From Bacteroidota bacterium (GTDB lineage: Bacteria; Bacteroidota; Bacteroidia; Palsa-948): 64,000 bases of DNA. Under the pieces are notes generated by a model. That model saw only the letters and a list, made by a program, of their open reading frames with translations, was not told the origin of the DNA and ran no database searches. The translations under genes were made by a program, and so were the position numbers. The stretch lies in NCBI GenBank assembly GCA_003164895.1, contig PLUL01000010.1, positions 1-64,000 on the forward strand, written 5' to 3'. Of the stretch, positions 1 to 64,000 are shown one piece after another. Numbering within the stretch: position 1 is the first letter of the stretch; every line of letters begins with the position of its first letter.

Positions 1-880
1 CATTATATGTACCCGAAGTTGTAACCGTGATGGATTGTGTATTTTGCAAACCGGGAGTCCAAGAATAGGCAGAATAACCACCGGTTGCAGTTAGCACCGC
101 ACTTCCACCCGAGCAAAAAGTAGTAGCACCGGTTGGGGTAATAGCCGGTGTGGGATTAGCATATACAGTTACTGTTTTAGATGCTGTACCTGTAGTGCAA
201 CCTGTAACGCTTGTAACGGTTACTACATAAGTACCTGCAGTTGATACGGTAATGCTTTGTGTATTTTGCCCACCCGGAGACCAAGAATACGCAGAATAAC
301 CTGCACCCGCATTAAGCACTACGCTGCCACCCTGACAAAAATTTGTTGAACCGCTTGCAGAGATGGTAGGAGTAATTTGACCTGGGTTATAATAGGTGAT
401 AATAAGATGTACTCTTTGCATACAGGCATCTGCTCCTGTGCACAGTTGGAATGAATTGTTTCCGCCATAAACATATCCCGGCATCCCGCAGGGATAATTA
501 CCGGAAGTAGAAGCACTCACTCCACACGGATTGATTGAACACGGACAATTTGTGCTGCCTTCGTTCGTTATGGGAACTGCATTTCCATCTATGGTAGCTG
601 AAAGGGAAGCTCCGGAACACTGTGCAGAATAATATTGAACCTGAATATTGGTGACCACATTTCCGGCAGGAACCGGGTCAAAAAATGTGCGAGTATCACA
701 GCCCGAAGGTGTTCCGCAACCACCAGTATTATTAATGCACCAGTAATCTAGTCCGCACACGTTGCAGCAGCCATTTGCCTGCGCTCCGGTGTATACAATA
801 TTAGTCGTAATCGTACTTTGCGAAAAAGAGGTGCCTATAAAAAATAGTGAAAAAAAGCAGAGAAGTAATTTTTTTTTCAT
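1..880 (-). CDS. Secreted protein with tandem Ig/PKD-like repeats (3' part beyond left edge)
   Basis: The frame opens at the ATG at 880 and reads leftward off the window without a stop, so only the first 293 residues are visible. Residues 1-21 form a signal peptide (Lys-rich start, Leu/Phe core, ending TSFSQ). Residues about 27-140 are Cys-rich and match no family I recognise. From about residue 167 there are tandem Ig/PKD-like units with a period of about 74 residues, each with an FC-[QS]-GGS start, a YSW-[ST]-PG core and a QSITV...GTY end. In Bacteroidota such units are common in large secreted surface proteins that end in a type IX sorting tail; that tail, if present, lies outside. It starts 12 bases after the 893-1345 gene, so the two are probably co-transcribed. 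Confidence 0.8.
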   Translation of the reverse strand, partial: MKKKLLLCFFSLFFIGTSFSQSTITTNIVYTGAQANGCCNVCGLDYWCINNTGGCGTPSGCDTRTFFDPVPAGNVVTNIQVQYYSAQCSGASLSATIDGNAVPITNEGSTNCPCSINPCGVSASTSGNYPCGMPGYVYGGNNSFQLCTGADACMQRVHLIITYYNPGQITPTISASGSTNFCQGGSVVLNAGAGYSAYSWSPGGQNTQSITVSTAGTYVVTVTSVTGCTTGTASKTVTVYANPTPAITPTGATTFCSGGSAVLTATGGYSAYSWTPGLQNTQSITVTTSGTYN

Positions 881-892
881 TGTATAAAAGGT

Positions 893-1345
893 TTATTTAC
901 CCTCATTGTAAACCGCAAAGTTAATGGTACCGAATCTAAAAAAATCATTTTTCTTAATAGAAAAATCGGCAAGGCGAATTATCAATTCCGGTTTTGTTCC
1001 GGCGCAATCACCTTCTATCTGATCATTTGGATTTAGCGTAACGCTTTTTTTATCCACTAATGTTTCTTTTTTAATCCATTGATGTTCTTGGGTAAAAACA
1101 GCAGGATACCATTCTACTTTAACAGGGTAGGCATTATGGTTTACAAGTTTTACAAATACTATATCTACTCCATTGCAAGTGCTGAGTTGATAGGACGCTT
1201 CAACACCATTTATAGTATTGCCACCAGAAGCTATTAAGTGGATAGGAACCCACTCCGCCTTACCGGAAGGAGCGTTGGTTTGAGCGAAGTTTTGGAAAAA
1301 GAAAAATAAAAGAACAAAAACAGTAAGTGTAATTTTTTTTGTCAT
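893..1345 (-). CDS. Small secreted protein of unknown function
   Basis: This is a 150-residue protein with a clear SPI signal peptide (MTKK, then a Phe/Leu core, ending QNFAQ). I do not recognise the mature part. It is about 125 residues, has two Cys (in STCNG and GDCAG) that could pair, and alternates beta-type segments, which suggests a small periplasmic or surface beta fold. It lies directly upstream of the repeat-rich secreted gene on the same strand, so it may be its partner or chaperone; that is inference from position only. No lipobox is seen. Confidence 0.75.
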   Translation of the reverse strand: MTKKITLTVFVLLFFFFQNFAQTNAPSGKAEWVPIHLIASGGNTINGVEASYQLSTCNGVDIVFVKLVNHNAYPVKVEWYPAVFTQEHQWIKKETLVDKKSVTLNPNDQIEGDCAGTKPELIIRLADFSIKKNDFFRFGTINFAVYNEGK

Positions 1346-1516
1346 GGTTTATTTGGTTATTCGATTCAAGCTATCAACTAACAAAAGATGCCTTTTGGTA
1401 AATAATGGTTGCATGATAATACTACAAGAGCCACCAAAAGGTTACAACATTTCGACCAACTGACAAATATAGTAAAAAACACTAAAATAATATCAAAATC
1501 AAAATCAATTTATTAC

Positions 1517-1524
1517 TATCTTTA
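1517..1524 (+). promoter_or_regulatory. Putative -7 element of the DUF4175 operon
   Basis: TATCTTTA matches the Bacteroidota -7 consensus TAnnTTTG except in the last base. No TTG lies at the usual distance upstream, so support is weak. If used, transcription would begin just before the inverted-repeat element at 1531-1621. Confidence 0.3.
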
Positions 1525-1530
1525 TATCAA

Positions 1531-1621
1531 GATGACACAGATTTTGGAAAGATTACACCGATTAGGGTATTGCATTTCATCTGTGTAATCTGGATTTGTA
1601 TTTTCGGAAATCTGTGTAATC
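1531..1621. repeat. Four copies of a 12-mer in nested inverted arrangement
   Basis: ATCTGTGTAATC occurs exactly at 1579-1590 and 1610-1621. Its reverse complement occurs with one mismatch each at 1531-1542 (GATGACACAGAT) and 1551-1562 (GATTACACCGAT). The inner pair and the outer pair can each form a hairpin, one nested within the other. The element sits between the putative promoter and the ATG at 1637, so in RNA it would be almost the whole leader. It may be a dispersed intergenic repeat. Confidence 0.7.
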
Positions 1622-1636
1622 CCAATATTGTTGATT

Positions 1637-4600
1637 ATGTACAAATCCGATTACCATATTCTACTCGAAAAGCTGGATGAATTCATACGCAAGTATTACA
1701 AGAACCAACTCATTCGCGGTTTGCTTTATTCTACCGGAGTGGTTCTTGCCTTTTATCTTACCCTTGCGGTAACAGAATATTACGGACATTTTGGTACCAC
1801 TTTCCGCACCATTCTTTTTTATCTTTTTATTCTCACCAACGGATACATCCTGGCAAAACTTATTGTGATTCCTCTTCTGCATCTCAATAAGATGGGCAAA
1901 ATAATTTCCAATGAACAGGCATCTGAGATTATCGGCAAACATTTTTTAAACATTCAGGATAAACTTTTGAATGTTTTGCAATTACAAATTCAATCAACCA
2001 ATCAACCAATCAACCAATCAACTAATCTACTGGAAGCGAGCATCAACCAAAAGATAAAAGAACTAAAACCCATTCCCTTTTCTTCCGCAATTGATTTGAG
2101 TCAAAACAAAAAGTATTTGAAGTATGCACTTGTACCTTTACTTTTGTTCTTCGCGATTTTATTTGGAGCTCCGAGCGTTATTACCGAAAGCACCAAACGA
2201 TTAATAAAACACAGAACTTATTTTGAAAAGCAAGCACCTTTTCAATTCGTCATTAAAAATAAAGAACTGAAAACTCCAAGTCAGGAGGATTTTCTTCTCG
2301 CTGTAAAAATGGACGGCAAAGAAATTCCAGATGAAATTTTTGTCAATCTTTCGGGCAGCGAATACAAACTCACCAAAGAAAACAAAAATGAATTCAGTTT
2401 TCTTTTTAAGAATGTGCAGAAAAATATTCCGTTCCAGCTTTCTGCAGATGGATTTTCTTCGAGAGAATATGAATTAGTTGCTCTGCCAAAACCAATTCTA
2501 CTGGATTTCACGCTTCAACTTTCTTATCCAAAATATATCGGAAAGAAAGATGAAATGATTCGCAACACCGGAGATTTGGTGATTCCCGCAGGAACAAAAG
2601 TGGTTTGGAATTTCTCTACTCAGAACACAAAACAGATGAAACTTCGGTTTCAGGATACGGCTTTTTTCATTTCTCCGTCGGATGAAAATAAATTTTCCGC
2701 TTCGCAGATTTTTCTCAAAGACAAAACCTATTCCATTACTACTTCCAATGAATTTTTGCAGAACCGAGATTCGGTAACGTATTCCGTCAATGTGGTTCCC
2801 GATGTGTTTCCTTCCATCGCAGTGGAAGAAAAAAAGGATTCCGTTTCGCTCAGGCAGTTTTATTACGCGGGTAACATCAAGGATGATTACGGATTTAACA
2901 AACTCACTTTTAATTATCGTTTTTTAAAACATACCGATTCCATCAACCATCAACCATCAACCATCAACCATTCTGAAATTATCCCTATAGCTAAAAATGT
3001 TACTTCACAATCCTTTTATCATTTCTGGGATATGACTAATCTTGAAATTTCTCCCGGTGATGAAGTAGAATATTATTTTGAAGTGTGGGATAATGATGGA
3101 GTGAACGGCAACAAATCTACTAAGTCGCAATCCATGATTTTTCATGCGCCTTCGCTGAATGAAATTGCGCAGAATGCGGAAAAGAAAAATTCCGAGATAA
3201 AAAGCGAAATGGAACAAAGCATTAAGGACGCGAAAGAACTACAGAAGGAAATGGATGATTTGTATAAAAAAATTCTGGAGAAGAAAAATCTTTCTTGGGA
3301 AGAAAAGAAAAAGATGGAAGAACTTCTGAAACAGCAAAAAGAACTGGAACAAAAAATTAATGAAATCAAAAAAGAAAATTCAAAAAATAATCAGCAGCAA
3401 TCTGAATTTCAAAAACCAAACGACCAGATTCAGGAGAAACAACAGCAGTTACAGGATTTGATGGATAAGGTAATGACTGATGAGATGAAAAAACTTTTTG
3501 ATGAAATGCAAAAGATGATGGACAAGATGGATAAGAATAAAGTTCAGGAGATGCTGGAGAAAATGCAATTGTCCAACAAGGACATTGAAAAAGAACTTGA
3601 CCGCAATCTGGAACTTTTCAAAAAAATGGAGTTTGAGCAAAAGTTTGAACAAACACTCAATCAGCTCAACGAGCTTTCTAAAAAACAGGATGAACTGGGA
3701 GATAAATCGCTCGACAAAAAAGCGGATGTAAAAGAATTAAAGAAACAGCAGGATTCGCTCAATAAAAAGTTTGATGATGTAAAAAAAGCTATGGAAGATT
3801 TGGAAAAGAAAAACAGTGCCTTGGAAAATCCTGAAAAGATGCCGGACACGAAAGCACAACAAGAAGACATTAAAAAGGAAATGGAAAACAGCAGTCAGCA
3901 GTTGAGTGAAAGCAAAAGCAAAGGTGCATCTAAGTCGCAAAAGAGTGCTTCGCAAAAGATGAATCAAATGGCGCAGCAGATGGGAGAAATGGCAAGCCAG
4001 ATGGAAAAAGAACAGGAAGGCGAAGATGAAAATGCAATGCGCGATATTTTAAATAATCTTATTCAGCTTTCATTCGACCAGGAAGCGTTGATGAAAGAGG
4101 TGGAGAAAACTACGACCGATAATCCTCAATATGTAAAACTTTCGGAACAACAGAAAAAATTGAAGGACGATGCCAAAATGATTGAAGACAGTTTGTTTGC
4201 GTTGAGCAAAAGGCAAGCGGCAATTGAATCGGTGGTGAACCGAGAAATATCCGCCATCAATTCCAACATGGAAAAATCAATTGAAGAAATGAGTAAACGC
4301 GAAAACCGTTTCACTCCAGATATTTCTTCGCGCGAACAATTTTCAATGACATCCATAAATAATTTGGCGCTCATGCTCAGCGAATCATTGGCACAGATGC
4401 AAAGCAGCAGTAAAAAAAGCGGCAATTGCAATAAACCCGGTTCGTGTAAAAAACCAGGGCAAGGGAAAAAACCTTCAGCTGCAAGTATGCGCCAGGCACA
4501 GGAGCAACTTAAAAAACAAATGGAAGCACTAAAAAAGGCAATGGAAAAAGGGCAGAAACCAGGTGGCACCAAAGACGGAAACAGCGGTTGGAGTCAGGAA

Positions 4601-5005
4601 CTTGTGAAGATTGCCGCTCAACAGGAAGCGCTCAAACAAATGATGCAGCAACTTGAACAGCAAGGTGGAATGAATGCCGGAGATATGAAAAACACGCTGA
4701 AGAAAATGGAAGAATCCCAAAAAGATATAGTGAATCGGGTTTTGAATGAAGAAACAATAAAACGTCAACAGCAGATTCTGGACAAATTGTTGGATTACGA
4801 AAAAGCAGAAAAAGAAAGAGATACCGAACAAAAAAGGCAAGCAACCGAAGCAAAAGATGATTATAAACGTAACCTTTCTCAATTTATAGAGTATAACATG
4901 CGTAAAGAAAAAGAGACCGAACTATTGAAAACCGTTCCACCCTCTTTTAAAAATTACTATAAGAACAAAGTATCTGAATATTTTAATAACGTAGAAAACG
5001 AATAA
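1637..5005 (+). CDS. DUF4175-type membrane protein with long coiled coil
   Basis: This large protein of about 1122 residues resembles the DUF4175 family of Bacteroidota; its function is unknown. I take the ATG at 1637 rather than the TTG at 1628. Two membrane segments lie near residues 25-50 and 57-82 and a third near 155-172. A beta-rich, probably periplasmic part follows to about residue 490. The rest is very rich in Lys, Glu and Gln with many Met, giving a long coiled coil, broken near residue 930 by a short Cys/Gly/Lys/Pro stretch (CNKPGSCKKPGQGKKP). Two short tandem repeats whose units are not multiples of three lie in the coding region (1991-2022, 2941-2968). The RsbW-like gene begins 2 bases after the stop, so they form one transcription unit. 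Confidence 0.8.
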   Translation: MYKSDYHILLEKLDEFIRKYYKNQLIRGLLYSTGVVLAFYLTLAVTEYYGHFGTTFRTILFYLFILTNGYILAKLIVIPLLHLNKMGKIISNEQASEIIGKHFLNIQDKLLNVLQLQIQSTNQPINQSTNLLEASINQKIKELKPIPFSSAIDLSQNKKYLKYALVPLLLFFAILFGAPSVITESTKRLIKHRTYFEKQAPFQFVIKNKELKTPSQEDFLLAVKMDGKEIPDEIFVNLSGSEYKLTKENKNEFSFLFKNVQKNIPFQLSADGFSSREYELVALPKPILLDFTLQLSYPKYIGKKDEMIRNTGDLVIPAGTKVVWNFSTQNTKQMKLRFQDTAFFISPSDENKFSASQIFLKDKTYSITTSNEFLQNRDSVTYSVNVVPDVFPSIAVEEKKDSVSLRQFYYAGNIKDDYGFNKLTFNYRFLKHTDSINHQPSTINHSEIIPIAKNVTSQSFYHFWDMTNLEISPGDEVEYYFEVWDNDGVNGNKSTKSQSMIFHAPSLNEIAQNAEKKNSEIKSEMEQSIKDAKELQKEMDDLYKKILEKKNLSWEEKKKMEELLKQQKELEQKINEIKKENSKNNQQQSEFQKPNDQIQEKQQQLQDLMDKVMTDEMKKLFDEMQKMMDKMDKNKVQEMLEKMQLSNKDIEKELDRNLELFKKMEFEQKFEQTLNQLNELSKKQDELGDKSLDKKADVKELKKQQDSLNKKFDDVKKAMEDLEKKNSALENPEKMPDTKAQQEDIKKEMENSSQQLSESKSKGASKSQKSASQKMNQMAQQMGEMASQMEKEQEGEDENAMRDILNNLIQLSFDQEALMKEVEKTTTDNPQYVKLSEQQKKLKDDAKMIEDSLFALSKRQAAIESVVNREISAINSNMEKSIEEMSKRENRFTPDISSREQFSMTSINNLALMLSESLAQMQSSSKKSGNCNKPGSCKKPGQGKKPSAASMRQAQEQLKKQMEALKKAMEKGQKPGGTKDGNSGWSQELVKIAAQQEALKQMMQQLEQQGGMNAGDMKNTLKKMEESQKDIVNRVLNEETIKRQQQILDKLLDYEKAEKERDTEQKRQATEAKDDYKRNLSQFIEYNMRKEKETELLKTVPPSFKNYYKNKVSEYFNNVENE
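1991..2022 (+). repeat. 8-base tandem repeat (CAATCAAC x4) inside the DUF4175 gene
   Basis: Four perfect copies of CAATCAAC are followed by a degenerate TAATC. They encode a Gln/Asn/Ser/Thr/Pro-rich loop (QSTNQPINQSTN). The unit is not a multiple of three, so gain or loss of one copy would break the frame. Confidence 0.9.
2941..2968 (+). repeat. 7-base tandem repeat (CATCAAC x4) inside the DUF4175 gene
   Basis: Four perfect copies of CATCAAC are followed by CAT. They encode a short His/Gln/Pro/Ser/Thr/Ile/Asn loop within the predicted periplasmic part. A change of one unit shifts the frame; a change of three units keeps it. Confidence 0.9.
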
Positions 5006-5007
5006 AC

Positions 5008-5421
5008 ATGGTCTTGGCAGAAAATCAAAAACTCCTCATCCCTTCCAAATCGGAAAACATGGTGCTGGTTGAAAAATTAGTGGATGATGTATGCGACCTT
5101 TTTGATATCAAAGAGGAAATTTACGGGCACATTTTAGTGGCGCTCACTGAAGGGGTTAACAACGCGCTTCAGCACGGCAACAAAGCAAATCCGGATAAAC
5201 ACATTACCGTGACATTTAAAGTGAAAAACGATACGCTTTATTTTACCGTTAAAGATGAAGGAATTGGTTTTGATTTCAACAACCTTCCTGACCCAACTGA
5301 CCCGGCGAACATTGAAAAACCCACAGGACGCGGAATCTTTTTGATGAAACACCTTTCTGATAAAGTTTCTTTTGAAGACAAAGGCACAAAAGTGATTCTT
5401 GAATTTAAGCTGAAAAAATAA
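5008..5421 (+). CDS. RsbW-like anti-sigma regulatory ATPase (GHKL fold)
   Basis: This 137-residue protein is a stand-alone HATPase_c_2 domain, as in RsbW/SpoIIAB anti-sigma serine kinases. Visible motifs are the N box (E48-G-V-N-N52-A-L-Q-H56-G), the G1 box (D83-E-G-I-G-F) and the G2 box (G107-R-G-I-F-L-M-K). Known members bind ATP and phosphorylate a STAS-domain antagonist or hold a sigma factor. It is the second gene of the DUF4175 unit, 2 bases behind it. No STAS or sigma gene is next to it; two SpoIIE-type phosphatases that could act in the same kind of circuit lie at 21063 and 36351. The substrate cannot be told from the sequence. Confidence 0.85.
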   Translation: MVLAENQKLLIPSKSENMVLVEKLVDDVCDLFDIKEEIYGHILVALTEGVNNALQHGNKANPDKHITVTFKVKNDTLYFTVKDEGIGFDFNNLPDPTDPANIEKPTGRGIFLMKHLSDKVSFEDKGTKVILEFKLKK

Positions 5422-5426
5422 TCAAG

Positions 5427-6509
5427 CTATTCGTCAAGATTTTTCGTCAGTCTTTGTACAATACGGAAGTTTGTAAAAAATTCTTTTGCTATCACCCGAA
5501 GAATGGTGTAAGAAGGAACCGCTAAAATCATTCCACCGATTCCGCCTACGGTTGCGCCTGCCAGAATCACTAAAAATATTTCAAGCGGATGAGCTTTTAC
5601 TGAACTGGAATAAATCATCGGCTGAAGAAGAAATGCATCGGCAAGATTTACGATTGGAAACACAATACAGATTTTCATAATCACCGATAGCATTGTCATT
5701 TCGGTATTGGTAGTTATCCCGATGAACAAAGCAAAACCTGCTCCGATAAGCGGACCTACATACGGAATCATATTTACAATCCCAGCGAAAAGCGCAATGA
5801 GCAATGCGTGTTTTATTCCTGCAAATGAAAGAGCAATGGAAAGAATGGTAATTATCAGCATCATTTCTATCAGGATGCCGATGAAATATCTTTTCAGCAT
5901 ATGTTGCGCACGATTCAAAACATTTTTTACTTTCTCTGAATGATGTTCGGGAAAAATTGAAATAATCGTTTCAGTAACTAAATTTCCATCGCGTAAAAAG
6001 AAAAATGTGAGAAATGAAATTGCAAAAAACGCTATGAAAAAATCTCCAACTGCCGCAAAAAACTGGTTGAAGAAAACCGAAAGATTTGTGAATGAAAGAA
6101 CGGTTGCCAGCTTGTCCTGAAGATATGTTTGCAAATTAAAATTTTGATAATCAACATTGAAGCTTTTCAAAATGCGTTCGATGCTTTCAATCGGTTGTTG
6201 CAAAGAGGCAATGGCTGCGCCTCTGTCAATGGCAGAAACGATTCTTGCCTCTTCCATAAATAGCGGCACGAAAAATATTCCCAGTAAAAAAAATACAAGG
6301 AATAATGTTAACAAAGCAAGTCCCGCACTGAGAGTTCGGGATAATTTGAATTTCCCTATTCCGAGTTTGCAGTAAAATCTGTCTATCGGTTGCCCGACGA
6401 GGGATAAAATTCCTGCGATGATGAGATAAATTACGATGTGCCAGAAATACCAGGCGGCAAATGCCGAAACAGCAATCAATATGAACAGGATGATGTTTTT
6501 GTTTCGCAT
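5427..6509 (-). CDS. AI-2E family transporter (PerM-like)
   Basis: This 360-residue integral membrane protein has about eight hydrophobic segments. Two lie at the N-terminus (residues 5-40), two near 60-95, and the rest after residue 150. The long soluble loop around residues 95-150 and the motif NMIPYVGPLIGAG near residue 245 are typical of the AI-2E transporter family (formerly UPF0118). Family members have been linked to export of autoinducer-2 or to Na+/H+ exchange; the substrate here is unknown. It is convergent with the RsbW-like gene (5 bases between stops) and faces the PurF-like gene across 144 bases. Confidence 0.88.
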   Translation of the reverse strand: MRNKNIILFILIAVSAFAAWYFWHIVIYLIIAGILSLVGQPIDRFYCKLGIGKFKLSRTLSAGLALLTLFLVFFLLGIFFVPLFMEEARIVSAIDRGAAIASLQQPIESIERILKSFNVDYQNFNLQTYLQDKLATVLSFTNLSVFFNQFFAAVGDFFIAFFAISFLTFFFLRDGNLVTETIISIFPEHHSEKVKNVLNRAQHMLKRYFIGILIEMMLIITILSIALSFAGIKHALLIALFAGIVNMIPYVGPLIGAGFALFIGITTNTEMTMLSVIMKICIVFPIVNLADAFLLQPMIYSSSVKAHPLEIFLVILAGATVGGIGGMILAVPSYTILRVIAKEFFTNFRIVQRLTKNLDE

Positions 6510-6653
6510 GAGTCAGCGAAATTACGAAGTTTACTTCATTCTTAATTCCTTTTTCAAATAGAGAATTTTTTGGCGAAGCCGTACGATTTCAAAATTAGTT
6601 GAAAGAATTAAAGGGATTTAGTTTTGATATTTTGTATCTTCGTACCAGAAATT

Positions 6654-8552
6654 ATGAGCGAATCCATCAAGCACGAGTGCGGCATCGCGCTCCTCCGACT
6701 TCTCAAACCACTTTCGTATTACCGCGAAAAATATGGAACAGCGCTTTACGGAATTAACAAACTTTATTTGCTGATGGAAAAGCAGCGTAACCGCGGGCAG
6801 GATGGCGCAGGCGTAGTGAATATTAAATTTGATGTTGAACCCGGCACGCGTTACATCAGCCGCTACCGTTCCGTTTCTCATAATGCGCTTGTTGAAATTT
6901 TTCAAAAGATAAATTCCCGTTTTGTTGAACTCGAAAAAAATAATCCGGAAAAACTTTCAGATACAGATTGGTTGAAAAAAAATGTGGCTTTCACCGGGGA
7001 ATTATTTCTCGGGCATTTGCGTTATAATACTTACGGCAAAAACAGCATTGAATACTGCCACCCTTTTCTCCGCCAGAATAACTGGATGACGCGCAATCTG
7101 GTCATTGCAGGAAATTTTAATCTCACGAATACCGAAGAACTCTTTGAACAGATAGTGGAACTTGGGCAGCACCCGAAAGAAAAAGCCGACACAGTTACGG
7201 TGATGGAAAAAATCGGGCATTTTCTGGATGAAGAAAATCAATCGTTGTTCAAAAAATTCAATGAGCAGGGATTCACGAATAAAGAAATCACACAACTTAT
7301 TATTCAGAATCTGGATGTTCCAAAAATCCTGAAAGACGCTACGAAAAAATTTGACGGAGGATATGCGATGGCAGGTCTTCTCGGTCATGGAGATGCGTTT
7401 GTTCTCCGAGACCCGAATGGAATCCGTCCAGCATTTTATTATGTAGATGATGAAATTGCGGTGGTTACTTCCGAGCGACCCACCATTCAAACTGCATTCA
7501 ATGTTCCGATAGAAAAAATCAAGGAGATAAAACCCGGACATGTGCTGTTGATAAAGAAAAACGGAAAAATTTCCGAACACGAAGTGCTGGAGCCGAAAGA
7601 AAAAAAATCATGTTCGTTTGAGCGGATTTATTTTTCCCGCGGAAGCGATTCGGATATATATAAGGAAAGAAAAAATCTTGGAAAAGAATTATCTCCGGCT
7701 GTGCTTAAATCTGTTGACAGCGATTTGAGAAATACAGTTTTCTCTTTCATTCCAAATACTGCCGAAGTGGCATTTATCGGTTTGATGCAGGGAATATCCG
7801 GTTACTTGGACGGATGGAAAGAAAAAGAAATTGAAAAACTAAAAGGCGAAGGCGGACAAAAACTGCGTGATATAATTTCCTTTCGTGCGCGCCAGGAAAA
7901 AATCGCTATCAAGGATGCAAAACTCCGTACGTTCATTACTGCCGATTCCGACCGCGATGACATGGTGGCGCATGTGTACGACACTACTTACGGAGTTATC
8001 CGCAAAGGGCTCGACAATCTTGTGGTGCTGGATGATTCCATTGTGCGCGGCACCACTTTAAAGCAAAGCATCATCCGAATTTTTGACCGGCTTGGTCCCA
8101 AGAAAATTGTAATTGTTTCTTCCGCTCCGCAAATTCGTTTTCCCGATTGCTACGGAATTGACATGGCACGTCTGGGCGACCTCATCGCCTTTAAAGCCGC
8201 AGTGCAATTGCTGAAAGAAAAATATAAAGAGAATCTGCTGGAAGAAGTTTTAGAAAAAGCCATTGCAGAAAACGCAAAACCTTCTGCCGAGATTCGCAAT
8301 GTGGTGAAAGAAATTTACAAACCCTTCACTCCGCAGGAAATTTCTGATAAGATAACTCAACTGCTTCTTCCCGCAAATACAAAAGCCGAAGTGCAGATAA
8401 TTTATCAGTCCATCGAAGGTTTGCACGCTTCCTGCCCCAATCACAAAGGCGATTGGTATTTCACAGGCGATTATCCAACTCCCGGTGGAAACAAAGTTGC
8501 CAACCGTTCTTTCATAAATTTTATGGAAGGGAAAAATGTGAGGGCGTATTAA
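6654..8552 (+). CDS. purF: PurF-like amidophosphoribosyltransferase, long form
   Basis: The protein joins an N-terminal class II glutamine amidotransferase domain (residues about 9-300; RNRGQDGAG and GHLRYNTYG are visible) to a C-terminal phosphoribosyltransferase domain with the PRPP loop VVLDDSIVRGTTL near residue 460. PurF makes 5-phosphoribosylamine from PRPP and glutamine, the first step of purine synthesis. The ATG at 6654 is preferred to the one at 6624 because it puts the likely catalytic Cys at position 9 (MSESIKHECGIA). The enzyme would then need removal of an 8-residue propeptide, as known for Bacillus-type PurF. At 633 residues it is longer than the usual 470-510, with extra sequence in both domains, so it may be a paralogue rather than the housekeeping enzyme. 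Confidence 0.85.
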   Translation: MSESIKHECGIALLRLLKPLSYYREKYGTALYGINKLYLLMEKQRNRGQDGAGVVNIKFDVEPGTRYISRYRSVSHNALVEIFQKINSRFVELEKNNPEKLSDTDWLKKNVAFTGELFLGHLRYNTYGKNSIEYCHPFLRQNNWMTRNLVIAGNFNLTNTEELFEQIVELGQHPKEKADTVTVMEKIGHFLDEENQSLFKKFNEQGFTNKEITQLIIQNLDVPKILKDATKKFDGGYAMAGLLGHGDAFVLRDPNGIRPAFYYVDDEIAVVTSERPTIQTAFNVPIEKIKEIKPGHVLLIKKNGKISEHEVLEPKEKKSCSFERIYFSRGSDSDIYKERKNLGKELSPAVLKSVDSDLRNTVFSFIPNTAEVAFIGLMQGISGYLDGWKEKEIEKLKGEGGQKLRDIISFRARQEKIAIKDAKLRTFITADSDRDDMVAHVYDTTYGVIRKGLDNLVVLDDSIVRGTTLKQSIIRIFDRLGPKKIVIVSSAPQIRFPDCYGIDMARLGDLIAFKAAVQLLKEKYKENLLEEVLEKAIAENAKPSAEIRNVVKEIYKPFTPQEISDKITQLLLPANTKAEVQIIYQSIEGLHASCPNHKGDWYFTGDYPTPGGNKVANRSFINFMEGKNVRAY

Positions 8553-8587
8553 AATCTACGAAAAGCGAATCAGTACGAATTTACAAA

Positions 8588-8821
8588 TCACTTAAACTCT
8601 TTCAGAAGTTCGTGCAATTCAATTTCTAAAGCGTCTGCTAATTTATAACACCAAAATAATGTCGGTGTAATTTCCCCTCTTTCCAAACGAGAAATATTTT
8701 GAAAATTATTGTCAACACGACTTGCTAATTCGGATTGAGACCATCCTTTAGCAACACGATTCTTTTTGATATAATCACCAAATTTTTTATCAAATATTTT
8801 ATTGGCTTTGCTTTTCTTCAT
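8588..8821 (-). CDS. XRE-family helix-turn-helix regulator
   Basis: This small protein of 77 residues from the ATG at 8821 is almost entirely a Cro/C1-type helix-turn-helix: GDYIKKNRVAKGWSQSELAS, then NISRLERGEITPTL and a final ALEIELHELL helix. Such proteins are DNA-binding repressors, often autoregulated or part of mobile or toxin-antitoxin modules. It is divergent from the lipoprotein gene at 8926, with an imperfect palindrome at 8860-8875 between them. It lies in the accessory patch between purF and the large outer-membrane protein gene. Confidence 0.88.
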   Translation of the reverse strand: MKKSKANKIFDKKFGDYIKKNRVAKGWSQSELASRVDNNFQNISRLERGEITPTLFWCYKLADALEIELHELLKEFK

Positions 8822-8859
8822 TACTAAAGCCAATCTCAATAATTTTTACACTAATGGCA

Positions 8860-8875
8860 TAACCGTATATGGTTA
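8860..8875. promoter_or_regulatory. Imperfect palindrome, candidate XRE operator
   Basis: TAACC and GGTTA flank a GTATAT core, giving a 16-base dyad with one mismatched pair. It lies 38 bases before the XRE start and just before the -7 element at 8882, so binding could repress both divergent genes. Confidence 0.4.
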
Positions 8876-8881
8876 GTTTAT

Positions 8882-8889
8882 TATATTTG
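8882..8889 (+). promoter_or_regulatory. -7 element of the collagen-like lipoprotein gene
   Basis: TATATTTG fully matches TAnnTTTG and lies 37 bases before the ATG at 8926. No clear TTG sits at the usual spacing; the dyad at 8860-8875 occupies that place. Confidence 0.5.
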
Positions 8890-8925
8890 TATATTAAAAA
8901 TTTCAATAATTAAAATCCAACCAAA

Positions 8926-9414
8926 ATGAAAAAAACAATTCTACTCATGGTTACAATGATTGCAGCAATCACTTTTAACGGATGTAAAAAAGGCGATACA
9001 GGTCCAGCAGGAACTGCTGGAACAAATGGTGTTGCAAACATTTCAAATTCAGTTGTTACAGTTTATCCTGCGGATTGGCAAAACATTGGCACAGGTTATT
9101 GGGGAGTTGGAATTAATAATTCCAATATTGTGTCAGCTACAAACGATGCCGTTTTTGGTTATATGCAACTTCCAACTTCTTCCGTAACTGCTTTTATAGC
9201 ATTACCCACGAGTAATATGCTTGCTGGTGGCGACCAAGTTCTTTACTCGTATTCAGCAGGTAAATTTCAATTGTATTATCAATATGCTACTGCACCAACA
9301 ACATCTATTCAAATAAAAATGGTTGTCATTCCACCTGCTGGACGTTTAGCAAATCCCAATGTAAATTATAAAAATTACGAAGAAGTAAAAAAGGTATTTA
9401 ATCTGAAAGATTAA
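8926..9414 (+). CDS. Small lipoprotein with collagen-like GXY stretch
   Basis: This 162-residue lipoprotein has a lipobox ending at Cys20 (AITFNGC). A short collagen-like Gly-X-Y stretch follows (GDTGPAGTAGTNG, residues 23-35), then a beta-rich domain of unknown function. The last 25 residues (GRLANPNVNYKNY, then EEVKKVFNLKD) are nearly the same as the end of the lipoprotein at 39401-39940, so the two are paralogues that differ most in the middle. It would be anchored in the outer membrane or exposed at the surface. A terminator hairpin follows at 9434-9464. Confidence 0.8.
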   Translation: MKKTILLMVTMIAAITFNGCKKGDTGPAGTAGTNGVANISNSVVTVYPADWQNIGTGYWGVGINNSNIVSATNDAVFGYMQLPTSSVTAFIALPTSNMLAGGDQVLYSYSAGKFQLYYQYATAPTTSIQIKMVVIPPAGRLANPNVNYKNYEEVKKVFNLKD

Positions 9415-9433
9415 TTTTCCGCCTAAACTTTTT

Positions 9434-9470
9434 AAATAGTCCTGAACTTTGTTTGGGACTATTTTATTTA
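9434..9470 (+). terminator. Terminator of the collagen-like lipoprotein gene
   Basis: AAATAGTCC (9434-9442) and GGACTATTT (9456-9464) form a 9-bp stem with a 13-base loop, followed by TTATTTA. The stem ends right where the gene remnant begins (9468). Confidence 0.65.
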
Positions 9471-9536
9471 AAAGAAAGCTCTCACCTGCGCATTTCATGT
9501 ATGAATGGTTTTTATTCCGGGAGATTGCATTTCGCC
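9468..9536 (-). pseudogene. Remnant copy of the 3' end of the 10183-13740 gene
   Basis: Read leftward in frame, 9468-9536 gives QSPGIKTIHT, stop, NAQVRAFF, stop. The real gene ends QSPGIKTIHTGNAQVRAFF with its stop at 10183. The first 63 bases align without gaps with 9 substitutions (about 86% identity), and the final stop codon is kept. A Gly codon (GGA) has become TGA in the remnant. The match fades beyond about 9536. Remnant and intact 3' end bracket the DUF433/DUF5615 pair as direct repeats. Confidence 0.85.
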
Positions 9537-9554
9537 TTACTTTTTGTATCTTTG
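9525..9554 (+). promoter_or_regulatory. Promoter of the DUF433/DUF5615 pair
   Basis: TTG at 9525-9527, a 19-base spacer and TATCTTTG at 9547-9554 match the Bacteroidota consensus well. The ATG is 40 bases downstream. The TTG element lies inside the remnant of the duplicated gene end. Confidence 0.65.
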
Positions 9555-9593
9555 CATTGCATAGATGAATATAATCTTTTGTAAAAACTAAAC

Positions 9594-9827
9594 ATGGAAT
9601 CACTACTAAGCAGAATAACAACTACTCCCGACATTTGTCACGGGAAACCCACTATACGCGGGTTGCGCTATCCTGTTGAAAATATGCTCGAACTACTTGC
9701 GTCGGGGATGACGATAGAAGAACTCCTGAAAGATTATCCTGACCTTCAGCGCGAGGATTTTCTTGCGTGTCTTGAATACGCTTCAAAACTTGCTCACCTG
9801 CAAAGCATTTATAAACTTAACTCGTGA
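9594..9827 (+). CDS. DUF433 antitoxin
   Basis: This 77-residue protein is a DUF433 (VapB45-like) domain. The motif HGKPTIRGLRYPVENMLELL, then GMTIEELLKDYPDLQREDFLACLEYA, is the typical DUF433 winged-helix pattern. In known pairs it neutralises, and often represses, the neighbouring PIN-like toxin. The downstream gene begins with a GTG that overlaps this stop by 4 bases, so the two are translationally coupled. The pair has its own promoter and lies between a gene remnant and the intact gene it came from, which points to acquisition as a unit. Confidence 0.88.
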   Translation: MESLLSRITTTPDICHGKPTIRGLRYPVENMLELLASGMTIEELLKDYPDLQREDFLACLEYASKLAHLQSIYKLNS

Positions 9828-10177
9828 AATTTATTGTTGATGCACAACTTCCGCGTCAACTTTCCGTCTTTCTCCTTCGGAAAGGACATGATTCTATTCA
9901 TACGCTTGATTTGCCCAAGCAAAACGCAACAGATGACAATAGTATTAATGCCATTGCAGATTCAGAAGGCAGAATTGTGATAACTAAAGATGGTGATTTT
10001 GTTGCAAGCCATTTAATCGCTGCAAAGCCAAAACAATTACTCTTTGTCAGTACTGGTAATATTTCTAATTCCGAATTGCTGAAAAATTTTGAAATTCATC
10101 TTGATAAAATCTGCAATTTTTTTGAAACACATTCTTTTATTGAGATTACAAAAGATATAATTATTACTCGCAAATAA
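9824..10177 (+). CDS. DUF5615 PIN-like toxin
   Basis: This 117-residue protein is a DUF5615 (VapC45/Mut7-C-like) PIN-type domain, thought to be an RNase. It starts IVDAQLP (Asp6), has a central DD pair at 37-38 and VITKDGDF (Asp56, Asp58), which together are the acidic residues expected to bind metal. The start is GTG, overlapping the DUF433 stop by 4 bases. The reading frame is intact with no key residue missing, so the toxin is probably active. It is convergent with the large outer-membrane protein gene; the stops are only 5 bases apart. The RNA target is unknown. Confidence 0.86.
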   Translation: MKFIVDAQLPRQLSVFLLRKGHDSIHTLDLPKQNATDDNSINAIADSEGRIVITKDGDFVASHLIAAKPKQLLFVSTGNISNSELLKNFEIHLDKICNFFETHSFIEITKDIIITRK

Positions 10178-10182
10178 TTATT

Positions 10183-13100
10183 TTAAAAAAACGCCCTCAC
10201 CTGTGCATTTCCTGTATGAATCGTTTTTATTCCTGGCGATTGCCTTCCATCGTAAGATAAAGTAAGCTGGATATTGTTGGCAAGCGTTCGGCTGTAGCCA
10301 ACGCTCCATGTGTAATTATTTCCGGTTTTCAATCCATCCAGCATTTGAAACGCAAGCGGAGAGTTTTCTGCATCGTTGTATTCCACTTGAATGAAATTCG
10401 CTTTCACAATCAAACTTCCTTTATTCAGCGCGTTGTATTTTAATTCACCTCCAAAATTTTGCGCAGTGGATTTTGCCTGAGGATTTGGTTCTACTATAAT
10501 TAAATTCTGCTTTTGAGAATATTTATAAGTTACGCTGATGCGAAACGCTGAGCTTGGCTGAAAACTTAATTTTGGTTCGGTTTCATAATACAAAATGTAA
10601 TAATTATTGGCGATAAAAAATTTGGAAGTGCTCTGATTGATTCCTTCTTTGGATGCATCCTGAATTGACCAATGCCTGTTCAGATTCCATCGCACATTTA
10701 ATGCACCGAATGTGTTTTCGCGCGTGGAAGTATCGTTCTCCAGCAACGTTTTGTTGCGCACATCCTGATACGAAAAATCCATTCCGAAAATCGGGTCGGT
10801 TTGATTGAAATAAATTGTGTTGCGAAAAGATGAATTCAATGTTACGAGCGAATTATCTTTCGTGTCATCCAGAAAAGGATTATACGCTGTGCTCAAATCG
10901 CCATTCGTTGTTTTGCGGTCGGTTCGGTAAGCAGTTTGATTTGAAAAACGTGAAATGATTTTTCTAATTCCTTTTTTTGTATTCCATTTCGCTGCAGGTT
11001 TTATCGTTAACACTTCGCTGAACTGATTTGTATAGGTGGCAATATAATTATCGGTGGGAATCCAAACTTTTATATAATTCGCTTCGTTCGGGTAAGGAGA
11101 AATCTCAAACTCATTCAGTTGTTTGATTCCGTCTCCATTATAATCTACCCAAATATAAACTCCCTGACCCGGAGCCACTTCAAGAAAAATAAATTCTTTT
11201 TTCACTTCCAGCCCTGAACCTACTTCATAAAAAGCATTGGAAGAAATAAAACCTTTCAGCAAAGAAAAATTATATTCTGTTCTCCCGACAACAGTGTTCT
11301 CGGGTTTTTGCGTGGTCATGTTTGTATCAATAATTGTAAGCCGGCGATAACTTCCCGTGATGCGGAACTGACTGTTGCGATTGTGCAAAAGCTCCACTCC
11401 TCCGCCAACACTTTGTGAGTATGTTGCTTTACGCACTTGAGAATTTTTATCGGCGTAATCCGTTCGCTGTTTGTAATCGATGGTGTATTTATTTTTTGAT
11501 GAATCCTGATATTCGGCATACGGTTCCCATTCGAGAAACTTATAACTTCCCGTCATCAGAGAATCTATGGTTCTTGACCTCAAAAAATTTTGTTCCTGCT
11601 GTTCACGAATTCCAATAGTGAATCGGTTTATTTTTTCTGAAAGAGATGCGGTGCTTCTCAAAAAATTTGTTGCGTCAATGGTACTTTTCGAATCAAGATA
11701 ACTTCCGTCCATTGTAAAATGCAATCCTTTGTATCCGAGATTTGTATGCAACGCATTTTTCATTCCGTTATAAGAATCTCCACCAAGCAACGCTTTGTAA
11801 TCGTAGCCGATAATATTTTGTTTATTCGCAACGCTTACATTTCCGCCAATAATATTTTGGTCGAAGGTAAGAGGTGCCGTCCCTAAATTCCAGTCGCGTT
11901 CAAATTCCACCGGACGAAAACGCTCAATTGCCGAAAAGTTTTTCTGAACATATTCATAATTAATATTTGTCAAAAGTTTCCACGCTTTTGCCTGTTCCTC
12001 TTTTATGCAGATTGAATCATCCTCAAAATAAGAATGGGGTTTAGAAAGTAAAATACCATTATCAAAATTAAGTTTGCCTGCATATCCAACATCACCCGAT
12101 TTTCCAATGGTCGAAAAAGTATTGACATCATTATTGCTCACCGCACCTTCAACCGAAAGCTTTGAATGTTTCGACAGAATAAAATCAGCTCCGGCACTTA
12201 CCATTTGTTTTTTCTTTGGCGCGGCGAGAAGAATTACCGGTTCATACGAACCTTTTAGCTGATTGGTGATTGAGTCAGGACGAATCCATTGATATACTTG
12301 CCCGTTTGCAGCAGATTGAATCGGCATATAATTTCCTTTGTTGATTCCCACATAAGAAAAACTCAAACGAAAATGTGCTTTGGTGCTGTCAGTAGAATAA
12401 ATATAAATGATATGATTGAGGGTATCTTTTTTTCGATATAAAACTTCGGTGTTGTTAAACGGAATACTGTCGCCTGTTGGCCACACAGCTTTTTGCACGC
12501 TATCACCAACGCTTCCCAATAATTGTTTTTGCGGGTCGGTGAGTGATTGCTGAAGCGGTTTGTTTTTGTTGTCTTCTTCCGAATAAATATTGATTCGCGC
12601 TTTGATGCCTTTGTCTTCATATTCCGTTCCGGCATGAATCAGTGAGCGGGAATAATTTTGTGCCGAATATTGAAATTCCGCCACAATGCGCATATCCGAA
12701 GTAATAAGATTTTGCGGAGTGAAAGTGATTTCAGAAGTATTATAATTAATTACATAATCATTGCCCTGTCCGCGCACAAGCAGTTTCCCATTCAGATAAA
12801 TTGCCTCGGTTCCTGAAAGCACAACGATAAATTGTTCATTCTCCGCTCCTCGCAAAATGTATGGTCCCTGATTTTTTTCCTGAACCGTACCGTTGAAAGT
12901 GTTTCCGTTGGAACTTTCCAGCGAAACATTCCGGGAAAATTTTCCTTTTGAAATTCCAACGCTTGCGGTAGTTGTAAGTTTTTCATGATTAGCATTTGTA
13001 ACTTCGGTCAAAAAACCAAGTCCTTGAATTTTTTTATTGAAGTTCATGAAATACCCGTTCGGTTTTCCCAATTGCATATCTCCGGCGGTAACAGTTGTCT

Positions 13101-13740
13101 TTCCGAACTTGGGCAAATCTCTTATCGTAAACTGAATAAATATTTTATCAAATTCCTGAAGCTGTTGAGTAGTTCCTTCGGGTTGAATGGGAACATTTTG
13201 GTCAGTGGCAACCATTTTGATGTCAATATTATCGCTGAGTTTTCCCGCCAGTTGTAAATTCAAATTCGAGTTGAGAACTACGCTCTGATTATTTCCGAAA
13301 GAAAGTCCGCGAGATAAGCTGCCGCTTTTTGTCAACCCTTCTGTTTTGAAAAAATCAATGTCTTTTGATTTATCGTAGGAATAAGCGTAAACATTTCCAA
13401 CTTGATTGTTCTGAATTTTGTTTACATCTTTATGCTGATATTTTTGGGAGAAGAAATAAGGAAAAACTTTATAAGAGATGCTGATTATATCAATTGAATT
13501 GTCTTGCCGAATGAACAGCGCATTTACATAATCCATTTTGTAAGAAGTAGAATCGAGGTTTGAGCCGTTTGCCCTTTTTACCGAGATAGTTCCCGGAATA
13601 ATACTGAGCGTATCCAATTTTATACTGTCTTTGTCAATACTGATTTTTTTTGTACGAATATTGGATTGAGCAAAAGAATAGCAAGAAGCAAGAAGCAAGA
13701 AGCAAGAAGCAAGAATTTTAAATTCGTAATTCGTCTTCAT
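10183..13740 (-). CDS. Large outer-membrane beta-barrel-like protein, SprA-like motifs (tentative)
   Basis: This 1185-residue protein has an N-terminal signal peptide and then mostly amphipathic beta strands to a C-terminal Phe-Phe, as in outer-membrane barrels. Around residues 130-260 a conserved-looking block (GSLSRGLSFGNNQ, LNLQLAGKLSDNI, VTAGDMQLGKP) recalls the SprA family of the type IX translocon, but it is half the length of SprA, so I do not give a symbol. The signal peptide core is encoded by five copies of a 7-base repeat that also create lipobox-like LASC motifs at Cys13 and Cys20; a cut after FAQ near residue 25 is also possible. A 13-base direct repeat straddles the start codon. 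A mutated copy of its last 23 codons lies at 9468-9536. Confidence 0.72.
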   Translation of the reverse strand: MKTNYEFKILASCFLLLASCYSFAQSNIRTKKISIDKDSIKLDTLSIIPGTISVKRANGSNLDSTSYKMDYVNALFIRQDNSIDIISISYKVFPYFFSQKYQHKDVNKIQNNQVGNVYAYSYDKSKDIDFFKTEGLTKSGSLSRGLSFGNNQSVVLNSNLNLQLAGKLSDNIDIKMVATDQNVPIQPEGTTQQLQEFDKIFIQFTIRDLPKFGKTTVTAGDMQLGKPNGYFMNFNKKIQGLGFLTEVTNANHEKLTTTASVGISKGKFSRNVSLESSNGNTFNGTVQEKNQGPYILRGAENEQFIVVLSGTEAIYLNGKLLVRGQGNDYVINYNTSEITFTPQNLITSDMRIVAEFQYSAQNYSRSLIHAGTEYEDKGIKARINIYSEEDNKNKPLQQSLTDPQKQLLGSVGDSVQKAVWPTGDSIPFNNTEVLYRKKDTLNHIIYIYSTDSTKAHFRLSFSYVGINKGNYMPIQSAANGQVYQWIRPDSITNQLKGSYEPVILLAAPKKKQMVSAGADFILSKHSKLSVEGAVSNNDVNTFSTIGKSGDVGYAGKLNFDNGILLSKPHSYFEDDSICIKEEQAKAWKLLTNINYEYVQKNFSAIERFRPVEFERDWNLGTAPLTFDQNIIGGNVSVANKQNIIGYDYKALLGGDSYNGMKNALHTNLGYKGLHFTMDGSYLDSKSTIDATNFLRSTASLSEKINRFTIGIREQQEQNFLRSRTIDSLMTGSYKFLEWEPYAEYQDSSKNKYTIDYKQRTDYADKNSQVRKATYSQSVGGGVELLHNRNSQFRITGSYRRLTIIDTNMTTQKPENTVVGRTEYNFSLLKGFISSNAFYEVGSGLEVKKEFIFLEVAPGQGVYIWVDYNGDGIKQLNEFEISPYPNEANYIKVWIPTDNYIATYTNQFSEVLTIKPAAKWNTKKGIRKIISRFSNQTAYRTDRKTTNGDLSTAYNPFLDDTKDNSLVTLNSSFRNTIYFNQTDPIFGMDFSYQDVRNKTLLENDTSTRENTFGALNVRWNLNRHWSIQDASKEGINQSTSKFFIANNYYILYYETEPKLSFQPSSAFRISVTYKYSQKQNLIIVEPNPQAKSTAQNFGGELKYNALNKGSLIVKANFIQVEYNDAENSPLAFQMLDGLKTGNNYTWSVGYSRTLANNIQLTLSYDGRQSPGIKTIHTGNAQVRAFF
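13681..13715 (-). repeat. 7-base tandem repeat (GCAAGAA x5) in a signal peptide region
   Basis: Five perfect copies of GCAAGAA (TTCTTGC on the coding strand) encode residues 9-20 of the outer-membrane protein (ILASCFLLLASC). Three units restore the frame and repeat LASCFLL. A gain or loss of one or two units would abolish translation of the gene. Confidence 0.95.
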
Positions 13741-13751
13741 TCGTAATTCGT
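13722..13751 (-). repeat. 13-base direct repeat around a start codon
   Basis: ATTCGTAATTCGT occurs at 13722-13734 and 13739-13751, separated by 4 bases. Each copy is itself made of a 7-base unit (ATTCGTA). The start codon at 13738-13740 lies at the seam, with one copy just inside the gene and one just upstream. Confidence 0.9.
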
Positions 13752-13797
13752 AGAATTGACAAAGTTGCGCAATTCGTTTCAGATAACGTGCAATTAC

Positions 13798-13805
13798 TAA
13801 ATTTG
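13798..13805 (+). promoter_or_regulatory. Possible -7 element of exonuclease III gene
   Basis: TAAATTTG fits TAnnTTTG and ends 6 bases before the ATG at 13812. If real, the mRNA would have almost no leader. No TTG at the right spacing is seen, so this is weak. Confidence 0.3.
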
Positions 13806-13811
13806 TTTCCT

Positions 13812-14579
13812 ATGGCAAAGATAGTTTCTTACAATGTTAATGGAATTCGTTCGGCAATCAGCAAAGGATTGCTGGATTGGTTAAAGAAAACCGATGCTGA
13901 TATTGTGTGTCTGCAAGAAATAAAAGCTAATCCTGAACAATTAGATAAAGAAGTTCACGATAAACTTCATGAATTTACTTATTGGTATCCTGCTCAAAAA
14001 AAGGGATACAGCGGTGTTGCAATATTTTCAAAGAAAAAACCAGACCATGTTGAATACGGATGTGGAATAAAAAAATATGATGATGAAGGAAGAATTCTTC
14101 GTGCTGATTTTGGCGATGTTTCCGTGATGAGCGTTTATTTTCCATCTGGCACAATGGGCGATGTACGCCAGGATTTCAAATTTGACTTTTTAGATGATTT
14201 TCAAACATACATTAACAATCTGAAAAAGAAAAGAACTAAACTTATTATTTGCGGTGACCTGAATATTTGCCATAAACCAATTGATATTCATAATCCGGTT
14301 TCAAATGCAAATTCATCCGGTTTTCTTCCCGAAGAACGCGAATGGATTGACCAATTCCTGAAAAGCGGATTTATAGATACTTTTCGATATTTTAATCAGG
14401 AGCCGCACAACTACACTTGGTGGAGTTTCAGGGCTAATTCAAGAGCAAAAAATCTTGGATGGAGAATTGATTATACGGTTGTCAGCTCAACTCTTGAAAA
14501 GCAATTAAAGCGTTCAATAATCCTTCCTGAAGCCAAACATTCCGACCACTGCCCGGTTATGGTTGAAGTGGACATGTAA
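13812..14579 (+). CDS. xth: Exodeoxyribonuclease III
   Basis: This 255-residue protein is an AP endonuclease/3'-5' exonuclease of the exonuclease III family, acting in base excision repair at abasic sites. Family motifs are complete: SYNVNGIRSA at the start, LQEIKA (catalytic Glu), YSGVAIFSKK, GDLNICH (Asp/Asn pair), WRIDYTVVS and the final SDHCPV (Asp-His). I take the ATG at 13812 (MAKIVSYN), because family members begin just before this strand; an earlier in-frame ATG at 13788 adds eight unlikely residues. Length is normal for the family. It stands alone, divergent from the large outer-membrane protein gene. Confidence 0.93.
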   Translation: MAKIVSYNVNGIRSAISKGLLDWLKKTDADIVCLQEIKANPEQLDKEVHDKLHEFTYWYPAQKKGYSGVAIFSKKKPDHVEYGCGIKKYDDEGRILRADFGDVSVMSVYFPSGTMGDVRQDFKFDFLDDFQTYINNLKKKRTKLIICGDLNICHKPIDIHNPVSNANSSGFLPEEREWIDQFLKSGFIDTFRYFNQEPHNYTWWSFRANSRAKNLGWRIDYTVVSSTLEKQLKRSIILPEAKHSDHCPVMVEVDM

Positions 14580-14630
14580 TTAATTTTAATTTGACCTTAC
14601 CAAAATGTACCTTCTATATAAATTAAAATA

Positions 14631-14638
14631 TATATTTG
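14631..14638 (+). promoter_or_regulatory. -7 element of the peptide-binding lipoprotein gene
   Basis: TATATTTG matches the consensus fully and lies 51 bases before the ATG at 14690. A small perfect stem (CTGAC-ATTA-GTCAG) begins just after it. No TTG is seen at the usual spacing. Confidence 0.45.
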
Positions 14639-14689
14639 CATTCTGACATTAGTCAGGGTTATTACTATTACATTAAGTATATAAACACT

Positions 14690-16438
14690 ATGAAAAAATT
14701 CATTTTACCTTTCGTTGCATTAGCACTCATTTATTCCTGTGGGCAGGAAGTTGTTACTGAGGGCGGGCTTAAAAAACTTAATGGTGGAAAATATGGCGGA
14801 GGAATTTTACGCCTGAATTCAGTAGAGGATTTCCGAAATCTTTATCCGCTTGATATCACAGAAGAAGGTTCCAAGTTCATCGCCACCCAAATGTATGAAG
14901 GGTTGGTTAAATTATCTCAGGCAGATTTGTCGGTTATTCCAGCACTTGCCGAAAGTTGGCAAAGCAATGCAGATGCTACCGTTTGGACATTTCATATTCG
15001 CAAAGGTGTAAAATTTCATAATGACGAATGTTTTGGTGGCAAGGGGAGAGAAATCACTGCAAAAGATTTCAAATGGTGTTTTGACAATTTATGTGCTGCA
15101 AGTGCACATAATCAGGCGTTCTCTCTTACGTTTAAAGATAGGGTAAAAGGAGCCAACGAATATTATCAGTCCACAAAAGATAAAAAATCAATTGCAGGCG
15201 GAGTAAGTGGAGTAAAAGTAGTGGATGATAACACGTTGGAAATTTCTCTCGAAAATTCTTTTGCCGGTTTTTTAAATATTCTTGCCATGCCGGGTTGTTT
15301 TCTTTTTCCAAAAGAAGCTTTTGATAAATATGGTGAAGACGGAATGCGCATTAAAGCAATAGGAACAGGTCCTTTTATTTTGAAAACGATTAAAGAAGGC
15401 GAAGCAGTTATCATGGATAAAAATCCTGATTACTGGGCAAAAGATGCAGACGGAAATCAACTTCCCTATTTAGATGCCGTTCGCTATTCATTTATCAAAG
15501 AAAAGAAACAAGAATTTCTTGAGTTCAAAAAAGGAAATTTAGACATGTTGTATCGAATCCCAACCGAAAATATTGGTGATATACTTGGCGATCTTGATAA
15601 AGCGAAAGAAAATAAACCGTTTGAACTTCAAGTATCACCAGCACTGACCGTTTTTTATTATGGTTTTCTTCATCCAAAAGCACCGTTTGATGACAAACGC
15701 GTTTGTCTTGCTTTCAATCATGCTATTGACAGACAAAAAATTGTTGATTACACTCTAAAAGGAGAAGGAATTCCTGCCATTTACGGTATTGTTCCTCCGG
15801 CATCCAGTTTTGAAACGAAAGGATATAATTTCAAAGCACTTAAAGGATATACTTACGATCCTGATCTTGCGAAAAAACTTTTTTCTGAAGCAGGATTTCC
15901 AAACGGCAAAAATTTCCCACACATCGAACTTCAGATTAACAGCGGAGGCGGTGATAGAAATGTTCTTACTGCGCAAGTGATTCAGGGCATGTTGAAAGAA
16001 AACCTCAACATTGACATCAGCATTGCAACTCTTCCTTTCGCACAAAGTTTAGATAAAATTGAAAGCGGACAAACTCTTTTTTTCAAAAGCGGATGGGTTG
16101 CAGATTATCCGGATCCTGAAACTTTTTTAACACTTTTGTATAGTGCACACGTTCCAGCAAATCTTTCCGACCGTTCTTATGTAAATGCTATGAGATTTAA
16201 GAATGCAAAATTTGATTCGTTATTCACGCTTGCAATGAGAGAAGTAAATGATAAAAAGCGCTATGATCTTTACATGCAGGCAGACCAAGTTGCGATTAAT
16301 GAAGGTGCTATTATGCCCATCTTTTACGATGAAGTTTACCGGCTAATCCAAAAGAATGTGAAGCAATTTGATGTCAACGCAATGGAATACCGCGATCTAA
16401 CTCGTGTTTATTTTATTCCCGACCCAAAGAAAAAATAG
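14690..16438 (+). CDS. Peptide ABC transporter substrate-binding lipoprotein (SBP_bac_5)
   Basis: This 582-residue lipoprotein belongs to the extracellular solute-binding family 5 (DppA/OppA-like), which binds peptides or other solutes for an ABC importer. The lipobox ends at the Cys of LIYSCGQ; the ATG at 14690 puts this signal at the N-terminus, while the longer in-frame start at 14636 would bury it. Family signs are VWTFHIRKGVKFH near residue 100, TAKDFKWCFD, GTGPFIL near 230, YWAKD, DDKRVCLAFNHAIDRQ and the late GWVADYPDPETFL. No permease or ATPase genes are adjacent, so it is an orphan binding protein whose partners lie elsewhere. It is followed by a strong bidirectional-type terminator. 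Confidence 0.9.
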   Translation: MKKFILPFVALALIYSCGQEVVTEGGLKKLNGGKYGGGILRLNSVEDFRNLYPLDITEEGSKFIATQMYEGLVKLSQADLSVIPALAESWQSNADATVWTFHIRKGVKFHNDECFGGKGREITAKDFKWCFDNLCAASAHNQAFSLTFKDRVKGANEYYQSTKDKKSIAGGVSGVKVVDDNTLEISLENSFAGFLNILAMPGCFLFPKEAFDKYGEDGMRIKAIGTGPFILKTIKEGEAVIMDKNPDYWAKDADGNQLPYLDAVRYSFIKEKKQEFLEFKKGNLDMLYRIPTENIGDILGDLDKAKENKPFELQVSPALTVFYYGFLHPKAPFDDKRVCLAFNHAIDRQKIVDYTLKGEGIPAIYGIVPPASSFETKGYNFKALKGYTYDPDLAKKLFSEAGFPNGKNFPHIELQINSGGGDRNVLTAQVIQGMLKENLNIDISIATLPFAQSLDKIESGQTLFFKSGWVADYPDPETFLTLLYSAHVPANLSDRSYVNAMRFKNAKFDSLFTLAMREVNDKKRYDLYMQADQVAINEGAIMPIFYDEVYRLIQKNVKQFDVNAMEYRDLTRVYFIPDPKKK

Positions 16439-16450
16439 TAAAAGAAAAAG

Positions 16451-16486
16451 AGTAATCGGTTATCAATGGTAGCCGATTACTTTTTT
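16451..16486 (+). terminator. Terminator between convergent genes
   Basis: AGTAATCGG (16451-16459) pairs perfectly with CCGATTACT (16473-16481), with further pairing inside, and a run of T follows. It can serve the substrate-binding protein gene and, in reverse, the 16500-17231 gene. Confidence 0.8.
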
Positions 16487-16499
16487 CAATCATCAAATT

Positions 16500-17231
16500 C
16501 TAACTCTCTGCTTTATTTCCCGCCTGAGAAATATGCCTTACAAGCATTCGTTTTGCTATGGGGAGAAAAGTTTCTTCCATTGGCAAAGTCAATTCTGATT
16601 CAATAGAATAAACTGCCGGATTCGGAATGTGCTTGTTTTCCCGTATCAAATCTACTTTGATTGACTGAAACGTGGTTGAAATAGTTGCAGCAAATGTTTT
16701 TATAAAATGAGTGTGAATGGCTTTGAATTTTTCAGTTGCATTCTCAAAAAAAGTCACCTGATATTCGTATACATTTGTCGAAACATTTTTTCCTCCTTTC
16801 AAAAACATATATCCGTATTCAGAATTCAGCGGAATGATTCCTACCGGCTGAAGGTGAAGGTGATCTTCTACAATATCATAAACGTTTTTTCCTTCTTCCA
16901 CTCGATTTTCGAATTGGGGAATGGCATACGCAATAATATTTTCAAGTTCCTGCATCAACTCGTCATCGCTCAGAATATTTTCATAGTTAACTTGTTTTGT
17001 AATTGTGTCAATCCCTGAAATTCTATGTGGAAAAAGATTTTTCAAGTTCTGTTTATTCTCGCGTACAGCCACTGTGCTTTTATAATGTTCGATGAGTTCA
17101 GCCAGCCAGGGATAAAGTTTTGTTTCACCGAATTGCTTACCTACATCCTGCAAGTAGGCAAGAAGCAAGTACTTTTTGTACTCAAAGTCAATGTGTTTTT
17201 CGGTGAGCCAATTTTTGCTTAATGCTGTCAT
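16500..17231 (-). CDS. Conserved-looking cytoplasmic protein of unknown function
   Basis: This 243-residue protein has no signal peptide and no membrane segment. I do not recognise its family. It begins LSKNWLTEKHIDFEYKKYLLLAYLQ, a helical segment, and continues with mixed alpha/beta content, including PHRISGIDTITKQVNYE and a possible hairpin around VGIIPLNSEYGYMFLKGG. The length and the even composition look like a genuine housekeeping-type gene. It stands alone between the convergent substrate-binding gene and the divergent OmpA lipoprotein gene, so context gives no hint of its role. Confidence 0.75.
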   Translation of the reverse strand: MTALSKNWLTEKHIDFEYKKYLLLAYLQDVGKQFGETKLYPWLAELIEHYKSTVAVRENKQNLKNLFPHRISGIDTITKQVNYENILSDDELMQELENIIAYAIPQFENRVEEGKNVYDIVEDHLHLQPVGIIPLNSEYGYMFLKGGKNVSTNVYEYQVTFFENATEKFKAIHTHFIKTFAATISTTFQSIKVDLIRENKHIPNPAVYSIESELTLPMEETFLPIAKRMLVRHISQAGNKAES

Positions 17232-17443
17232 AGAAAAAATTAAAGTTCAAAATCAACGCCCATTACTTCAATATTAAACGAAAAATTATGTCAAATGTTT
17301 CGTGTATTTTCTGATTTATCAGCTAAACCATGTTGATAATTGACAACGACCTTCAGATTTTTATCCTGAAAAAGCCATATTATTGTTTGTTCTTAACAGA
17401 AAAAGACTGTTGCAAATACAATCTATTTCAAAAATTACCTACC

Positions 17444-18439
17444 ATGAAAAAATATTTTTTTCTTTTGCTCATTACTTCCGTTATTGCTTGTGTTCCTGCC
17501 AGCAAATTTGAGGCTGAAAAATCCAAGCGAGAAAATTGCGAAAAAGATCTTGCCAACTGCAAAACATCTTCTCAGAGTTTGGAAACCCAAGTGAATGAAC
17601 TTAAAAATAAAATGACCGATGAAGAAAAGCAACTCGCCGGTTTGCAGAAGGATACCTCCATCCTCGGAAATACATATAGAAATCTTACATCTAAATATGA
17701 TAAATTAAATGATGTAAATGAAAACTTGCTGGATAAATATAACAAACTCATTATTGGAAGTAATTCTGAAAGTCAGAAACTGAGCGGTCAACTTTCCACT
17801 ACGCAGGAGCAATTGCAAAAAAAACAGGATGATCTAAAACAATTGCAGATTGAATTAGATAGAAAAAAATCCGACCTCGATGTTCTCACCGTTGAACTGA
17901 AAAAACGTGAAGATCGAGTGAAAGAACTTGAAGCGATTTTGAAACAGAAAGATGATGCGGTAAATAATCTAAAGAAAACTGTTTCGGATGCTTTGATGGG
18001 TTTTGAAGGAAAAGGATTAACCGTAACAATGAAAAACGGAAAAGTTTATGTTTCACTCGAAGAAAGTTTGTTGTTCAAAAGTGGAAAATGGGCAGTAGAG
18101 CCCAAAGGCGTGGAAGTTTTGAAAAAACTCGCCAAAGTTTTAGAAACCAACTCGGATATAAATGTAATGGTGGAAGGGCATACCGATAATGTGGAAATGA
18201 AAGGTCAAGGCGATGTAAAAGATAATTGGGATCTCAGTGCGGTTCGCGCCACTTCGGTAGTAAAAATTATTACTAATAATAGTTCCGTTAATCCTAAACG
18301 TCTGACAGCTGCCGGAAGGGCGGAGTTTTTTCCGCTTGACGATTCAAAAACAAAAGAAGCCCGCGCAAAAAATCGCAGGACGGAAATTATTCTGACTCCA
18401 AAATTGGATGAACTTCTGAAAGTTCTTGAGACGAATTAA
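17444..18439 (+). CDS. OmpA-family lipoprotein with coiled coil
   Basis: This 331-residue lipoprotein has a lipobox at Cys16 (TSVIACVP), a long coiled coil (about residues 20-190, rich in Lys, Glu, Gln and Leu) and a C-terminal OmpA domain (about 205-325). The OmpA domain shows VEGHTDNVEMKG, WDLSAVRATSVV, RLTAAGRAEFFP and KNRRTEIILTP, the residues that bind peptidoglycan in this family. It should tether the outer membrane to the wall across the periplasm. The ATG at 17444 is chosen because it starts the signal peptide; an earlier in-frame ATG adds 38 residues with no signal character. It precedes the Rrf2 gene by 88 bases and is probably separate from it. Confidence 0.9.
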   Translation: MKKYFFLLLITSVIACVPASKFEAEKSKRENCEKDLANCKTSSQSLETQVNELKNKMTDEEKQLAGLQKDTSILGNTYRNLTSKYDKLNDVNENLLDKYNKLIIGSNSESQKLSGQLSTTQEQLQKKQDDLKQLQIELDRKKSDLDVLTVELKKREDRVKELEAILKQKDDAVNNLKKTVSDALMGFEGKGLTVTMKNGKVYVSLEESLLFKSGKWAVEPKGVEVLKKLAKVLETNSDINVMVEGHTDNVEMKGQGDVKDNWDLSAVRATSVVKIITNNSSVNPKRLTAAGRAEFFPLDDSKTKEARAKNRRTEIILTPKLDELLKVLETN

Positions 18440-18512
18440 AGCACATCAAAGTATTCTTTTTAATTACTGAATTATTGTTGAGCGTGAACGTTCGCATCCC
18501 CTAAAAATCATC

Positions 18513-18520
18513 TACTTTTG
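18513..18520 (+). promoter_or_regulatory. -7 element of the Rrf2 regulator gene
   Basis: TACTTTTG fits TAnnTTTG and ends 7 bases before the first ATG at 18528. Three in-frame ATG codons (18528, 18531, 18537) follow, so the mRNA is probably nearly leaderless or the later ATG is used. Confidence 0.45.
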
Positions 18521-18527
18521 TACTGTT

Positions 18528-18959
18528 ATGATGTCAATGAAATGTAAATACGCAATTAAAGCATTGGTAATGCTTGGAAGAAATTATGGTCAAGGTTATT
18601 TGCTGACGAGAAATATTGCCCAGAAAGAAAATATCCCAAAAAAATTTCTAGAACAAATCCTTCTGGAACTGAAACATGCACGTTTTGTAAACAGCAAACA
18701 AGGAGTTGGCGGCGGGTATTATTTAATTAAAAAACCTAAAGATATTTCGGTTGCTGATGTATATCGCTTATTTGACGGAGCCATTGCGCTTGTGCCTTGT
18801 GTTTCTCTCAACTTTTATGAAAAATGCGATGACTGCAAAAATGAAAAAGAATGCCTTTTGCATGATGAATTTATAAAGATACGCGAAGGAGCGCGAGTTG
18901 TAATGAGCAAAACCACGATACAATCCTTCCTGCAACACGATAAGAAAAGAAAGAAATAA
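18528..18959 (+). CDS. Rrf2-family transcriptional regulator with Cys cluster
   Basis: This 143-residue protein is an Rrf2-type winged-helix regulator: KCKYAIKALVMLGR, TRNIAQKENIPKKFLEQILLEL and the wing QGVGGGYYLIKKP. After the DNA-binding part it has Cys91, Cys100, Cys103 and Cys109, spaced in a way that suits an Fe-S cluster, as in IscR/NsrR-type members. It lies 65 bases upstream of cysE and then cysK, so it probably controls cysteine synthesis, like CymR or IscR; that link is inference from context. A short inverted repeat in the cysE promoter spacer could be its operator. Confidence 0.9.
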   Translation: MMSMKCKYAIKALVMLGRNYGQGYLLTRNIAQKENIPKKFLEQILLELKHARFVNSKQGVGGGYYLIKKPKDISVADVYRLFDGAIALVPCVSLNFYEKCDDCKNEKECLLHDEFIKIREGARVVMSKTTIQSFLQHDKKRKK

Positions 18960-18973
18960 TTTTTTTATTTATA

Positions 18974-19006
18974 TTGTCTACTTATTTGATAGAATTTATA
19001 TATTTG
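18974..19006 (+). promoter_or_regulatory. cysE promoter with inverted repeat in the spacer
   Basis: TTG (18974-18976), a 22-base spacer and TATATTTG (18999-19006) form a consensus promoter. Inside the spacer TCTA (18977-18980) and TAGA (18990-18993) form a short inverted repeat that a regulator such as the upstream Rrf2 protein could bind. The dyad is short and may be chance. Confidence 0.5.
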
Positions 19007-19024
19007 CAATTAAATTAACATCAA

Positions 19025-19852
19025 ATGAAAGAACTTGTTTCAGAAATATCCCTGAGAAATAAGAATGGACAATCTAACTTTCCGGATAAATTCTTGGCTG
19101 ATGAATTTATTGATAAGTTATATAATTTGTTATTTGTAAGTGGTGCTATTAAATATAAAACCGAGGAAGAACTCACGGTTGAATTTCAGGAACTTAAGTC
19201 ATTGTTTTTTGACTTGCTTCTGACAGGTGAAACAAGTGAAGAAAATGCAATTACTATTTGTACGGATTTATATAAAAAACTTCCGCTTATTTATTCCAAT
19301 GCGATGCTGGATGCAAAAGCAATTCTCGAATTTGATCCGGCAGCACATTCGTGGGATGAAGTGTTGCATGTGTATCCGGGTTTTTATGCAATTGTAGTTT
19401 ATCGCATTTCAAATTTTCTGTGGAATAAAAAACTTACGTTTTTGTCAAGATTGTTTTCAGAAAGAGCACATAGCAAAACAGGCATTGATATTCATCCCGG
19501 AGCTCAAATAGGAAAATCGTTTGCTATTGATCACGGAACAGGAATAGTGATTGGTGAAACTGCGGTAATAGGAAACCGGGTAAAAATATATCAGGGCGTT
19601 ACGCTCGGAGCTTTAAATGTTGCAAAAGACAATGCAAGTAAAAAACGCCATCCTACTATAGAAAATGATGTGATTATTTATGGCAATGCAACAATACTTG
19701 GCGGAGCTACCGTAATTGGTCGTGAAAGTATTATAGGTGGAAACGTTTGGCTTACCAATAGTGTGCCTGCAAACTCCGTTGTATTTCATAAGAGTGAAAT
19801 AAAAATAAAAAATAAAATCCCTTTTGACGAACCAATCAATTTTATTATATAA
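19025..19852 (+). CDS. cysE: Serine O-acetyltransferase
   Basis: This 275-residue enzyme makes O-acetylserine from serine and acetyl-CoA, the first step of cysteine synthesis. The C-terminal half is a left-handed beta helix built of hexapeptide repeats (about residues 155-255) with the family signature FAIDHGTGIVIGETAVIG, a KIYQGVTLGAL segment, the loop KKRHPTIENDVIIYGNATILGG and a final GGNVWLTNSVP. The N-terminal helical domain (1-140) is of the longer SATase kind. It has its own promoter and is followed after 36 bases by cysK, with which it should be co-transcribed and, by family precedent, may form the cysteine synthase complex; the C-terminal tail ends in Ile (NFII), as needed for that contact. 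Confidence 0.94.
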   Translation: MKELVSEISLRNKNGQSNFPDKFLADEFIDKLYNLLFVSGAIKYKTEEELTVEFQELKSLFFDLLLTGETSEENAITICTDLYKKLPLIYSNAMLDAKAILEFDPAAHSWDEVLHVYPGFYAIVVYRISNFLWNKKLTFLSRLFSERAHSKTGIDIHPGAQIGKSFAIDHGTGIVIGETAVIGNRVKIYQGVTLGALNVAKDNASKKRHPTIENDVIIYGNATILGGATVIGRESIIGGNVWLTNSVPANSVVFHKSEIKIKNKIPFDEPINFII

Positions 19853-19888
19853 AAAACATTATACAATCATAAAACAAAAATCACAATA

Positions 19889-20806
19889 ATGAAACATCAG
19901 AACATTTTAGAATCAATCGGAAATACTCCGCATGTGCGCCTGAACAAATTATTTGGCAACAATCATGAAATCTGGATCAAGTTGGAACGAAATAATCCTG
20001 GCAACAGCATTAAAGATCGAATTGCTCTTGCAATGATTGAAGATGCTGAGAAAAAAGGCATTCTGAAAAAAGACAGCGTGATCATAGAACCGACTTCCGG
20101 TAATACGGGAATTGGATTAGCTCTTGTTGCTGCGGTAAAAGGATACAAGATAACTTTGGTAATGCCGGAATCCATGAGCATTGAGCGAAGAAAATTAATG
20201 GCGCTTTACGGAGCTGATCTTGTATTGACTCCACGCGAAAAAGGAATGAAAGGCGCAATTGAAAAAGCAAATGAACTAGCACAATTTACACCGCATTCTT
20301 GGGTGCCTCAGCAATTCGATAATAAAGCAAATGTGGAGATACATAAAAAAACTACTGCTCAGGAAATTTTAAAAAGTTTTCCTGAGGGAATAGATTATTT
20401 GATTACCGGTGTTGGTACCGGCGGGCATATCACAGGAGTTGCTGAAGTTTTGAAAGAAAAATTTCCTGCGACAAAAGTATTTGCAGTAGAACCTATTTTA
20501 TCTCCTGTATTAAGTGGCGGCACACCCGGACCGCATCCTTTACAAGGAATTGGAGCCGGGTTTGTTCCTTCAATTTTAAATAGAAATATTTTGGATGGAA
20601 TTATTCAAGTAGGAAAAGAGGAGGCATTTGAATATACCAAACGAATTGCAAAAGAGGAGGGAATTTTTGCGGGCATTTCCACCGGTGCTTCACTGGCAGC
20701 TATAGCAAAAAAACTAAAAGATATTCCTGCTGGTTCACGAATACTTACTTTCAATTATGATACAGGTGAAAGATATTTATCAGTGGACGGATTATTCTTT
20801 TTATAA
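19889..20806 (+). CDS. cysK: Cysteine synthase A (O-acetylserine sulfhydrylase)
   Basis: This 305-residue PLP enzyme joins O-acetylserine and sulfide to form cysteine. The PLP-binding lysine is Lys42 in [12 protein letters not shown]. The substrate loop TSGNTG lies near residue 71, the phosphate loop [10 protein letters not shown] near 175, and GISTGAS near 262. Length is usual for CysK. It is the second gene of the cysE-cysK unit. No sulfate reduction genes are nearby, so sulfide supply is encoded elsewhere. A separate promoter and a short leader-like ORF follow. Confidence 0.95.
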
Positions 20807-20847
20807 AAAAAATTTGTTAAAATTATTTCTGATTAAGAATATATATT

Positions 20848-20855
20848 TACCTTTG
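20848..20855 (+). promoter_or_regulatory. -7 element before the 34-codon ORF
   Basis: TACCTTTG fully matches TAnnTTTG and lies 17 bases before the ATG at 20873. The -33 TTG is not at normal spacing. It could drive the small ORF and the PAS-SpoIIE gene together. Confidence 0.5.
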
Positions 20856-20872
20856 TGTCGAGCTTATAGAAA

Positions 20873-20977
20873 ATGAATTTTTTTTATCATACCAATGTCC
20901 ACTCCATTACAATGCGCATGCACGGCATTATTTGCATGCCCATTCGCAATCGGTTTAATTATTGTTTCTGGCAATAA
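20873..20977 (+). CDS. 34-codon ORF, possible leader peptide
   Basis: An ATG 17 bases after a good -7 element opens a 34-codon frame. The peptide carries SITMRMHGIICMPIR in its middle, so it is rich in Met, with two Cys, His and Arg, and lacks signal or membrane character. The stop (TAA, 20975-20977) lies in the 3' arm of a perfect 9-bp hairpin. Promoter, short ORF and hairpin before a longer gene are the layout of a translation-controlled leader, and the setting behind cysE-cysK makes sulfur amino acids a natural signal. This is inference; the ORF may also be a small protein in its own right or chance. Confidence 0.4.
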   Translation: MNFFYHTNVHSITMRMHGIICMPIRNRFNYCFWQ

Positions 20978-20980
20978 TTA
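20956..20980 (+). other. Perfect hairpin at the end of the 34-codon ORF
   Basis: TAATTATTG (20956-20964) and CAATAATTA (20972-20980) pair perfectly over 9 bp around a 7-base loop. It has no T run behind it, so it is not a standard terminator. The small ORF stops inside its 3' arm, so a ribosome there would open it. Confidence 0.6.
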
Positions 20981-21062
20981 ATAATCCGAAGTCAAAGTAA
21001 ATTTCAATTTTCTTATTTCGTTTTAATTAAAAAAAGGTAAAACTTTTTTAACAATCTTTTTT

Positions 21063-22226
21063 ATGAGCACAATTACGCAAACAGTTTTGGAAAAAATAAA
21101 TAGTCTTGTAGTGGTGGTTAACAGTTCCGGCAAAGTAGAATATGTGAGCCCGTCTTCTAAAAGAATTTTAGGATTTCACCCCGAACAATTAATGGGTGAT
21201 GGATGGTATAAACTTACCAGAGATAATCCCATTGACAGAAAACAATTAAAAAAAGTTGTAGATGATTTACTTCAACAAGAAAAACTTACCGACATAACTC
21301 CACAGGAAAGATTACTGAAAACTGCGAGTGGTGGTGAGCGTTGGATTTTATGGAATTACTCGAAAGGAATGTTTAACAAGCTGATTGCTATCGGACAAGA
21401 CATTAGTGAACGGAAAAGAACTGAACAATCATTTGCTGAAAACCACAATAAATTAAAACAGCAGAACAAAGACTTATTTGATAGCCTGCGTTACGCCAGC
21501 GGGATTCAGAACAGCATACTTCCGTCGTTCGATAAAATTGACAGTCGCTTCAGTGAAGCATTTATCTTTTATTCGCCAAAAGATGTGGTGAGCGGTGATT
21601 ATTATTTTTTTCATCAGCAAAAAAATAAATTTACAGTTGCTGCAGTTGATTGTACCGGTCACGGAGTTCCGGGTGCACTCATGAGTGTAATTGCAAATGG
21701 AATTTTAAAGGAAGTGATTGTGAACAAACAAATTTCGGAGCCATCGGAAATACTTTATGCGCTTGAGGATGAATTGCGCCTTGCTCTTAATCATGATAAC
21801 AGCCGTCAGGAATCTTATGACGGAATGGATGTTGCGATTGGTGTTTTTGATTTTGAAAAAAATATAATTTCATACTCCGGTGCATTTCGTCCCATGATTC
21901 TTGTGCGTGATGAAAAAATTATTGAGTTTGCCGGTAATCGTTTCCCGATTGGATTTTATGGCGATGTAAAAAAAGAGTTTATCACGATTCAAGAAGAATT
22001 GAAATCGGGTGATACTTTCTATTTTTATACCGATGGCTATTGTGATCAGTTTGGCGGCGAAGCAGAAAAAAAATTTACTCGCAAAAGATTCAAGGAACTT
22101 TTGCTCAGTATTCAATCTATGCCGCTATGCGAACAGAAATCTTTTTTGAAATACGCGCTGAATAACTGGAAGCAAAACGAACCGCAGACAGATGACATTT
22201 TGGTTCTCGGACTAAAAGTGAAATGA
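21063..22226 (+). CDS. PAS-domain SpoIIE-type serine phosphatase
   Basis: This 387-residue cytoplasmic protein has an N-terminal PAS domain (about residues 5-120; GKVEYVSPSSKRILGFHPEQLMG), a short coiled linker (120-150) and a C-terminal SpoIIE/RsbU PP2C domain (about 165-385). Metal-binding motifs are present: VSGDYYFFHQ, VDCTGHGVPGALMSV, DGMDVAIGV and FYFYTDGYCDQFGG. Such enzymes dephosphorylate STAS-domain antagonists in partner-switching circuits in response to a ligand sensed by PAS. It resembles the phosphatase half of the 36351 gene closely. It is preceded by 255 bases holding a promoter and a leader-like ORF. The signal and partner are unknown. Confidence 0.9.
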   Translation: MSTITQTVLEKINSLVVVVNSSGKVEYVSPSSKRILGFHPEQLMGDGWYKLTRDNPIDRKQLKKVVDDLLQQEKLTDITPQERLLKTASGGERWILWNYSKGMFNKLIAIGQDISERKRTEQSFAENHNKLKQQNKDLFDSLRYASGIQNSILPSFDKIDSRFSEAFIFYSPKDVVSGDYYFFHQQKNKFTVAAVDCTGHGVPGALMSVIANGILKEVIVNKQISEPSEILYALEDELRLALNHDNSRQESYDGMDVAIGVFDFEKNIISYSGAFRPMILVRDEKIIEFAGNRFPIGFYGDVKKEFITIQEELKSGDTFYFYTDGYCDQFGGEAEKKFTRKRFKELLLSIQSMPLCEQKSFLKYALNNWKQNEPQTDDILVLGLKVK

Positions 22227-22296
22227 TAAAATTGCAAGCGAGGCGGCGATAGTGTATAAATTATTATCCATCTTGCTTGTGATTTTCTGTTTTTTT

Positions 22297-22734
22297 TTAT
22301 TTTTTCGCCGACTTACCTTTTAATTTTCCGGTAAAGGTGAAGGAATATTTTGTTTCTCCTTTTTCGTTTACAATTTCAGAAGTGCCATCAATGTCTTCTC
22401 CGTTTATGGTTCCGGTCCAAGTCATGGTTTCTTTTATGTCGCTGGTGGTTTCTGTTGTCCATGAAATAGTTTTGGTTGCACCAGAAGTTGAATCAACCGA
22501 TGTTATTTGATATTTACTTGCTTTGGTAAATCCCCAATCGGCAAAATATTTGCTCTTGAATTTGCCGAGATTAAATTTTAATTCGTCAACATCAAGAGGT
22601 TTTTTCTTTCCTTCTTTAAAAATATCTACTGTAAATGTTTTTCCGTCCAGAGGTCCTTTGGTATTGTTTGGAGTTTGAGCGTTTATTATTACTGACGAGC
22701 CAATCAGCAATAAAGAGAAAAGAAATTTATTCAT
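22297..22734 (-). CDS. Small secreted protein of unknown function
   Basis: This 145-residue protein has an SPI signal peptide (MNKFLFSLLLIGSSVIINAQ). The mature part is beta-rich and charged, with TWTGTINGEDIDGTSEI, KYSFTFTGKL and a Lys-rich tail, and looks like a small lipocalin-type or similar barrel; I do not recognise a family. It follows the TMTC-like gene by 6 bases on the same strand, so it is the last gene of the unit running from the GNAT gene at 25249. It is convergent with the PAS-SpoIIE gene. Confidence 0.8.
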   Translation of the reverse strand: MNKFLFSLLLIGSSVIINAQTPNNTKGPLDGKTFTVDIFKEGKKKPLDVDELKFNLGKFKSKYFADWGFTKASKYQITSVDSTSGATKTISWTTETTSDIKETMTWTGTINGEDIDGTSEIVNEKGETKYSFTFTGKLKGKSAKK

Positions 22735-22740
22735 ATAAAT

Positions 22741-24831
22741 TTATTTTTGGTTTGCTTGTTTTGCCGGTTGCTGAGGATTCGCGTGTTGCATCAGTACATC
22801 CATTCCTTTTCGCGCATCAACATTATTTGGATTTAATCGCAGACAATTACTGAATCCCCGATATGCTTCATTTAAATTTCCAATGGTAAAATTTGCACCG
22901 CCATAATGATACCAAATTTCTTGATTCGTGCTATCATATTTTAATGCACGCGCAATATATTCAATTGCTTTCGGAACGTGTCCGTTTTTGCCTTCGTCCC
23001 TCGCTCTTTCTACCAATGCGTTCGACAAAGCAGGATCATACGATTGGCGAAAGAACGGATGCGAAGGAAAATATTTTCTTGCCTGATTCCAAAAATATTC
23101 CGCTTTGTCTAAATCTTTTTTCTGAAAAAAGGCAAGCCCAAGATTCAAATATCCATTCACATATTTCGGATGAAGTTTAACTGCTTTGTTAAGATGATAA
23201 ATTGCGGAGTCAAGTAAAACACTTTTCTTAATGCTATCTTTTTCCACTTGCGCCAATTCAATAAATGCCTTTCCGGAATTTCCATTCGCCAACACACTGT
23301 TTGGCACTACCCATGCATCGTGCATGAAAAGAATATTATCTGTTTCCCAGTTCGGATTGCGGGCAATGGTGGCATATGCCATCGGAACAACCATCAGCAC
23401 AATCAGTAATAGTTGAAGTCGTTTTTTATTTTCTATTTCGGAAGTAATTTTATTAACCCCCGATAAAAGTAAAAATGCCGCAACCATTATAAAACCTATG
23501 GAAGAATGATAAATCAATCGTTCGCCCATTGTTGCGCCAATCGGCATGGCAAGATTGGAAACAAGAAAAAGATGAGAGAGATAAAAAGCGATGGCGAAAG
23601 CAATCCATTTTCTTTTTTTCAGGAGAACAAACATATAATAGACAATCGCAATATGAACGAAAATGGAAATCCAAACCAGAGCATCTCCAAAATTATTATA
23701 GGGAATTGTTTTCCAAGAATAATCAGCTGAAAGCGGATGCGGAAAAATCAACAAGCGTAAATATTTCAGCAAAACAAAAATTTGTGTTGCTTTTGCTTCA
23801 AAACCTTTGGCATATACGAACGGATTGTTCAGTACTTCCGTGATTTCTCCTTGTTTTCCGGCTCCAACAAATTTATATCGCAGAATCAAATAAAACACTC
23901 CGACAGCAATATATGGCAGAGAATTTTTTATGCTTTGTACGATAGAATTTTTTCGGAAAATATAAAACGACATCGGAATAAGCGCAACCAGTGTGATGCC
24001 CCATTCTTTGGAAAGTAGTGCCAAGAAATAAAAAAACAATCCCAGAAAAAGATTTTTCGATTCTTTCTTTTCATCGTATTTAAAAACAAAAATAAATGTG
24101 AGTACAATAAAAAGAAAAGAAAGAATTTCATCGCGACTTTTTACGTTTGCCACCACTTCGGTATGAATAGGGTGAACAAGAAAAATTATTGAAGTGAGAA
24201 ATGCAAGATCGTTATGGTTAATGAATTTTAAATTGGCATATTTAAAAATGTAATCGCGCAATAGTTGCAGTAAAAACACTACGGAAAGAATATATAAAAT
24301 CACACTGACGATATGCCGAATCATGGCAAGATGTTCATGCGACTGAGAAATTTTTGCTTCAAGAACTGCTTTTTCCGAGATCAATTTATTGGCAAGGTTC
24401 GGATTCATTTGAAGCATCTGATTTTTTGAAAGGGAATCGCGAACTTCCAGCATACGTGTTCCATAACAATCGCCAAATAATTGCTGCTCGATTGCAAATG
24501 TTAAAATGGAAAGCGGGCGATACCTTCCACCAGAAAGCTCTCCCGATGAACCCATGGATTTGAAAAAACTGTCGTACGAATCGGTAGTCATTATTTTTCC
24601 AACCCCCGAAAATCCTTGCTGCACATAATCATTCAAACGCATTACGATGTCATCGTCCAGCGCATATTTATTGGAGAAGGAATTGAAATAAATAATAAAT
24701 CCGACGAGTACAATAAAAATAGATTGCAGTCGGAACGAAGAAATTGGTGCAAGCGCAGAAGGAACCGGAACAGCGACAACGGGTTGTTGTTTTTTTTGCG
24801 GTTGATTTTTTTTGGGATTCTGCTTTGCCAT
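22741..24831 (-). CDS. TMTC-like membrane protein with C-terminal TPRs
   Basis: This 696-residue protein has a Lys/Gln/Pro-rich cytoplasmic start, about 10-11 membrane segments (residues 30-500) and TPR repeats at the C-terminus (about 530-680). The first loop has YALDDDIVMRLNDYVQQGFSG, and an HPIHTEVVANVKSRDEIL motif follows near residue 215; both are typical of the TMTC/O-mannosyltransferase-like GT-C family, in which the Asp-rich loop is catalytic. It may transfer a sugar from a lipid carrier to protein; the substrate is unknown. A paralogue lies at 61171-63135 with the same motifs. The GNAT gene ends 1 base before this start, so they are co-transcribed. Confidence 0.82.
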   Translation of the reverse strand: MAKQNPKKNQPQKKQQPVVAVPVPSALAPISSFRLQSIFIVLVGFIIYFNSFSNKYALDDDIVMRLNDYVQQGFSGVGKIMTTDSYDSFFKSMGSSGELSGGRYRPLSILTFAIEQQLFGDCYGTRMLEVRDSLSKNQMLQMNPNLANKLISEKAVLEAKISQSHEHLAMIRHIVSVILYILSVVFLLQLLRDYIFKYANLKFINHNDLAFLTSIIFLVHPIHTEVVANVKSRDEILSFLFIVLTFIFVFKYDEKKESKNLFLGLFFYFLALLSKEWGITLVALIPMSFYIFRKNSIVQSIKNSLPYIAVGVFYLILRYKFVGAGKQGEITEVLNNPFVYAKGFEAKATQIFVLLKYLRLLIFPHPLSADYSWKTIPYNNFGDALVWISIFVHIAIVYYMFVLLKKRKWIAFAIAFYLSHLFLVSNLAMPIGATMGERLIYHSSIGFIMVAAFLLLSGVNKITSEIENKKRLQLLLIVLMVVPMAYATIARNPNWETDNILFMHDAWVVPNSVLANGNSGKAFIELAQVEKDSIKKSVLLDSAIYHLNKAVKLHPKYVNGYLNLGLAFFQKKDLDKAEYFWNQARKYFPSHPFFRQSYDPALSNALVERARDEGKNGHVPKAIEYIARALKYDSTNQEIWYHYGGANFTIGNLNEAYRGFSNCLRLNPNNVDARKGMDVLMQHANPQQPAKQANQK

Positions 24832-24832
24832 G

Positions 24833-25249
24833 TTATTTATTAAATCTCATTACAAAAATCTGATCATCATTAAAATCATATAGTTTACAAAAATCTACTT
24901 TTTTTTGAAGTACCGATGGATATTGTTTCACCGATTCAAATCCAAATTTTAAAAAGAAATCAGGAATCACGCAGGTTACAAAAACTTCAGAAGGAGCAAT
25001 CTGGATTAATGCTTTTACAATGGCAGTTCCAATTCCTTGATTTCGTTTCTCCGAAATCACTCCAACGGTCGCTACTTCTGTACATTCCAGGTAGCTTCTC
25101 AATCTTCCAAATCCAATAATACTTTTTTCTTTTTTTGCCACTACAAATTGCTGCCATGAAACATCTTCCAAATCCAAATCAAAACTTTTTGCCAGAAATA
25201 TTATTTCTTTTAAATCAGCTGCTACAGCAGGAATTATTCGGCTACTCAT
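24833..25249 (-). CDS. GNAT-family N-acetyltransferase
   Basis: This 138-residue protein has the acetyl-CoA loop of GNAT enzymes, VISEKRNQGIGTAIVKALI (R/Q-x-x-G-I/x-G), preceded by the strand TEVATVG and followed by the late strand PDFFLKFGFE that is typical of the fold. It resembles the small ArgA/PA4534-like GNATs, but the substrate cannot be told. It is the first gene of a leftward unit that continues with the TMTC-like gene 1 base further. Upstream lies the promoter region shared with the secreted monooxygenase gene. Confidence 0.85.
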   Translation of the reverse strand: MSSRIIPAVAADLKEIIFLAKSFDLDLEDVSWQQFVVAKKEKSIIGFGRLRSYLECTEVATVGVISEKRNQGIGTAIVKALIQIAPSEVFVTCVIPDFFLKFGFESVKQYPSVLQKKVDFCKLYDFNDDQIFVMRFNK

Positions 25250-25361
25250 AATAATTTCAAATACAAATATAGAAAGTATGGATTCTCAAAACGCAAACTG
25301 AAAATATAGTAAAAATCGATTTTTAAGAAAAAAATAACATTTTTAGTATTTATAGTTTAAA

Positions 25362-25407
25362 AAATATGACGAACATCATATTTATTTACGAAATTTTAAT
25401 ACATTTA
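25362..25407 (+). promoter_or_regulatory. Palindrome and promoter of the cytochrome c-copper monooxygenase gene
   Basis: AAATATGA (25362-25369) and TCATATTT (25376-25383) form a perfect 22-base dyad around six bases. The core ATGA-N6-TCAT resembles sites of Crp/Fnr-family activators. TACATTTA at 25400-25407 is a near-consensus -7 element. If the start of transcription lies about 5 bases beyond it, the dyad centre is near -40, where class II activators of this family bind. Confidence 0.55.
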
Positions 25408-25443
25408 CCATAGAAAAGTGCCATATACTAAAACTCCTTCCGT

Positions 25444-27030
25444 ATGAAAAAACTTTCTACAATTATTTTTATCGCAGGCATTTCTCTTTCGGCGTCTGCG
25501 CAGATTGTTTATAAAGATGTTGCTCCAATTTTTTTTAACCGATGTACTTCATGTCATCACGCTGGTGGCCATCCTCCGGAACATTATACTTCGTATAGTG
25601 AAACAGTGCCTTGGGTATCCCTAATTAAATCCGATTTGAATATTGGAAAAATGCCACCATGGTCACCAGATACAACCTATTCTCGTTTTCTTCATGAGCG
25701 ACTCATTACTGCCGCTGAAAAAACTACCATTATAAATTGGATAAATGCTGGTTACCCAGCCGGAGATACAACATTGGCTCCACCTGCTCCTGTATATAAT
25801 TCCAATTATCAATTATACGGAGTTCCAAGTTTGGTTCTTCAAATTCCAACATTTACGAGCAACGCTACCACAACTGACGCATATAATTGTTTTGCACTTC
25901 CTTCAGGTCTAACGCAGGATAGAATTCTTCGCGCCTATGAAATCATTCCCGGAAATGTTGCTATTGTTCATCACGTAATTGTAAATGTTGACACTACCGG
26001 AACAGTTGCTAGTGATTTATCCGGAGCTTGTTTTAACGCTCCAGGAAATTTCGGAATTGGAGGATATGCCCCTGGTGCTCCTCCAACTGTTTTTCCCGGA
26101 GTTGCTCCCTTAAAAATAGGAATGCGGATTAAAGCAGGTTCAAAATTTATTTTGCAAATACATTATCCTGCAGGAACAGGAGGACAACAGGACAGTACAA
26201 AAATCCGTATTTACTTTTATCCCGTCAATGAAACTGGCGTTCGCCCGATTTACACGACAGTCCCTCTCCAAAACTGGAGTTTGGCAATTCCTGCAAATAC
26301 GGTGCAAACATTTACCGCAAAATATCCATCAAGTGGTGGATTGGCAACTGCCCTTTCTATCTTTGCTTCATTTCCACATTCCCATAAAGTATGTACAAGT
26401 ATTGTAAATTATGCTGACAGTAATGGCACATCCACTATTCCTCTGATTCGAATTAATAAGTGGGATTTTAACTGGCAGGGCTATTATACTTTTAGAAATC
26501 TTGTAAAAATTCCTAAAGGATATACTATTCATTCGAGCCATGTGTATGATAACACTACCAATAATCCAAATAATCCATTCAGTCCTCCTCAACTTGTAAC
26601 AGCGGGGACAAGCACTACCAATGAAATGCTGTTTGATGCATTCCAGTGGATGTATTATTTACCGGGTGACGACACCATTAACATTGGGAATTTGCTTGTG
26701 AAAGATTCTCTTCTAAATCCAACTACCACATCAGTAATTGAACTTCCATTGTCAAAAATTTCAACATATATATTCCCAAATCCATTCAATGATAAAGTGC
26801 GGATCAGCTACGAACTTGTGTATCCTGCAGAAGTTTCTATATCACTTTATAATCTTGTTGGAACAAAAATTAAAACTCTTTCCAATCAACAATTGAACGC
26901 GGGTGAATATGCGAATGATTGGGATGGAAGAAATGAAGCCGGAGAAAAAGTTTCTGCCGGAATTTACTTTTATACTATTCGTGCCGGAAAATCAGAAAGC
27001 AGTGGTAAAATTGTTCTAATGCCAAAATAA
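25444..27030 (+). CDS. Secreted cytochrome c-copper type II monooxygenase with type IX sorting tail
   Basis: This 528-residue protein has a signal peptide (cut after SASAQ near residue 20). A c-type haem motif follows, CTSCH at 34-38, with a likely axial Met70 (GKMPPW). The centre matches the copper type II monooxygenase (PHM-like) fold: His176-His177 (IVHHVIV) and His240 (LQIHYP) for one copper; His312 and His314 (FPHSH) and Met395 (NEMLF) for the other. The order and spacing follow PHM. The last 80 residues are a FlgD-like/type IX sorting domain (PNPFNDKV, WDGRNEAGEKVSAGIYFY), so it is exported and probably attached to the surface. It may hydroxylate C-H bonds with electrons from its own haem; the substrate is unknown. 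Confidence 0.88.
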   Translation: MKKLSTIIFIAGISLSASAQIVYKDVAPIFFNRCTSCHHAGGHPPEHYTSYSETVPWVSLIKSDLNIGKMPPWSPDTTYSRFLHERLITAAEKTTIINWINAGYPAGDTTLAPPAPVYNSNYQLYGVPSLVLQIPTFTSNATTTDAYNCFALPSGLTQDRILRAYEIIPGNVAIVHHVIVNVDTTGTVASDLSGACFNAPGNFGIGGYAPGAPPTVFPGVAPLKIGMRIKAGSKFILQIHYPAGTGGQQDSTKIRIYFYPVNETGVRPIYTTVPLQNWSLAIPANTVQTFTAKYPSSGGLATALSIFASFPHSHKVCTSIVNYADSNGTSTIPLIRINKWDFNWQGYYTFRNLVKIPKGYTIHSSHVYDNTTNNPNNPFSPPQLVTAGTSTTNEMLFDAFQWMYYLPGDDTINIGNLLVKDSLLNPTTTSVIELPLSKISTYIFPNPFNDKVRISYELVYPAEVSISLYNLVGTKIKTLSNQQLNAGEYANDWDGRNEAGEKVSAGIYFYTIRAGKSESSGKIVLMPK

Positions 27031-27079
27031 CTGAACCCCCAATCCGCTCCAATCTCTAAAAAGAAGGAGCATGGATATT

Positions 27080-27112
27080 AATCCCGCTTTCAAAAAGGCG
27101 GGATTATTTTTT
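27080..27112 (+). terminator. Terminator after the monooxygenase gene
   Basis: AATCCCGC (27080-27087) pairs with GCGGGATT (27098-27105), and a run of T follows. The stop codon of the convergent AtpZ gene lies in the 3' arm, so the hairpin can act both ways. Confidence 0.85.
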
Positions 27113-27334
27113 TAATAGATCTTTTATTACAAAATAAATTGATGCGAATACAGAAAGCAACGAGAGAGAGATGGTAAAAACAGGAAACTTAGAAATTGGA
27201 AAATACTTATCTAATTCTATTCCACCCCACACGCCTAACGCAATTATGCCTCCCATCTGGAAAGCCATCGAAGAAAATTTTCCGTAATCAGTAAGCTGCT
27301 GATTTTTCTGATTTTTCGGCTCCTCCTGATCCAT
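27104..27334 (-). CDS. atpZ: AtpZ/AtpI-type F-ATPase accessory protein
   Basis: This 76-residue protein has two membrane segments (about residues 26-40 and 52-72) and the family pattern YGKFSSMAFQMGGIIALGVWGG, then GIELDKYF. AtpI/AtpZ proteins help assemble the c-ring or carry Mg2+/Ca2+ for F-type ATPase. The ATG at 27334 is chosen; the same frame stays open upstream, but only because it runs over the bactofilin gene. The gene overlaps the bactofilin 3' end by 47 bases. ATP synthase genes (atpB and on), which often follow in related genomes, are not here; a terminator lies at its end. Confidence 0.85.
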   Translation of the reverse strand: MDQEEPKNQKNQQLTDYGKFSSMAFQMGGIIALGVWGGIELDKYFPISKFPVFTISLSLLSVFASIYFVIKDLLKK

Positions 27335-27722
27335 TGCTGATATTGATATTAGGTACTGAGCCAGCCATTGCACAAGATCCGCTAAAGTTAGCGCCTGGTT
27401 CAATGGAAAGTTTGTTAGTGGTAATATCGCCTGAAAGTTTACTGGTAGCTTTGAGAGAAAGCAATTCAGCAACTTTAATTTTTCCAGTGATGGTGCCGGA
27501 GATGTCTCCGTTCTGGCAAGAAACTTCACCATCGACCATTCCGGTAGTTCCAAGAACGAGCTTTCCTTTTGTAATAAGGGAGCCGTTGAGCGTTCCGTCA
27601 ATACGAATGTCTCCTTCAGATTTTATGTCACCTTCAATAACAGTTCCCGCTCCGATAATGTTTACAGAAGGGGTTTCGGTAATTCCTGGTTTTGCCATGG
27701 GGTTTGATTTTAAGTTGAACAT
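27288..27722 (-). CDS. Bactofilin
   Basis: This 144-residue protein is a bactofilin, a polymer-forming beta-helix cytoskeletal protein. The central repeats are plain: VIEGDIKSEGDIRIDGTLNG, LVLGTTGMVDGEVSCQNGDI, SGTITGKIKVAELLSLKATS and KLSGDITTNKLSIEPGA. N- and C-terminal tails are short and disordered, with Gly/Ser/Glu/Lys at the end. In other bacteria bactofilins organise cell-wall enzymes and cell shape. ATG starts at 27722 and 27698 are both possible; the second (MAKPGITE) also fits family lengths. Its last 47 bases overlap the AtpZ start, a conserved-looking pairing. Confidence 0.92.
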   Translation of the reverse strand: MFNLKSNPMAKPGITETPSVNIIGAGTVIEGDIKSEGDIRIDGTLNGSLITKGKLVLGTTGMVDGEVSCQNGDISGTITGKIKVAELLSLKATSKLSGDITTNKLSIEPGANFSGSCAMAGSVPNINISNGSGGAEKSEKSAAY

Positions 27723-27835
27723 TTGGCAGTAAATTAAAGGTAAAGGTAGATAAATTTATTACGATAACAACATTGATATAATTTCTTTATAAACAGAATT
27801 TATATTCCGTTGTTGAAAATGAAAATGTATTTTAT

Positions 27836-29311
27836 CTAATATGCTTGTGCAAATACCACTCTTCGTTCAGAAGGTTTTCCGGAGAAAATACATTTTCCAT
27901 TTTCATTTTTTGCATCCATAGGAATACAACGGATGGTGGCTTTGGTTTCCTCTTTAATTTTTTCTTCGGTTTCGGGTGTTCCATCCCAGTGAGCATATAC
28001 AAATCCTCCTTTTTCTATCGCTTGCTTGAACTCATCGTAAGTATTTACGCTGATTGTATTCTGCTCGCGGAATGAAATAGCTTTTTGATAAAGATTGCTC
28101 TGAATATTTTCCAGCAGGTGTTCAACTTTATTTACGAGGTCTGTTTGTTGCAGAACCATTTTTTCGCGGGTATCTCTGCGAACAACTTCCACCGTTCCGT
28201 TTTGCATATCACGCGGACCAAGAGCAATTCGCACAGGAACTCCTTTAAATTCATACTCAGCAAACTTCCATCCCGGAGAACGATTATCGCTGTTGTCGAA
28301 CTTCACGGAAATCCCTTTTGCTTCCAGTTCTTTTTTTATCTGCAACACTTTTTCTGAAATCATTGCTAATTCTTCTTCTTTTTTATAGATCGGGATGATC
28401 ACCACTTGAATGGGTGCCAGCATGGGAGGAAGCACCAATCCTTCATCATCCGAATGTGCCATGACGAGCGCGCCCATTAGCCTTGTGGAAACCCCCCAAG
28501 AAGTTGCCCAGACATAATCGAGTTTTCCTTCTTTACTCGAAAACTTCACGTCAAATGCTTTAGCAAAATTCTGACCAAGAAAATGCGAAGTGCCTGCCTG
28601 CAATGCTTTTCCGTCCTGCATAAGTGCCTCGATGCAATATGTTTCAAGCGCACCTGCAAAACGTTCGTTGGGAGTTTTTACTCCTTTCAAAACAGGAAGC
28701 GCCATAAATCTTTCTGCAAAATCGGCATATACATCCAACATTTTTTCTGTTTCTACAACCGCTTCTTCTCTTGTTGCGTGAGCCGTGTGTCCTTCCTGCC
28801 AAAGAAATTCTGTAGTGCGCAAAAATAATCTCGTGCGCATTTCCCATCTCACAATATTCGCCCATTGATTGATCAGAATCGGCAAATCGCGATACGACTG
28901 AATCCATCCTTTGTAAGTATTCCAAATAATCGCTTCGGAAGTAGGGCGAACAATTAATTCTTCTTCCAACTTCGCGTCCTTATCAACAATTAATTTTCCT
29001 TTATGGTCTGGGTCAACTTTCAAACGGTAATGCGTAACAACGGCACATTCTTTGGCAAATCCTTCGGCATGACCTTCTTCCTTTTCCAAAAAACTTTTCG
29101 GAACGAAAAGCGGAAAATACGCATTCACATGTCCTGTGTCTTTGAACATTTTATCCAGCGCAGCTTGCATCTTTTCCCAAATGGCATAACCGTAAGGTTT
29201 TATCACCATGCAACCGCGAACAGAAGAATGTTCGGCAAGGTCGGCTTTGGTAACAATCTGGTTGTACCACTCGGAATAGTTTTCGCTTCTTTTTGGTAAA
29301 TCTTTTGCCAT
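27836..29311 (-). CDS. proS: Prolyl-tRNA synthetase (archaeal/eukaryotic-type, ProS3)
   Basis: This 491-residue enzyme charges tRNA-Pro with proline. It is the shorter class II type without the bacterial editing insertion. Motif 2 ([26 protein letters not shown]) lies near residues 150-178 and motif 3 ([20 protein letters not shown]) near 275. The C-terminal anticodon-binding part follows (about 300-400; VVIIPIYKK) and then the extra zinc-type domain, which ends in Tyr as in ProS3 enzymes. Length is as expected. It is a single-gene unit, divergent from the lipoprotein gene at 29471. Confidence 0.95.
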
Positions 29312-29470
29312 TTAAGAAATATTAACAATTGTTGCCATCTTTTGTGGTATGATATTTGTCTTTTTGCTATCGGATATTAGATGTAACTTTAACGAAACGC
29401 AAAAGTAAAAGATTTCGGAACGCAGACTAAACAAACCCAATTTAGAATCGTCCAATTAAAAAAATTAGCC

Positions 29471-30679
29471 ATGAAAACATTAATCAAATTCCTCGCAGCA
29501 GCAGCTCTTTTCAGCAGTTGCTCCTCCACGCAGCAAGCAAGGAGTACTTACAGCGATGATGATGTTTATTATTCTGGGAAAAATAATCCTCCGTCTGCGC
29601 CAGTAGAAACTCAAAATCATTATTCTGTTCCTCAACAAAATAACAATCAACAGCCATCAGATAACTCGGATAATTATTCCAATCAACAATCCGATAACCA
29701 AGGAAACAATAGTTCTGATTCTCAGCAACAACCGACTCAGAACGCTGATAATTCTAATCAGCAATCCAGCGGACAAGTAAATAATAATGCTGATTTTAAT
29801 TATGATAATTACTACGATTATCAATATGCCGCCAACGTGAGAAGATTTTATAATCCGGTTTCAGATTATGGGTACTATGATAACTATTATACAAACACCT
29901 ACTGGTATTCGGGCAATCCGGCACAATGGGGTATGAGCGTTTATATGGGATATCCATGGTGGGGTCCGAACTACTATTCTTATAATTATTTTCCTCAAGC
30001 ATATTGGGGGTGCGGATGGGGTTTGGGCTTAGGATTTGGTTTGGGTTTTGGCTTTGGATGGGGATATCCTTTTTATGGGGGATATTGGGGCGGATATCAT
30101 GGTTTCTGGGGCGGATATCATGGTTACGGAATGGAAGGCAATCATTATTACAACAGCCACGATGGTAGTGGAAATTATTATGGTCCTCGCGGGGGTGTTG
30201 CCTCTCATACAAATGGACGAGCAATTTCTCCTTTCGGTGCAAAATACGAAACTGCTTCTGCGCATGGAACTTTACCCGCAGTTGCAAATCATAGCGGAGG
30301 GATAAACTCTGTGAGACCTGAAAATTCAAATAGTAATGTTCGTGCGAATGAAAATAATGTTTCTCATCAAGGAATGTCTAAGCCGATTTCTTCCGAAAAT
30401 AATTCTAACAGAAATAATTTGCCAAGACAAAATAATAATGTTTCTAATCAAGGTAATAATCCTCGTTCGGTGAATAATAATTCAGGAAATTATAATCGAG
30501 GAAACAGCACACCAAGACCTTCTATTTCAGGCAACACGAATAGCCAACCAAGAAATTATAGTCAACCTCAATCTCGTTCATTGAGTGGCGGAAGTACACG
30601 CAGTGGAGGATGGGGCGGCGGCGGCGGATCGCGAGGAAGCAGTGGTGGTGGTTCTCATGGAGGCGGAGGTCACAGATAA
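29471..30679 (+). CDS. Low-complexity surface lipoprotein
   Basis: This 402-residue lipoprotein has a lipobox at FSSCSS (Cys near 17). The mature protein is low in complexity: an Asn/Gln/Ser-rich stretch (residues 40-120), a Tyr/Asn stretch (120-165), a Gly/Trp/Tyr/Phe block (about 180-225, with GGYHGFWGGYHGYG), another Asn/Ser region, and a Gly/Ser/His tail (GGGSHGGGGHR). I do not recognise a domain. Such composition suggests a flexible, possibly amyloid-like or adhesive surface protein. It is followed after 28 bases by the FadL-type gene on the same strand, so they may be co-transcribed. A 19-base direct repeat in the Gly-rich part hints at recent duplication. Confidence 0.82.
   Translation: MKTLIKFLAAAALFSSCSSTQQARSTYSDDDVYYSGKNNPPSAPVETQNHYSVPQQNNNQQPSDNSDNYSNQQSDNQGNNSSDSQQQPTQNADNSNQQSSGQVNNNADFNYDNYYDYQYAANVRRFYNPVSDYGYYDNYYTNTYWYSGNPAQWGMSVYMGYPWWGPNYYSYNYFPQAYWGCGWGLGLGFGLGFGFGWGYPFYGGYWGGYHGFWGGYHGYGMEGNHYYNSHDGSGNYYGPRGGVASHTNGRAISPFGAKYETASAHGTLPAVANHSGGINSVRPENSNSNVRANENNVSHQGMSKPISSENNSNRNNLPRQNNNVSNQGNNPRSVNNNSGNYNRGNSTPRPSISGNTNSQPRNYSQPQSRSLSGGSTRSGGWGGGGGSRGSSGGGSHGGGGHR
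30086..30125 (+). repeat. 19-base direct repeat inside the low-complexity lipoprotein
   Basis: TGGGGCGGATATCATGGTT occurs at 30086-30104 and 30107-30125, a 21-base period that encodes GGYHGFW/GGYHGYG. The unit keeps the frame. Confidence 0.9.
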
Positions 30680-30707
30680 TTTATACTATTTAATAAAATT
30701 AATTGTT

Positions 30708-32264
30708 ATGAAAAAATTAATAATTCTATCGGTAGCATTTTTCGTGGTGAGCGCAAAAAATGTGAACGCTCAAAACGAAGTAGATGCTCTCCGATATTCT
30801 CAATTAGGATTTTTAGGTGGAACTGCCCGTTCCGCTGGTATGGCAGGAGCTTTTGGTGCGCTCGGCGGAGATTTTTCAACACTGTCAACAAATCCTGGCG
30901 GAATTGGTATTTATAGAAAAAGTGAAATTACTTTCACGCCTTCATTTTTCAATCAAAGTACCTCGTCTAATTTGGATGGAACATCCTTACAGAATTCAAA
31001 ACCTGATTTTAATTTTGGAAACATTGGAATGGTTGCATCGCGTTACAATGCCGACAAAAGCGGCTGGAAAGGTTTCTCATTTGGATTTGGTTATAACCGC
31101 ACAAATGATTTTAACAACAGTATAGATATGAAAGGTAATAACAATAATGGTTCTATGCTGGATGCCTATCTTTACGATGCAGTTTATAATAATGGTATTA
31201 ACAATGATTTATTCGGAACGCAACTTGCATGGAATTCTTATTTGCTTGATTCTGTTGGTGGAAAATTAGTTCATGCTCTACCTAATTATGGTGAAACACA
31301 AACTAAATATGTTCAATCAAGTGGTTCGATGGGAGAAATTGTTTTTAGTTTTGGAGGAAATTATAACGATAAATTATATTTGGGCGGCACAATAGGAGTT
31401 CCACAAATTCACTATACGGAATCTTCTCAATATACAGAAACACTTAACGGAGATACTTCTGTTTACGGATTCAAATCACTTTCGCTTAACCAAAATTTGA
31501 CAACCACCGGCAGCGGTGTTAATTTCAAATTCGGGATGATATATAAACCTATTACTTGGCTTCGCATAGGTGCTGCATTTCATTCTCCTTCCTATTACAC
31601 AATGCATGATGATTACAGTAGTAGTATAACTTCCAATTTTACTTATCCTAATTCTGTTCATGCTCCATCAGATACTACCGCTTATTCTCCTCCGGGGCAT
31701 TATGATTATTCGCTGATGACACCAGGCAGAGTGATTGGCAGTTTAGGTTTTGTGCTTAAGGATATAGGAATGATTGATATAGATTACGAATACATTAATT
31801 ATGCTTCTGCTCATTTGAGTTCATCAACACCTGGTGATTTTCAATCTGCAAACCAAACCATAAATAACGAATATACTTCTACCGGAAATTTGCGAATAGG
31901 ATCTGAATGGAAGATTGTTCATCCGTTAAGTATTCGCCTTGGATATGCATATTACGGCAGTCCTTATAAGTCAGGGGGCAATGATGGTTCGCGTATGAGT
32001 TATACAGCTGGACTTGGTTTTCGCGAAGGAAACTTTTTCATGGACTTGGCTTATGTCTTCACACAAACTAAGACAAATTATTATTTCTATGATCCAACAA
32101 TTGCGTATGTTGATCCTTCAATCAATACTTCTAAAGTTTCAAGTTTGATGATGACGATTGGATATAAATTCAGCTCTGCAAGACAATCAAGACCTCGCAG
32201 GGAAAATCGTCCTCCTCCGCCACCTCCATCCAATCCGAATCAAGGATATAATTATTGGCATTAA
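30708..32264 (+). CDS. OmpP1/FadL-type outer-membrane transport protein
   Basis: This 518-residue protein has a signal peptide (cut after NVNAQ) and an outer-membrane barrel of the OmpP1/FadL/TodX type. The N-terminal hallmark is present: LGGTARSAGMAGAFGALGGDFSTLSTNPGGIGIYRKSEITF. Strand-rich sequence continues to the end, where a Pro/Arg-rich tail (PRRENRPPPPPPSNP) is unusual for the family, whose members mostly end in Phe. FadL proteins take up hydrophobic compounds such as fatty acids or aromatics. I chose the ATG at 30708, the start of the signal peptide; an in-frame extension into the upstream gene is not real. Confidence 0.85.
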   Translation: MKKLIILSVAFFVVSAKNVNAQNEVDALRYSQLGFLGGTARSAGMAGAFGALGGDFSTLSTNPGGIGIYRKSEITFTPSFFNQSTSSNLDGTSLQNSKPDFNFGNIGMVASRYNADKSGWKGFSFGFGYNRTNDFNNSIDMKGNNNNGSMLDAYLYDAVYNNGINNDLFGTQLAWNSYLLDSVGGKLVHALPNYGETQTKYVQSSGSMGEIVFSFGGNYNDKLYLGGTIGVPQIHYTESSQYTETLNGDTSVYGFKSLSLNQNLTTTGSGVNFKFGMIYKPITWLRIGAAFHSPSYYTMHDDYSSSITSNFTYPNSVHAPSDTTAYSPPGHYDYSLMTPGRVIGSLGFVLKDIGMIDIDYEYINYASAHLSSSTPGDFQSANQTINNEYTSTGNLRIGSEWKIVHPLSIRLGYAYYGSPYKSGGNDGSRMSYTAGLGFREGNFFMDLAYVFTQTKTNYYFYDPTIAYVDPSINTSKVSSLMMTIGYKFSSARQSRPRRENRPPPPPPSNPNQGYNYWH

Positions 32265-32273
32265 AGAAAAAGG

Positions 32274-32807
32274 TTACGCGTCTTTTTTCTTGGTCTCTTT
32301 TGGTCGAACACTTTTTGCAGCATCAAGCATTTGTGTAGCAGCTTTCTCGGAGAAAACTTCGCCAGCCACATCAAATACTTCGTAAGATTTATTTCCTGAT
32401 TTTACAATTGTATAAAAATGATATTCCGGTTCACCGCCTTCCATTTGCCATTCCCAAACAATTGAATTCGGATCTTCAACAACATATTTCACAAACTTGT
32501 GTACTTCATCCGAAGTAATATCTTTTTTCCTCATCTCCATATTGCCAATACCTTCAATCACCGTCATTTGAAAATTCTTCCCAACCTTTACGTCTGTGCC
32601 AGCCGGAGTGTTGCTTGGAATAATTTCAAGCGGTCCGGTTGTTGAATCAGGAATAGTCACAAGTGCAGCAATACCTTGCGTACTCAAATCGGCAATAATC
32701 ATTCCTTGTGGCGCTACACCATTTGCATTATCACTTTTTTTTCCATTTCCGCAACTTGCTAAAGCAATTGCAGAAACACCTGCAATAAATAAAAAGAATT
32801 TTTTCAT
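32274..32807 (-). CDS. Lipoprotein of unknown function
   Basis: This 177-residue lipoprotein has a lipobox at IALASCGNG (Cys19). The mature part contains GMIIADLSTQGIAALVTIPD, a Glu/Pro/Ile segment, and a charged C-terminal half with WEWQMEGGEPEYHFY. I do not recognise a family. It is convergent with the FadL-type gene (9 bases between the stops) and divergent from the epimerase gene at 32865. Confidence 0.8.
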   Translation of the reverse strand: MKKFFLFIAGVSAIALASCGNGKKSDNANGVAPQGMIIADLSTQGIAALVTIPDSTTGPLEIIPSNTPAGTDVKVGKNFQMTVIEGIGNMEMRKKDITSDEVHKFVKYVVEDPNSIVWEWQMEGGEPEYHFYTIVKSGNKSYEVFDVAGEVFSEKAATQMLDAAKSVRPKETKKKDA

Positions 32808-32864
32808 ATTGAATTTTGTTGTTGTTTTGTGAGTACAAACTTAATCATTTTTTAAAATAGAAAA

Positions 32865-33902
32865 TTGAAACTTAGATTTGCCCCTTACACACTTAAATTT
32901 AAACGTCCGTTTTCCATCGCTCACGGAAGCAGAGATTCAACGCCTGTTGTATTTACACGACTTGAACATAATGGAATGTTTGGTTACGGAGAAGCGTCCA
33001 TGCCGCCTTATCTTGGAGAAAATCATGACACGGTTTTAGGTTTTTTATCGAAAGCAGAAAAAATAATTCAACAATTTTCTGATCCGAATGAAATAGAAAT
33101 TATTCTTTCCGAAATAGATAAAATCGAAAAGGGAAATATTGCTGCTAAAGCCTCGGTTGACATTGCGCTCCATGATTTGGTTGGAAAAATCAAAAACAAA
33201 TCGTATCATGAAGTTTTTGGAGCAGATAAACAGAAAAATCTTTTCACTGCTTATACAATTCCAATTGATGAACCAGAAGGGATTTTTGATAGAGTAAATG
33301 AAGCAAAAGATTACAAGCTTTTAAAAGTAAAACTAGGTTCTGCAGATGACAAAAAAATCATTCAAGAAATACGAAATCATACAGATAAAAAAATAATTGT
33401 GGATGCGAATGAAGGATGGAACGACAAATATTTTGCGTTGGAAATGGCGCATTGGCTTTCGGAAAGAAACGTTCTTTTTATTGAACAGCCCATGCCAAAA
33501 GAAAATATGGATGACACAGCTTGGCTTACCTCTCAAAGTCCGATTCCAATTATTGCTGATGAAGCAGTTCAACGTTTTTCCGATCTGGAAAAAGTTAAAG
33601 GAGTTTACAGCGGCATCAACATCAAACTAATGAAATGTACAGGATTGAATGAAGCACATAAAATGATTTTGCAGGCGAGAAAATATGGTATGAAAATAAT
33701 GATTGGTTGCATGTCTGAAACTTCCTGCGGTGTTTCAGCTGCTGCACAACTTGCACCCCTTGTTGACTGGATTGATCTTGATGGTCCGCTATTAATTAAG
33801 GAAGATTATTTTGACGGAGTAAAATTTTCAGAAGGAAAAATAATCCTGAATGATTTACCGGGAATTGGCGTAACTCCAACTTCTTCACTTTCTTTCTCGT
33901 AA
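32865..33902 (+). CDS. Dipeptide epimerase (enolase superfamily)
   Basis: This 345-residue protein belongs to the muconate lactonising subgroup of the enolase superfamily and resembles L-Ala-D/L-Glu epimerases. Visible are the catalytic lysine motif KVKLGS near residue 155, the metal ligands in IVDANEGWN (Asp near 179), FIEQPMP (Glu near 206) and IIADEA (Asp near 231), the second lysine motif GINIKLMKCTG near 256, and the C-terminal barrel end GCMSETSCGVSAAAQLA. Such enzymes recycle murein peptides or other dipeptides. The start is a TTG at 32865; no ATG fits. It is a single gene, convergent with recO with only 4 bases between stops. Confidence 0.88.
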   Translation: MKLRFAPYTLKFKRPFSIAHGSRDSTPVVFTRLEHNGMFGYGEASMPPYLGENHDTVLGFLSKAEKIIQQFSDPNEIEIILSEIDKIEKGNIAAKASVDIALHDLVGKIKNKSYHEVFGADKQKNLFTAYTIPIDEPEGIFDRVNEAKDYKLLKVKLGSADDKKIIQEIRNHTDKKIIVDANEGWNDKYFALEMAHWLSERNVLFIEQPMPKENMDDTAWLTSQSPIPIIADEAVQRFSDLEKVKGVYSGINIKLMKCTGLNEAHKMILQARKYGMKIMIGCMSETSCGVSAAAQLAPLVDWIDLDGPLLIKEDYFDGVKFSEGKIILNDLPGIGVTPTSSLSFS

Positions 33903-33906
33903 AAAA

Positions 33907-34632
33907 TCACGCAAAAACCTGCTCCAGTATTTTGTGCGAAGTAATGTTTCCCATATTTGAAAGGTGAAGTTCGTAGTATCGAAGCAAAATATCGAGAAGA
34001 TTTTTTCTTTCCTTGCCTGACAAAGAAAAAGTTTCCATGGAATAATAATTGCTGAATATTAATTTGCTGATGAACGCGCTGTTTTCTTTTGTCAGGAAAT
34101 CTGGATGCATGGGTTCCTGACCGACAAATATTCCTTCTCTCAGATCAAATAATGAATTTGTATCGGAATAATTCCCCTGCGGAAAAAATCCAAGAAACCG
34201 CGAAAAACGAATCAGGAAAATTAAATGAAGATTGCTAAAATTTTTCTCAACCGAATCCAGCGTTTGAATGGTTTCGTGAAGAAATGAAAACAACTCCATA
34301 TTTTCTTCTTCTTCCTGAAGACATTTCAGTAAAATTTCATTCAGGAAAAAAAGTATGGAGGTTTTTGCCTGATTGTTAGGAATGGAAATAAAATGAATTT
34401 CTGCCCCGACTTCTTTTAACGATTGCAGTTGTTGTTTTTCTTTTTTGTAAACTTCCAGTTCAAGCAATGCAAGCGGCTGAAACAAATTTGATTTGATGGA
34501 TGCTTTTTTTCTTTTTGCTCCTTTTATCAAATAACTTTGAATGCCGAATTGCTCGGTATAAATTTTTGCAATAAGACTGGTGTCGGAATAATCAACGGTG
34601 CGGAGAACGATGCCACGGGTTTTGTAAATCAT
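33907..34632 (-). CDS. recO: DNA repair protein RecO
   Basis: This 241-residue protein is RecO, which loads RecA with RecR in recombination repair. It has the N-terminal OB-fold domain (residues 1-80) with TRGIVLRTVDYSDTSLIAKIYTEQFG, then KGAKRKKASIKSNLFQPLALLELEVY, and a C-terminal helical domain (90-240). The zinc-binding Cys pairs found in some RecO proteins are absent: the only Cys in the middle is in LLKCLQEE. Absence of the zinc site is usual in several phyla. It is followed by the epimerase in convergent orientation and preceded by a lipoprotein gene. Confidence 0.93.
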   Translation of the reverse strand: MIYKTRGIVLRTVDYSDTSLIAKIYTEQFGIQSYLIKGAKRKKASIKSNLFQPLALLELEVYKKEKQQLQSLKEVGAEIHFISIPNNQAKTSILFFLNEILLKCLQEEEENMELFSFLHETIQTLDSVEKNFSNLHLIFLIRFSRFLGFFPQGNYSDTNSLFDLREGIFVGQEPMHPDFLTKENSAFISKLIFSNYYSMETFSLSGKERKNLLDILLRYYELHLSNMGNITSHKILEQVFA

Positions 34633-34661
34633 TGAAAAGCGAAACTATACGAAAAATTGTT

Positions 34662-35165
34662 TTATTGTTTCGTGATGCTGTCACACGATTGAGCAATGCG
34701 CTTATATTTAATTGTGTCTTGTGTCGGGATGTAAGTACAAGTTGACCATCCACTAACAGTCCACCGAGCAATATTTTTTTCTTTGTCTATGTATTTCATT
34801 GAAATTAAAGTTGTGTCAGCACCGTCATACAATAGAGTTGCAAATGTCAAACTATCGCCTTGTTGTCTGATACTTTTTATTTTAAACCACCGACCTTCTG
34901 TTTCAAATGTGCATTGAATTTCTTTTACATTATTATTGTTTGTAATGCCTATTGACAGCAAGTCGCGAAATTGTCGGCAAGGAACAAGAAAGATATAGTC
35001 ATTGTCTTGCTTGGTTAATTCTGTCCAGTGTTTAGGAATATCTAATTTGTCGAACGAGATTTCGTTGTATAAATTTTTAGTCAAAGTTTTTGTGTCTTTA
35101 CCTGTCTGTATAGAACAAGCAAAAAGTAAAGTTAACCCACATAAATATATTGTCTTGTAAGGCAT
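34662..35165 (-). CDS. Lipoprotein of unknown function
   Basis: This 167-residue lipoprotein has a lipobox at TLLFACSIQ (Cys16). The mature part has IPKHWTELTKQDNDYIFLVPC, GRWFKIKSIRQQGDSLTFATLLYD and a late WSTCTYIP, with five Cys in all, some of which may pair. I recognise no family. It lies between fabH and recO on the same strand (18 bases after fabH, 29 before recO), so it may belong to a fabH-lipoprotein-recO unit. Its codon use looks more mixed than the neighbours, which could mean later acquisition; that is a weak impression. Confidence 0.75.
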   Translation of the reverse strand: MPYKTIYLCGLTLLFACSIQTGKDTKTLTKNLYNEISFDKLDIPKHWTELTKQDNDYIFLVPCRQFRDLLSIGITNNNNVKEIQCTFETEGRWFKIKSIRQQGDSLTFATLLYDGADTTLISMKYIDKEKNIARWTVSGWSTCTYIPTQDTIKYKRIAQSCDSITKQ

Positions 35166-35183
35166 TGCAATTGTGATTGTCTT

Positions 35184-36179
35184 CTACTTTGTATCATACG
35201 CCCACTTCACATAAATTGCGCCCCAGGTGAAGCCACCGCCAAATGCGGAGAGAATAATATTATCTCCTTTCTTCAGTTGCTTTTCATAATCCCAAAGACA
35301 AAGCGGAATGGTTCCTGAAGTGGTATTTCCGTAGCGCTGAATGTTGAGCATCACTTTTTCTGAACCAACGCCCATTCGTTTTGCGGTCGCATCAATGATA
35401 CGTTTGTTCGCCTGATGAGGAACTAGCCACGCAACATCTTCCGATTTCAGATTATTGCGCTTCATAATTTCTTCCGAAACATCTGCCATTCCTTTCACCG
35501 CGAATTTGAAAACAGTTTGTCCGTCCTGATGAATAAAATGATCGAGGTTTGCAACCGATCGCATGGTTGGCGGCTGCACCGAACCACCACCTTGCTGGTA
35601 AAGAAATTTTTTTCCTGCACCATCAACTCTTAGAATAGAATCCTGAATTCCAAATCCCTCGGTGTTGGGTTCAAGCAGAACTGCTCCGGCCCCATCTCCA
35701 AAAATTACGCAAGTGGAACGGTCGTTATAATCTACAATGGCAGACATTTTATCTGAACCAACCACAATCACTTTTTTGTATTTGCCGGTTTCGATAAACT
35801 GTGTACCGGTGATAAGTGAAAATAAAAATCCTGAACAGGCGGCAGAAACATCATAGCCCCAAGCATTCTTCGCACCTATTTTGTCGCAGATAATATTTGA
35901 AGTGGACGGAAAAATATGATCGGGCGTAACGGTACCGACAATGATCATGTCAATTTCTTCGGGACTGATATTTTTTTTCTTGAGAAGTCCTTTGATGGCT
36001 TCCACCGCCATGTCGGAATTGCCAAGACCTTTACCTTTAAGAATTCTTCTTTCTTTAACTCCTGTGCGGGTTTCGATCCATTCGCTGTTCGTGTCCACCA
36101 TTGTTTCAAGAACTTTGTTCGAGAGAACAAATTCAGGAACATATCCGTAAACACCTGTTATTGCCGCTTGAATTTTCAT
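35184..36179 (-). CDS. fabH: 3-oxoacyl-ACP synthase III
   Basis: This 331-residue enzyme is a beta-ketoacyl-ACP synthase III, which joins an acyl-CoA starter to malonyl-ACP to begin fatty-acid synthesis. The catalytic triad is visible: Cys in [10 protein letters not shown] near residue 113, His in [11 protein letters not shown] near 255, and Asn in RYGNTTSGT near 285. Length and ends ([14 protein letters not shown]) are typical. In many Bacteroidota fabH lies next to plsX and accB; here it stands with an unknown lipoprotein and recO, so it may be a second copy. It is divergent from the TPR-SpoIIE gene across 171 bases. Confidence 0.93.
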
Positions 36180-36296
36180 AAATAAATTATCAAATCTAAA
36201 TAGGAGCGAAGATACTATTTAACGCAACTTGATAGTTAATAATTTTATCAAATTGTAATCGAAAACGAATAAAAGCAGCTTCAAAAAAATTTCTGC

Positions 36297-36325
36297 TTGC
36301 GCCTCGAAGGTTAGTTTTATATTTG
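36297..36325 (+). promoter_or_regulatory. Promoter of the TPR-SpoIIE gene
   Basis: TTG (36297-36299), an 18-base spacer and TATATTTG (36318-36325) form a full-consensus promoter. The ATG is 26 bases further. Confidence 0.65.
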
Positions 36326-36350
36326 AAGAATGTAAAATTAATCGGCAATA

Positions 36351-38342
36351 ATGCAATCTGCATACAAATATCTACATTCAAATATTGTAGTACACTTATT
36401 TTTTAAGTGCTTTTTTGTTTGCTGTTTTTTATTCCATTCCTATTCATCTTTCTCTCAAAGGAAAAATATTGATTCACTGTCCATTCTGATCAAAAAGGAC
36501 AAAGAGGATACAAACAAAGTCAATCACTTAAACAAATTATCCCGCGAATACATCAATATTGGCAGATATGACACGGCTTCGCATTGCAGTAACAACGCTT
36601 TGCAATTAGCACAGAAATTAATTTTTAAAAATGGCATTGCCAATTCGTATAATATTCTTGGAAATATAAATCGAGAGCAAGGAAATTATCCTCAGGCATT
36701 AGATAATTATCTCAAAGCATTAAAGATTGATGAGGATCAGAAAGATAAAAACGGAATGGCTAAGCGCTACGGAAATATCGGGATTGTTTATAAAGAACAA
36801 AGCGATTACGTAAAATCGTTAGAGTATTATTTCAAAGCACTTAAAATAGCAGAGGAACTTGGAAATAAACAAATTCAAGCAACAAATCTTGGAAATATCG
36901 GAACAGTATTTGAAGAGCAAGCGGACTTTTCAAAAGCGTTGTACTATTATTTTAAGGCGTTAAAAATGGTGGAGGAACTTGGGAATAAACAAATACAAGC
37001 AACCAACCTTGGCAACATTGGAGATGTTTATAAAAAGCAAGCCAACTATCGTCAGGCGCTGGATTATTGTTTTAAGGCGTTGCACATGGATGAGGAACTT
37101 GGAAATAAAAATGGAATTGCACGACACTTGGCCAATATCGGAGACATTTATTCTTCAACTAAAAAATATGCTGAAGCTGAAAAATACCTGCTGCAAGCGT
37201 TGGCAATAGATACCACTATTGGCGCTCTTACCGGAACAATGTATAGGCAATTGGCACTTAGTAATCTTTACGAGCAAATGGGAAATCCAACCAACGCACT
37301 CCAGCATTTCAAAAAAGCAATGACCGCAAAGGATACGCTCTTTAATTTAAATAAAAATAAGGAAATCACCAACAAGGCAATGAACTACGAATTTGAGAAG
37401 ATGAAAGCCGAACAGGAAAAGAAAGATGCAAAAGCAGAAGCGGAAAACAAAAAGAAAAACATCATTTTATTCTTTGTACTAATCTCTTTGGTTTTGATTC
37501 TTGTTTTTTCTGGATTTGTGTTTCGTTCACTGCGAATAACACGCAAACAAAATCGAATCATTGAAATGCAAAAGCAAAAAGTAGAAGAACATCAAAAAGA
37601 AATTATTGATTCCATCACGTATGCCAAAAGATTACAAGATGCCATATTACCTCCATTGCATTTTGTAAAAAAATATTTGCCTGACAATTTTATTTTATAC
37701 AAACCAAAGGATATTGTAGCCGGAGATTTTTATTGGATGGAAGTTATTGATAACACCATTTTTGTTGCTGCTGCAGATTGTACCGGGCACGGCGTATCGG
37801 GTGCAATAATTTCGGTGGTGTGCAGCAATGCGCTTAACCGAACCGTAAACGAATTTGGTTTGCGCGACACAGGAAAAATTTTAGATAAAGTAACCGAGCT
37901 TGTTATAGAAACTTTTGAAAAAAGCGATAAGAATGTAATGGACGGCATGGATATTTCTTTGTTATCAATTAATAAATCGAACGGACAAATTCATTGGAGC
38001 GGAGCAAATAATGCGTTGTGGTATATTCAAAATGGAATTATTAATGAAATTACTCCCAATAAACAACCTATCGGAAAACACGACAATCCGAAACCGTTCA
38101 CCACGCACAACATTGCATGTCAACCTAACACCATATTCTATTTATATACCGATGGTTATGCTGATCAGTTTGGTGGACCTAAAGGAAAAAAATTCAAGTA
38201 CAAACAATTGGAAGAAAAAATATTATCCATTTGCAATAATCCGTTAGCAGAACAGGAAAAATTATTGGACAAAATATTTATTGAATGGAAAGGCGATCTG
38301 GATCAGGTAGATGATGTATGTGTTATCGGAATAAAAATATAG
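36351..38342 (+). CDS. TPR-transmembrane-SpoIIE phosphatase
   Basis: This 663-residue protein has a signal anchor or signal peptide (VVHLFFKCFFVCCFLFHSYSSFSQ, residues 13-36), a periplasmic array of about six TPR units of 40 residues (55-330), a membrane segment near 368-390, a coiled linker (395-430) and a cytoplasmic SpoIIE/RsbU PP2C domain (440-663). Phosphatase motifs are complete: VAGDFYWMEV, ADCTGHGVSGAIISV, NVMDGMDISLL, YLYTDGYADQFGG, DDVCVIG. It would sense a protein or peptide outside through its TPRs and dephosphorylate a STAS antagonist inside. The phosphatase half is closely related to that of the 21063 gene. The TPR units are also alike at the DNA level. Confidence 0.9.
   Translation: MQSAYKYLHSNIVVHLFFKCFFVCCFLFHSYSSFSQRKNIDSLSILIKKDKEDTNKVNHLNKLSREYINIGRYDTASHCSNNALQLAQKLIFKNGIANSYNILGNINREQGNYPQALDNYLKALKIDEDQKDKNGMAKRYGNIGIVYKEQSDYVKSLEYYFKALKIAEELGNKQIQATNLGNIGTVFEEQADFSKALYYYFKALKMVEELGNKQIQATNLGNIGDVYKKQANYRQALDYCFKALHMDEELGNKNGIARHLANIGDIYSSTKKYAEAEKYLLQALAIDTTIGALTGTMYRQLALSNLYEQMGNPTNALQHFKKAMTAKDTLFNLNKNKEITNKAMNYEFEKMKAEQEKKDAKAEAENKKKNIILFFVLISLVLILVFSGFVFRSLRITRKQNRIIEMQKQKVEEHQKEIIDSITYAKRLQDAILPPLHFVKKYLPDNFILYKPKDIVAGDFYWMEVIDNTIFVAAADCTGHGVSGAIISVVCSNALNRTVNEFGLRDTGKILDKVTELVIETFEKSDKNVMDGMDISLLSINKSNGQIHWSGANNALWYIQNGIINEITPNKQPIGKHDNPKPFTTHNIACQPNTIFYLYTDGYADQFGGPKGKKFKYKQLEEKILSICNNPLAEQEKLLDKIFIEWKGDLDQVDDVCVIGIKI
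36831..37095 (+). repeat. 120-base repeats encoding TPR units
   Basis: Blocks beginning at about 36831, 36951 and 37071 are alike in DNA, not only in protein, for example GAACTTGGAAATAAACAAAT in the first and nearly the same in the second. The 120-base period equals one 40-residue TPR of the tandem (TPR_12-like) type. Sequence-level likeness points to recent duplication or gene conversion among units. Confidence 0.75.
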
Positions 38343-38366
38343 CTATAATCTCCAGCCGAATTTTAT

Positions 38367-38711
38367 TTATTTGTTTTTTAAATCAGCAACATCTCCATCG
38401 GTATCTATGACTTTTAGTTTCAAATCCGAAACATCATTGTTTAATGTATTTATTTTATATTTTAAATCCGAGTAATTACTGCTACTGTTATTGATTACAT
38501 TTTCGCGAAATGTTTCTACATTGCCAATCCGCCTTTCCATAACATGTACTTGATCTTCTGCTTTGCTTATTTTTATAATCGCATCACTTATTCTTTGTTC
38601 AAGTAGAATATTTTTTTTGCTTGTGTTTTGTAAGTAGTAGAGTTGAATACTATTTGATATACATAAAACTCCGACTAATACTATTGAAATTATTTTTGGT
38701 ATTTTTTTCAT
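38367..38711 (-). CDS. Small membrane-anchored coiled-coil protein
   Basis: From the ATG at 38711 this is a 114-residue protein with one membrane segment near the start (MKKIPKIISIVLVGVLCISN) and a coiled-coil tail with heptads of Leu/Ile/Val (for example KINTLNNDVSDLKLKVIDTD). An upstream in-frame start at 38756 would add 15 residues with no signal. I recognise no family. It faces the TPR-SpoIIE gene tail to tail (24 bases apart), so the pairing is not an operon. Confidence 0.65.
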   Translation of the reverse strand: MKKIPKIISIVLVGVLCISNSIQLYYLQNTSKKNILLEQRISDAIIKISKAEDQVHVMERRIGNVETFRENVINNSSSNYSDLKYKINTLNNDVSDLKLKVIDTDGDVADLKNK

Positions 38712-38868
38712 TTTGATTGTAGAATAGGTTTTTTCTGATAGAACAAAGATGAGCACTTAATTGCAGAAAGTATTGCATAACTTTAGGGATATGTTACATC
38801 ATTCACACACAACATTAATTTTTCATAAATTAAATTAATACCTTTACAGAAATAGCTATCTGCAACTC

Positions 38869-39372
38869 ATGAAATCAATTTTGCGTATTATTGTTTTTAC
38901 ATTGATTTCTTTTTCTTCCAATCAGGTTTTTAGTCAGAGTAGTAAGTGCAGTTACTATGATTCACTCAAGATAATGCCCTCGTTTAGATTTTATTCTCCT
39001 GATGGAACGGTATTCACCTCCGATAGTCTCGGAAATAAAAACTCTACGGTAATAATTTATTTTAAAACAGATTGCCCTTACTGCGGAAAAGAGGCGGATA
39101 TAATTTCGAAAAACATTAATGACTTTCCGTCCACCGATTTTATTTTTATCACAAGATCATCAGATACTGCTGATGTCAGGAGTTTTGTAGCATTACATAA
39201 ATTGGGAAGTAATAAAAGAGTAAGATTTCTTCAGGATAAAGAAAAATTATATTACAAGTTTTACGCTGCAAGCTATACCCCTTCCATTCACATTTATGAC
39301 AAAAACAAAAAACTAAAATTGTTTGCTGAAGGAATTCTCATTAAAGAAGAATTGTTAAAATATATTCAGTAA
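38869..39372 (+). CDS. Secreted thioredoxin-like protein
   Basis: This 167-residue protein has a signal peptide (cut near FSQS, residues 24-25) and a thioredoxin fold of the TlpA/redoxin kind. The active site is C-P-Y-C (FKTDCPYCGKEAD), preceded by STVIIYF and followed by the cis-Pro strand YTPSIHIYD. Periplasmic members reduce or rearrange disulfides, often for cytochrome c maturation. It is a single gene with a possible -7 element TACCTTTA at 38839-38846 and converges with the collagen-like lipoprotein gene at 39401. Confidence 0.85.
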   Translation: MKSILRIIVFTLISFSSNQVFSQSSKCSYYDSLKIMPSFRFYSPDGTVFTSDSLGNKNSTVIIYFKTDCPYCGKEADIISKNINDFPSTDFIFITRSSDTADVRSFVALHKLGSNKRVRFLQDKEKLYYKFYAASYTPSIHIYDKNKKLKLFAEGILIKEELLKYIQ

Positions 39373-39400
39373 CGTAAAAAACTTTCCTGCAAATCCGAAA

Positions 39401-39940
39401 TTAATCTTTCAGATTAAATGCTTTTTTTACCTCTTGATAATTTTTGTAATTAACATTTGGATGTGCTAACCTGGCTCCCGCAGCAATGCATATTACTTTG
39501 AATTGGCAAGTTGCTCCGAAAACTGTATTCGGATCTGATCCTAAAGTACCACCACCATAATTCCAGGCAACTTGAACATAATCAACTACTGTTGTAAAAG
39601 ACATATAATAATTAGTGCTTGCTACATAGGTGTAAGGCACCGCTTCATACGTTGTTCCGTTATCAATACTAAAAAAAACCTGAACCGAACCATTATCGTG
39701 AATTGCTTGTGTTAAATCATTATCTTGAAAATTTGCGTAGTAGTATGGATTTGAACCGCTACTAATAGACCAATTTACGCTTGTTGCTACTTGATAAATT
39801 AGAGAAGTAACATTTGCGTTTCCATTTGTTCCGTTTGTTCCAGCAGGTCCTTGAGGTCCTACGGGTCCATCCTTTACACAACTTGAAAAGGCAAAAGAAG
39901 TGATGATTGCAATTACTGATAAAAATGTTTTTGTCTTCAT
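39401..39940 (-). CDS. Small lipoprotein with collagen-like GXY stretch (paralogue of 8926 gene)
   Basis: This 179-residue lipoprotein has a lipobox at AFSSC (Cys21) and a collagen-like stretch (GPVGPQGPAGTNGTNGNAN, residues 25-43). The middle domain is beta-rich and unlike that of the 8926 gene, but the last 25 residues (ARLAHPNVNYKNYQEV, then KKAFNLKD) are almost the same. Known collagen-like lipoproteins of this kind are surface exposed. The shared tail suggests a conserved function at the C-terminus. It stands alone between two convergent and divergent genes. Confidence 0.82.
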   Translation of the reverse strand: MKTKTFLSVIAIITSFAFSSCVKDGPVGPQGPAGTNGTNGNANVTSLIYQVATSVNWSISSGSNPYYYANFQDNDLTQAIHDNGSVQVFFSIDNGTTYEAVPYTYVASTNYYMSFTTVVDYVQVAWNYGGGTLGSDPNTVFGATCQFKVICIAAGARLAHPNVNYKNYQEVKKAFNLKD

Positions 39941-40056
39941 AGTGATTTATTTTTTTGTTGTCCAAAGATATATGTTTTCCTTTAATGCGATTCCCATTTC
40001 ATGTTAAATTGAATATTTGTTTCGAAAAAAACAATAGTAATTCTATCGCTGAAAAA

Positions 40057-40088
40057 TTGTTGTAACCTCTGTAACTTTTCTATCTTTA
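40057..40088 (+). promoter_or_regulatory. Promoter of the 40145 lipoprotein gene
   Basis: TTG at 40060-40062 (or 40057-40059), an 18-base spacer and TATCTTTA at 40081-40088 fit the consensus but for the last base. The ATG lies 56 bases downstream. Confidence 0.5.
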
Positions 40089-40144
40089 CATGCGTCTTAT
40101 GCTTGAAAATGGTTAACAATAATTACTTATCAATATTCAACTCA

Positions 40145-41038
40145 ATGAAAACCAAACAGTTAATTTTAAGCGTAGCTATCCTGACGATGGTATTATCTCT
40201 TTCATTCATTGGATGCCGAAAAGCTCCATCGGTAAATGATACCGACACCAGCGCTGCGACCGACAACACGCTTGCGGAAAAAACATCCAACGATGCTACC
40301 ACTATGGTTCAGGAGTCATCCGAAACGGGTTCCACAAGTTCTTATCGTAATGGCAATGAAAATACATTAACCACTTGCGCAACAATAAAAGACACCAACA
40401 AAATAATCACCCTTACGTTTAGTGGAGGAATGTGTAATGATGGGCACACTCGTAGTGGAATTATGACGATTGATTATTCTCAATCGGGAACCAATATATA
40501 TCCCCGCAACCCTGGTTTTACATGCGTAGTGTCAACAAGCAATTATAAAGTTGATGGGATGCCCGTAACCATCAATAAAACAATTACCAACACAACTCCG
40601 AATTTAAATCCAGGAACAAATCTTACCTGGACAGATAATGCAAGTGTCAGCATCGTGAAATCAACAGGAACGCTTTCATGGACATCAAATAAAGTTCTAA
40701 CTCTTTTGAATACAAGCGACCAAACCGTTTATCATGGTCAATCCACATCAATTACTTGGAGCAAAGCAATAATTGGTCTCACAGGTAGTGAAAGTGGCAC
40801 AACAGCAACCGGAGTAAATTTTACAGTAAATGTTACCAACCAGTTGGTTTGCGATAGGAATTGTTCTCCTAACGCTTTGCATCCGGGGCACCATCCATTT
40901 ATTAATGGAACATTAGATTTCACCCCAGGAAGCAAACCCACACGTCATGTTAATTTTGGTTACCCGAATAATGGCGCATGTGATGACCAAGCACTCGTTA
41001 CCATTGGCACCTATACTGTTCAAATCATATTGCCCTGA
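40145..41038 (+). CDS. Lipoprotein of unknown function
   Basis: From the ATG at 40145 this is a 297-residue lipoprotein; the lipobox ends at the Cys of LSFIGCRKA. An in-frame ATG at 40103 adds 14 residues before the signal peptide and is unlikely. After an acidic/Thr-rich linker (about 25-75) comes a beta-rich domain with GGMCNDGHTRSGIMTIDYSQ, VTINKTITNTTP and a C-terminal CDDQALVTIGTYTVQI. Similar lipoproteins occur in multiple copies in Bacteroidota, but I cannot name a family. The gene has its own promoter and a strong terminator, so it is a single unit. Confidence 0.8.
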   Translation: MKTKQLILSVAILTMVLSLSFIGCRKAPSVNDTDTSAATDNTLAEKTSNDATTMVQESSETGSTSSYRNGNENTLTTCATIKDTNKIITLTFSGGMCNDGHTRSGIMTIDYSQSGTNIYPRNPGFTCVVSTSNYKVDGMPVTINKTITNTTPNLNPGTNLTWTDNASVSIVKSTGTLSWTSNKVLTLLNTSDQTVYHGQSTSITWSKAIIGLTGSESGTTATGVNFTVNVTNQLVCDRNCSPNALHPGHHPFINGTLDFTPGSKPTRHVNFGYPNNGACDDQALVTIGTYTVQIILP

Positions 41039-41057
41039 AGAAAAATTTTAAACGAAG

Positions 41058-41090
41058 AAAACCCTATGCAAATGCTGCATGGGGTTTTTT
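41058..41090 (+). terminator. Strong terminator of the 40145 lipoprotein gene
   Basis: AAAACCCTATGCA (41058-41070) pairs with TGCATGGGGTTTT (41076-41088) over 13 bp with one G-U pair and a 5-base loop, followed by a run of T. Confidence 0.9.
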
Positions 41091-41163
41091 ATTTTATGTA
41101 GGGCGATAAATCTTATTTTTGTGAGCAATGGATTAATCTGTAATTTGTAATCTGAAATTTTTC

Positions 41164-43029
41164 ATGCCTGACATTATTAATCTTCTTCCTGATTCAGTTG
41201 CAAACCAAATTGCGGCAGGAGAAGTTATTCAGCGTCCGGCATCGGCAGTAAAAGAACTGTTGGAAAACTCGATTGACGCGAAAAGTACAGACATCAAACT
41301 CATTCTTAAAGATGCAGGCAGAACACTAATTCAAATAATTGATAATGGCATTGGTATGAGCGAAACGGATGCTCGCATGTGTTTTGAACGTCACGCCACT
41401 TCCAAAATTCAAAAAGCAGACGACCTTTTCAAAATTACCACGATGGGATTTCGCGGAGAAGCCATGGCTTCCATCGCTGGAGTTGCGCAAGTGGAAATGA
41501 AAACAAAACGCACAGAAGATGAACTCGGAACACAGATTGAAATTGAAGGAAGCGAATTGAAAAGTCACTCATCCTGCCAGTGCCCGAAAGGAACGAACAT
41601 CAGCGTAAAAAATCTTTTCTTCAATGTTCCTGCAAGAAGAAATTTTTTGAAGTCGGATTCTGTGGAACTCAGGCATATCATAGAAGAATTTCAGCGCGTG
41701 GCAATCGCTCATCCCGAAATTGCGTTGTCACTTCATCATAACAATTCTGAACTTTTTCATTTGGAAAAAGGAACGCTTCGTCAGCGCTTAGTTGGAATTT
41801 TTGGCGATAGCTTTAACCAACGGCTGGTTCCCGTTCATGAAGACACAACGATTGTGAATGTTACCGGTTTCATAGGGAAACCTGAGTTCGCAAGAAAGAC
41901 AAGAGGCGAACAATTTTTTTTCGTCAATAATCGTTTCATCAAAAGTCCGTATTTACATCACGCCTTGCAAAACGCTTACGAACAACTTTTGCAGAAAGAC
42001 GCATTTCCGTCCTATTTTCTCAACATGGAAATTGACCCGAAGATGATTGATGTGAATATTCATCCTACAAAAACAGAAATTAAATTTGAAGACGAACGTT
42101 CGGTTTATACGATTATTCGTTCTGCGGTGAAACAGTCGCTCGGTAAATATAATATCGCGCCCTCGCTCGACTTTGAACAGGAGACAAGTATTGCTATTCC
42201 GCAAAATAAATCCCGCGAAGAAATATTGCTGAATCCACCTAAAATAAAAATTGACCCGAAGTATAATCCGTTTGAAGTAGAAGAGAAAAAAATATCTTCC
42301 CGAGCTGCTGAAAAGAAAAACTTTGAATCAATTCCTTTTCTTCCATCGAAACGGGAACGAGAATTTTCCCGCCATACCAATAACCAGATGGAAGTGGAAA
42401 TAAAACAGGAAGAAGACGCTCAACAAGAATTTAAAATTGAAGGAGAAAAGACAAATAAAACATCGGCTTATCAGCTTCACAACAAATATATTCTGGCGCA
42501 CATAAAAACCGGAATGATTGTAATTGACCAGCAGGCAGCTCACGAACGGATACTTTTTGAAAATTATTTTGAAATGGTAGAAAAGCACAAAGGCGTTTCA
42601 CAGCAACAATTGTTTCCGCAAACGCTTGAATTTTCTGCCGGTGATGCGGTAATTTTAAAAGAACTTCACGAAGAATTACACGCACTTGGATTTGACATCA
42701 ATGGATTCGGAAAAAATACTTTTATTGTTCACGGAATTCCTGCCGATATTTCTGACCAGAATATTTTTGAACTTTTAGAAAAACTGATTGAAGATTATAA
42801 ATCATCTCAGGGCTCAAAATCTAATTTAGTAAACGCAAAAAAAGAAATAGTGGCAAAAGCGATGGCGAAAAGTCTTTCCATCAAATCTGGAGAGCCACTC
42901 AACCACGAGGAAATGAGTCACATGGTGGATGAATTATTCGCCTGCAAAATGCCATACGCTTCTCCATCCGGCAAACCGACATTAATTACAATTTCATTGG
43001 ATGAGTTGGATAAAAAATTGAAAAAATAA
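41164..43029 (+). CDS. mutL: DNA mismatch repair protein MutL
   Basis: This 621-residue protein is MutL, the linker between MutS and downstream nicking in mismatch repair. The GHKL ATPase motifs are complete (EVIQRPASAVKELLENSIDA, DNGIGM, TMGFRGEAMASI, HIHPTKTEIKF-type end near residue 305). The C-terminal domain keeps most of the endonuclease motif as DQQAAHERILFE: the usual His of DQHA is Gln, and the late CPHGRP-type motif reads SPSGKP. The nicking site may therefore be altered. The linker (about 345-430) is Lys/Glu-rich. The rhomboid gene begins on the base after its stop. Confidence 0.95.
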   Translation: MPDIINLLPDSVANQIAAGEVIQRPASAVKELLENSIDAKSTDIKLILKDAGRTLIQIIDNGIGMSETDARMCFERHATSKIQKADDLFKITTMGFRGEAMASIAGVAQVEMKTKRTEDELGTQIEIEGSELKSHSSCQCPKGTNISVKNLFFNVPARRNFLKSDSVELRHIIEEFQRVAIAHPEIALSLHHNNSELFHLEKGTLRQRLVGIFGDSFNQRLVPVHEDTTIVNVTGFIGKPEFARKTRGEQFFFVNNRFIKSPYLHHALQNAYEQLLQKDAFPSYFLNMEIDPKMIDVNIHPTKTEIKFEDERSVYTIIRSAVKQSLGKYNIAPSLDFEQETSIAIPQNKSREEILLNPPKIKIDPKYNPFEVEEKKISSRAAEKKNFESIPFLPSKREREFSRHTNNQMEVEIKQEEDAQQEFKIEGEKTNKTSAYQLHNKYILAHIKTGMIVIDQQAAHERILFENYFEMVEKHKGVSQQQLFPQTLEFSAGDAVILKELHEELHALGFDINGFGKNTFIVHGIPADISDQNIFELLEKLIEDYKSSQGSKSNLVNAKKEIVAKAMAKSLSIKSGEPLNHEEMSHMVDELFACKMPYASPSGKPTLITISLDELDKKLKK

Positions 43030-43878
43030 ATGCAAGAATACAGACCTTCCGGCTTCAATGTTTTGCCTCCGGTTATAAAAAACCTGCTCATCATCAATGG
43101 GATTTTTTATTTGGCAACCGTTGTGCTTGACATGAAGATGCACATTGACCTTACCTCTATTTTAGGATTGCATTATTTTTTCTCGGAAGATTTTAGACCT
43201 TACCAACTCATCACCTACATGTTCATGCACGGAAGTTTCATGCACATTTTTTTCAACATGTTTGCGCTGTGGATGTTTGGCAATGTGCTTGAGAATGTGT
43301 GGGGAGCGAAAAGGTTTTTGATTTATTATTTTGTTTGCGGAATTGGCGCCGTGCTTCTTCATTACACCGTTCACTATTTTGAAATTCGCCCCGTGCTTCA
43401 GGTGCTGAACGATTACATTGCGAATCCTGCTGCCGATAAATTTAAAGATATGTTTATATCGGGTACAATGAATTTTTCATCCATTCAAGAGAAGCAAGCT
43501 TTTCAGGCGATATTAAATGACTATCAATCGCAATTACTTTCCGGCAATACAGAAAAAGCATTGCAAACTTCGATTGATTTTGTGCTTGAATATAAAAAAG
43601 CATTCTTGAACGCGCCTGTGGTGGTTGGCGCATCGGGTTCTATCTTCGGATTGCTTTTAGCTTTCGGTATGATGTTTCCGAATTCCATGATATACATGTA
43701 TTTTTTCTTCCCGATAAAAGCAAAATATTTTGTAATACTTTACGGAGCTATTGAACTTTTCGGCGCTGTAAAATCATCCGATGGCGATAACATTGCACAC
43801 TACGCTCATCTTGGCGGAATGCTCTTTGGATTTATTCTGATAAAAATTTGGAATAGAAAAAAGACCCCGTATTTTTAA
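43030..43878 (+). CDS. Rhomboid-family intramembrane serine protease
   Basis: This 282-residue protein has about six to seven membrane segments. The family motifs are present: HGSFMHIFFNMFALWMFGNVLE near residue 70, the catalytic Ser in GASGSIFGLL near 200, and the catalytic His in HYAHLGGMLFGF near 260. An insertion of about 55 residues (about 125-180) separates the membrane segments and looks soluble. Rhomboids cut proteins within or near the membrane. It follows mutL with no gap, which is a common arrangement in Bacteroidota, where one or two rhomboids follow mutL. Confidence 0.92.
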   Translation: MQEYRPSGFNVLPPVIKNLLIINGIFYLATVVLDMKMHIDLTSILGLHYFFSEDFRPYQLITYMFMHGSFMHIFFNMFALWMFGNVLENVWGAKRFLIYYFVCGIGAVLLHYTVHYFEIRPVLQVLNDYIANPAADKFKDMFISGTMNFSSIQEKQAFQAILNDYQSQLLSGNTEKALQTSIDFVLEYKKAFLNAPVVVGASGSIFGLLLAFGMMFPNSMIYMYFFFPIKAKYFVILYGAIELFGAVKSSDGDNIAHYAHLGGMLFGFILIKIWNRKKTPYF

Positions 43879-43888
43879 ATTCAAAAAT

Positions 43889-44788
43889 TTATAATCCAGT
43901 CAACAACGTAGTAAGCGCAGCATCCGTAGTTGCGTTTAGCGTAATACTAATTGTGGAATTAGAACTTACTGTTTGAGTTTGATAAAAGCTAAACAGATTT
44001 CCGCTGGCATTAACTCCTATGGCAACAATTTTTACAGCAGAGCCATTCGGAATTGCAGTGGTTGTGCTGTTGTATGCCTGCATCACAGTTTTGGTAGCAG
44101 GAATGTAAATAAATATTCCAACGTTTGTCAAATCATCTGTGGTAGAAGTGAAAGTTAAAGTAGAGTTAGTAGAACTTCCAGCCAATTGTCCGCAATTTAT
44201 CCATCCAAACATTTGTATAAAGGCAGTATAACTTGCCGTGTTAGTTGTAAATGGAGTGAGCGGAGTATTTGTCCAGTCGGGATGATTGTTGGTTGTAGTT
44301 CCATAAAAAGCATCCATGCCGCTTTGTGGTGCAGCGCAAGGCATTTGTACCTGATAACCACAAGGACTTGGTCGCAATAATAATTGAGTTGTGCCACTGA
44401 AAGCTCGTAATCTGATTTCACCATCTGTTTTTAAAATAGTACCGGCAGAAACGGTTGGCATTTCATAATAAATCATGTCTTTAGCTGTGTATAATTCTAC
44501 CAACTTTATTGTGAAAGGAAAGTGAACGCTATCGCCCGTTATAGGATATACGAGGCATTGCTTACTTGGCCATATTGTAGTGCCTTGGTTTCCCACTATC
44601 GGACCAGTTCCGTTACTATCAATAGTAAATGTTTGTTCGGGTTGTTCCTTATTATTTAAGTAGGAGTTTACCGGACTATAAGTATTTAATTGTGCTACCG
44701 TTCTTTGTTTGGAGCAACTGAAATAAAAAACAGAAACAAAAGAAAGTAGCAAGAATGCTATAGCGGACAATAGATTTAATTTTTTCAT
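43889..44788 (-). CDS. Lipoprotein of unknown function
   Basis: This 299-residue lipoprotein has a lipobox at VFYFSCSKQ (Cys25). The rest is Thr/Ser/Asn-rich and beta-type, including WPSKQCLVYPITGDSVHFPF, LRAFSGTTQLLL and an Ala/Thr-rich end (SITLNATTDAALTTLLTGL). I recognise no family; the style is that of surface-exposed lipoproteins. It is convergent with the rhomboid gene (10 bases apart) and 60 bases downstream of the next gene on the same strand, with which it may form a unit. Confidence 0.78.
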   Translation of the reverse strand: MKKLNLLSAIAFLLLSFVSVFYFSCSKQRTVAQLNTYSPVNSYLNNKEQPEQTFTIDSNGTGPIVGNQGTTIWPSKQCLVYPITGDSVHFPFTIKLVELYTAKDMIYYEMPTVSAGTILKTDGEIRLRAFSGTTQLLLRPSPCGYQVQMPCAAPQSGMDAFYGTTTNNHPDWTNTPLTPFTTNTASYTAFIQMFGWINCGQLAGSSTNSTLTFTSTTDDLTNVGIFIYIPATKTVMQAYNSTTTAIPNGSAVKIVAIGVNASGNLFSFYQTQTVSSNSTISITLNATTDAALTTLLTGL

Positions 44789-44848
44789 GGGAGTTGAATT
44801 TTCGTGTGTTAAAGGTAATTAAATTTCTTGAATCTAAAAATTGGTTAT

Positions 44849-45379
44849 TTACAAAGAAGTATAAGCAGGACAAATTTTTGATTTCTTCCATCTTTTTGAT
44901 CCTTTGCATCCTAAAATATATAATAAACCCAAGCGCAAATGTGTTTCTCTGAATTTAATATTATATCTGTATTCCAAAAATGGGCGCAAACATTTATTGG
45001 TCGAAATTCCGGCGCCTCCTTCTAAATCCCAGTTGTTCTTTTTTGCTCCTTTCATAGGCGACGATTCGTAATTTAACCAGGAATCATACGCTCCATGACC
45101 GATTGCATAAAAATTAAAATTCTTATATCTGAAAAATTTATATTCCACAGCCATTCCCAAAAAATATTCCTGCACTTTATTAAAACCCGGGTAGTATGAA
45201 AACTCAGGTACAAAACTAAATTTCTCATTCGGAAAAATACTTATACGTGCACCGGCTCCAAAACTTTTGGTCTGAAAATTATACATCACATCGGCTCCAA
45301 TACCAACATTTTGAGATTGTCCCCAAACAGGAATAAGAAAAACTAATGCTATTAAAAAAAAATGTATTGAAGTTTTCAT
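44849..45379 (-). CDS. Small outer-membrane beta-barrel protein
   Basis: This 176-residue protein has a signal peptide (LIALVFLIPVWGQS) and a series of amphipathic strands with Gly and aromatic residues (VGIGADVMYNFQTKSFGAGARI, FVPEFSYYPGFNKVQEYF, FLEYRYNIKFRETHLRLGLLYI), in the manner of a small eight-stranded barrel. The C-terminus is not a classic aromatic end but a Lys/Ser-rich tail. No family is named. It is divergent from the 45445/45557 pair and upstream of the 43889 lipoprotein. Confidence 0.75.
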   Translation of the reverse strand: MKTSIHFFLIALVFLIPVWGQSQNVGIGADVMYNFQTKSFGAGARISIFPNEKFSFVPEFSYYPGFNKVQEYFLGMAVEYKFFRYKNFNFYAIGHGAYDSWLNYESSPMKGAKKNNWDLEGGAGISTNKCLRPFLEYRYNIKFRETHLRLGLLYILGCKGSKRWKKSKICPAYTSL

Positions 45380-45444
45380 TCAGTTCAAAAATATGAAATC
45401 AAAGTATTTATCCTAATCATCAAATACAAATTGTTACCAACAAT

Positions 45445-45564
45445 ATGGAAGGAAATTCAGAAACACAAAGAGCCGCCTCTGAAATTTCATATTCAGTTTA
45501 TGATTCTCAGAAAATACCGTACATTTATCTGTACAGTGTTTATTTATTTCCGATAAATGTTTAA
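45445..45564 (+). CDS. 39-codon ORF overlapping the radical SAM start, candidate precursor peptide
   Basis: An ATG at 45445 opens a 39-codon frame that ends at 45564, overlapping the radical SAM start codon by 8 bases, so the two would be translationally coupled. The peptide is polar at the N-terminus (MEGNSETQRAASEIS) and hydrophobic and Tyr-rich at the C-terminus (KIPYIYLYSVYLFPINV), the leader-core pattern of modified peptides (RiPPs). Radical SAM/SPASM enzymes often modify such peptides. The ORF lacks a clear ribosome site, and AT-rich DNA can hold such frames by chance, so I give it modest weight. Confidence 0.4.
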   Translation: MEGNSETQRAASEISYSVYDSQKIPYIYLYSVYLFPINV

Positions 45565-46657
45565 TCTGATAAAAATAGCTGCTAAAAAAATTGGAAACAT
45601 TCCAAGCGAGCAACTGCTTAATCGCATGAAATTAGGAGTGCAAAAATATTTTTCCGGCTATCCTTACTCCATTATTTTACAAACGGTTAGCGCCTGCGAT
45701 TTAAAATGCAAACATTGTTTTATTAATGACTATAACATTCATATTCATGACGGTGCAATAAAAATTATGGACTTTGATGAGTTTCTTCTTTTTGCTGAGC
45801 GATTAAAACCTATGATTCGGAAAGCATCTTACTTTCAATTTTCAACTTTTGAAGCCATTTTGAATAAACACTTATTTAAGATGATGGACGAAATCCTGAA
45901 AATAAATCCAAGGACGCAATTTCCGTTTTTGTCAAATACGATGCAGCTTTCGGCAGAAAAAATATCACAATTAGAAAAATATCCAGTTTCGATAATTAAT
46001 ATTTCTTTGGATGGTTGCACTAAAAAAATTGTGGAAGATTTTAAAACAGATGTATCTTTTGAAAAAATCATTGAAACGATTATTGTGTTGAAAAAATCGA
46101 CTTTAAAAGACAAAGTAACCGTTACTTTTGTTGCTCACAAAAACAATATTGATGAACTTCCAGAGTATGTAGATTTTGTAAATCGTCTCGGCATAAAAGA
46201 AATTCAAGTAAGCAATCTTCTCACATTCACGAAGGAAACAATTGGGCAGGAATTATATTCCCGTCAGGGAAATAAATTTGCCGAATCCATATTTCAGGAA
46301 GCTGTAAAAAGAGCAAAAAAAAACAACCAGACGATAAGTATGCCAAGATTAAGTCCTGTACAAATGGGCTGCCAGGCGTGTGAAAGTTTTTTTATTGACA
46401 GTAACGGCAATGTGGCTCCGTGCGATTTTCTGGCTGTTTCAACTCCTTTTACTTTGTGGGGAAAAACCATTCAAAACCCTCCGGTGCTCATGGGTAATGT
46501 TCTAAAAAACGACCCCTTGCAAATCTACCGCAGCGCGGCTTTTAAAAAATTTCGTACAGCTCACAGATTGGGAAAAAATCTTCCAAAAGAATGTACTAAC
46601 TGCATAGACGCTTATGGGCTTATGTGCAGCAATAGGATAAATCATCCTCCTGAATAA
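45557..46657 (+). CDS. Radical SAM protein with SPASM domain
   Basis: This 366-residue protein has the radical SAM cluster motif in SACDLKCKHC (Cys-x3-Cys-x2-Cys, near residues 47-54), the GGE-like segment replaced by a KASYFQF stretch, and a C-terminal SPASM region with more Cys: MGCQACESFF near 273, APCDF, then KECTNCIDAYGLMC near the end, enough for auxiliary Fe-S clusters. SPASM enzymes oxidise or cross-link peptides or act on proteins; some instead act on sugars. A small ORF overlapping its start could encode the substrate. Its last 16 bases overlap the tail of the convergent acyltransferase gene. Confidence 0.9.
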   Translation: MFNLIKIAAKKIGNIPSEQLLNRMKLGVQKYFSGYPYSIILQTVSACDLKCKHCFINDYNIHIHDGAIKIMDFDEFLLFAERLKPMIRKASYFQFSTFEAILNKHLFKMMDEILKINPRTQFPFLSNTMQLSAEKISQLEKYPVSIINISLDGCTKKIVEDFKTDVSFEKIIETIIVLKKSTLKDKVTVTFVAHKNNIDELPEYVDFVNRLGIKEIQVSNLLTFTKETIGQELYSRQGNKFAESIFQEAVKRAKKNNQTISMPRLSPVQMGCQACESFFIDSNGNVAPCDFLAVSTPFTLWGKTIQNPPVLMGNVLKNDPLQIYRSAAFKKFRTAHRLGKNLPKECTNCIDAYGLMCSNRINHPPE

Positions 46658-47769
46658 TTGTGCGGATCTTTCCAAAGAAATTTCCGACGAATAATTCTGT
46701 TCAGCGGTTTTTCCGCGAAAAGATATAGGAGTATTGAAATGCCAATGAGCAAAACAAAAATTATTGGAAGATTTAAATGAAGCGTCAAATAAAAAAAGCT
46801 GAATAGAAAACCATTATGAATCAGATAAAAAACATAAGAGCTTTTGCCAAGCAAACAAAGAAAATTTGTTTCCAGTATTTTTCTTAGGTAAGATTTTTCA
46901 GTTAAAAGTCCATAAAAAAAAATAGCAATTCCAAAGGGCAACAGCAGATTGTTAATCAGCGTTTCGAAAAATAAAAACTGGTTTTGCTGCAGCGAATAAT
47001 TGCGATTTACTGTCAGAAATCCAATGCAAACAATAATATAGAGCGCACCGGTTATGGTTGCGTAGTTGTGATTTCGAATTACATTCTCATGCTTCTGCGA
47101 TTTAACATAAATCGCTAATTGCATTCCCGCAAAAAATTCAATGCACCTTCCGAAAAAAGTAAATTCAAAAAGAAATTGCAGCGATGAAAAAAATCCGTGG
47201 AAAGAACTGTTTTTAAATATCCTCCAAAGAAATAATCCCAATCCAATGAAGAGAGTCATTTGTAGTATAAGTTTTATTCTGTTTGAAAAAATAATAATCA
47301 GCGGAAACAAGAAATAAAATAATTCTTCAACGGTGAGACTCCATCCTCCAGGAATTCCGGTGAATTTATATTCGTCAAAAAATCCCCGCAGAAAAGTTAA
47401 ATTCAAAAAAAGCAGACGAATGTTATCAGAAAAAAAACAATTACAAATAAATGGCAGAAAGGAAATAATAGTAATGATGAAATACATGGGGTAAATTCGG
47501 GCAAACCTGTTTATAAAATAAGTTTTGATTCCTTGCCTTGTTAGCGAAACACTTTCCGAATAACGATAATAAATTAGAAATCCGCTCAGCACAAAAAAAA
47601 TTGTAACCCCGACATGAAATTCCTGAACAAAATCATGAATTGGTTTACCAAAAACAGATGCTTTGAATGGATTGAAATGATGAAGAAAAACCATGCAAGC
47701 GGCAACGGCTCGTATTCCGGTTAATGCAGGAAAATAATTTTCAGTGGATATATTCGGTTGTTTGGTCAA
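46642..47769 (-). CDS. Acyltransferase family 3 membrane protein (OafA-like)
   Basis: This 375-residue integral membrane protein has about ten segments and the motifs of acyltransferase 3 (OafA/YrhL): TGIRAVAACMVFLHHFNPF (His near 31), VTIFFVLSGFLIYYRYSES, and GGWSLTVEELFYFLFPL near residue 145. These enzymes add acetyl or other acyl groups to surface sugars. The start seems to be a TTG at 47769, since no ATG fits before the family's first conserved residue. It lies 22 bases after the nitronate monooxygenase-like gene on the same strand, and its end overlaps the radical SAM gene tail to tail. Confidence 0.86.
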   Translation of the reverse strand: MTKQPNISTENYFPALTGIRAVAACMVFLHHFNPFKASVFGKPIHDFVQEFHVGVTIFFVLSGFLIYYRYSESVSLTRQGIKTYFINRFARIYPMYFIITIISFLPFICNCFFSDNIRLLFLNLTFLRGFFDEYKFTGIPGGWSLTVEELFYFLFPLIIIFSNRIKLILQMTLFIGLGLFLWRIFKNSSFHGFFSSLQFLFEFTFFGRCIEFFAGMQLAIYVKSQKHENVIRNHNYATITGALYIIVCIGFLTVNRNYSLQQNQFLFFETLINNLLLPFGIAIFFYGLLTEKSYLRKILETNFLCLLGKSSYVFYLIHNGFLFSFFYLTLHLNLPIIFVLLIGISILLYLFAEKPLNRIIRRKFLWKDPHNYSGG

Positions 47770-47791
47770 TGCGAAAAAATTCTTTCAAGTT

Positions 47792-48733
47792 TTATTTATT
47801 GCACAATTCATTTTTTGCAATTTCATATTCAGCAATAATATCAACTACTATTTTCTTGACAGATTTTATTTCTTTCAGCATCGCGCTTACCTGTCCAATT
47901 TCAAGTTCTCCTTCTTCCAAATCGCCTTCAAACATTCCTTTTTTTGCGCGCGCTTTTCCTAAAATATTTTTTAACTCATCCGTTGATGCGCCTTTGTCTT
48001 CTGCTTCTTGAACTAAATTGAAAAATTTATTTTTTACCAATCGCACCGGCACCAATCTTTTCAAGGAAAGCTGTGTGTCGCCCTCATTCAGTTCGGTAAT
48101 TTTCTTTTTATAATTTTCATGAATGGAAGACTCTTCCGAAGCGGCAAAGCGCGAACCAATTTGAACACCATCGGCCCCCAGCACCATCGCGGCAAGCATC
48201 TGCCTGCCTGTGGCAATTCCTCCAGCAGCAATGAGCGGTATTTTTATTTTTTCTCTTACCATCGGAATAAGAACCATCGTGGTGGTTTCTTCCCTGCCGT
48301 TGTGTCCGCCCGCTTCAAATCCTTCCGCCACCACTGCATCGCACCCCGCATCTTCGCTCTTCTGCGCAAACTTCGCACTCGCTGTTACGTGCACCACTTT
48401 TATTCCGCGCTCTTTCAGCCAGCCCGTCCATATTTTCGGATTTCCTGCCGAAGTAAACACAATTTTTACCCCCTCTTCTGAAATAATGTTCATGATTTTT
48501 TCTATTTCAGGATAAAGCAAAGGAACATTTACCCCAAAAGGATTGTTTGTTGCTTTTTTACATTTCCGAATGTGTTCGCGCAGCACATCGGGATGCATCG
48601 AACCGGCTCCAATCAATCCGAGACATCCTGCATTTGCCGAAGCCGAAGCCAGTCGCCAGCCGCTTGTCCAAATCATCCCTGCCTGTATGATTGGATACTG
48701 AATTTTGAAGATTTCTGTGATTTTGTTCTTCAT
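47792..48733 (-). CDS. Nitronate monooxygenase/FabK-like FMN enzyme
   Basis: From the ATG at 48733 this is a 313-residue TIM-barrel flavoprotein of the 2-nitropropane dioxygenase/FabK family. Motifs: PIIQAGMIWTSGWRLASASANAGCLGLIGAG at the start, the active-site segment VAEGFEAGGHNG (His near 145) and the FMN-phosphate loop AAGGIATGRQMLAAMVLGADGVQIGSRF near residue 180-210. Members oxidise nitronates or reduce enoyl-ACP (FabK); which applies cannot be told by eye. An upstream in-frame ATG at 48778 would overlap the PorG promoter region and is less likely. Confidence 0.86.
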   Translation of the reverse strand: MKNKITEIFKIQYPIIQAGMIWTSGWRLASASANAGCLGLIGAGSMHPDVLREHIRKCKKATNNPFGVNVPLLYPEIEKIMNIISEEGVKIVFTSAGNPKIWTGWLKERGIKVVHVTASAKFAQKSEDAGCDAVVAEGFEAGGHNGREETTTMVLIPMVREKIKIPLIAAGGIATGRQMLAAMVLGADGVQIGSRFAASEESSIHENYKKKITELNEGDTQLSLKRLVPVRLVKNKFFNLVQEAEDKGASTDELKNILGKARAKKGMFEGDLEEGELEIGQVSAMLKEIKSVKKIVVDIIAEYEIAKNELCNK

Positions 48734-48751
48734 AAAAAAATTATATCTTTG
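48723..48751 (+). promoter_or_regulatory. Promoter of the PorG-like gene
   Basis: TTG (48723-48725), an 18-base spacer and TATCTTTG (48744-48751) fit the consensus fully. It lies across the start of the divergent flavoenzyme gene, and the ATG at 48827 is 75 bases downstream, with AGGAG at 48811-48815 before it. Confidence 0.65.
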
Positions 48752-48826
48752 TAGTTGTAAATCTTTGGCAAGATACATCTTTAATGTAAAATGTAGTCTC
48801 GCTAATTATCAGGAGACGAACAGCAA

Positions 48827-49756
48827 ATGAAAAAATTAATTTTAATACTCGGTTTTGGGCTTTTGGCTTCTGCTGTGTTTTCCCAATACAAATGGGATTT
48901 TGGGGCAATGGTTGGCGCTGCAAATTATTTAGGAGAGATTGGCGGAAAAAATAAAACACGTCAGGATTTTATTCTTGACATGAAGCTTTCTCAAACAAAA
49001 GGATCGTATGGTGGATTTGCCCGTTACAAACTTAATCCTGATTTCTCGATCAGAGGTAGTTTATCTTGGGATAGAATTTCCGGTGCTGATAATCTTTCTA
49101 CAAATCCGGCTCGTGTAGGACGCAATCTGAGTTTTCGCGACGATATTTATGAAGCGAGCGTTATAGGTCAATATATTTTTTATGATGTGGCTGATTTAGG
49201 AAGAACGTATCGTTACAGCAATGATTTTAAAGCATATGTTTTTACTGGAGTATCAGGATTTCATATGAATCCAAAAGCACAATATGACGGTACTTGGTAC
49301 GCGCTTCAACCTTTGCATACGGAAGGAGAAACTCTTCCCGGAGGTCCTAAAGAATATAGCTTATATCAGATTGCAATTCCAGCAGGAGCCGGTTTCTATT
49401 TTACTTTCAGTAAAAAATATAAAATTGGATGGGAGTTTAACTGGAGAACAACTTTTACGGATTATCTGGATGATGTAAGTAAAAATTATCCAACACAAGC
49501 GCAGCTCAATATCATGAGTCCTTTAGCTCAAGCACTTTCGAACAGAACTCTTACAAACGATCCTAATATTCCAGATCCACGAAATTACGGACCTGGCTCT
49601 AAGCGCGGAGACCCAAAGCATAAAGATTCATACCTCAGCACCACTATTAATGCCAGTTATGCTATTCAGGGGCGCAGCAAGTTTGCTCATTCAAAATATA
49701 AAACTTTTTTCAAGGGCAAGAAGTTCACAAAACGAACCATCCGGGCTAAATTCTAA
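48827..49756 (+). CDS. PorG-like outer-membrane protein (DUF6089), type IX secretion
   Basis: This 309-residue protein has a signal peptide (LLASAVFSQ) and an outer-membrane barrel of the DUF6089/PorG type. Typical is the start of the mature part, YKWDFGAMVGAANYLGEIGGK, the strand FARYKLNPDFSIRGSLSWDRISGAD, and the end KHKDSYLSTTINASYAIQGR. In Porphyromonas and Flavobacterium PorG supports the type IX translocon. In related genomes it often precedes uppS and bamA; here it stands alone before a leftward polysaccharide run. It has one of the few clear Shine-Dalgarno sites in the window. Confidence 0.82.
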   Translation: MKKLILILGFGLLASAVFSQYKWDFGAMVGAANYLGEIGGKNKTRQDFILDMKLSQTKGSYGGFARYKLNPDFSIRGSLSWDRISGADNLSTNPARVGRNLSFRDDIYEASVIGQYIFYDVADLGRTYRYSNDFKAYVFTGVSGFHMNPKAQYDGTWYALQPLHTEGETLPGGPKEYSLYQIAIPAGAGFYFTFSKKYKIGWEFNWRTTFTDYLDDVSKNYPTQAQLNIMSPLAQALSNRTLTNDPNIPDPRNYGPGSKRGDPKHKDSYLSTTINASYAIQGRSKFAHSKYKTFFKGKKFTKRTIRAKF

Positions 49757-49788
49757 TTGTCTTTTTCTTGATTCAAAAGTTTTTTAAA

Positions 49789-50538
49789 TTATTTTCTAAA
49801 AAATTGATTTAATTTAGAAATTGGTTTTAATATCATCGTTAGCTTTCTCGGTTTCAATCCGTTTATTTTCCAAGCAAGACGGTCTTCTTGATTAGCTTTA
49901 ATTCTGTTTTTAAAAGTTATGTTGCTTTTTCCACCTGTTCGCATTTTCACCAACACTTCTGGAATATAAGAAGAAGTGATTTTGTGTTTATATAAAAAAC
50001 GCAGCATAAGTTCATAGTCTGCCGCAAGTAAAAACGTTGTGTTAAAGAAGCCGAATTGTTTATAAAATTTTCTCTTCACAAAAAAAGTTGGATGCGGAGG
50101 CATCCATCCTTTCAAAAAATGTTTTGAATGATACGAACCGGATTTCCAGCTCCTGAATATTTTCTGAGGATTGTTTCTTGAAACATATTGAAGGTCTCCA
50201 TAAACACTATCGGTTTTCTTTTCTGAAAATTCTTTTACCACTCGTGAAATAACTTTTTCATCCGCATAAAAATCGTCTGCGTGCAAGATTCCCACAATGT
50301 CGCCTGTCGCTACATTTATTCCTTTGTTTATTGCGAAATATATTCCATCGTCTTTTTCTGAAATAAATTTGGTAACTCGTGATTTATATTTTTCAATAAT
50401 TGAAATAGTTTTGTCAGTGGACTTTCCGTCAACAATAATGTATTCGATATCTCCATAATCCTCATTCAGCACGGATTGAATAGTGGTTTCGATCGTAGCT
50501 TCGCTGTTAAAACAAACGGTGATGATGGAGACTTTCAT
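49789..50538 (-). CDS. Family 2 glycosyltransferase
   Basis: From the ATG at 50538 this is a 249-residue GT2 enzyme of the WcaA type with a GT-A fold. Motifs: VSIITVCFNSEATIETTIQSVL, IEYIIVDGKSTDKT (first Asp), GINVATGDIVGILHADDFY (the DXD-like ADD) and HPTFFVKRKFY, AADYELMLRFLYK. It should add a sugar to a growing glycan on the inner face of the membrane. The more upstream in-frame start at 50574 would overlap asnB and is rejected. It is the last gene of the leftward polysaccharide run and is convergent with the PorG-like gene. Confidence 0.9.
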   Translation of the reverse strand: MKVSIITVCFNSEATIETTIQSVLNEDYGDIEYIIVDGKSTDKTISIIEKYKSRVTKFISEKDDGIYFAINKGINVATGDIVGILHADDFYADEKVISRVVKEFSEKKTDSVYGDLQYVSRNNPQKIFRSWKSGSYHSKHFLKGWMPPHPTFFVKRKFYKQFGFFNTTFLLAADYELMLRFLYKHKITSSYIPEVLVKMRTGGKSNITFKNRIKANQEDRLAWKINGLKPRKLTMILKPISKLNQFFRK

Positions 50539-50542
50539 ATTG

Positions 50543-52564
50543 TCAAAGATTAAATATCTTTTTCCAAACGGCAAAACTTATCATTCTGAATACACGCACT
50601 CCATCCCCGTGGTTTGAAATAGAGAAAAATTCATTTGGATTATTTTTTATTTTCTTTACATCCATAAAGTCGTTCAACGAGTCATCAAAATAATCCATGC
50701 ATTGGTTTTGAATTTGTTTCATCCATTTGTCAATCGGAGTTACAAAGCCGAGCTTATCTTTTCTCTCTTTGATTTGTTTCGGTAAAAAATTTCGCATGGC
50801 TTCCCTCAAAATATATTTATTTACTCCGTTATGAATTTTATATACACCCGAAATTCCAAAAACATATTCTACAAGATTATGATCATCAGCAAAAGGAGTT
50901 CTCGATTCAATAGAATGCCACATGGACGAACGGTCTTCATATTTTAGATACATTTTTAATCTTGAGTTTGTGAAATCTTTGAGCAAAGCTTCATTAAGTG
51001 ATGAAGAGTTCGTTACCTCTAACTCAGCTTTTATACATCCGGAACGCACATATTCATTGATAATATTATGGTTCAGAAAATTATTCTGCTTGAAATAAGT
51101 TTTATAAATGATTTCTTGCAACAAGTTAGGCATCAACAAAGCAATTTGTCTTTTTGAAAAATCCTTTACTATTTGCCTGAGATTTAAAAATGATTTTTCG
51201 TCAAAAGAAATTTCTTCCGCTAATTTTCCTAATTTCCACTTTCGCAAAAGTTCTTTCCATGAAACCAAAGAATGAGAATAATAACCGCCAAATAATTCAT
51301 CACCTCCCTGCCCGTCAAGAATTACTTTTATGCCGGTTTCTTTTGCTCTTCGCATAAGCTGAAACTGTCCGTAAGTTCCTGTGGAGCACACGGGAATATC
51401 CTGTGCATAATTCAAATCGCGAAAATCCCGCAACAAATCATTTCCGGTGGGGCTGACCAAATTCCATTCGGCATGTGTTTGGTCAACTACATATTTTGCC
51501 CATTTACTTTCGTCAATTTCAGGGTCATCAAAAGTAAGTGTGAAAACTTTCAGCCTGCCGCCAAGATTTACTTTATACCCATTGTCCGATAAATTTCCCA
51601 TAATACTGACAATAGCAGAACTATCAATTCCTCCGCTCAAACATGAACCGACAGGAACATCGGAGCGCAATCGAAGTTTTACAGAATCAATCAAAAGTTT
51701 TTCTGTTTCATCTCTGTAAGCTGCAAATTTCTTTTCATCGTAATCGAAAAAAGAAGTGTTTGCCTTCAGCAAATAATACCTCCACTTCTGAAATGATTTT
51801 GCCTTCAAATCAATTCTGAAATTATGAGCGGGGAGGATTTCATAAATATTCTTAAACATATTTTCTTCTCCCCGTTCAATGTATTGAATATCTCCCACCA
51901 AAAACTCAGAAGCAGCTTGCAGATTAATTCCCGATTTAACAAATGGAAGTTTCAATAGCGCTTTTTGTTCCGAAGCAAAAGCAAAAACGGTTCCGTCGTG
52001 ATAATAATAAAAAGGTTTCACTCCCACTCTGTCGCGCGAACCGAACAGAATATTTTTCCGCGAATCATAAATTACAAATGCCCACATCCCGTTGAAATGA
52101 TTTACGCAGCCTTCTCCCCAATGCAAATACGATTGCAGAATAACTTCCGTATCTGTATTTGTTCTGAAAGAAAGTCCTTTTTGAGAAAGTTCTTCTCTCA
52201 ATTCAATATGATTATAAATTTCGCCGTTAAAAACTATCCAGATTTGTTTTTCGGAATCGCACATAGGCTGATGCCCGGCAGGAGAGACATCAATAATGGA
52301 TAATCTTCTGTGCCCAAGTGCAAATTGAGTGTTCTCTAAAGAAACGTTTTCAATGAAAATTTTAGGAGAATAATTGAGTGAAGAATTAATAACATTTTCA
52401 GGAGTATCTTTTCCAAACGCAGAAATAATTTCCGAATCGTTCATAAATAAAAATCCTTCTCCGTCTGGTCCTCGATGATGAATGGCATCGGTCATAGAGG
52501 AAATATGACTGGGAATGCCACTAATACTTCCGTTCAGGTTTATTATTCCGGTAATGCCGCACAT
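50543..52564 (-). CDS. asnB: Asparagine synthase-like glutamine amidotransferase
   Basis: This 673-residue enzyme has an N-terminal class II amidotransferase domain with Cys2 (MCGITGIIN), HHRGPDGEG and LGHRRLSIID, and a C-terminal ATP-pyrophosphatase domain with SCLSGGIDSSA near residue 310 and DGQGGDELFGGYY near 420. AsnB forms asparagine, but copies within polysaccharide clusters are thought to amidate sugar acids of the glycan. Its place between GT2 and GT-C-like genes, 4 bases from the first, favours that second role; this is inference. The enzyme is complete with no missing key residue. Confidence 0.92.
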   Translation of the reverse strand: MCGITGIINLNGSISGIPSHISSMTDAIHHRGPDGEGFLFMNDSEIISAFGKDTPENVINSSLNYSPKIFIENVSLENTQFALGHRRLSIIDVSPAGHQPMCDSEKQIWIVFNGEIYNHIELREELSQKGLSFRTNTDTEVILQSYLHWGEGCVNHFNGMWAFVIYDSRKNILFGSRDRVGVKPFYYYHDGTVFAFASEQKALLKLPFVKSGINLQAASEFLVGDIQYIERGEENMFKNIYEILPAHNFRIDLKAKSFQKWRYYLLKANTSFFDYDEKKFAAYRDETEKLLIDSVKLRLRSDVPVGSCLSGGIDSSAIVSIMGNLSDNGYKVNLGGRLKVFTLTFDDPEIDESKWAKYVVDQTHAEWNLVSPTGNDLLRDFRDLNYAQDIPVCSTGTYGQFQLMRRAKETGIKVILDGQGGDELFGGYYSHSLVSWKELLRKWKLGKLAEEISFDEKSFLNLRQIVKDFSKRQIALLMPNLLQEIIYKTYFKQNNFLNHNIINEYVRSGCIKAELEVTNSSSLNEALLKDFTNSRLKMYLKYEDRSSMWHSIESRTPFADDHNLVEYVFGISGVYKIHNGVNKYILREAMRNFLPKQIKERKDKLGFVTPIDKWMKQIQNQCMDYFDDSLNDFMDVKKIKNNPNEFFSISNHGDGVRVFRMISFAVWKKIFNL

Positions 52565-52592
52565 AAGAAATTAATTATTCTATAAAATATTT

Positions 52593-54338
52593 TTAGTTTT
52601 TGTAAATCTCAACATTAAAATCATCGACATTAAAAAAAGATTTTTCCTTATTCCAGAAATAAATTTTCAAATGGTCATTCGGGCAGAAATCTCCTGCCAC
52701 TGTAAACGAATAGTCATATTCTTTCCATTCACAACAGGATTCAGCAGGTGTTTCATTCATTCTGAAAGCCTGGTAACTTTTTGATGCATTTGTTTTTGAA
52801 TCAACTGAACAAACGAGAAGTCCATTGTACGATGAGTTAGTTTGGATTTCCTGTCTTTTAAATTTAACCTTTGCATAAAGTAATTTGGTCTTGAATCCCA
52901 AACTGTCAAGTCCACATTCCACACCCCATTCATTTCCTTTATATTCAAAATAACCTTTTGGATATTTCGAAACATCATTAAAATTGTTCGTAAAACTAAA
53001 AAATGGGTTTGCATTTCGCAACGAATACGGTTTAAGATCGCTGCAACCACCCAGACAGCTTTGATATTCCCTTTTGGTTTTTAAAAATATATACTTGAAT
53101 TTTTCATAATTCATGCCAGCCATTGGGAGTATTCCGGTTTGTGCCTGATAAGAATATATCATGCTGATTGTTGCGCAGATCAGAAATGATACATATAAAA
53201 CATACTTAAACAAATGATTTCGTATTTCACGTAAAAGGAAAGTTCCGAAAATTGCAAAAACCGAAAAAAAATCCACAAATGGTCTCATACCAAAGCTGTC
53301 AAAATAATTATATGCCCAGTAAGAAGAAAAAAGATAAACTATAAACGAAATAAAAAATACGGAGATATAAAATTTGAAGCTAGATTGACGAAAAATAAAA
53401 ACTACTCCTATTAAAAATAAAAAACAAATTGGAGAATAAATAAATAATCCTGAATCAAATCCGAATAACATTTTCACGGGAGAAGGATCCGTAAAATAAA
53501 AACCATTGCCCTTGTATGTCCATTGAAAAAGTTTGCCATTTTGCGCATACCAAACAACACATTGCAATGACAAAACAGAAAAAAACATCAGAAGAGCAGG
53601 GAGAAATTGTCTATAAGATGAAAATACATATTTAATTTTTACAAAAAAATCCTTGAAAGAATTGCAAAAGAATGGAAGAAATAAAACGATGATTACATTT
53701 ACCGGTCTGACTAAAATAATCAGCGAAAGTATTAACGATGCGATAAATAAATATTTTTTTTCACCCGATAAAAAAAATAAATTGGAAGCGTACAGGAAAC
53801 ATGTAATTAAGCAAAACGAATATACATGCGACATAGAAGGTGCACCGAGTGTATAAAATAAAAGACTCGTTCCGGCGAAAAGAAAAAAAATGATCGCTGC
53901 AATTATTTTATCTTCAAAATTATTTTTCAGTAATAGCTTGCGCAGAAAAAAAAGCCCGAGCAAACAATAAAATAATGCCCCGATGCTTACACCTATCTGA
54001 AAAGGCTGGCTAAGTCCGTCAACCGAGTACCCGAATAATTTTGCAAAAAGCAAGCTGACAAGAAAAAAGGGAAGTAACAACAAAGCAACACCGGTCGTAT
54101 GCATGTTGACCTGACCCGTTGGCGTTTCAACCACCATACTAAGAGCCGGGTCTGGTTTACTGATGTTGTGATTAATGAAGGCAGATACAAGAAATGAGTA
54201 ATAATCTTTCCCATCTCCGTCAATCACGCGAAAATTATCGGCAGTTCCGGTCCATTTAAAAAAGTAAAGAAAAAAAAGGCTCAACACAAGTATAAGTAAT
54301 AGCGAATAATTTGAAAAAAGAGACGAATTTGATTTCAT
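52593..54338 (-). CDS. GT-C-like multi-spanning membrane protein
   Basis: This 581-residue protein has about eleven membrane segments from residue 12 to about 400, then a soluble domain of about 180 residues at the C-terminus with NEWGVECGLDSLGFKTK and NETPAESCCEWKEYDY. The first loop after segment 1 holds FRVIDGDGKDYYSFLVSAF, an acidic loop as in GT-C glycosyltransferases. The C-terminal part may be a carbohydrate-binding beta domain. I recognise no exact family. It is 28 bases downstream of asnB in the direction of reading (asnB lies next) and belongs to the polysaccharide run. Confidence 0.75.
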   Translation of the reverse strand: MKSNSSLFSNYSLLLILVLSLFFLYFFKWTGTADNFRVIDGDGKDYYSFLVSAFINHNISKPDPALSMVVETPTGQVNMHTTGVALLLLPFFLVSLLFAKLFGYSVDGLSQPFQIGVSIGALFYCLLGLFFLRKLLLKNNFEDKIIAAIIFFLFAGTSLLFYTLGAPSMSHVYSFCLITCFLYASNLFFLSGEKKYLFIASLILSLIILVRPVNVIIVLFLPFFCNSFKDFFVKIKYVFSSYRQFLPALLMFFSVLSLQCVVWYAQNGKLFQWTYKGNGFYFTDPSPVKMLFGFDSGLFIYSPICFLFLIGVVFIFRQSSFKFYISVFFISFIVYLFSSYWAYNYFDSFGMRPFVDFFSVFAIFGTFLLREIRNHLFKYVLYVSFLICATISMIYSYQAQTGILPMAGMNYEKFKYIFLKTKREYQSCLGGCSDLKPYSLRNANPFFSFTNNFNDVSKYPKGYFEYKGNEWGVECGLDSLGFKTKLLYAKVKFKRQEIQTNSSYNGLLVCSVDSKTNASKSYQAFRMNETPAESCCEWKEYDYSFTVAGDFCPNDHLKIYFWNKEKSFFNVDDFNVEIYKN

Positions 54339-54380
54339 AACTTTTAATATTACTTATCTTTTATTAAAGTAGCCATTAAA

Positions 54381-55667
54381 TTATTCTGCTCGTTTTGTAA
54401 CAAATATATTTTTCAATTCAAAAGTAATTAAACGAATATCATTTCTGGAAAAGATAAAGTCGCGGAAAGTTATTTCTTCTGCTTGCCGCATGAATCTGTA
54501 AAACTGGTAGATAACACCTGATGCGTAGGATATACTTGCAGTGATAGCTGCACCAATCATTCCATATTGGGGAATAAGAATAAATCCTAAAATAATTGTA
54601 ACTGCTAATCCGATAACAGACCCGACAACACTGATTTGTGGCTTACCGATTCCTGCAAAATAAGAACTAAAAAGAATGCCTGCAGAAAGAATAACAATTC
54701 CTGCGCTGAGTGGAAAGAGAATTTTACTCACTTCGCCAAATCCTTCTCCAAAAACAAAAACGAATAAAGAGGAAGGAAGACACAGCAAGATACCGGTGCA
54801 AAAAACGGTTATTATAAAAACGATTTTTATAAGTGCAATTGTTAATTTTCTTGAATGTCGTATATCATTTGAATTTGAAATTCTCCCATATAAAACAAGT
54901 GAAACACTCTGACTGATGAGCCATAACGCTTCTGCGGCAGAAACTGCAACCGAATAAATACCGACTTCTTTCCGCCCTCCAATGTGAAAATGGTCTAAAA
55001 TATAAAAGCTTAATCGGTAATTAAACATTTGCGCAATATTTCCTGTCTGCACAATAAATCCTTTTCGAATCGCTTCGTAAAATGTTGCGCCAATATTTTT
55101 AAAAGATATTTTTTCAAAATATTTAATGACTAAACTAAAGCTAAGCGCAAATGCAATTCCAGATGAAAAATACATTGCATTTATATAGGAGGATATATTT
55201 ACAGTTTTAAGATTTTCCAAACAAAACACAAAGACAATTATCAGCACAATTGTTTGAAGAAGCGATGAGATGTTGTATTTGCCTATTTCCTCTTTACCGA
55301 TAAAAACCATTGTGTTCACCGAAAATAGGGAGAACATAAAGGAAATAATAATAAGATGTAACACTTGTCCGCCATCTAAAAGTTTAAGAAAAAATAAAAC
55401 AAACGGAATAATAATAGCGGTAATGAACGACCATGTGTATGATAACAAAAACAACTGCATAATATTTTTCCTTGGCACTAAGTAAACAAGGTATGGACCC
55501 CCGATAAAACAATTTACCAGCTGTACAATGGTAAGATTGAGCATAAATAAACTAACATCTCCTTTTCCGGCAGGACCAAGATAGCGGGCAGTGATTATTG
55601 CAAGAGTAAAATTTAAACCCGCGAGTAATCCTCGTACAAAAATTGTAGAAATGATTTTCCTAAACAT
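54381..55667 (-). CDS. Polysaccharide flippase (Wzx/MATE-like)
   Basis: This 428-residue protein has about twelve membrane segments and resembles the oligosaccharide flippases (Wzx, MOP superfamily). The start is typical: ISTIFVRGLLAGLNFTLAIITARYLGPAGKGDVSLFML, with the R-x-LG-P-x-G-[KR]-G motif. The centre and end carry GIGKPQISVVGSVIGLAVTIILGFILIPQYGMIGAAITASISY, also a hallmark. It should move the lipid-linked glycan unit across the inner membrane. It is within the leftward run, 43 bases before the GT-C gene and 6 bases after the GT4 gene. Confidence 0.9.
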   Translation of the reverse strand: MFRKIISTIFVRGLLAGLNFTLAIITARYLGPAGKGDVSLFMLNLTIVQLVNCFIGGPYLVYLVPRKNIMQLFLLSYTWSFITAIIIPFVLFFLKLLDGGQVLHLIIISFMFSLFSVNTMVFIGKEEIGKYNISSLLQTIVLIIVFVFCLENLKTVNISSYINAMYFSSGIAFALSFSLVIKYFEKISFKNIGATFYEAIRKGFIVQTGNIAQMFNYRLSFYILDHFHIGGRKEVGIYSVAVSAAEALWLISQSVSLVLYGRISNSNDIRHSRKLTIALIKIVFIITVFCTGILLCLPSSLFVFVFGEGFGEVSKILFPLSAGIVILSAGILFSSYFAGIGKPQISVVGSVIGLAVTIILGFILIPQYGMIGAAITASISYASGVIYQFYRFMRQAEEITFRDFIFSRNDIRLITFELKNIFVTKRAE

Positions 55668-55673
55668 TTTTTG

Positions 55674-56834
55674 TCAAATAATTTTTCTGTAAATCTCATT
55701 AAATTTTTCTCCAACAGCTTCATAGCTGAAATTGTCAACGGCATATCTTCTCATCTTTTCGGAATTGTATTTCATCCAATTATCCATCATTGTTTCCATT
55801 GCTTTGCATAACGCATTTTCATCTTTCGGAGGGATCAATATTCCAAAATCTTCAGTAATATGATCGGGCACACCGCCTACCGATGTGGAAATTACCGGCA
55901 ATCCGCAGGCGAGGGATTCAATAATTACAACAGGGAGATTTTCGTAATTAGAAAAAAGCACAAAGCAATGTGATTTACGCATGGCATCTGCAATTTCAGA
56001 AGCATCTGCCGGTCCTGAAAAGGAAACAAACTCATCCGATATTTCAAGTTTTTTGACATAAGTTTTGCATTCCGAAAAATCCTTTTCGCTGATAATTTCC
56101 AAAAAGAAATTTTTTCTTTTCAACGATAATTGTTTTACTGTATTTAAAATTCCAAATACATTTTTTTCCTTTTCAACCAATGTGGACACATGCAGAAATT
56201 TGATTTTATCAGATATTTTATTTTCAATAGGAGGATAAAAAATTGAAACATTGGCGGTATTATAAACAAGTTCATAATTTGTTTTGAAACCTTGAGAAAT
56301 CATTGCTTGTTTCAGTTTATTACTTACCGGAGTAATCATCTTTGCTCTGTTTGCTATCATGCGAATAAAATATTTAGCAAACCCGTTCATTCTTCCATAC
56401 GCACCATCGCTGGTAAGATATCCACTCCAATGTTCTGTGATGATATATTTGAAACCAAAGAAACAATTCAGATAAAAAGCAAAAATGCCTGATGGCCAGA
56501 GAATGCTCACGTGTATCAAATCCGGTTTGCCAATTTCTTTTTGAATATATCTCCAACCGAGCAAATGCGCATTGAAATATCGCCAAAGTTTTAAAAAAGA
56601 AAAAATACCTTTTACTTTTTTATAATATACACAAACAGTAAAAATATTATTAATATGGTCGCTTTCTAATTCGTATTTTATTTTCATTGAATTATCTGAA
56701 GCCACATACAATACGCACATATCTGCATATGCTGCCGCCGCTTCGGTTTGTCGCTGGACAAAACTTCCAAGATGCTGCGTAACCCGGTTTGGATACCAGC
56801 TTGCCAATACAAGTATTTTCGGTTTATTGCTCAA
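55674..56834 (-). CDS. Family 4 glycosyltransferase
   Basis: This 386-residue GT-B enzyme has the GT4 pattern. The start is KILVLASWYPNRVTQHLGSFVQRQ, the middle has TEHWSGY and ITPVSNKLKQAM, and the C-terminal donor-binding part has HVSTLVEKEKNVFGIL, SFSGPADASEIADAMRK and FSNYENLPVVIIESLACGLPVISTSVGG (the E-x7-E motif reads ENLPVVIIE). The start is a TTG at 56834; no ATG fits between the previous stop (56847) and this point. It lies in the polysaccharide run between the flippase and a GT-C gene. Confidence 0.9.
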   Translation of the reverse strand: MSNKPKILVLASWYPNRVTQHLGSFVQRQTEAAAAYADMCVLYVASDNSMKIKYELESDHINNIFTVCVYYKKVKGIFSFLKLWRYFNAHLLGWRYIQKEIGKPDLIHVSILWPSGIFAFYLNCFFGFKYIITEHWSGYLTSDGAYGRMNGFAKYFIRMIANRAKMITPVSNKLKQAMISQGFKTNYELVYNTANVSIFYPPIENKISDKIKFLHVSTLVEKEKNVFGILNTVKQLSLKRKNFFLEIISEKDFSECKTYVKKLEISDEFVSFSGPADASEIADAMRKSHCFVLFSNYENLPVVIIESLACGLPVISTSVGGVPDHITEDFGILIPPKDENALCKAMETMMDNWMKYNSEKMRRYAVDNFSYEAVGEKFNEIYRKII

Positions 56835-56846
56835 AACAGGTTTTTC

Positions 56847-58433
56847 TTATTTCAATTTGTAAACCTTAACTCCGCTCTTTGGAAACATTACTGCATCCTG
56901 ATATAATGAATCCGGCATAGAATATAAATTATTCCACGACAACAGATATTTGATCTTATATTTTTTCAATTCATCGCTCATGTTTTTGCTTTGTTCTGGA
57001 ACGCAAAGTATTCCGAAGTATTTGCTGTGAGAAAAATAATTTATAAGGGTAGATTTTGTATAATTTTCTCCACCAATTTCACCATTAGTAAGAACAGAAA
57101 CAGTGTTGCCTGAAATATATTTTGATAAAGTTTCTTCTTCCAAAAATATATTTGAGTAATCATCATGGTTAGCGAGTAATTCCTTCGCAGGTTGAAAGGC
57201 AATCAAAATGGAAAATATCAGCAAAAAGACAATTGAAATATTTCTATTTTTTTTTGATAAAACATCGAAAACGGCAATTGCCAAAACGCCAAGAACAATA
57301 TTGTTTATCCAAATGTATCTATCTGTCACAAGAACAAATATATAAGGCAACGTACAAGAAACGGCAATAAGGATTGGAATTATATTTTCAGAGAAAATTA
57401 TTTTAGCTTCATTTCTTTTCTTTAGCACCAAAAATAACATTCCTAAAACCAAAATTGTTCCTGCATCCTTTCCAAAATAAAATGATTGTATGCTCCATAA
57501 GTTTTTAAAAATAATTTTCATGTAATGAAAAAACTCATTCCTGCTGTGAAACGGGGACCAATTTTTAATTTCCATTTTCTGCGGTTCTTCCCAAGCATTA
57601 ATTGCATTTTTCTGAAAAGGAGGAATTAATCCGTTCCATTCGAACGGATGGCGAAGTTCTCCCAAAATATTTGGATTAGATGCTGGCCCGATAAGTTTAA
57701 AGTTATATTCAGCAGCTGAAGAAAACAATATTTTATTTTCTTTTTTACTTATCAAAACAATCCAGAAGGATGAAATGATAAAAAAAATAAAAAGAGAGGA
57801 AAAATATTTGAAAACGATTTTCTTTCTATCGAAATCCTTCCTGATAAAAAAAAGTAGATTAATAATAGAAAATGACAGAAGAAAAAAAACAAATCCGGCT
57901 CCTTTCGCAAAATACAGCATTGCTCCAATCAGCCCGAAAAGTAAAAATGAAAATTTATTATTAAAATAAAAATGTTTTCCTGAAATAAAAATAAGATACC
58001 AGATGCCGACCGTCATCAACAGCAAATCGGGAGTTGCCACCAGAATTGCAAAAGACAAAATAAGTATGACAAAAGAAAAAAGGAATAGTAGAAATAAAAT
58101 TCTGTTTTCTTGTCTGAAAGGAATCAAAACAAAAACTCCGAGCAGGGCAACTGAACCAATGATGATTTGCAAAAGCTGAATTGAAAGAAATGGTTCTATT
58201 CCTGTTTTAAGAAATATAACCAACATCCAGGAAAACATTGGGCTCCAAAAACTGTTTACTGCTTCTGCAAAGTTTCCTTTTGAATAATCTTCAGCAATAA
58301 CCAGATATTGAAACGTATCTTCTAAATGAAAATAATATTTATGGAAAAAAGCAGCTATTCCGGCAAGCAGAAAATATATAAACAGTATAAATATTTTTTC
58401 TTTCAGAAAGCTAACTTGAAATAAATTCCGCAT
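56847..58433 (-). CDS. GT-C-like multi-spanning membrane protein (GT39/ArnT-like)
   Basis: From the ATG at 58433 this is a 528-residue protein with about ten to twelve membrane segments in the first 400 residues and a short soluble tail with DELKKYKIKYLLSWNNLYSMP. The first loop holds FHLEDTFQYLVIAEDYSKGNF, which resembles the acidic first loop of GT39/ArnT-type transferases that use lipid-linked sugars. No closer family is seen. The start is 2 bases beyond the copper ATPase stop, so it is coupled to that gene. It is the first of the polysaccharide genes. Confidence 0.78.
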   Translation of the reverse strand: MRNLFQVSFLKEKIFILFIYFLLAGIAAFFHKYYFHLEDTFQYLVIAEDYSKGNFAEAVNSFWSPMFSWMLVIFLKTGIEPFLSIQLLQIIIGSVALLGVFVLIPFRQENRILFLLFLFSFVILILSFAILVATPDLLLMTVGIWYLIFISGKHFYFNNKFSFLLFGLIGAMLYFAKGAGFVFFLLSFSIINLLFFIRKDFDRKKIVFKYFSSLFIFFIISSFWIVLISKKENKILFSSAAEYNFKLIGPASNPNILGELRHPFEWNGLIPPFQKNAINAWEEPQKMEIKNWSPFHSRNEFFHYMKIIFKNLWSIQSFYFGKDAGTILVLGMLFLVLKKRNEAKIIFSENIIPILIAVSCTLPYIFVLVTDRYIWINNIVLGVLAIAVFDVLSKKNRNISIVFLLIFSILIAFQPAKELLANHDDYSNIFLEEETLSKYISGNTVSVLTNGEIGGENYTKSTLINYFSHSKYFGILCVPEQSKNMSDELKKYKIKYLLSWNNLYSMPDSLYQDAVMFPKSGVKVYKLK

Positions 58434-58435
58434 TA

Positions 58436-60601
58436 TCAATTCAGTTTTTTTGTTCTGAGTCGAATGGAGTTTCCTATGACAATCACATCTGAAAAAGCCA
58501 TCGCGAGTGCGCCAACCATCGGGCTGAGAAATCCTGCTGCTGCAATCGGAATGGCAACCACATTATAAAAAAATGCCCAGAAAAGATTTTGCTTTATCGT
58601 TTTCAGCGTGTGCTTGCTAATTAAAAAAGCCATCTGTAATTGCGCAAGGTCTTTTTCTTTGAGCAAAACAATTTGCGAAGAATGAATCGCCACTTGTGTT
58701 GCATTGCCGATAGAAATTCCAACCGATGCTTTTGCAAGCGCAGGCGCATCGTTGATGCCATCTCCCACCATAGCAACATGTCCTTTTTTAGAAAAAGAAT
58801 CTATCAGATTTAGTTTTTGGTCGGGAAGTTGTCCGCTGTGAATTTCAGAAATGCCAAGTTGGTTTGCAATTTCTTCGCATCTCTTTTTTGTATCCCCGCT
58901 CAGCATAATGGAATTAACATTCTGAGACTTTAAAAAAGAAATGGTTTCTTTTGCGTGAGTTTTAATTTCATCTTCCATATCCACAAAACCAACGAGAAGA
59001 TTATTTTTCAGAGCATATAAAGTGTGTGAAGAATCATCTGTTATTTCTGAAGCAATTCTGTATGAGCCAACTTTGTAATAACTTCCATCATTGCTTTTGC
59101 CTTCCATTCCCAATCCTTTTATTTCTTTTATTTCAGAAAAAGAAAACGGCAAATGATTTTTATTTTTTAATTCTGTGATGATTGATTTCGCAATGGGATG
59201 AGAAGAACGTTGTTCTAAAAAATAAAGTACGCTTTCAATTTCTTCTTTTGAAACATCATTAAAAGGTTGAACGTTTTTTATTTTGAAATTTCCGGTTGTC
59301 AGCGTTCCGGTTTTGTCGAATACGATACTTTTTATTTTAGCAAATTCTTCCAGTGAACTTCCTCCTTTGATTAAAATTCCGTTTCGCGCAGCGCGACCGA
59401 TGCCAACCATCACAGCAGTTGGAGTTGCCAATCCCATCGCGCAAGGACAAGAAATAACCAATACCGCAATGCTGTTCATCAATGATTTCTGAATGGAAAT
59501 ATTAAAAGCAAAATGACATATTAAAAATGTTACGATGGACACAGATAATACAACAGGAACAAATATGTTGCTTACTTTATCTCCCAGTTTCTGAATTTCG
59601 GGTTTAGATTGCTGAGCGTTTTTCACCATCTCAATTATTTTTGCAAGAACGGTTTCTTTCCCGATTTTCTCTGCAAGCATTTTCATACTTCCGTTTACTA
59701 AAATAGTTCCGCCAATCACTTTATCTCCGATTGATTTATCCATAGGCATACTTTCTCCGGTAATCATGGATTCATCTACGGAAATATTTCCTGAAAGCAA
59801 GGAACCATCCACGGGAATTTTATCTCCTGTGTTCACCAGCAAAATATCACCAACCAAAATATCTTTCACGGAAACTTCCTCAATCGTTTCCCTTCCGTTG
59901 AGAAGCATAATTTTTTTTGCAATGGTGCTTTGAAGTTTAGTCAACTCCGAAATAGCGCTTGTAGTTTGTTTTACAGAACGGTGTTCTATTACATTTCCCA
60001 GCAGAACAAGAGAAATGATGGTCGCGGCAGTTTCGTAAAAAATATAATTGTGCGCTTCATGCGTACCATAGTAAAGAATTGTTCCCGCAATGCTGTAAAC
60101 AAATGCAGCACCTGAGCCCATCATAATAAGGACATCCATGTTTGGCGAAAACAATTTCAGGGAATTCCAAGCGCTCTTTCCAAAATACATGCAGCCGATT
60201 ATAATAACAGGAAGACAAATTGCCAGTTGAACAAACGGTGAGTTCAGAATAAAATCATGAGGAAATATCATGTGCGAAAAAAAAAGCACAACGGTAAAAG
60301 GAAGTGTAAACAGAAATTTTTTTTCTAACGAGGATAGTCCGTGGTTATGCGCTTCGCTTTCTTTCTGACTTACTACTTTGTATCCTGCTTTTGCAATTCC
60401 TGCGACAATATTTTTCAATTCATCTTTATCATCGAGAGAAAAACGCGCCTCACCGGTAGCAAAATTTACGTTCGGATGTTCTGCGCCATTTTTTTCAAGA
60501 ACTTTTGAAATTGTCATCGCGCAATGCGCACAAGTCATTCCTTCCACATTCAGAACAACCTGTGTTTTTTCTTCGTGATGATGGTGAGAATGAGAATCCA
60601 T
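58436..60601 (-). CDS. copA: Copper-exporting P-type ATPase
   Basis: This 721-residue P1B-type ATPase exports copper(I). It has a His-rich N-terminus (HSHHHH), one metal-binding domain (GMTCAHC, Cys24 and Cys27), eight membrane segments with the ion motif SCPCAMGLATPTA near residue 395, the phosphorylation site DKTGTLT near 437, and the end motif VGDGINDAPALAKA near 640. The protein is complete. It begins on the last base of the PRTase gene stop and is followed after 2 bases by a polysaccharide gene, so it is embedded in an otherwise unrelated run. No copper sensor (CopY/CueR) is beside it. Confidence 0.95.
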   Translation of the reverse strand: MDSHSHHHHEEKTQVVLNVEGMTCAHCAMTISKVLEKNGAEHPNVNFATGEARFSLDDKDELKNIVAGIAKAGYKVVSQKESEAHNHGLSSLEKKFLFTLPFTVVLFFSHMIFPHDFILNSPFVQLAICLPVIIIGCMYFGKSAWNSLKLFSPNMDVLIMMGSGAAFVYSIAGTILYYGTHEAHNYIFYETAATIISLVLLGNVIEHRSVKQTTSAISELTKLQSTIAKKIMLLNGRETIEEVSVKDILVGDILLVNTGDKIPVDGSLLSGNISVDESMITGESMPMDKSIGDKVIGGTILVNGSMKMLAEKIGKETVLAKIIEMVKNAQQSKPEIQKLGDKVSNIFVPVVLSVSIVTFLICHFAFNISIQKSLMNSIAVLVISCPCAMGLATPTAVMVGIGRAARNGILIKGGSSLEEFAKIKSIVFDKTGTLTTGNFKIKNVQPFNDVSKEEIESVLYFLEQRSSHPIAKSIITELKNKNHLPFSFSEIKEIKGLGMEGKSNDGSYYKVGSYRIASEITDDSSHTLYALKNNLLVGFVDMEDEIKTHAKETISFLKSQNVNSIMLSGDTKKRCEEIANQLGISEIHSGQLPDQKLNLIDSFSKKGHVAMVGDGINDAPALAKASVGISIGNATQVAIHSSQIVLLKEKDLAQLQMAFLISKHTLKTIKQNLFWAFFYNVVAIPIAAAGFLSPMVGALAMAFSDVIVIGNSIRLRTKKLN

Positions 60602-61110
60602 TACATCAGGTAAACTGCATCCTTTGCATTTCCGTTTAGTTCAACGGAAATATGTTCCTGCATGGTAGTGGCAAGCGAAATGCCTACAAAATCTGCTTTA
60701 ATGGGATAGGAATGGTGTGCGCGGTCAACAAGGACAACGGTCGTCAATTTTTTGACAGAAGATTTTAAAAAAGGGTCAATGGCATACATCATCGTTCTTC
60801 CTGACTCCAAAACATCATCTACCACAATTACAACTTTGTCTTTCAATTCTTTTTCGGGGAGATTTACTTTTATTTTTTCTGAAAGAGGGTTTTTTTTGTT
60901 GATGATTATTTCTGCCAATTTTACTTTTATCGGAGATATTTCACTGAGTTTTTCTGAAATTCTTTCTGCAAGAGTGAATCCGTTTTTTGTAATTCCGGCT
61001 ATGATAATTTCTTTTTCCTGATAATTATTTTCATAAATTTGGTAAGCGATGCGGTCAATGCGCTGTTGAATTTGGCGATTGCTGAGTATAAGTGTTTTTG
61101 AACTTGACAT
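60601..61110 (-). CDS. PyrR-like phosphoribosyltransferase
   Basis: This 169-residue type I phosphoribosyltransferase has the PRPP-binding loop VVIVVDDVLESGRTM near residues 92-106 and the pattern GITKNGFTLAERISEKL near 40-56. The end, HHSYPIKADFVGISLATTMQEHISVEL, matches PyrR and related enzymes. In some bacteria PyrR is both an uracil PRTase and an RNA-binding attenuator of pyr genes; no pyr genes are nearby, so it may be only a PRTase here. It is the first gene of the leftward run (60601-61110), with the TMTC-like gene divergent across 60 bases. Confidence 0.88.
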   Translation of the reverse strand: MSSSKTLILSNRQIQQRIDRIAYQIYENNYQEKEIIIAGITKNGFTLAERISEKLSEISPIKVKLAEIIINKKNPLSEKIKVNLPEKELKDKVVIVVDDVLESGRTMMYAIDPFLKSSVKKLTTVVLVDRAHHSYPIKADFVGISLATTMQEHISVELNGNAKDAVYLM

Positions 61111-61170
61111 TGCTTCTAATTGAAAGAACGAATATACGAATTTCGTACTTTCGTTTTGTATTTATATGTG

Positions 61171-63135
61171 ATGAAACAGAAGCAAAAGCAAAAAATCAAA
61201 ACACCTTCGACCGCTTTACCGAAAAAGGATAACAATCTTTCTTCGGAAAATAAAAAGCGAAAACTAATTCTCGCATTCATCGTTGGAGTTTTTGGATTTC
61301 TTCTTTATTCAAACACGCTTACTCACGGATATGTGCTGGATGATTTTTCTGCCATAAAAGAAAATAATATAGTGCGACAAGGTGTTCATGCCATTCCCGA
61401 AATTTTCAAAACTTCTTATCGTCAAGGCTATCTCTCGGTCAAAGATGGTTTGTACCGTCCGCTTTCACTCGCAACTTATGCAATCGAATGGAATTATTTT
61501 CCTGACAAACCCAGCGTGAGCCATTTTGTAAATATCGTTTTATACGGACTGACAGGATTTTTATTATTTCTTTTGCTTTGTAAGTTTTTTGAAAGAGTAA
61601 ATGATTCGGAGAATAAAAAAATTGGAGAAGTGATTGCTTTCATTGCTTCGCTTTTATTCATCGCACATCCGTTGCACGTTGAAGTAGTGGCGAATATAAA
61701 AAGCAGGGATGAGATGTTGTGTTTCCTCTTTGTGGTTTGCAGTTTTTTATTCGTCTTTCGATTTTTGGAAAGCGACAAGAAAAAATTCTTACGGTTTGGA
61801 ATGCTGACTTATTTTTTATCTCTCCTGTCAAAAGAAACTTCCATTACTTTTCTTGCGCTGCTCCCACTGGCTTTGTACTTTTTCTCTTCGGCTACAATAA
61901 AGAAAAATATTTCCATCACGGCATTTTTTATCGGAACGGCAATTGTTTATTTATGGATACGTCATTCCGTTCTTCAGGGCGCGATGGCAGACACAGGAGT
62001 TTCAATGGCGGATAATGTTATTATTGGAGCAAAAACTTTCAGCACGCACTTTGGAACTGCATTTTATATTCTTGGATTATATATGATGAAATTAATTTTC
62101 CCTCATCCTCTTTCTTATGATTACTCTTTTAACCAGATTCCGATTGTGTCTCTCAATAATATTTTTTCAATTGCATCACTCCTGTTTTTTATCACTATTG
62201 GAAGTTACGCAACAGTCGTTCTTTTCAAATCTTTCAAACAATCGACAAACAACGAACAACGAACAACTTCTTTTGGCATTTTATTTTTTCTAATCACCAT
62301 CTTTCTTTTCTCAAATTTAGTTCTCATTATAGGAACTTCCATGGGTGACAGATTAATGTATTTCCCGTCCTTAGGATTTTGTATTTGTATGGCAATACTT
62401 ATTGTAAAACTTTTAAAAATTGAAACGATTGACTTAAAACAATTAACAACAAACACAAAACTTATTCCTGTTTCGATAATTCTGATTTTTTTCAGCTATA
62501 AAACATATTCACGCAATGCTGACTGGAAAGACAACTACACGCTTTATTCGCACGATGTAACTATTGTTCCGAACAGTGTGAAGGCGCATTATTATCTCGG
62601 ATTAGAACTGGTGAAAGGTATTGCCGATGCCGAGAAAGATATTGAGAAAAAGAAAGCTATTTACCAAAATGGAATTAACGAACTTGAAAAAGCGGTGAAG
62701 ATACTTCCATCTTTTGCCGGTGCATATACGCAGATGGGAGTTGCTTATTACCGGATGAAAAATTATGAGAAGGCAATCGAGAATTATAAAAAAGCTGCTG
62801 AATTAACACCTTCAGATGCCATCACGCTGAACAACATTGGCTCTGTTTATTTTGAATGGGGAAAATATTCGGAAGCGAAGGAAAAATTTCAGCAAGCACT
62901 TCACGTTGATCCAAGATTTGTTGATGCACATATGAATCTTGGCAGTGTGTGTGGTATGATGAAAGATTATCATAATGCCTTAATAAGTTTTCAAAATGCA
63001 ATTCGATATTCACCTGATAATGCGAATGCATATTTTTTTCTTGCGGTTACTTATCAAAACTTGGGGGACAAACCAAACGCTGATAAATATTTTCAGATTG
63101 CCCAGCAAATGGATCCAAAACTTAAGCGGCAATAG
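61171..63135 (+). CDS. TMTC-like membrane protein with C-terminal TPRs (paralogue of 22741 gene)
   Basis: From the ATG at 61171 this is a 654-residue protein with a Lys/Gln-rich start, about ten membrane segments (residues 40-480) and four to five TPRs at the C-terminus (about 500-650). The first loop holds GYVLDDFSAIKENNIVRQGV, and HPLHVEVVANIKSRDEMLCF follows, both as in the gene at 22741-24831 and in TMTC/O-mannosyltransferase-like proteins. It may transfer a sugar from a lipid carrier. A short 7-base repeat (62248-62267) lies in the coding region. An in-frame upstream start at 61120 would overlap the divergent gene's control region and lacks support. Confidence 0.85.
   Translation: MKQKQKQKIKTPSTALPKKDNNLSSENKKRKLILAFIVGVFGFLLYSNTLTHGYVLDDFSAIKENNIVRQGVHAIPEIFKTSYRQGYLSVKDGLYRPLSLATYAIEWNYFPDKPSVSHFVNIVLYGLTGFLLFLLLCKFFERVNDSENKKIGEVIAFIASLLFIAHPLHVEVVANIKSRDEMLCFLFVVCSFLFVFRFLESDKKKFLRFGMLTYFLSLLSKETSITFLALLPLALYFFSSATIKKNISITAFFIGTAIVYLWIRHSVLQGAMADTGVSMADNVIIGAKTFSTHFGTAFYILGLYMMKLIFPHPLSYDYSFNQIPIVSLNNIFSIASLLFFITIGSYATVVLFKSFKQSTNNEQRTTSFGILFFLITIFLFSNLVLIIGTSMGDRLMYFPSLGFCICMAILIVKLLKIETIDLKQLTTNTKLIPVSIILIFFSYKTYSRNADWKDNYTLYSHDVTIVPNSVKAHYYLGLELVKGIADAEKDIEKKKAIYQNGINELEKAVKILPSFAGAYTQMGVAYYRMKNYEKAIENYKKAAELTPSDAITLNNIGSVYFEWGKYSEAKEKFQQALHVDPRFVDAHMNLGSVCGMMKDYHNALISFQNAIRYSPDNANAYFFLAVTYQNLGDKPNADKYFQIAQQMDPKLKRQ
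62248..62267 (+). repeat. 7-base repeat (AACAACG x2.9) inside the TMTC-like gene
   Basis: Two full copies of AACAACG are followed by AACAAC. They encode part of TNNEQRTT in a loop between membrane segments. The unit is not a multiple of three. Confidence 0.8.
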
Positions 63136-63152
63136 AAATAGAGTGACAATTT

Positions 63153-64000
63153 TTAATCCTCTTTCTTTTTGAAATAGTGATCGAGGAAAAAATTTCGGTA
63201 CTCATCAATTTTTTTCTCTTTCTTATCCTTATAGAAGGTGGCAAAATTTTCTGTTGATATAGGAAATATTTGGTAATCTTTTGTAGAAAGTCCTTTGAAA
63301 ACAACGCTGTCCTGATTGATAAAATCATAATAATCTTTTGCTTTTCCGGAGAGAGGGAATTTTTTTACCATAAAAAGCTGGTGGTCCATATCCAAAAGCA
63401 AATTGCTTATTGTGAGATCGGATAAACGATAATATTCATTATTGAAATTGGTAATTTTCACCATAAAATCATTTATGTTGACTTGTTTTGCCGATACGAT
63501 TATCATGCACTGATGCTCCGAACTATCTTTAAAAGTGTATGGCGATTTATAAATTGCAGCAGTATCTTTTTTCAATGCGGCAGAATCTACCGGAGCTTTT
63601 TGCAGTTGCTTAATATGATCAATAAGTTCCTGCGCTTTTGCTTTTGCCGGATCTTTTGGATATTTTGCAATCACTCCTTGCAATGCATGTTCATAATCGT
63701 TAGCACCTTTAGTTTTCCCTATAGAAAATGCACGCAGAAGTGCAAACTTGGGCATAAGTTTACTACCGCTGTAAAAAGAATCGGCTTTACCTACCATTGC
63801 AATAACCTCGTCGTATTTCCCTCCGCTGTAAGCAGAATAAGTTTCAGAATAAAATTTTTCTATTTCATTTTGAGATGCCTGCAATTGTCTTTGATAATCA
63901 GGATTATTAATAATTTTTGCATACTCCGATTCGGGATACTCATTCAGGATTTTATTTTTATAAAAATTCGCTTTGCTTTGTTCTTTATTCGCCAGATATA
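63153..64000 (-). CDS. PorW/SprE-like type IX secretion lipoprotein, C-terminal part
   Basis: The frame reads from the right edge to the stop at 63153, so only the last 282 residues are visible; the N-terminus lies beyond the window. An internal TTG at 63884 could be taken for a start, but the frame is open upstream and keeps the same character (LNEYPESEYAKIINNPDYQ). This phrase and the next TPR-like helices (YSAYSGGKYDEVIAMVGKAD, DYEHALQGVIAKYPKDPAKA) are as in PorW/SprE, the lipoprotein that supports the type IX translocon. The C-terminal 130 residues are alpha/beta. It is convergent with the TMTC-like gene (17 bases between stops). Confidence 0.78.
   Translation of the reverse strand, partial: YLANKEQSKANFYKNKILNEYPESEYAKIINNPDYQRQLQASQNEIEKFYSETYSAYSGGKYDEVIAMVGKADSFYSGSKLMPKFALLRAFSIGKTKGANDYEHALQGVIAKYPKDPAKAKAQELIDHIKQLQKAPVDSAALKKDTAAIYKSPYTFKDSSEHQCMIIVSAKQVNINDFMVKITNFNNEYYRLSDLTISNLLLDMDHQLFMVKKFPLSGKAKDYYDFINQDSVVFKGLSTKDYQIFPISTENFATFYKDKKEKKIDEYRNFFLDHYFKKKED

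Follow-up and report, generated by a model that had tools for sequence, protein, structure and literature searches.

Does a short tandem repeat that lies in the signal peptide of an outer-membrane protein, and that shifts the reading frame with each unit gained or lost, have to be a switch? Microsatellites in the coding DNA of bacteria are usually taken for on/off switches, and heptamers are usually regarded as intergenic elements. The question is raised by an array in the window, i.e., the whole stretch of 64,000 nucleotides analysed here, which comes from the genome of a Bacteroidota bacterium (G000). TRF detected at 13680-13715 a repeat of period 7 with 5.1 copies and a 100% match; read on the minus strand it is (TTCTTGC)x5 (13681-13715), one of the two TTCTTGC arrays of the genome. 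The array lies within the ORF at 10183-13740 (minus strand) and codes for residues 9-20 of MKTNYEFKILASCFLLLASCYSFAQ. Both the TRF result and the translation of this ORF agree with an earlier note on this DNA, which had read the perfect GCAAGAA x5 of the plus strand as the hydrophobic core of a signal peptide, here ILASCFLLLASC. When the sampled genome was simulated with a Markov-3 model, no period-7 run as long as this one arose. TRF also revealed a second, degenerate array of ACGAATT-like heptamers at 13721-13752 (minus strand), which takes in the ATG start codon together with some of the n-region; ACGAATT-like heptamers surround the start codon in the congener G006 as well. Elsewhere in the window, a 1125-aa coding sequence carries an octamer array (CAATCAAC x4.6, 1991-2027) and a heptamer array (CCATCAA x4.6, 2940-2971), outside any signal peptide.

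The sequence bears out that a change of one unit in the 13681-13715 array breaks the frame. With one unit more or one unit less, the normal ATG frame misses the mature protein, and only short TTG starts inside the array, without an n-region, are left. The companion claim, that a change of three units alters nothing except the length of the signal, did not hold: the loss of three units leaves MKTNYEFKILASCYSFAQ, with the core reduced to ILASCYSFA, which would probably be too short to function.

On this layout the earlier note had proposed a phase-variable contingency locus, of a kind that it had not seen described for such a protein. A precedent exists. The opa genes of Neisseria carry (CTCTT)n within the leader peptide of an outer-membrane protein (PMC3745409), and here as there a short non-triplet repeat sits where the gene of an outer-membrane protein codes for the signal peptide and a unit change shifts the frame, so that one-unit slippage at 13681 could act in the population as an on/off switch of the protein. 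The opa repeat, however, is a pentamer of variable copy number in one multi-copy antigen family, and most copies are out of frame, fewer than one in three being in frame (on average 1.7 opa genes are in frame per isolate vs 3.4 expected; PMC13183285), whereas the arrays of this genus are heptamers of many different units, found in many unrelated housekeeping exported proteins and all in frame. The phase-variable heptanucleotide SSRs of Haemophilus influenzae hmw1A and hmw2A are likewise tied to a surface protein, but they usually lie in the promoter and have 13-38 units, their copy number being strain-dependent (PMC2651432); the genus arrays have 3-5 units, five in the case of 13681, and lie in the signal peptide.

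If such arrays served as switches, out-of-frame alleles should be met. The arrays of the genus were collected by a pattern search for TTGGCTA and TTCTTGC that ignores whether the frame is open. TTGGCTA arrays were found at seven loci in G000 and at four in three congeners, and 11 of 11 are in-frame signal peptides. With the two TTCTTGC arrays, 13 of the 13 genus arrays found by unit pattern are in frame, which has a probability of about 6e-7 if the three frames are equally likely. No look-alike of an off allele was seen by eye among the five intergenic arrays of the G000 sample. Neither does the locus have the special status expected of a contingency locus, because the genus has many unrelated genes for exported proteins that are built in the same way. 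The genes that bear signal-peptide arrays include those for PorW/SprE, PorP/SprF, LptC, NamZ and Bat-like proteins; mostly they are not candidates for phase variation, and many, such as LptC and PorW/SprE, are machinery.

The repeat is also not conserved as an SSR at the same locus in relatives, the relatives compared being MAGs. In the nearest one, G005, the five units are decayed (CTTGCTA CTTGTTG CTTGTTA CTTGTTG CCTGTTT), G001 has a different unit, (GCTATTG)x4, and the G003 ortholog has no repeat in its signal peptide. In the G002 ortholog the core is replaced by a palindromic GC-rich repeat, and outside the genus a heptamer array is missing at this locus from all of the 60-odd orthologs. 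At the gene start of the G002 ortholog (L014), a palindromic CCTCTCCTGTGGAGAGG-type repeat forms the c-region of the signal peptide; it seems to be a case in which repeats of another class have come to occupy this position. The orthologs of G001, G003 and G005 show no in-frame ATG and probably start at TTG.

How the units change can be followed in PorW/SprE, a T9SS lipoprotein (NF052312) the 3′ part of whose gene occupies 63153-64000 of the window (minus strand). The signal peptide of PorW/SprE, which lies a little beyond the end of the window, contains TTCTTGC x4 (contig C1:65746-65774; L001 5747-5774), the genome's only other array of this unit, and the array adjoins a real lipobox. The source genome (TTCTTGC x4) and G005 (TTCTGGC x4) have their units at the same offsets, -32, -25, -18 and -11 from the lipobox Cys; a second common register is formed by TACTTTG (G006), TACTTTT (G003) and TACATTG (G002). 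The units of neighbouring species differ by one substitution that is present in every full unit, and the signal length to the Cys is 23-25 residues across species. As judged from these alignments the PorW/SprE units evolve in concert at nearly constant length, the evidence for homogenisation coming mainly from this one gene in five species. Since the substitution reaches every unit while the length hardly changes, slippage or conversion between units is needed. Unit number was measured to be the same in the PorW/SprE pair, and by inspection it is apparently the same in the 13681 array and likewise in the C66 gene.

Concerted turnover thus lends the opa-type reading some support, as it indicates that arrays of this type slip; for a mutation to reach all units, slippage is implied, perhaps by way of out-of-frame intermediates, so that some switching may occur, and rare switching may also take place at the 13681 array. 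Weighed against the five units, the frames, the stable unit numbers, the machinery genes and the missing conservation, we consider a phase-variable contingency locus unlikely here: of the original proposal the layout stands, with a signal peptide that contains a non-triplet SSR, but not the special status of the locus, the off alleles or the conservation of the SSR.

To place the array among its kind, we analysed 1.09 Mb of G000, a sample made up of stretches that amounts to about 34% of the genome; genes in it were the longest ORFs, and a simple heuristic rule of our own, not SignalP, was used to call signal peptides. The sample contains 43 period-7 tandem arrays, vs 0-13 for periods 5, 6 and 8-11; with a threshold of at least 14 lag-7 matches 24 of the 43 are retained, and the other periods yield at most two. 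Period 7 is the dominant, and the sole strongly overrepresented, tandem-repeat class in the sampled genome. Sixteen of the 43 arrays lie in signal peptides, which make up 1.8% of the bases (0.76 expected; P=1.7e-17). The number of intergenic arrays is that expected by chance (5 vs 5.3), so that the density is about 0.82 arrays per kb in signal peptides vs 0.037 in intergenic DNA, a difference of ~22-fold. Frame-keeping periods (3, 6 and 9) showed no enrichment in signal peptides of the sample. When synonymous codons were redrawn for the same signal peptides, 0.42 arrays were obtained instead of the 16 observed, hence the repetition sits in the DNA and not in the peptide alone. This control, together with the absence of arrays from TM helices (0 of 43, with 3.3% of the bases), rules out that hydrophobic composition by itself produces the arrays. 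The signal-peptide arrays of the sample use many different heptamer units, and units common to several loci form 15 pairs vs 1.2 by chance. In array-free signal peptides, a codon-shuffle lag profile had lags 7 and 14 raised among the longer non-triplet lags, but over a baseline inflated by the localised hydrophobic core, for which reason this profile was given no weight. The enrichment is repeated in G006 (5 of 21 arrays, P=4e-5; two further cases were found by eye). Heptamer-built export tags are therefore many in one groundwater bacterial genus, and not one locus.

The T9SS C-terminal sorting domains (Por_Secre_tail, confirmed by Pfam) also carry heptamer arrays, three in G000 (L046 1266-1289, L052 17860-17879 and L070 17337-17354) and three in G006 (L266 9177 and 10779, and L271 18379); the Por_Secre_tail-like region accounts for about 0.5% of the bases of the G000 sample.

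Could the arrays be passive relics, i.e., T-rich hydrophobic stretches that slipped into short repeats through mutation bias and loose constraint only? Signal peptides are under loose constraint, and of all long SSR classes heptanucleotides were reported to be the commonest in most surveyed genomes, and explained by polymerase contact, in work of Mrazek as cited in PMC4679880 and PMC4692102. Known examples are the TAACTGA repeats of Beggiatoaceae and some Bacteroidetes (PMC4679880) and the GGGNATC repeats of Xanthomonas and Nostoc (PMC4692102). The arrays of the genus resemble these repeats in their period of exactly seven, their several units, their patchy distribution and their excess over other periods. 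As described, however, heptanucleotide repeats are mainly intergenic, whereas those of the genus lie inside the coding sequence of export signals: with 5 of 43 arrays intergenic and 16 of 43 in signal peptides, they depart from the predominantly intergenic class of long SSRs. Moreover, intergenic DNA is at least as tolerant as signal peptides and yet has the 22 times lower density, TM helices are likewise hydrophobic and hold no array, and frame-keeping repeats, of periods 3, 6 and 9, show no excess in signal peptides. Tolerance alone fails to account for this distribution, and a passive origin appears improbable to us.

The intergenic pattern does occur elsewhere in the same taxonomic class. 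All 16 sampled period-7 arrays of G192, a genome of a different family, are intergenic, and none of the six TTGGCTA arrays from three genomes of other families is in a signal peptide; the idea that a given unit marks signal peptides everywhere is refuted by its intergenic position in G192. Whether a genome is prone to heptamers and whether it places them in signal peptides are thus two separate traits. The G192 sample (L286-L305, 0.38 Mb) holds 16 period-8 arrays beside the 16 of period 7, all of them intergenic, and the G012 sample contained no period-7 arrays.

The protein behind the array has 1185 aa and is predicted to be an outer-membrane protein (10183-13740, minus strand). Orthologs were found in 36 of 40 relatives; it is conserved across Bacteroidia and present at 67 loci in GTDB genomes, with titles that are nearly all Bacteroidota MAGs. 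In its AlphaFold model (pLDDT 76) long strands make up almost all of the C-terminal two thirds, and on this model the protein is predicted to form a large β-barrel. Among solved structures, the folds of SprA and LptD come nearest; their TM-scores, normalised by query length, are no better than 0.13-0.26, and these matches, with SprA on top (TM 0.26), are too distant to name the protein by fold. No Pfam or NCBIfam match at threshold and no PDB sequence match was obtained, and it belongs to no named family. Identity with the SprA/Sov T9SS translocon was rejected: there is no TIGR04189 match above the cut-off and no NCBIfam match at E<=0.01, and a single ortholog matches TIGR04189, at E=0.003 only. 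Downstream of the gene lies a decayed partial copy of its 3′ end (window 9471-9527 vs 10183-10239), and between the two are two small genes (9594-9827 and 9824-10177) that by eye are toxin-antitoxin-like; the arrangement at 9471-10239 looks as if such a pair had been inserted with duplication.

The signal peptide MKTNYEFKILASCFLLLASCYSFA (13669-13740, minus strand) followed by Q is a normal Sec signal peptide. An A or S followed by Q is conserved at the mature start of the orthologs (AQ in the alignment consensus), a lipobox Cys is not, and SPase I-type cleavage is predicted before Gln25. The two LASC motifs, which the earlier note had taken as lipobox-like, are an accident of the repeat unit, because the heptamer encodes FLLLASC, and LASC arises in any gene with that unit, and because the orthologs keep A/S then Q, mostly without Cys. 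A dual lipoprotein signal in which unit number selects between two LASC lipoboxes, compatible as LASC is with a loose lipobox, and although the sister array in PorW/SprE sits on a real one, is for the same two reasons very hard to credit.

The explanation that we favour, and regard as likely, is that slippage-born heptamers have been recruited as Sec signal-peptide cores and are held in frame by selection, the 13681 array being one of a genus-wide class. The 1185-aa protein would then be an ordinary, constitutively exported outer-membrane protein, and its array renewable material for an export signal, not a maintained switch. Strand slippage would create heptamer runs, and a stop-free T-rich heptamer would read as one hydrophobic heptapeptide in all three frames; since the segment needs only hydrophobicity, almost any run would be a usable core. 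Single-unit changes would then shift the frame and be removed by selection, so that the array stays in frame at a fixed unit number, while conversion between units, or slippage that is paired or involves three units, could carry a mutation from one unit to the rest. The excess in signal peptides could come from selection locking in-frame arrays, from seeding in the T-rich core, or from a benefit of renewable signals. A bolder version, which we put forward tentatively and find rather doubtful, makes seven-base slippage the export-signal generator of the genus, in which the arrays of Sec signal peptides and of T9SS sorting domains would continually arise, become homogenised and give way to others; if slippage does generate export signals, the export of envelope proteins is possibly tuned.

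In the open-access literature searched we found no report of SSRs in signal peptides of Bacteroidetes, nor of heptamers that are concentrated throughout a genus in its signal peptides and sorting domains. These results call for caution, as a frame-shifting repeat in a signal peptide need not be a contingency locus. The genus puts heptamers in both kinds of Bacteroidota export signal, and does so in genes that one would expect to stay on at all times; it offers a natural system for studying the origin and turnover of signal peptides.
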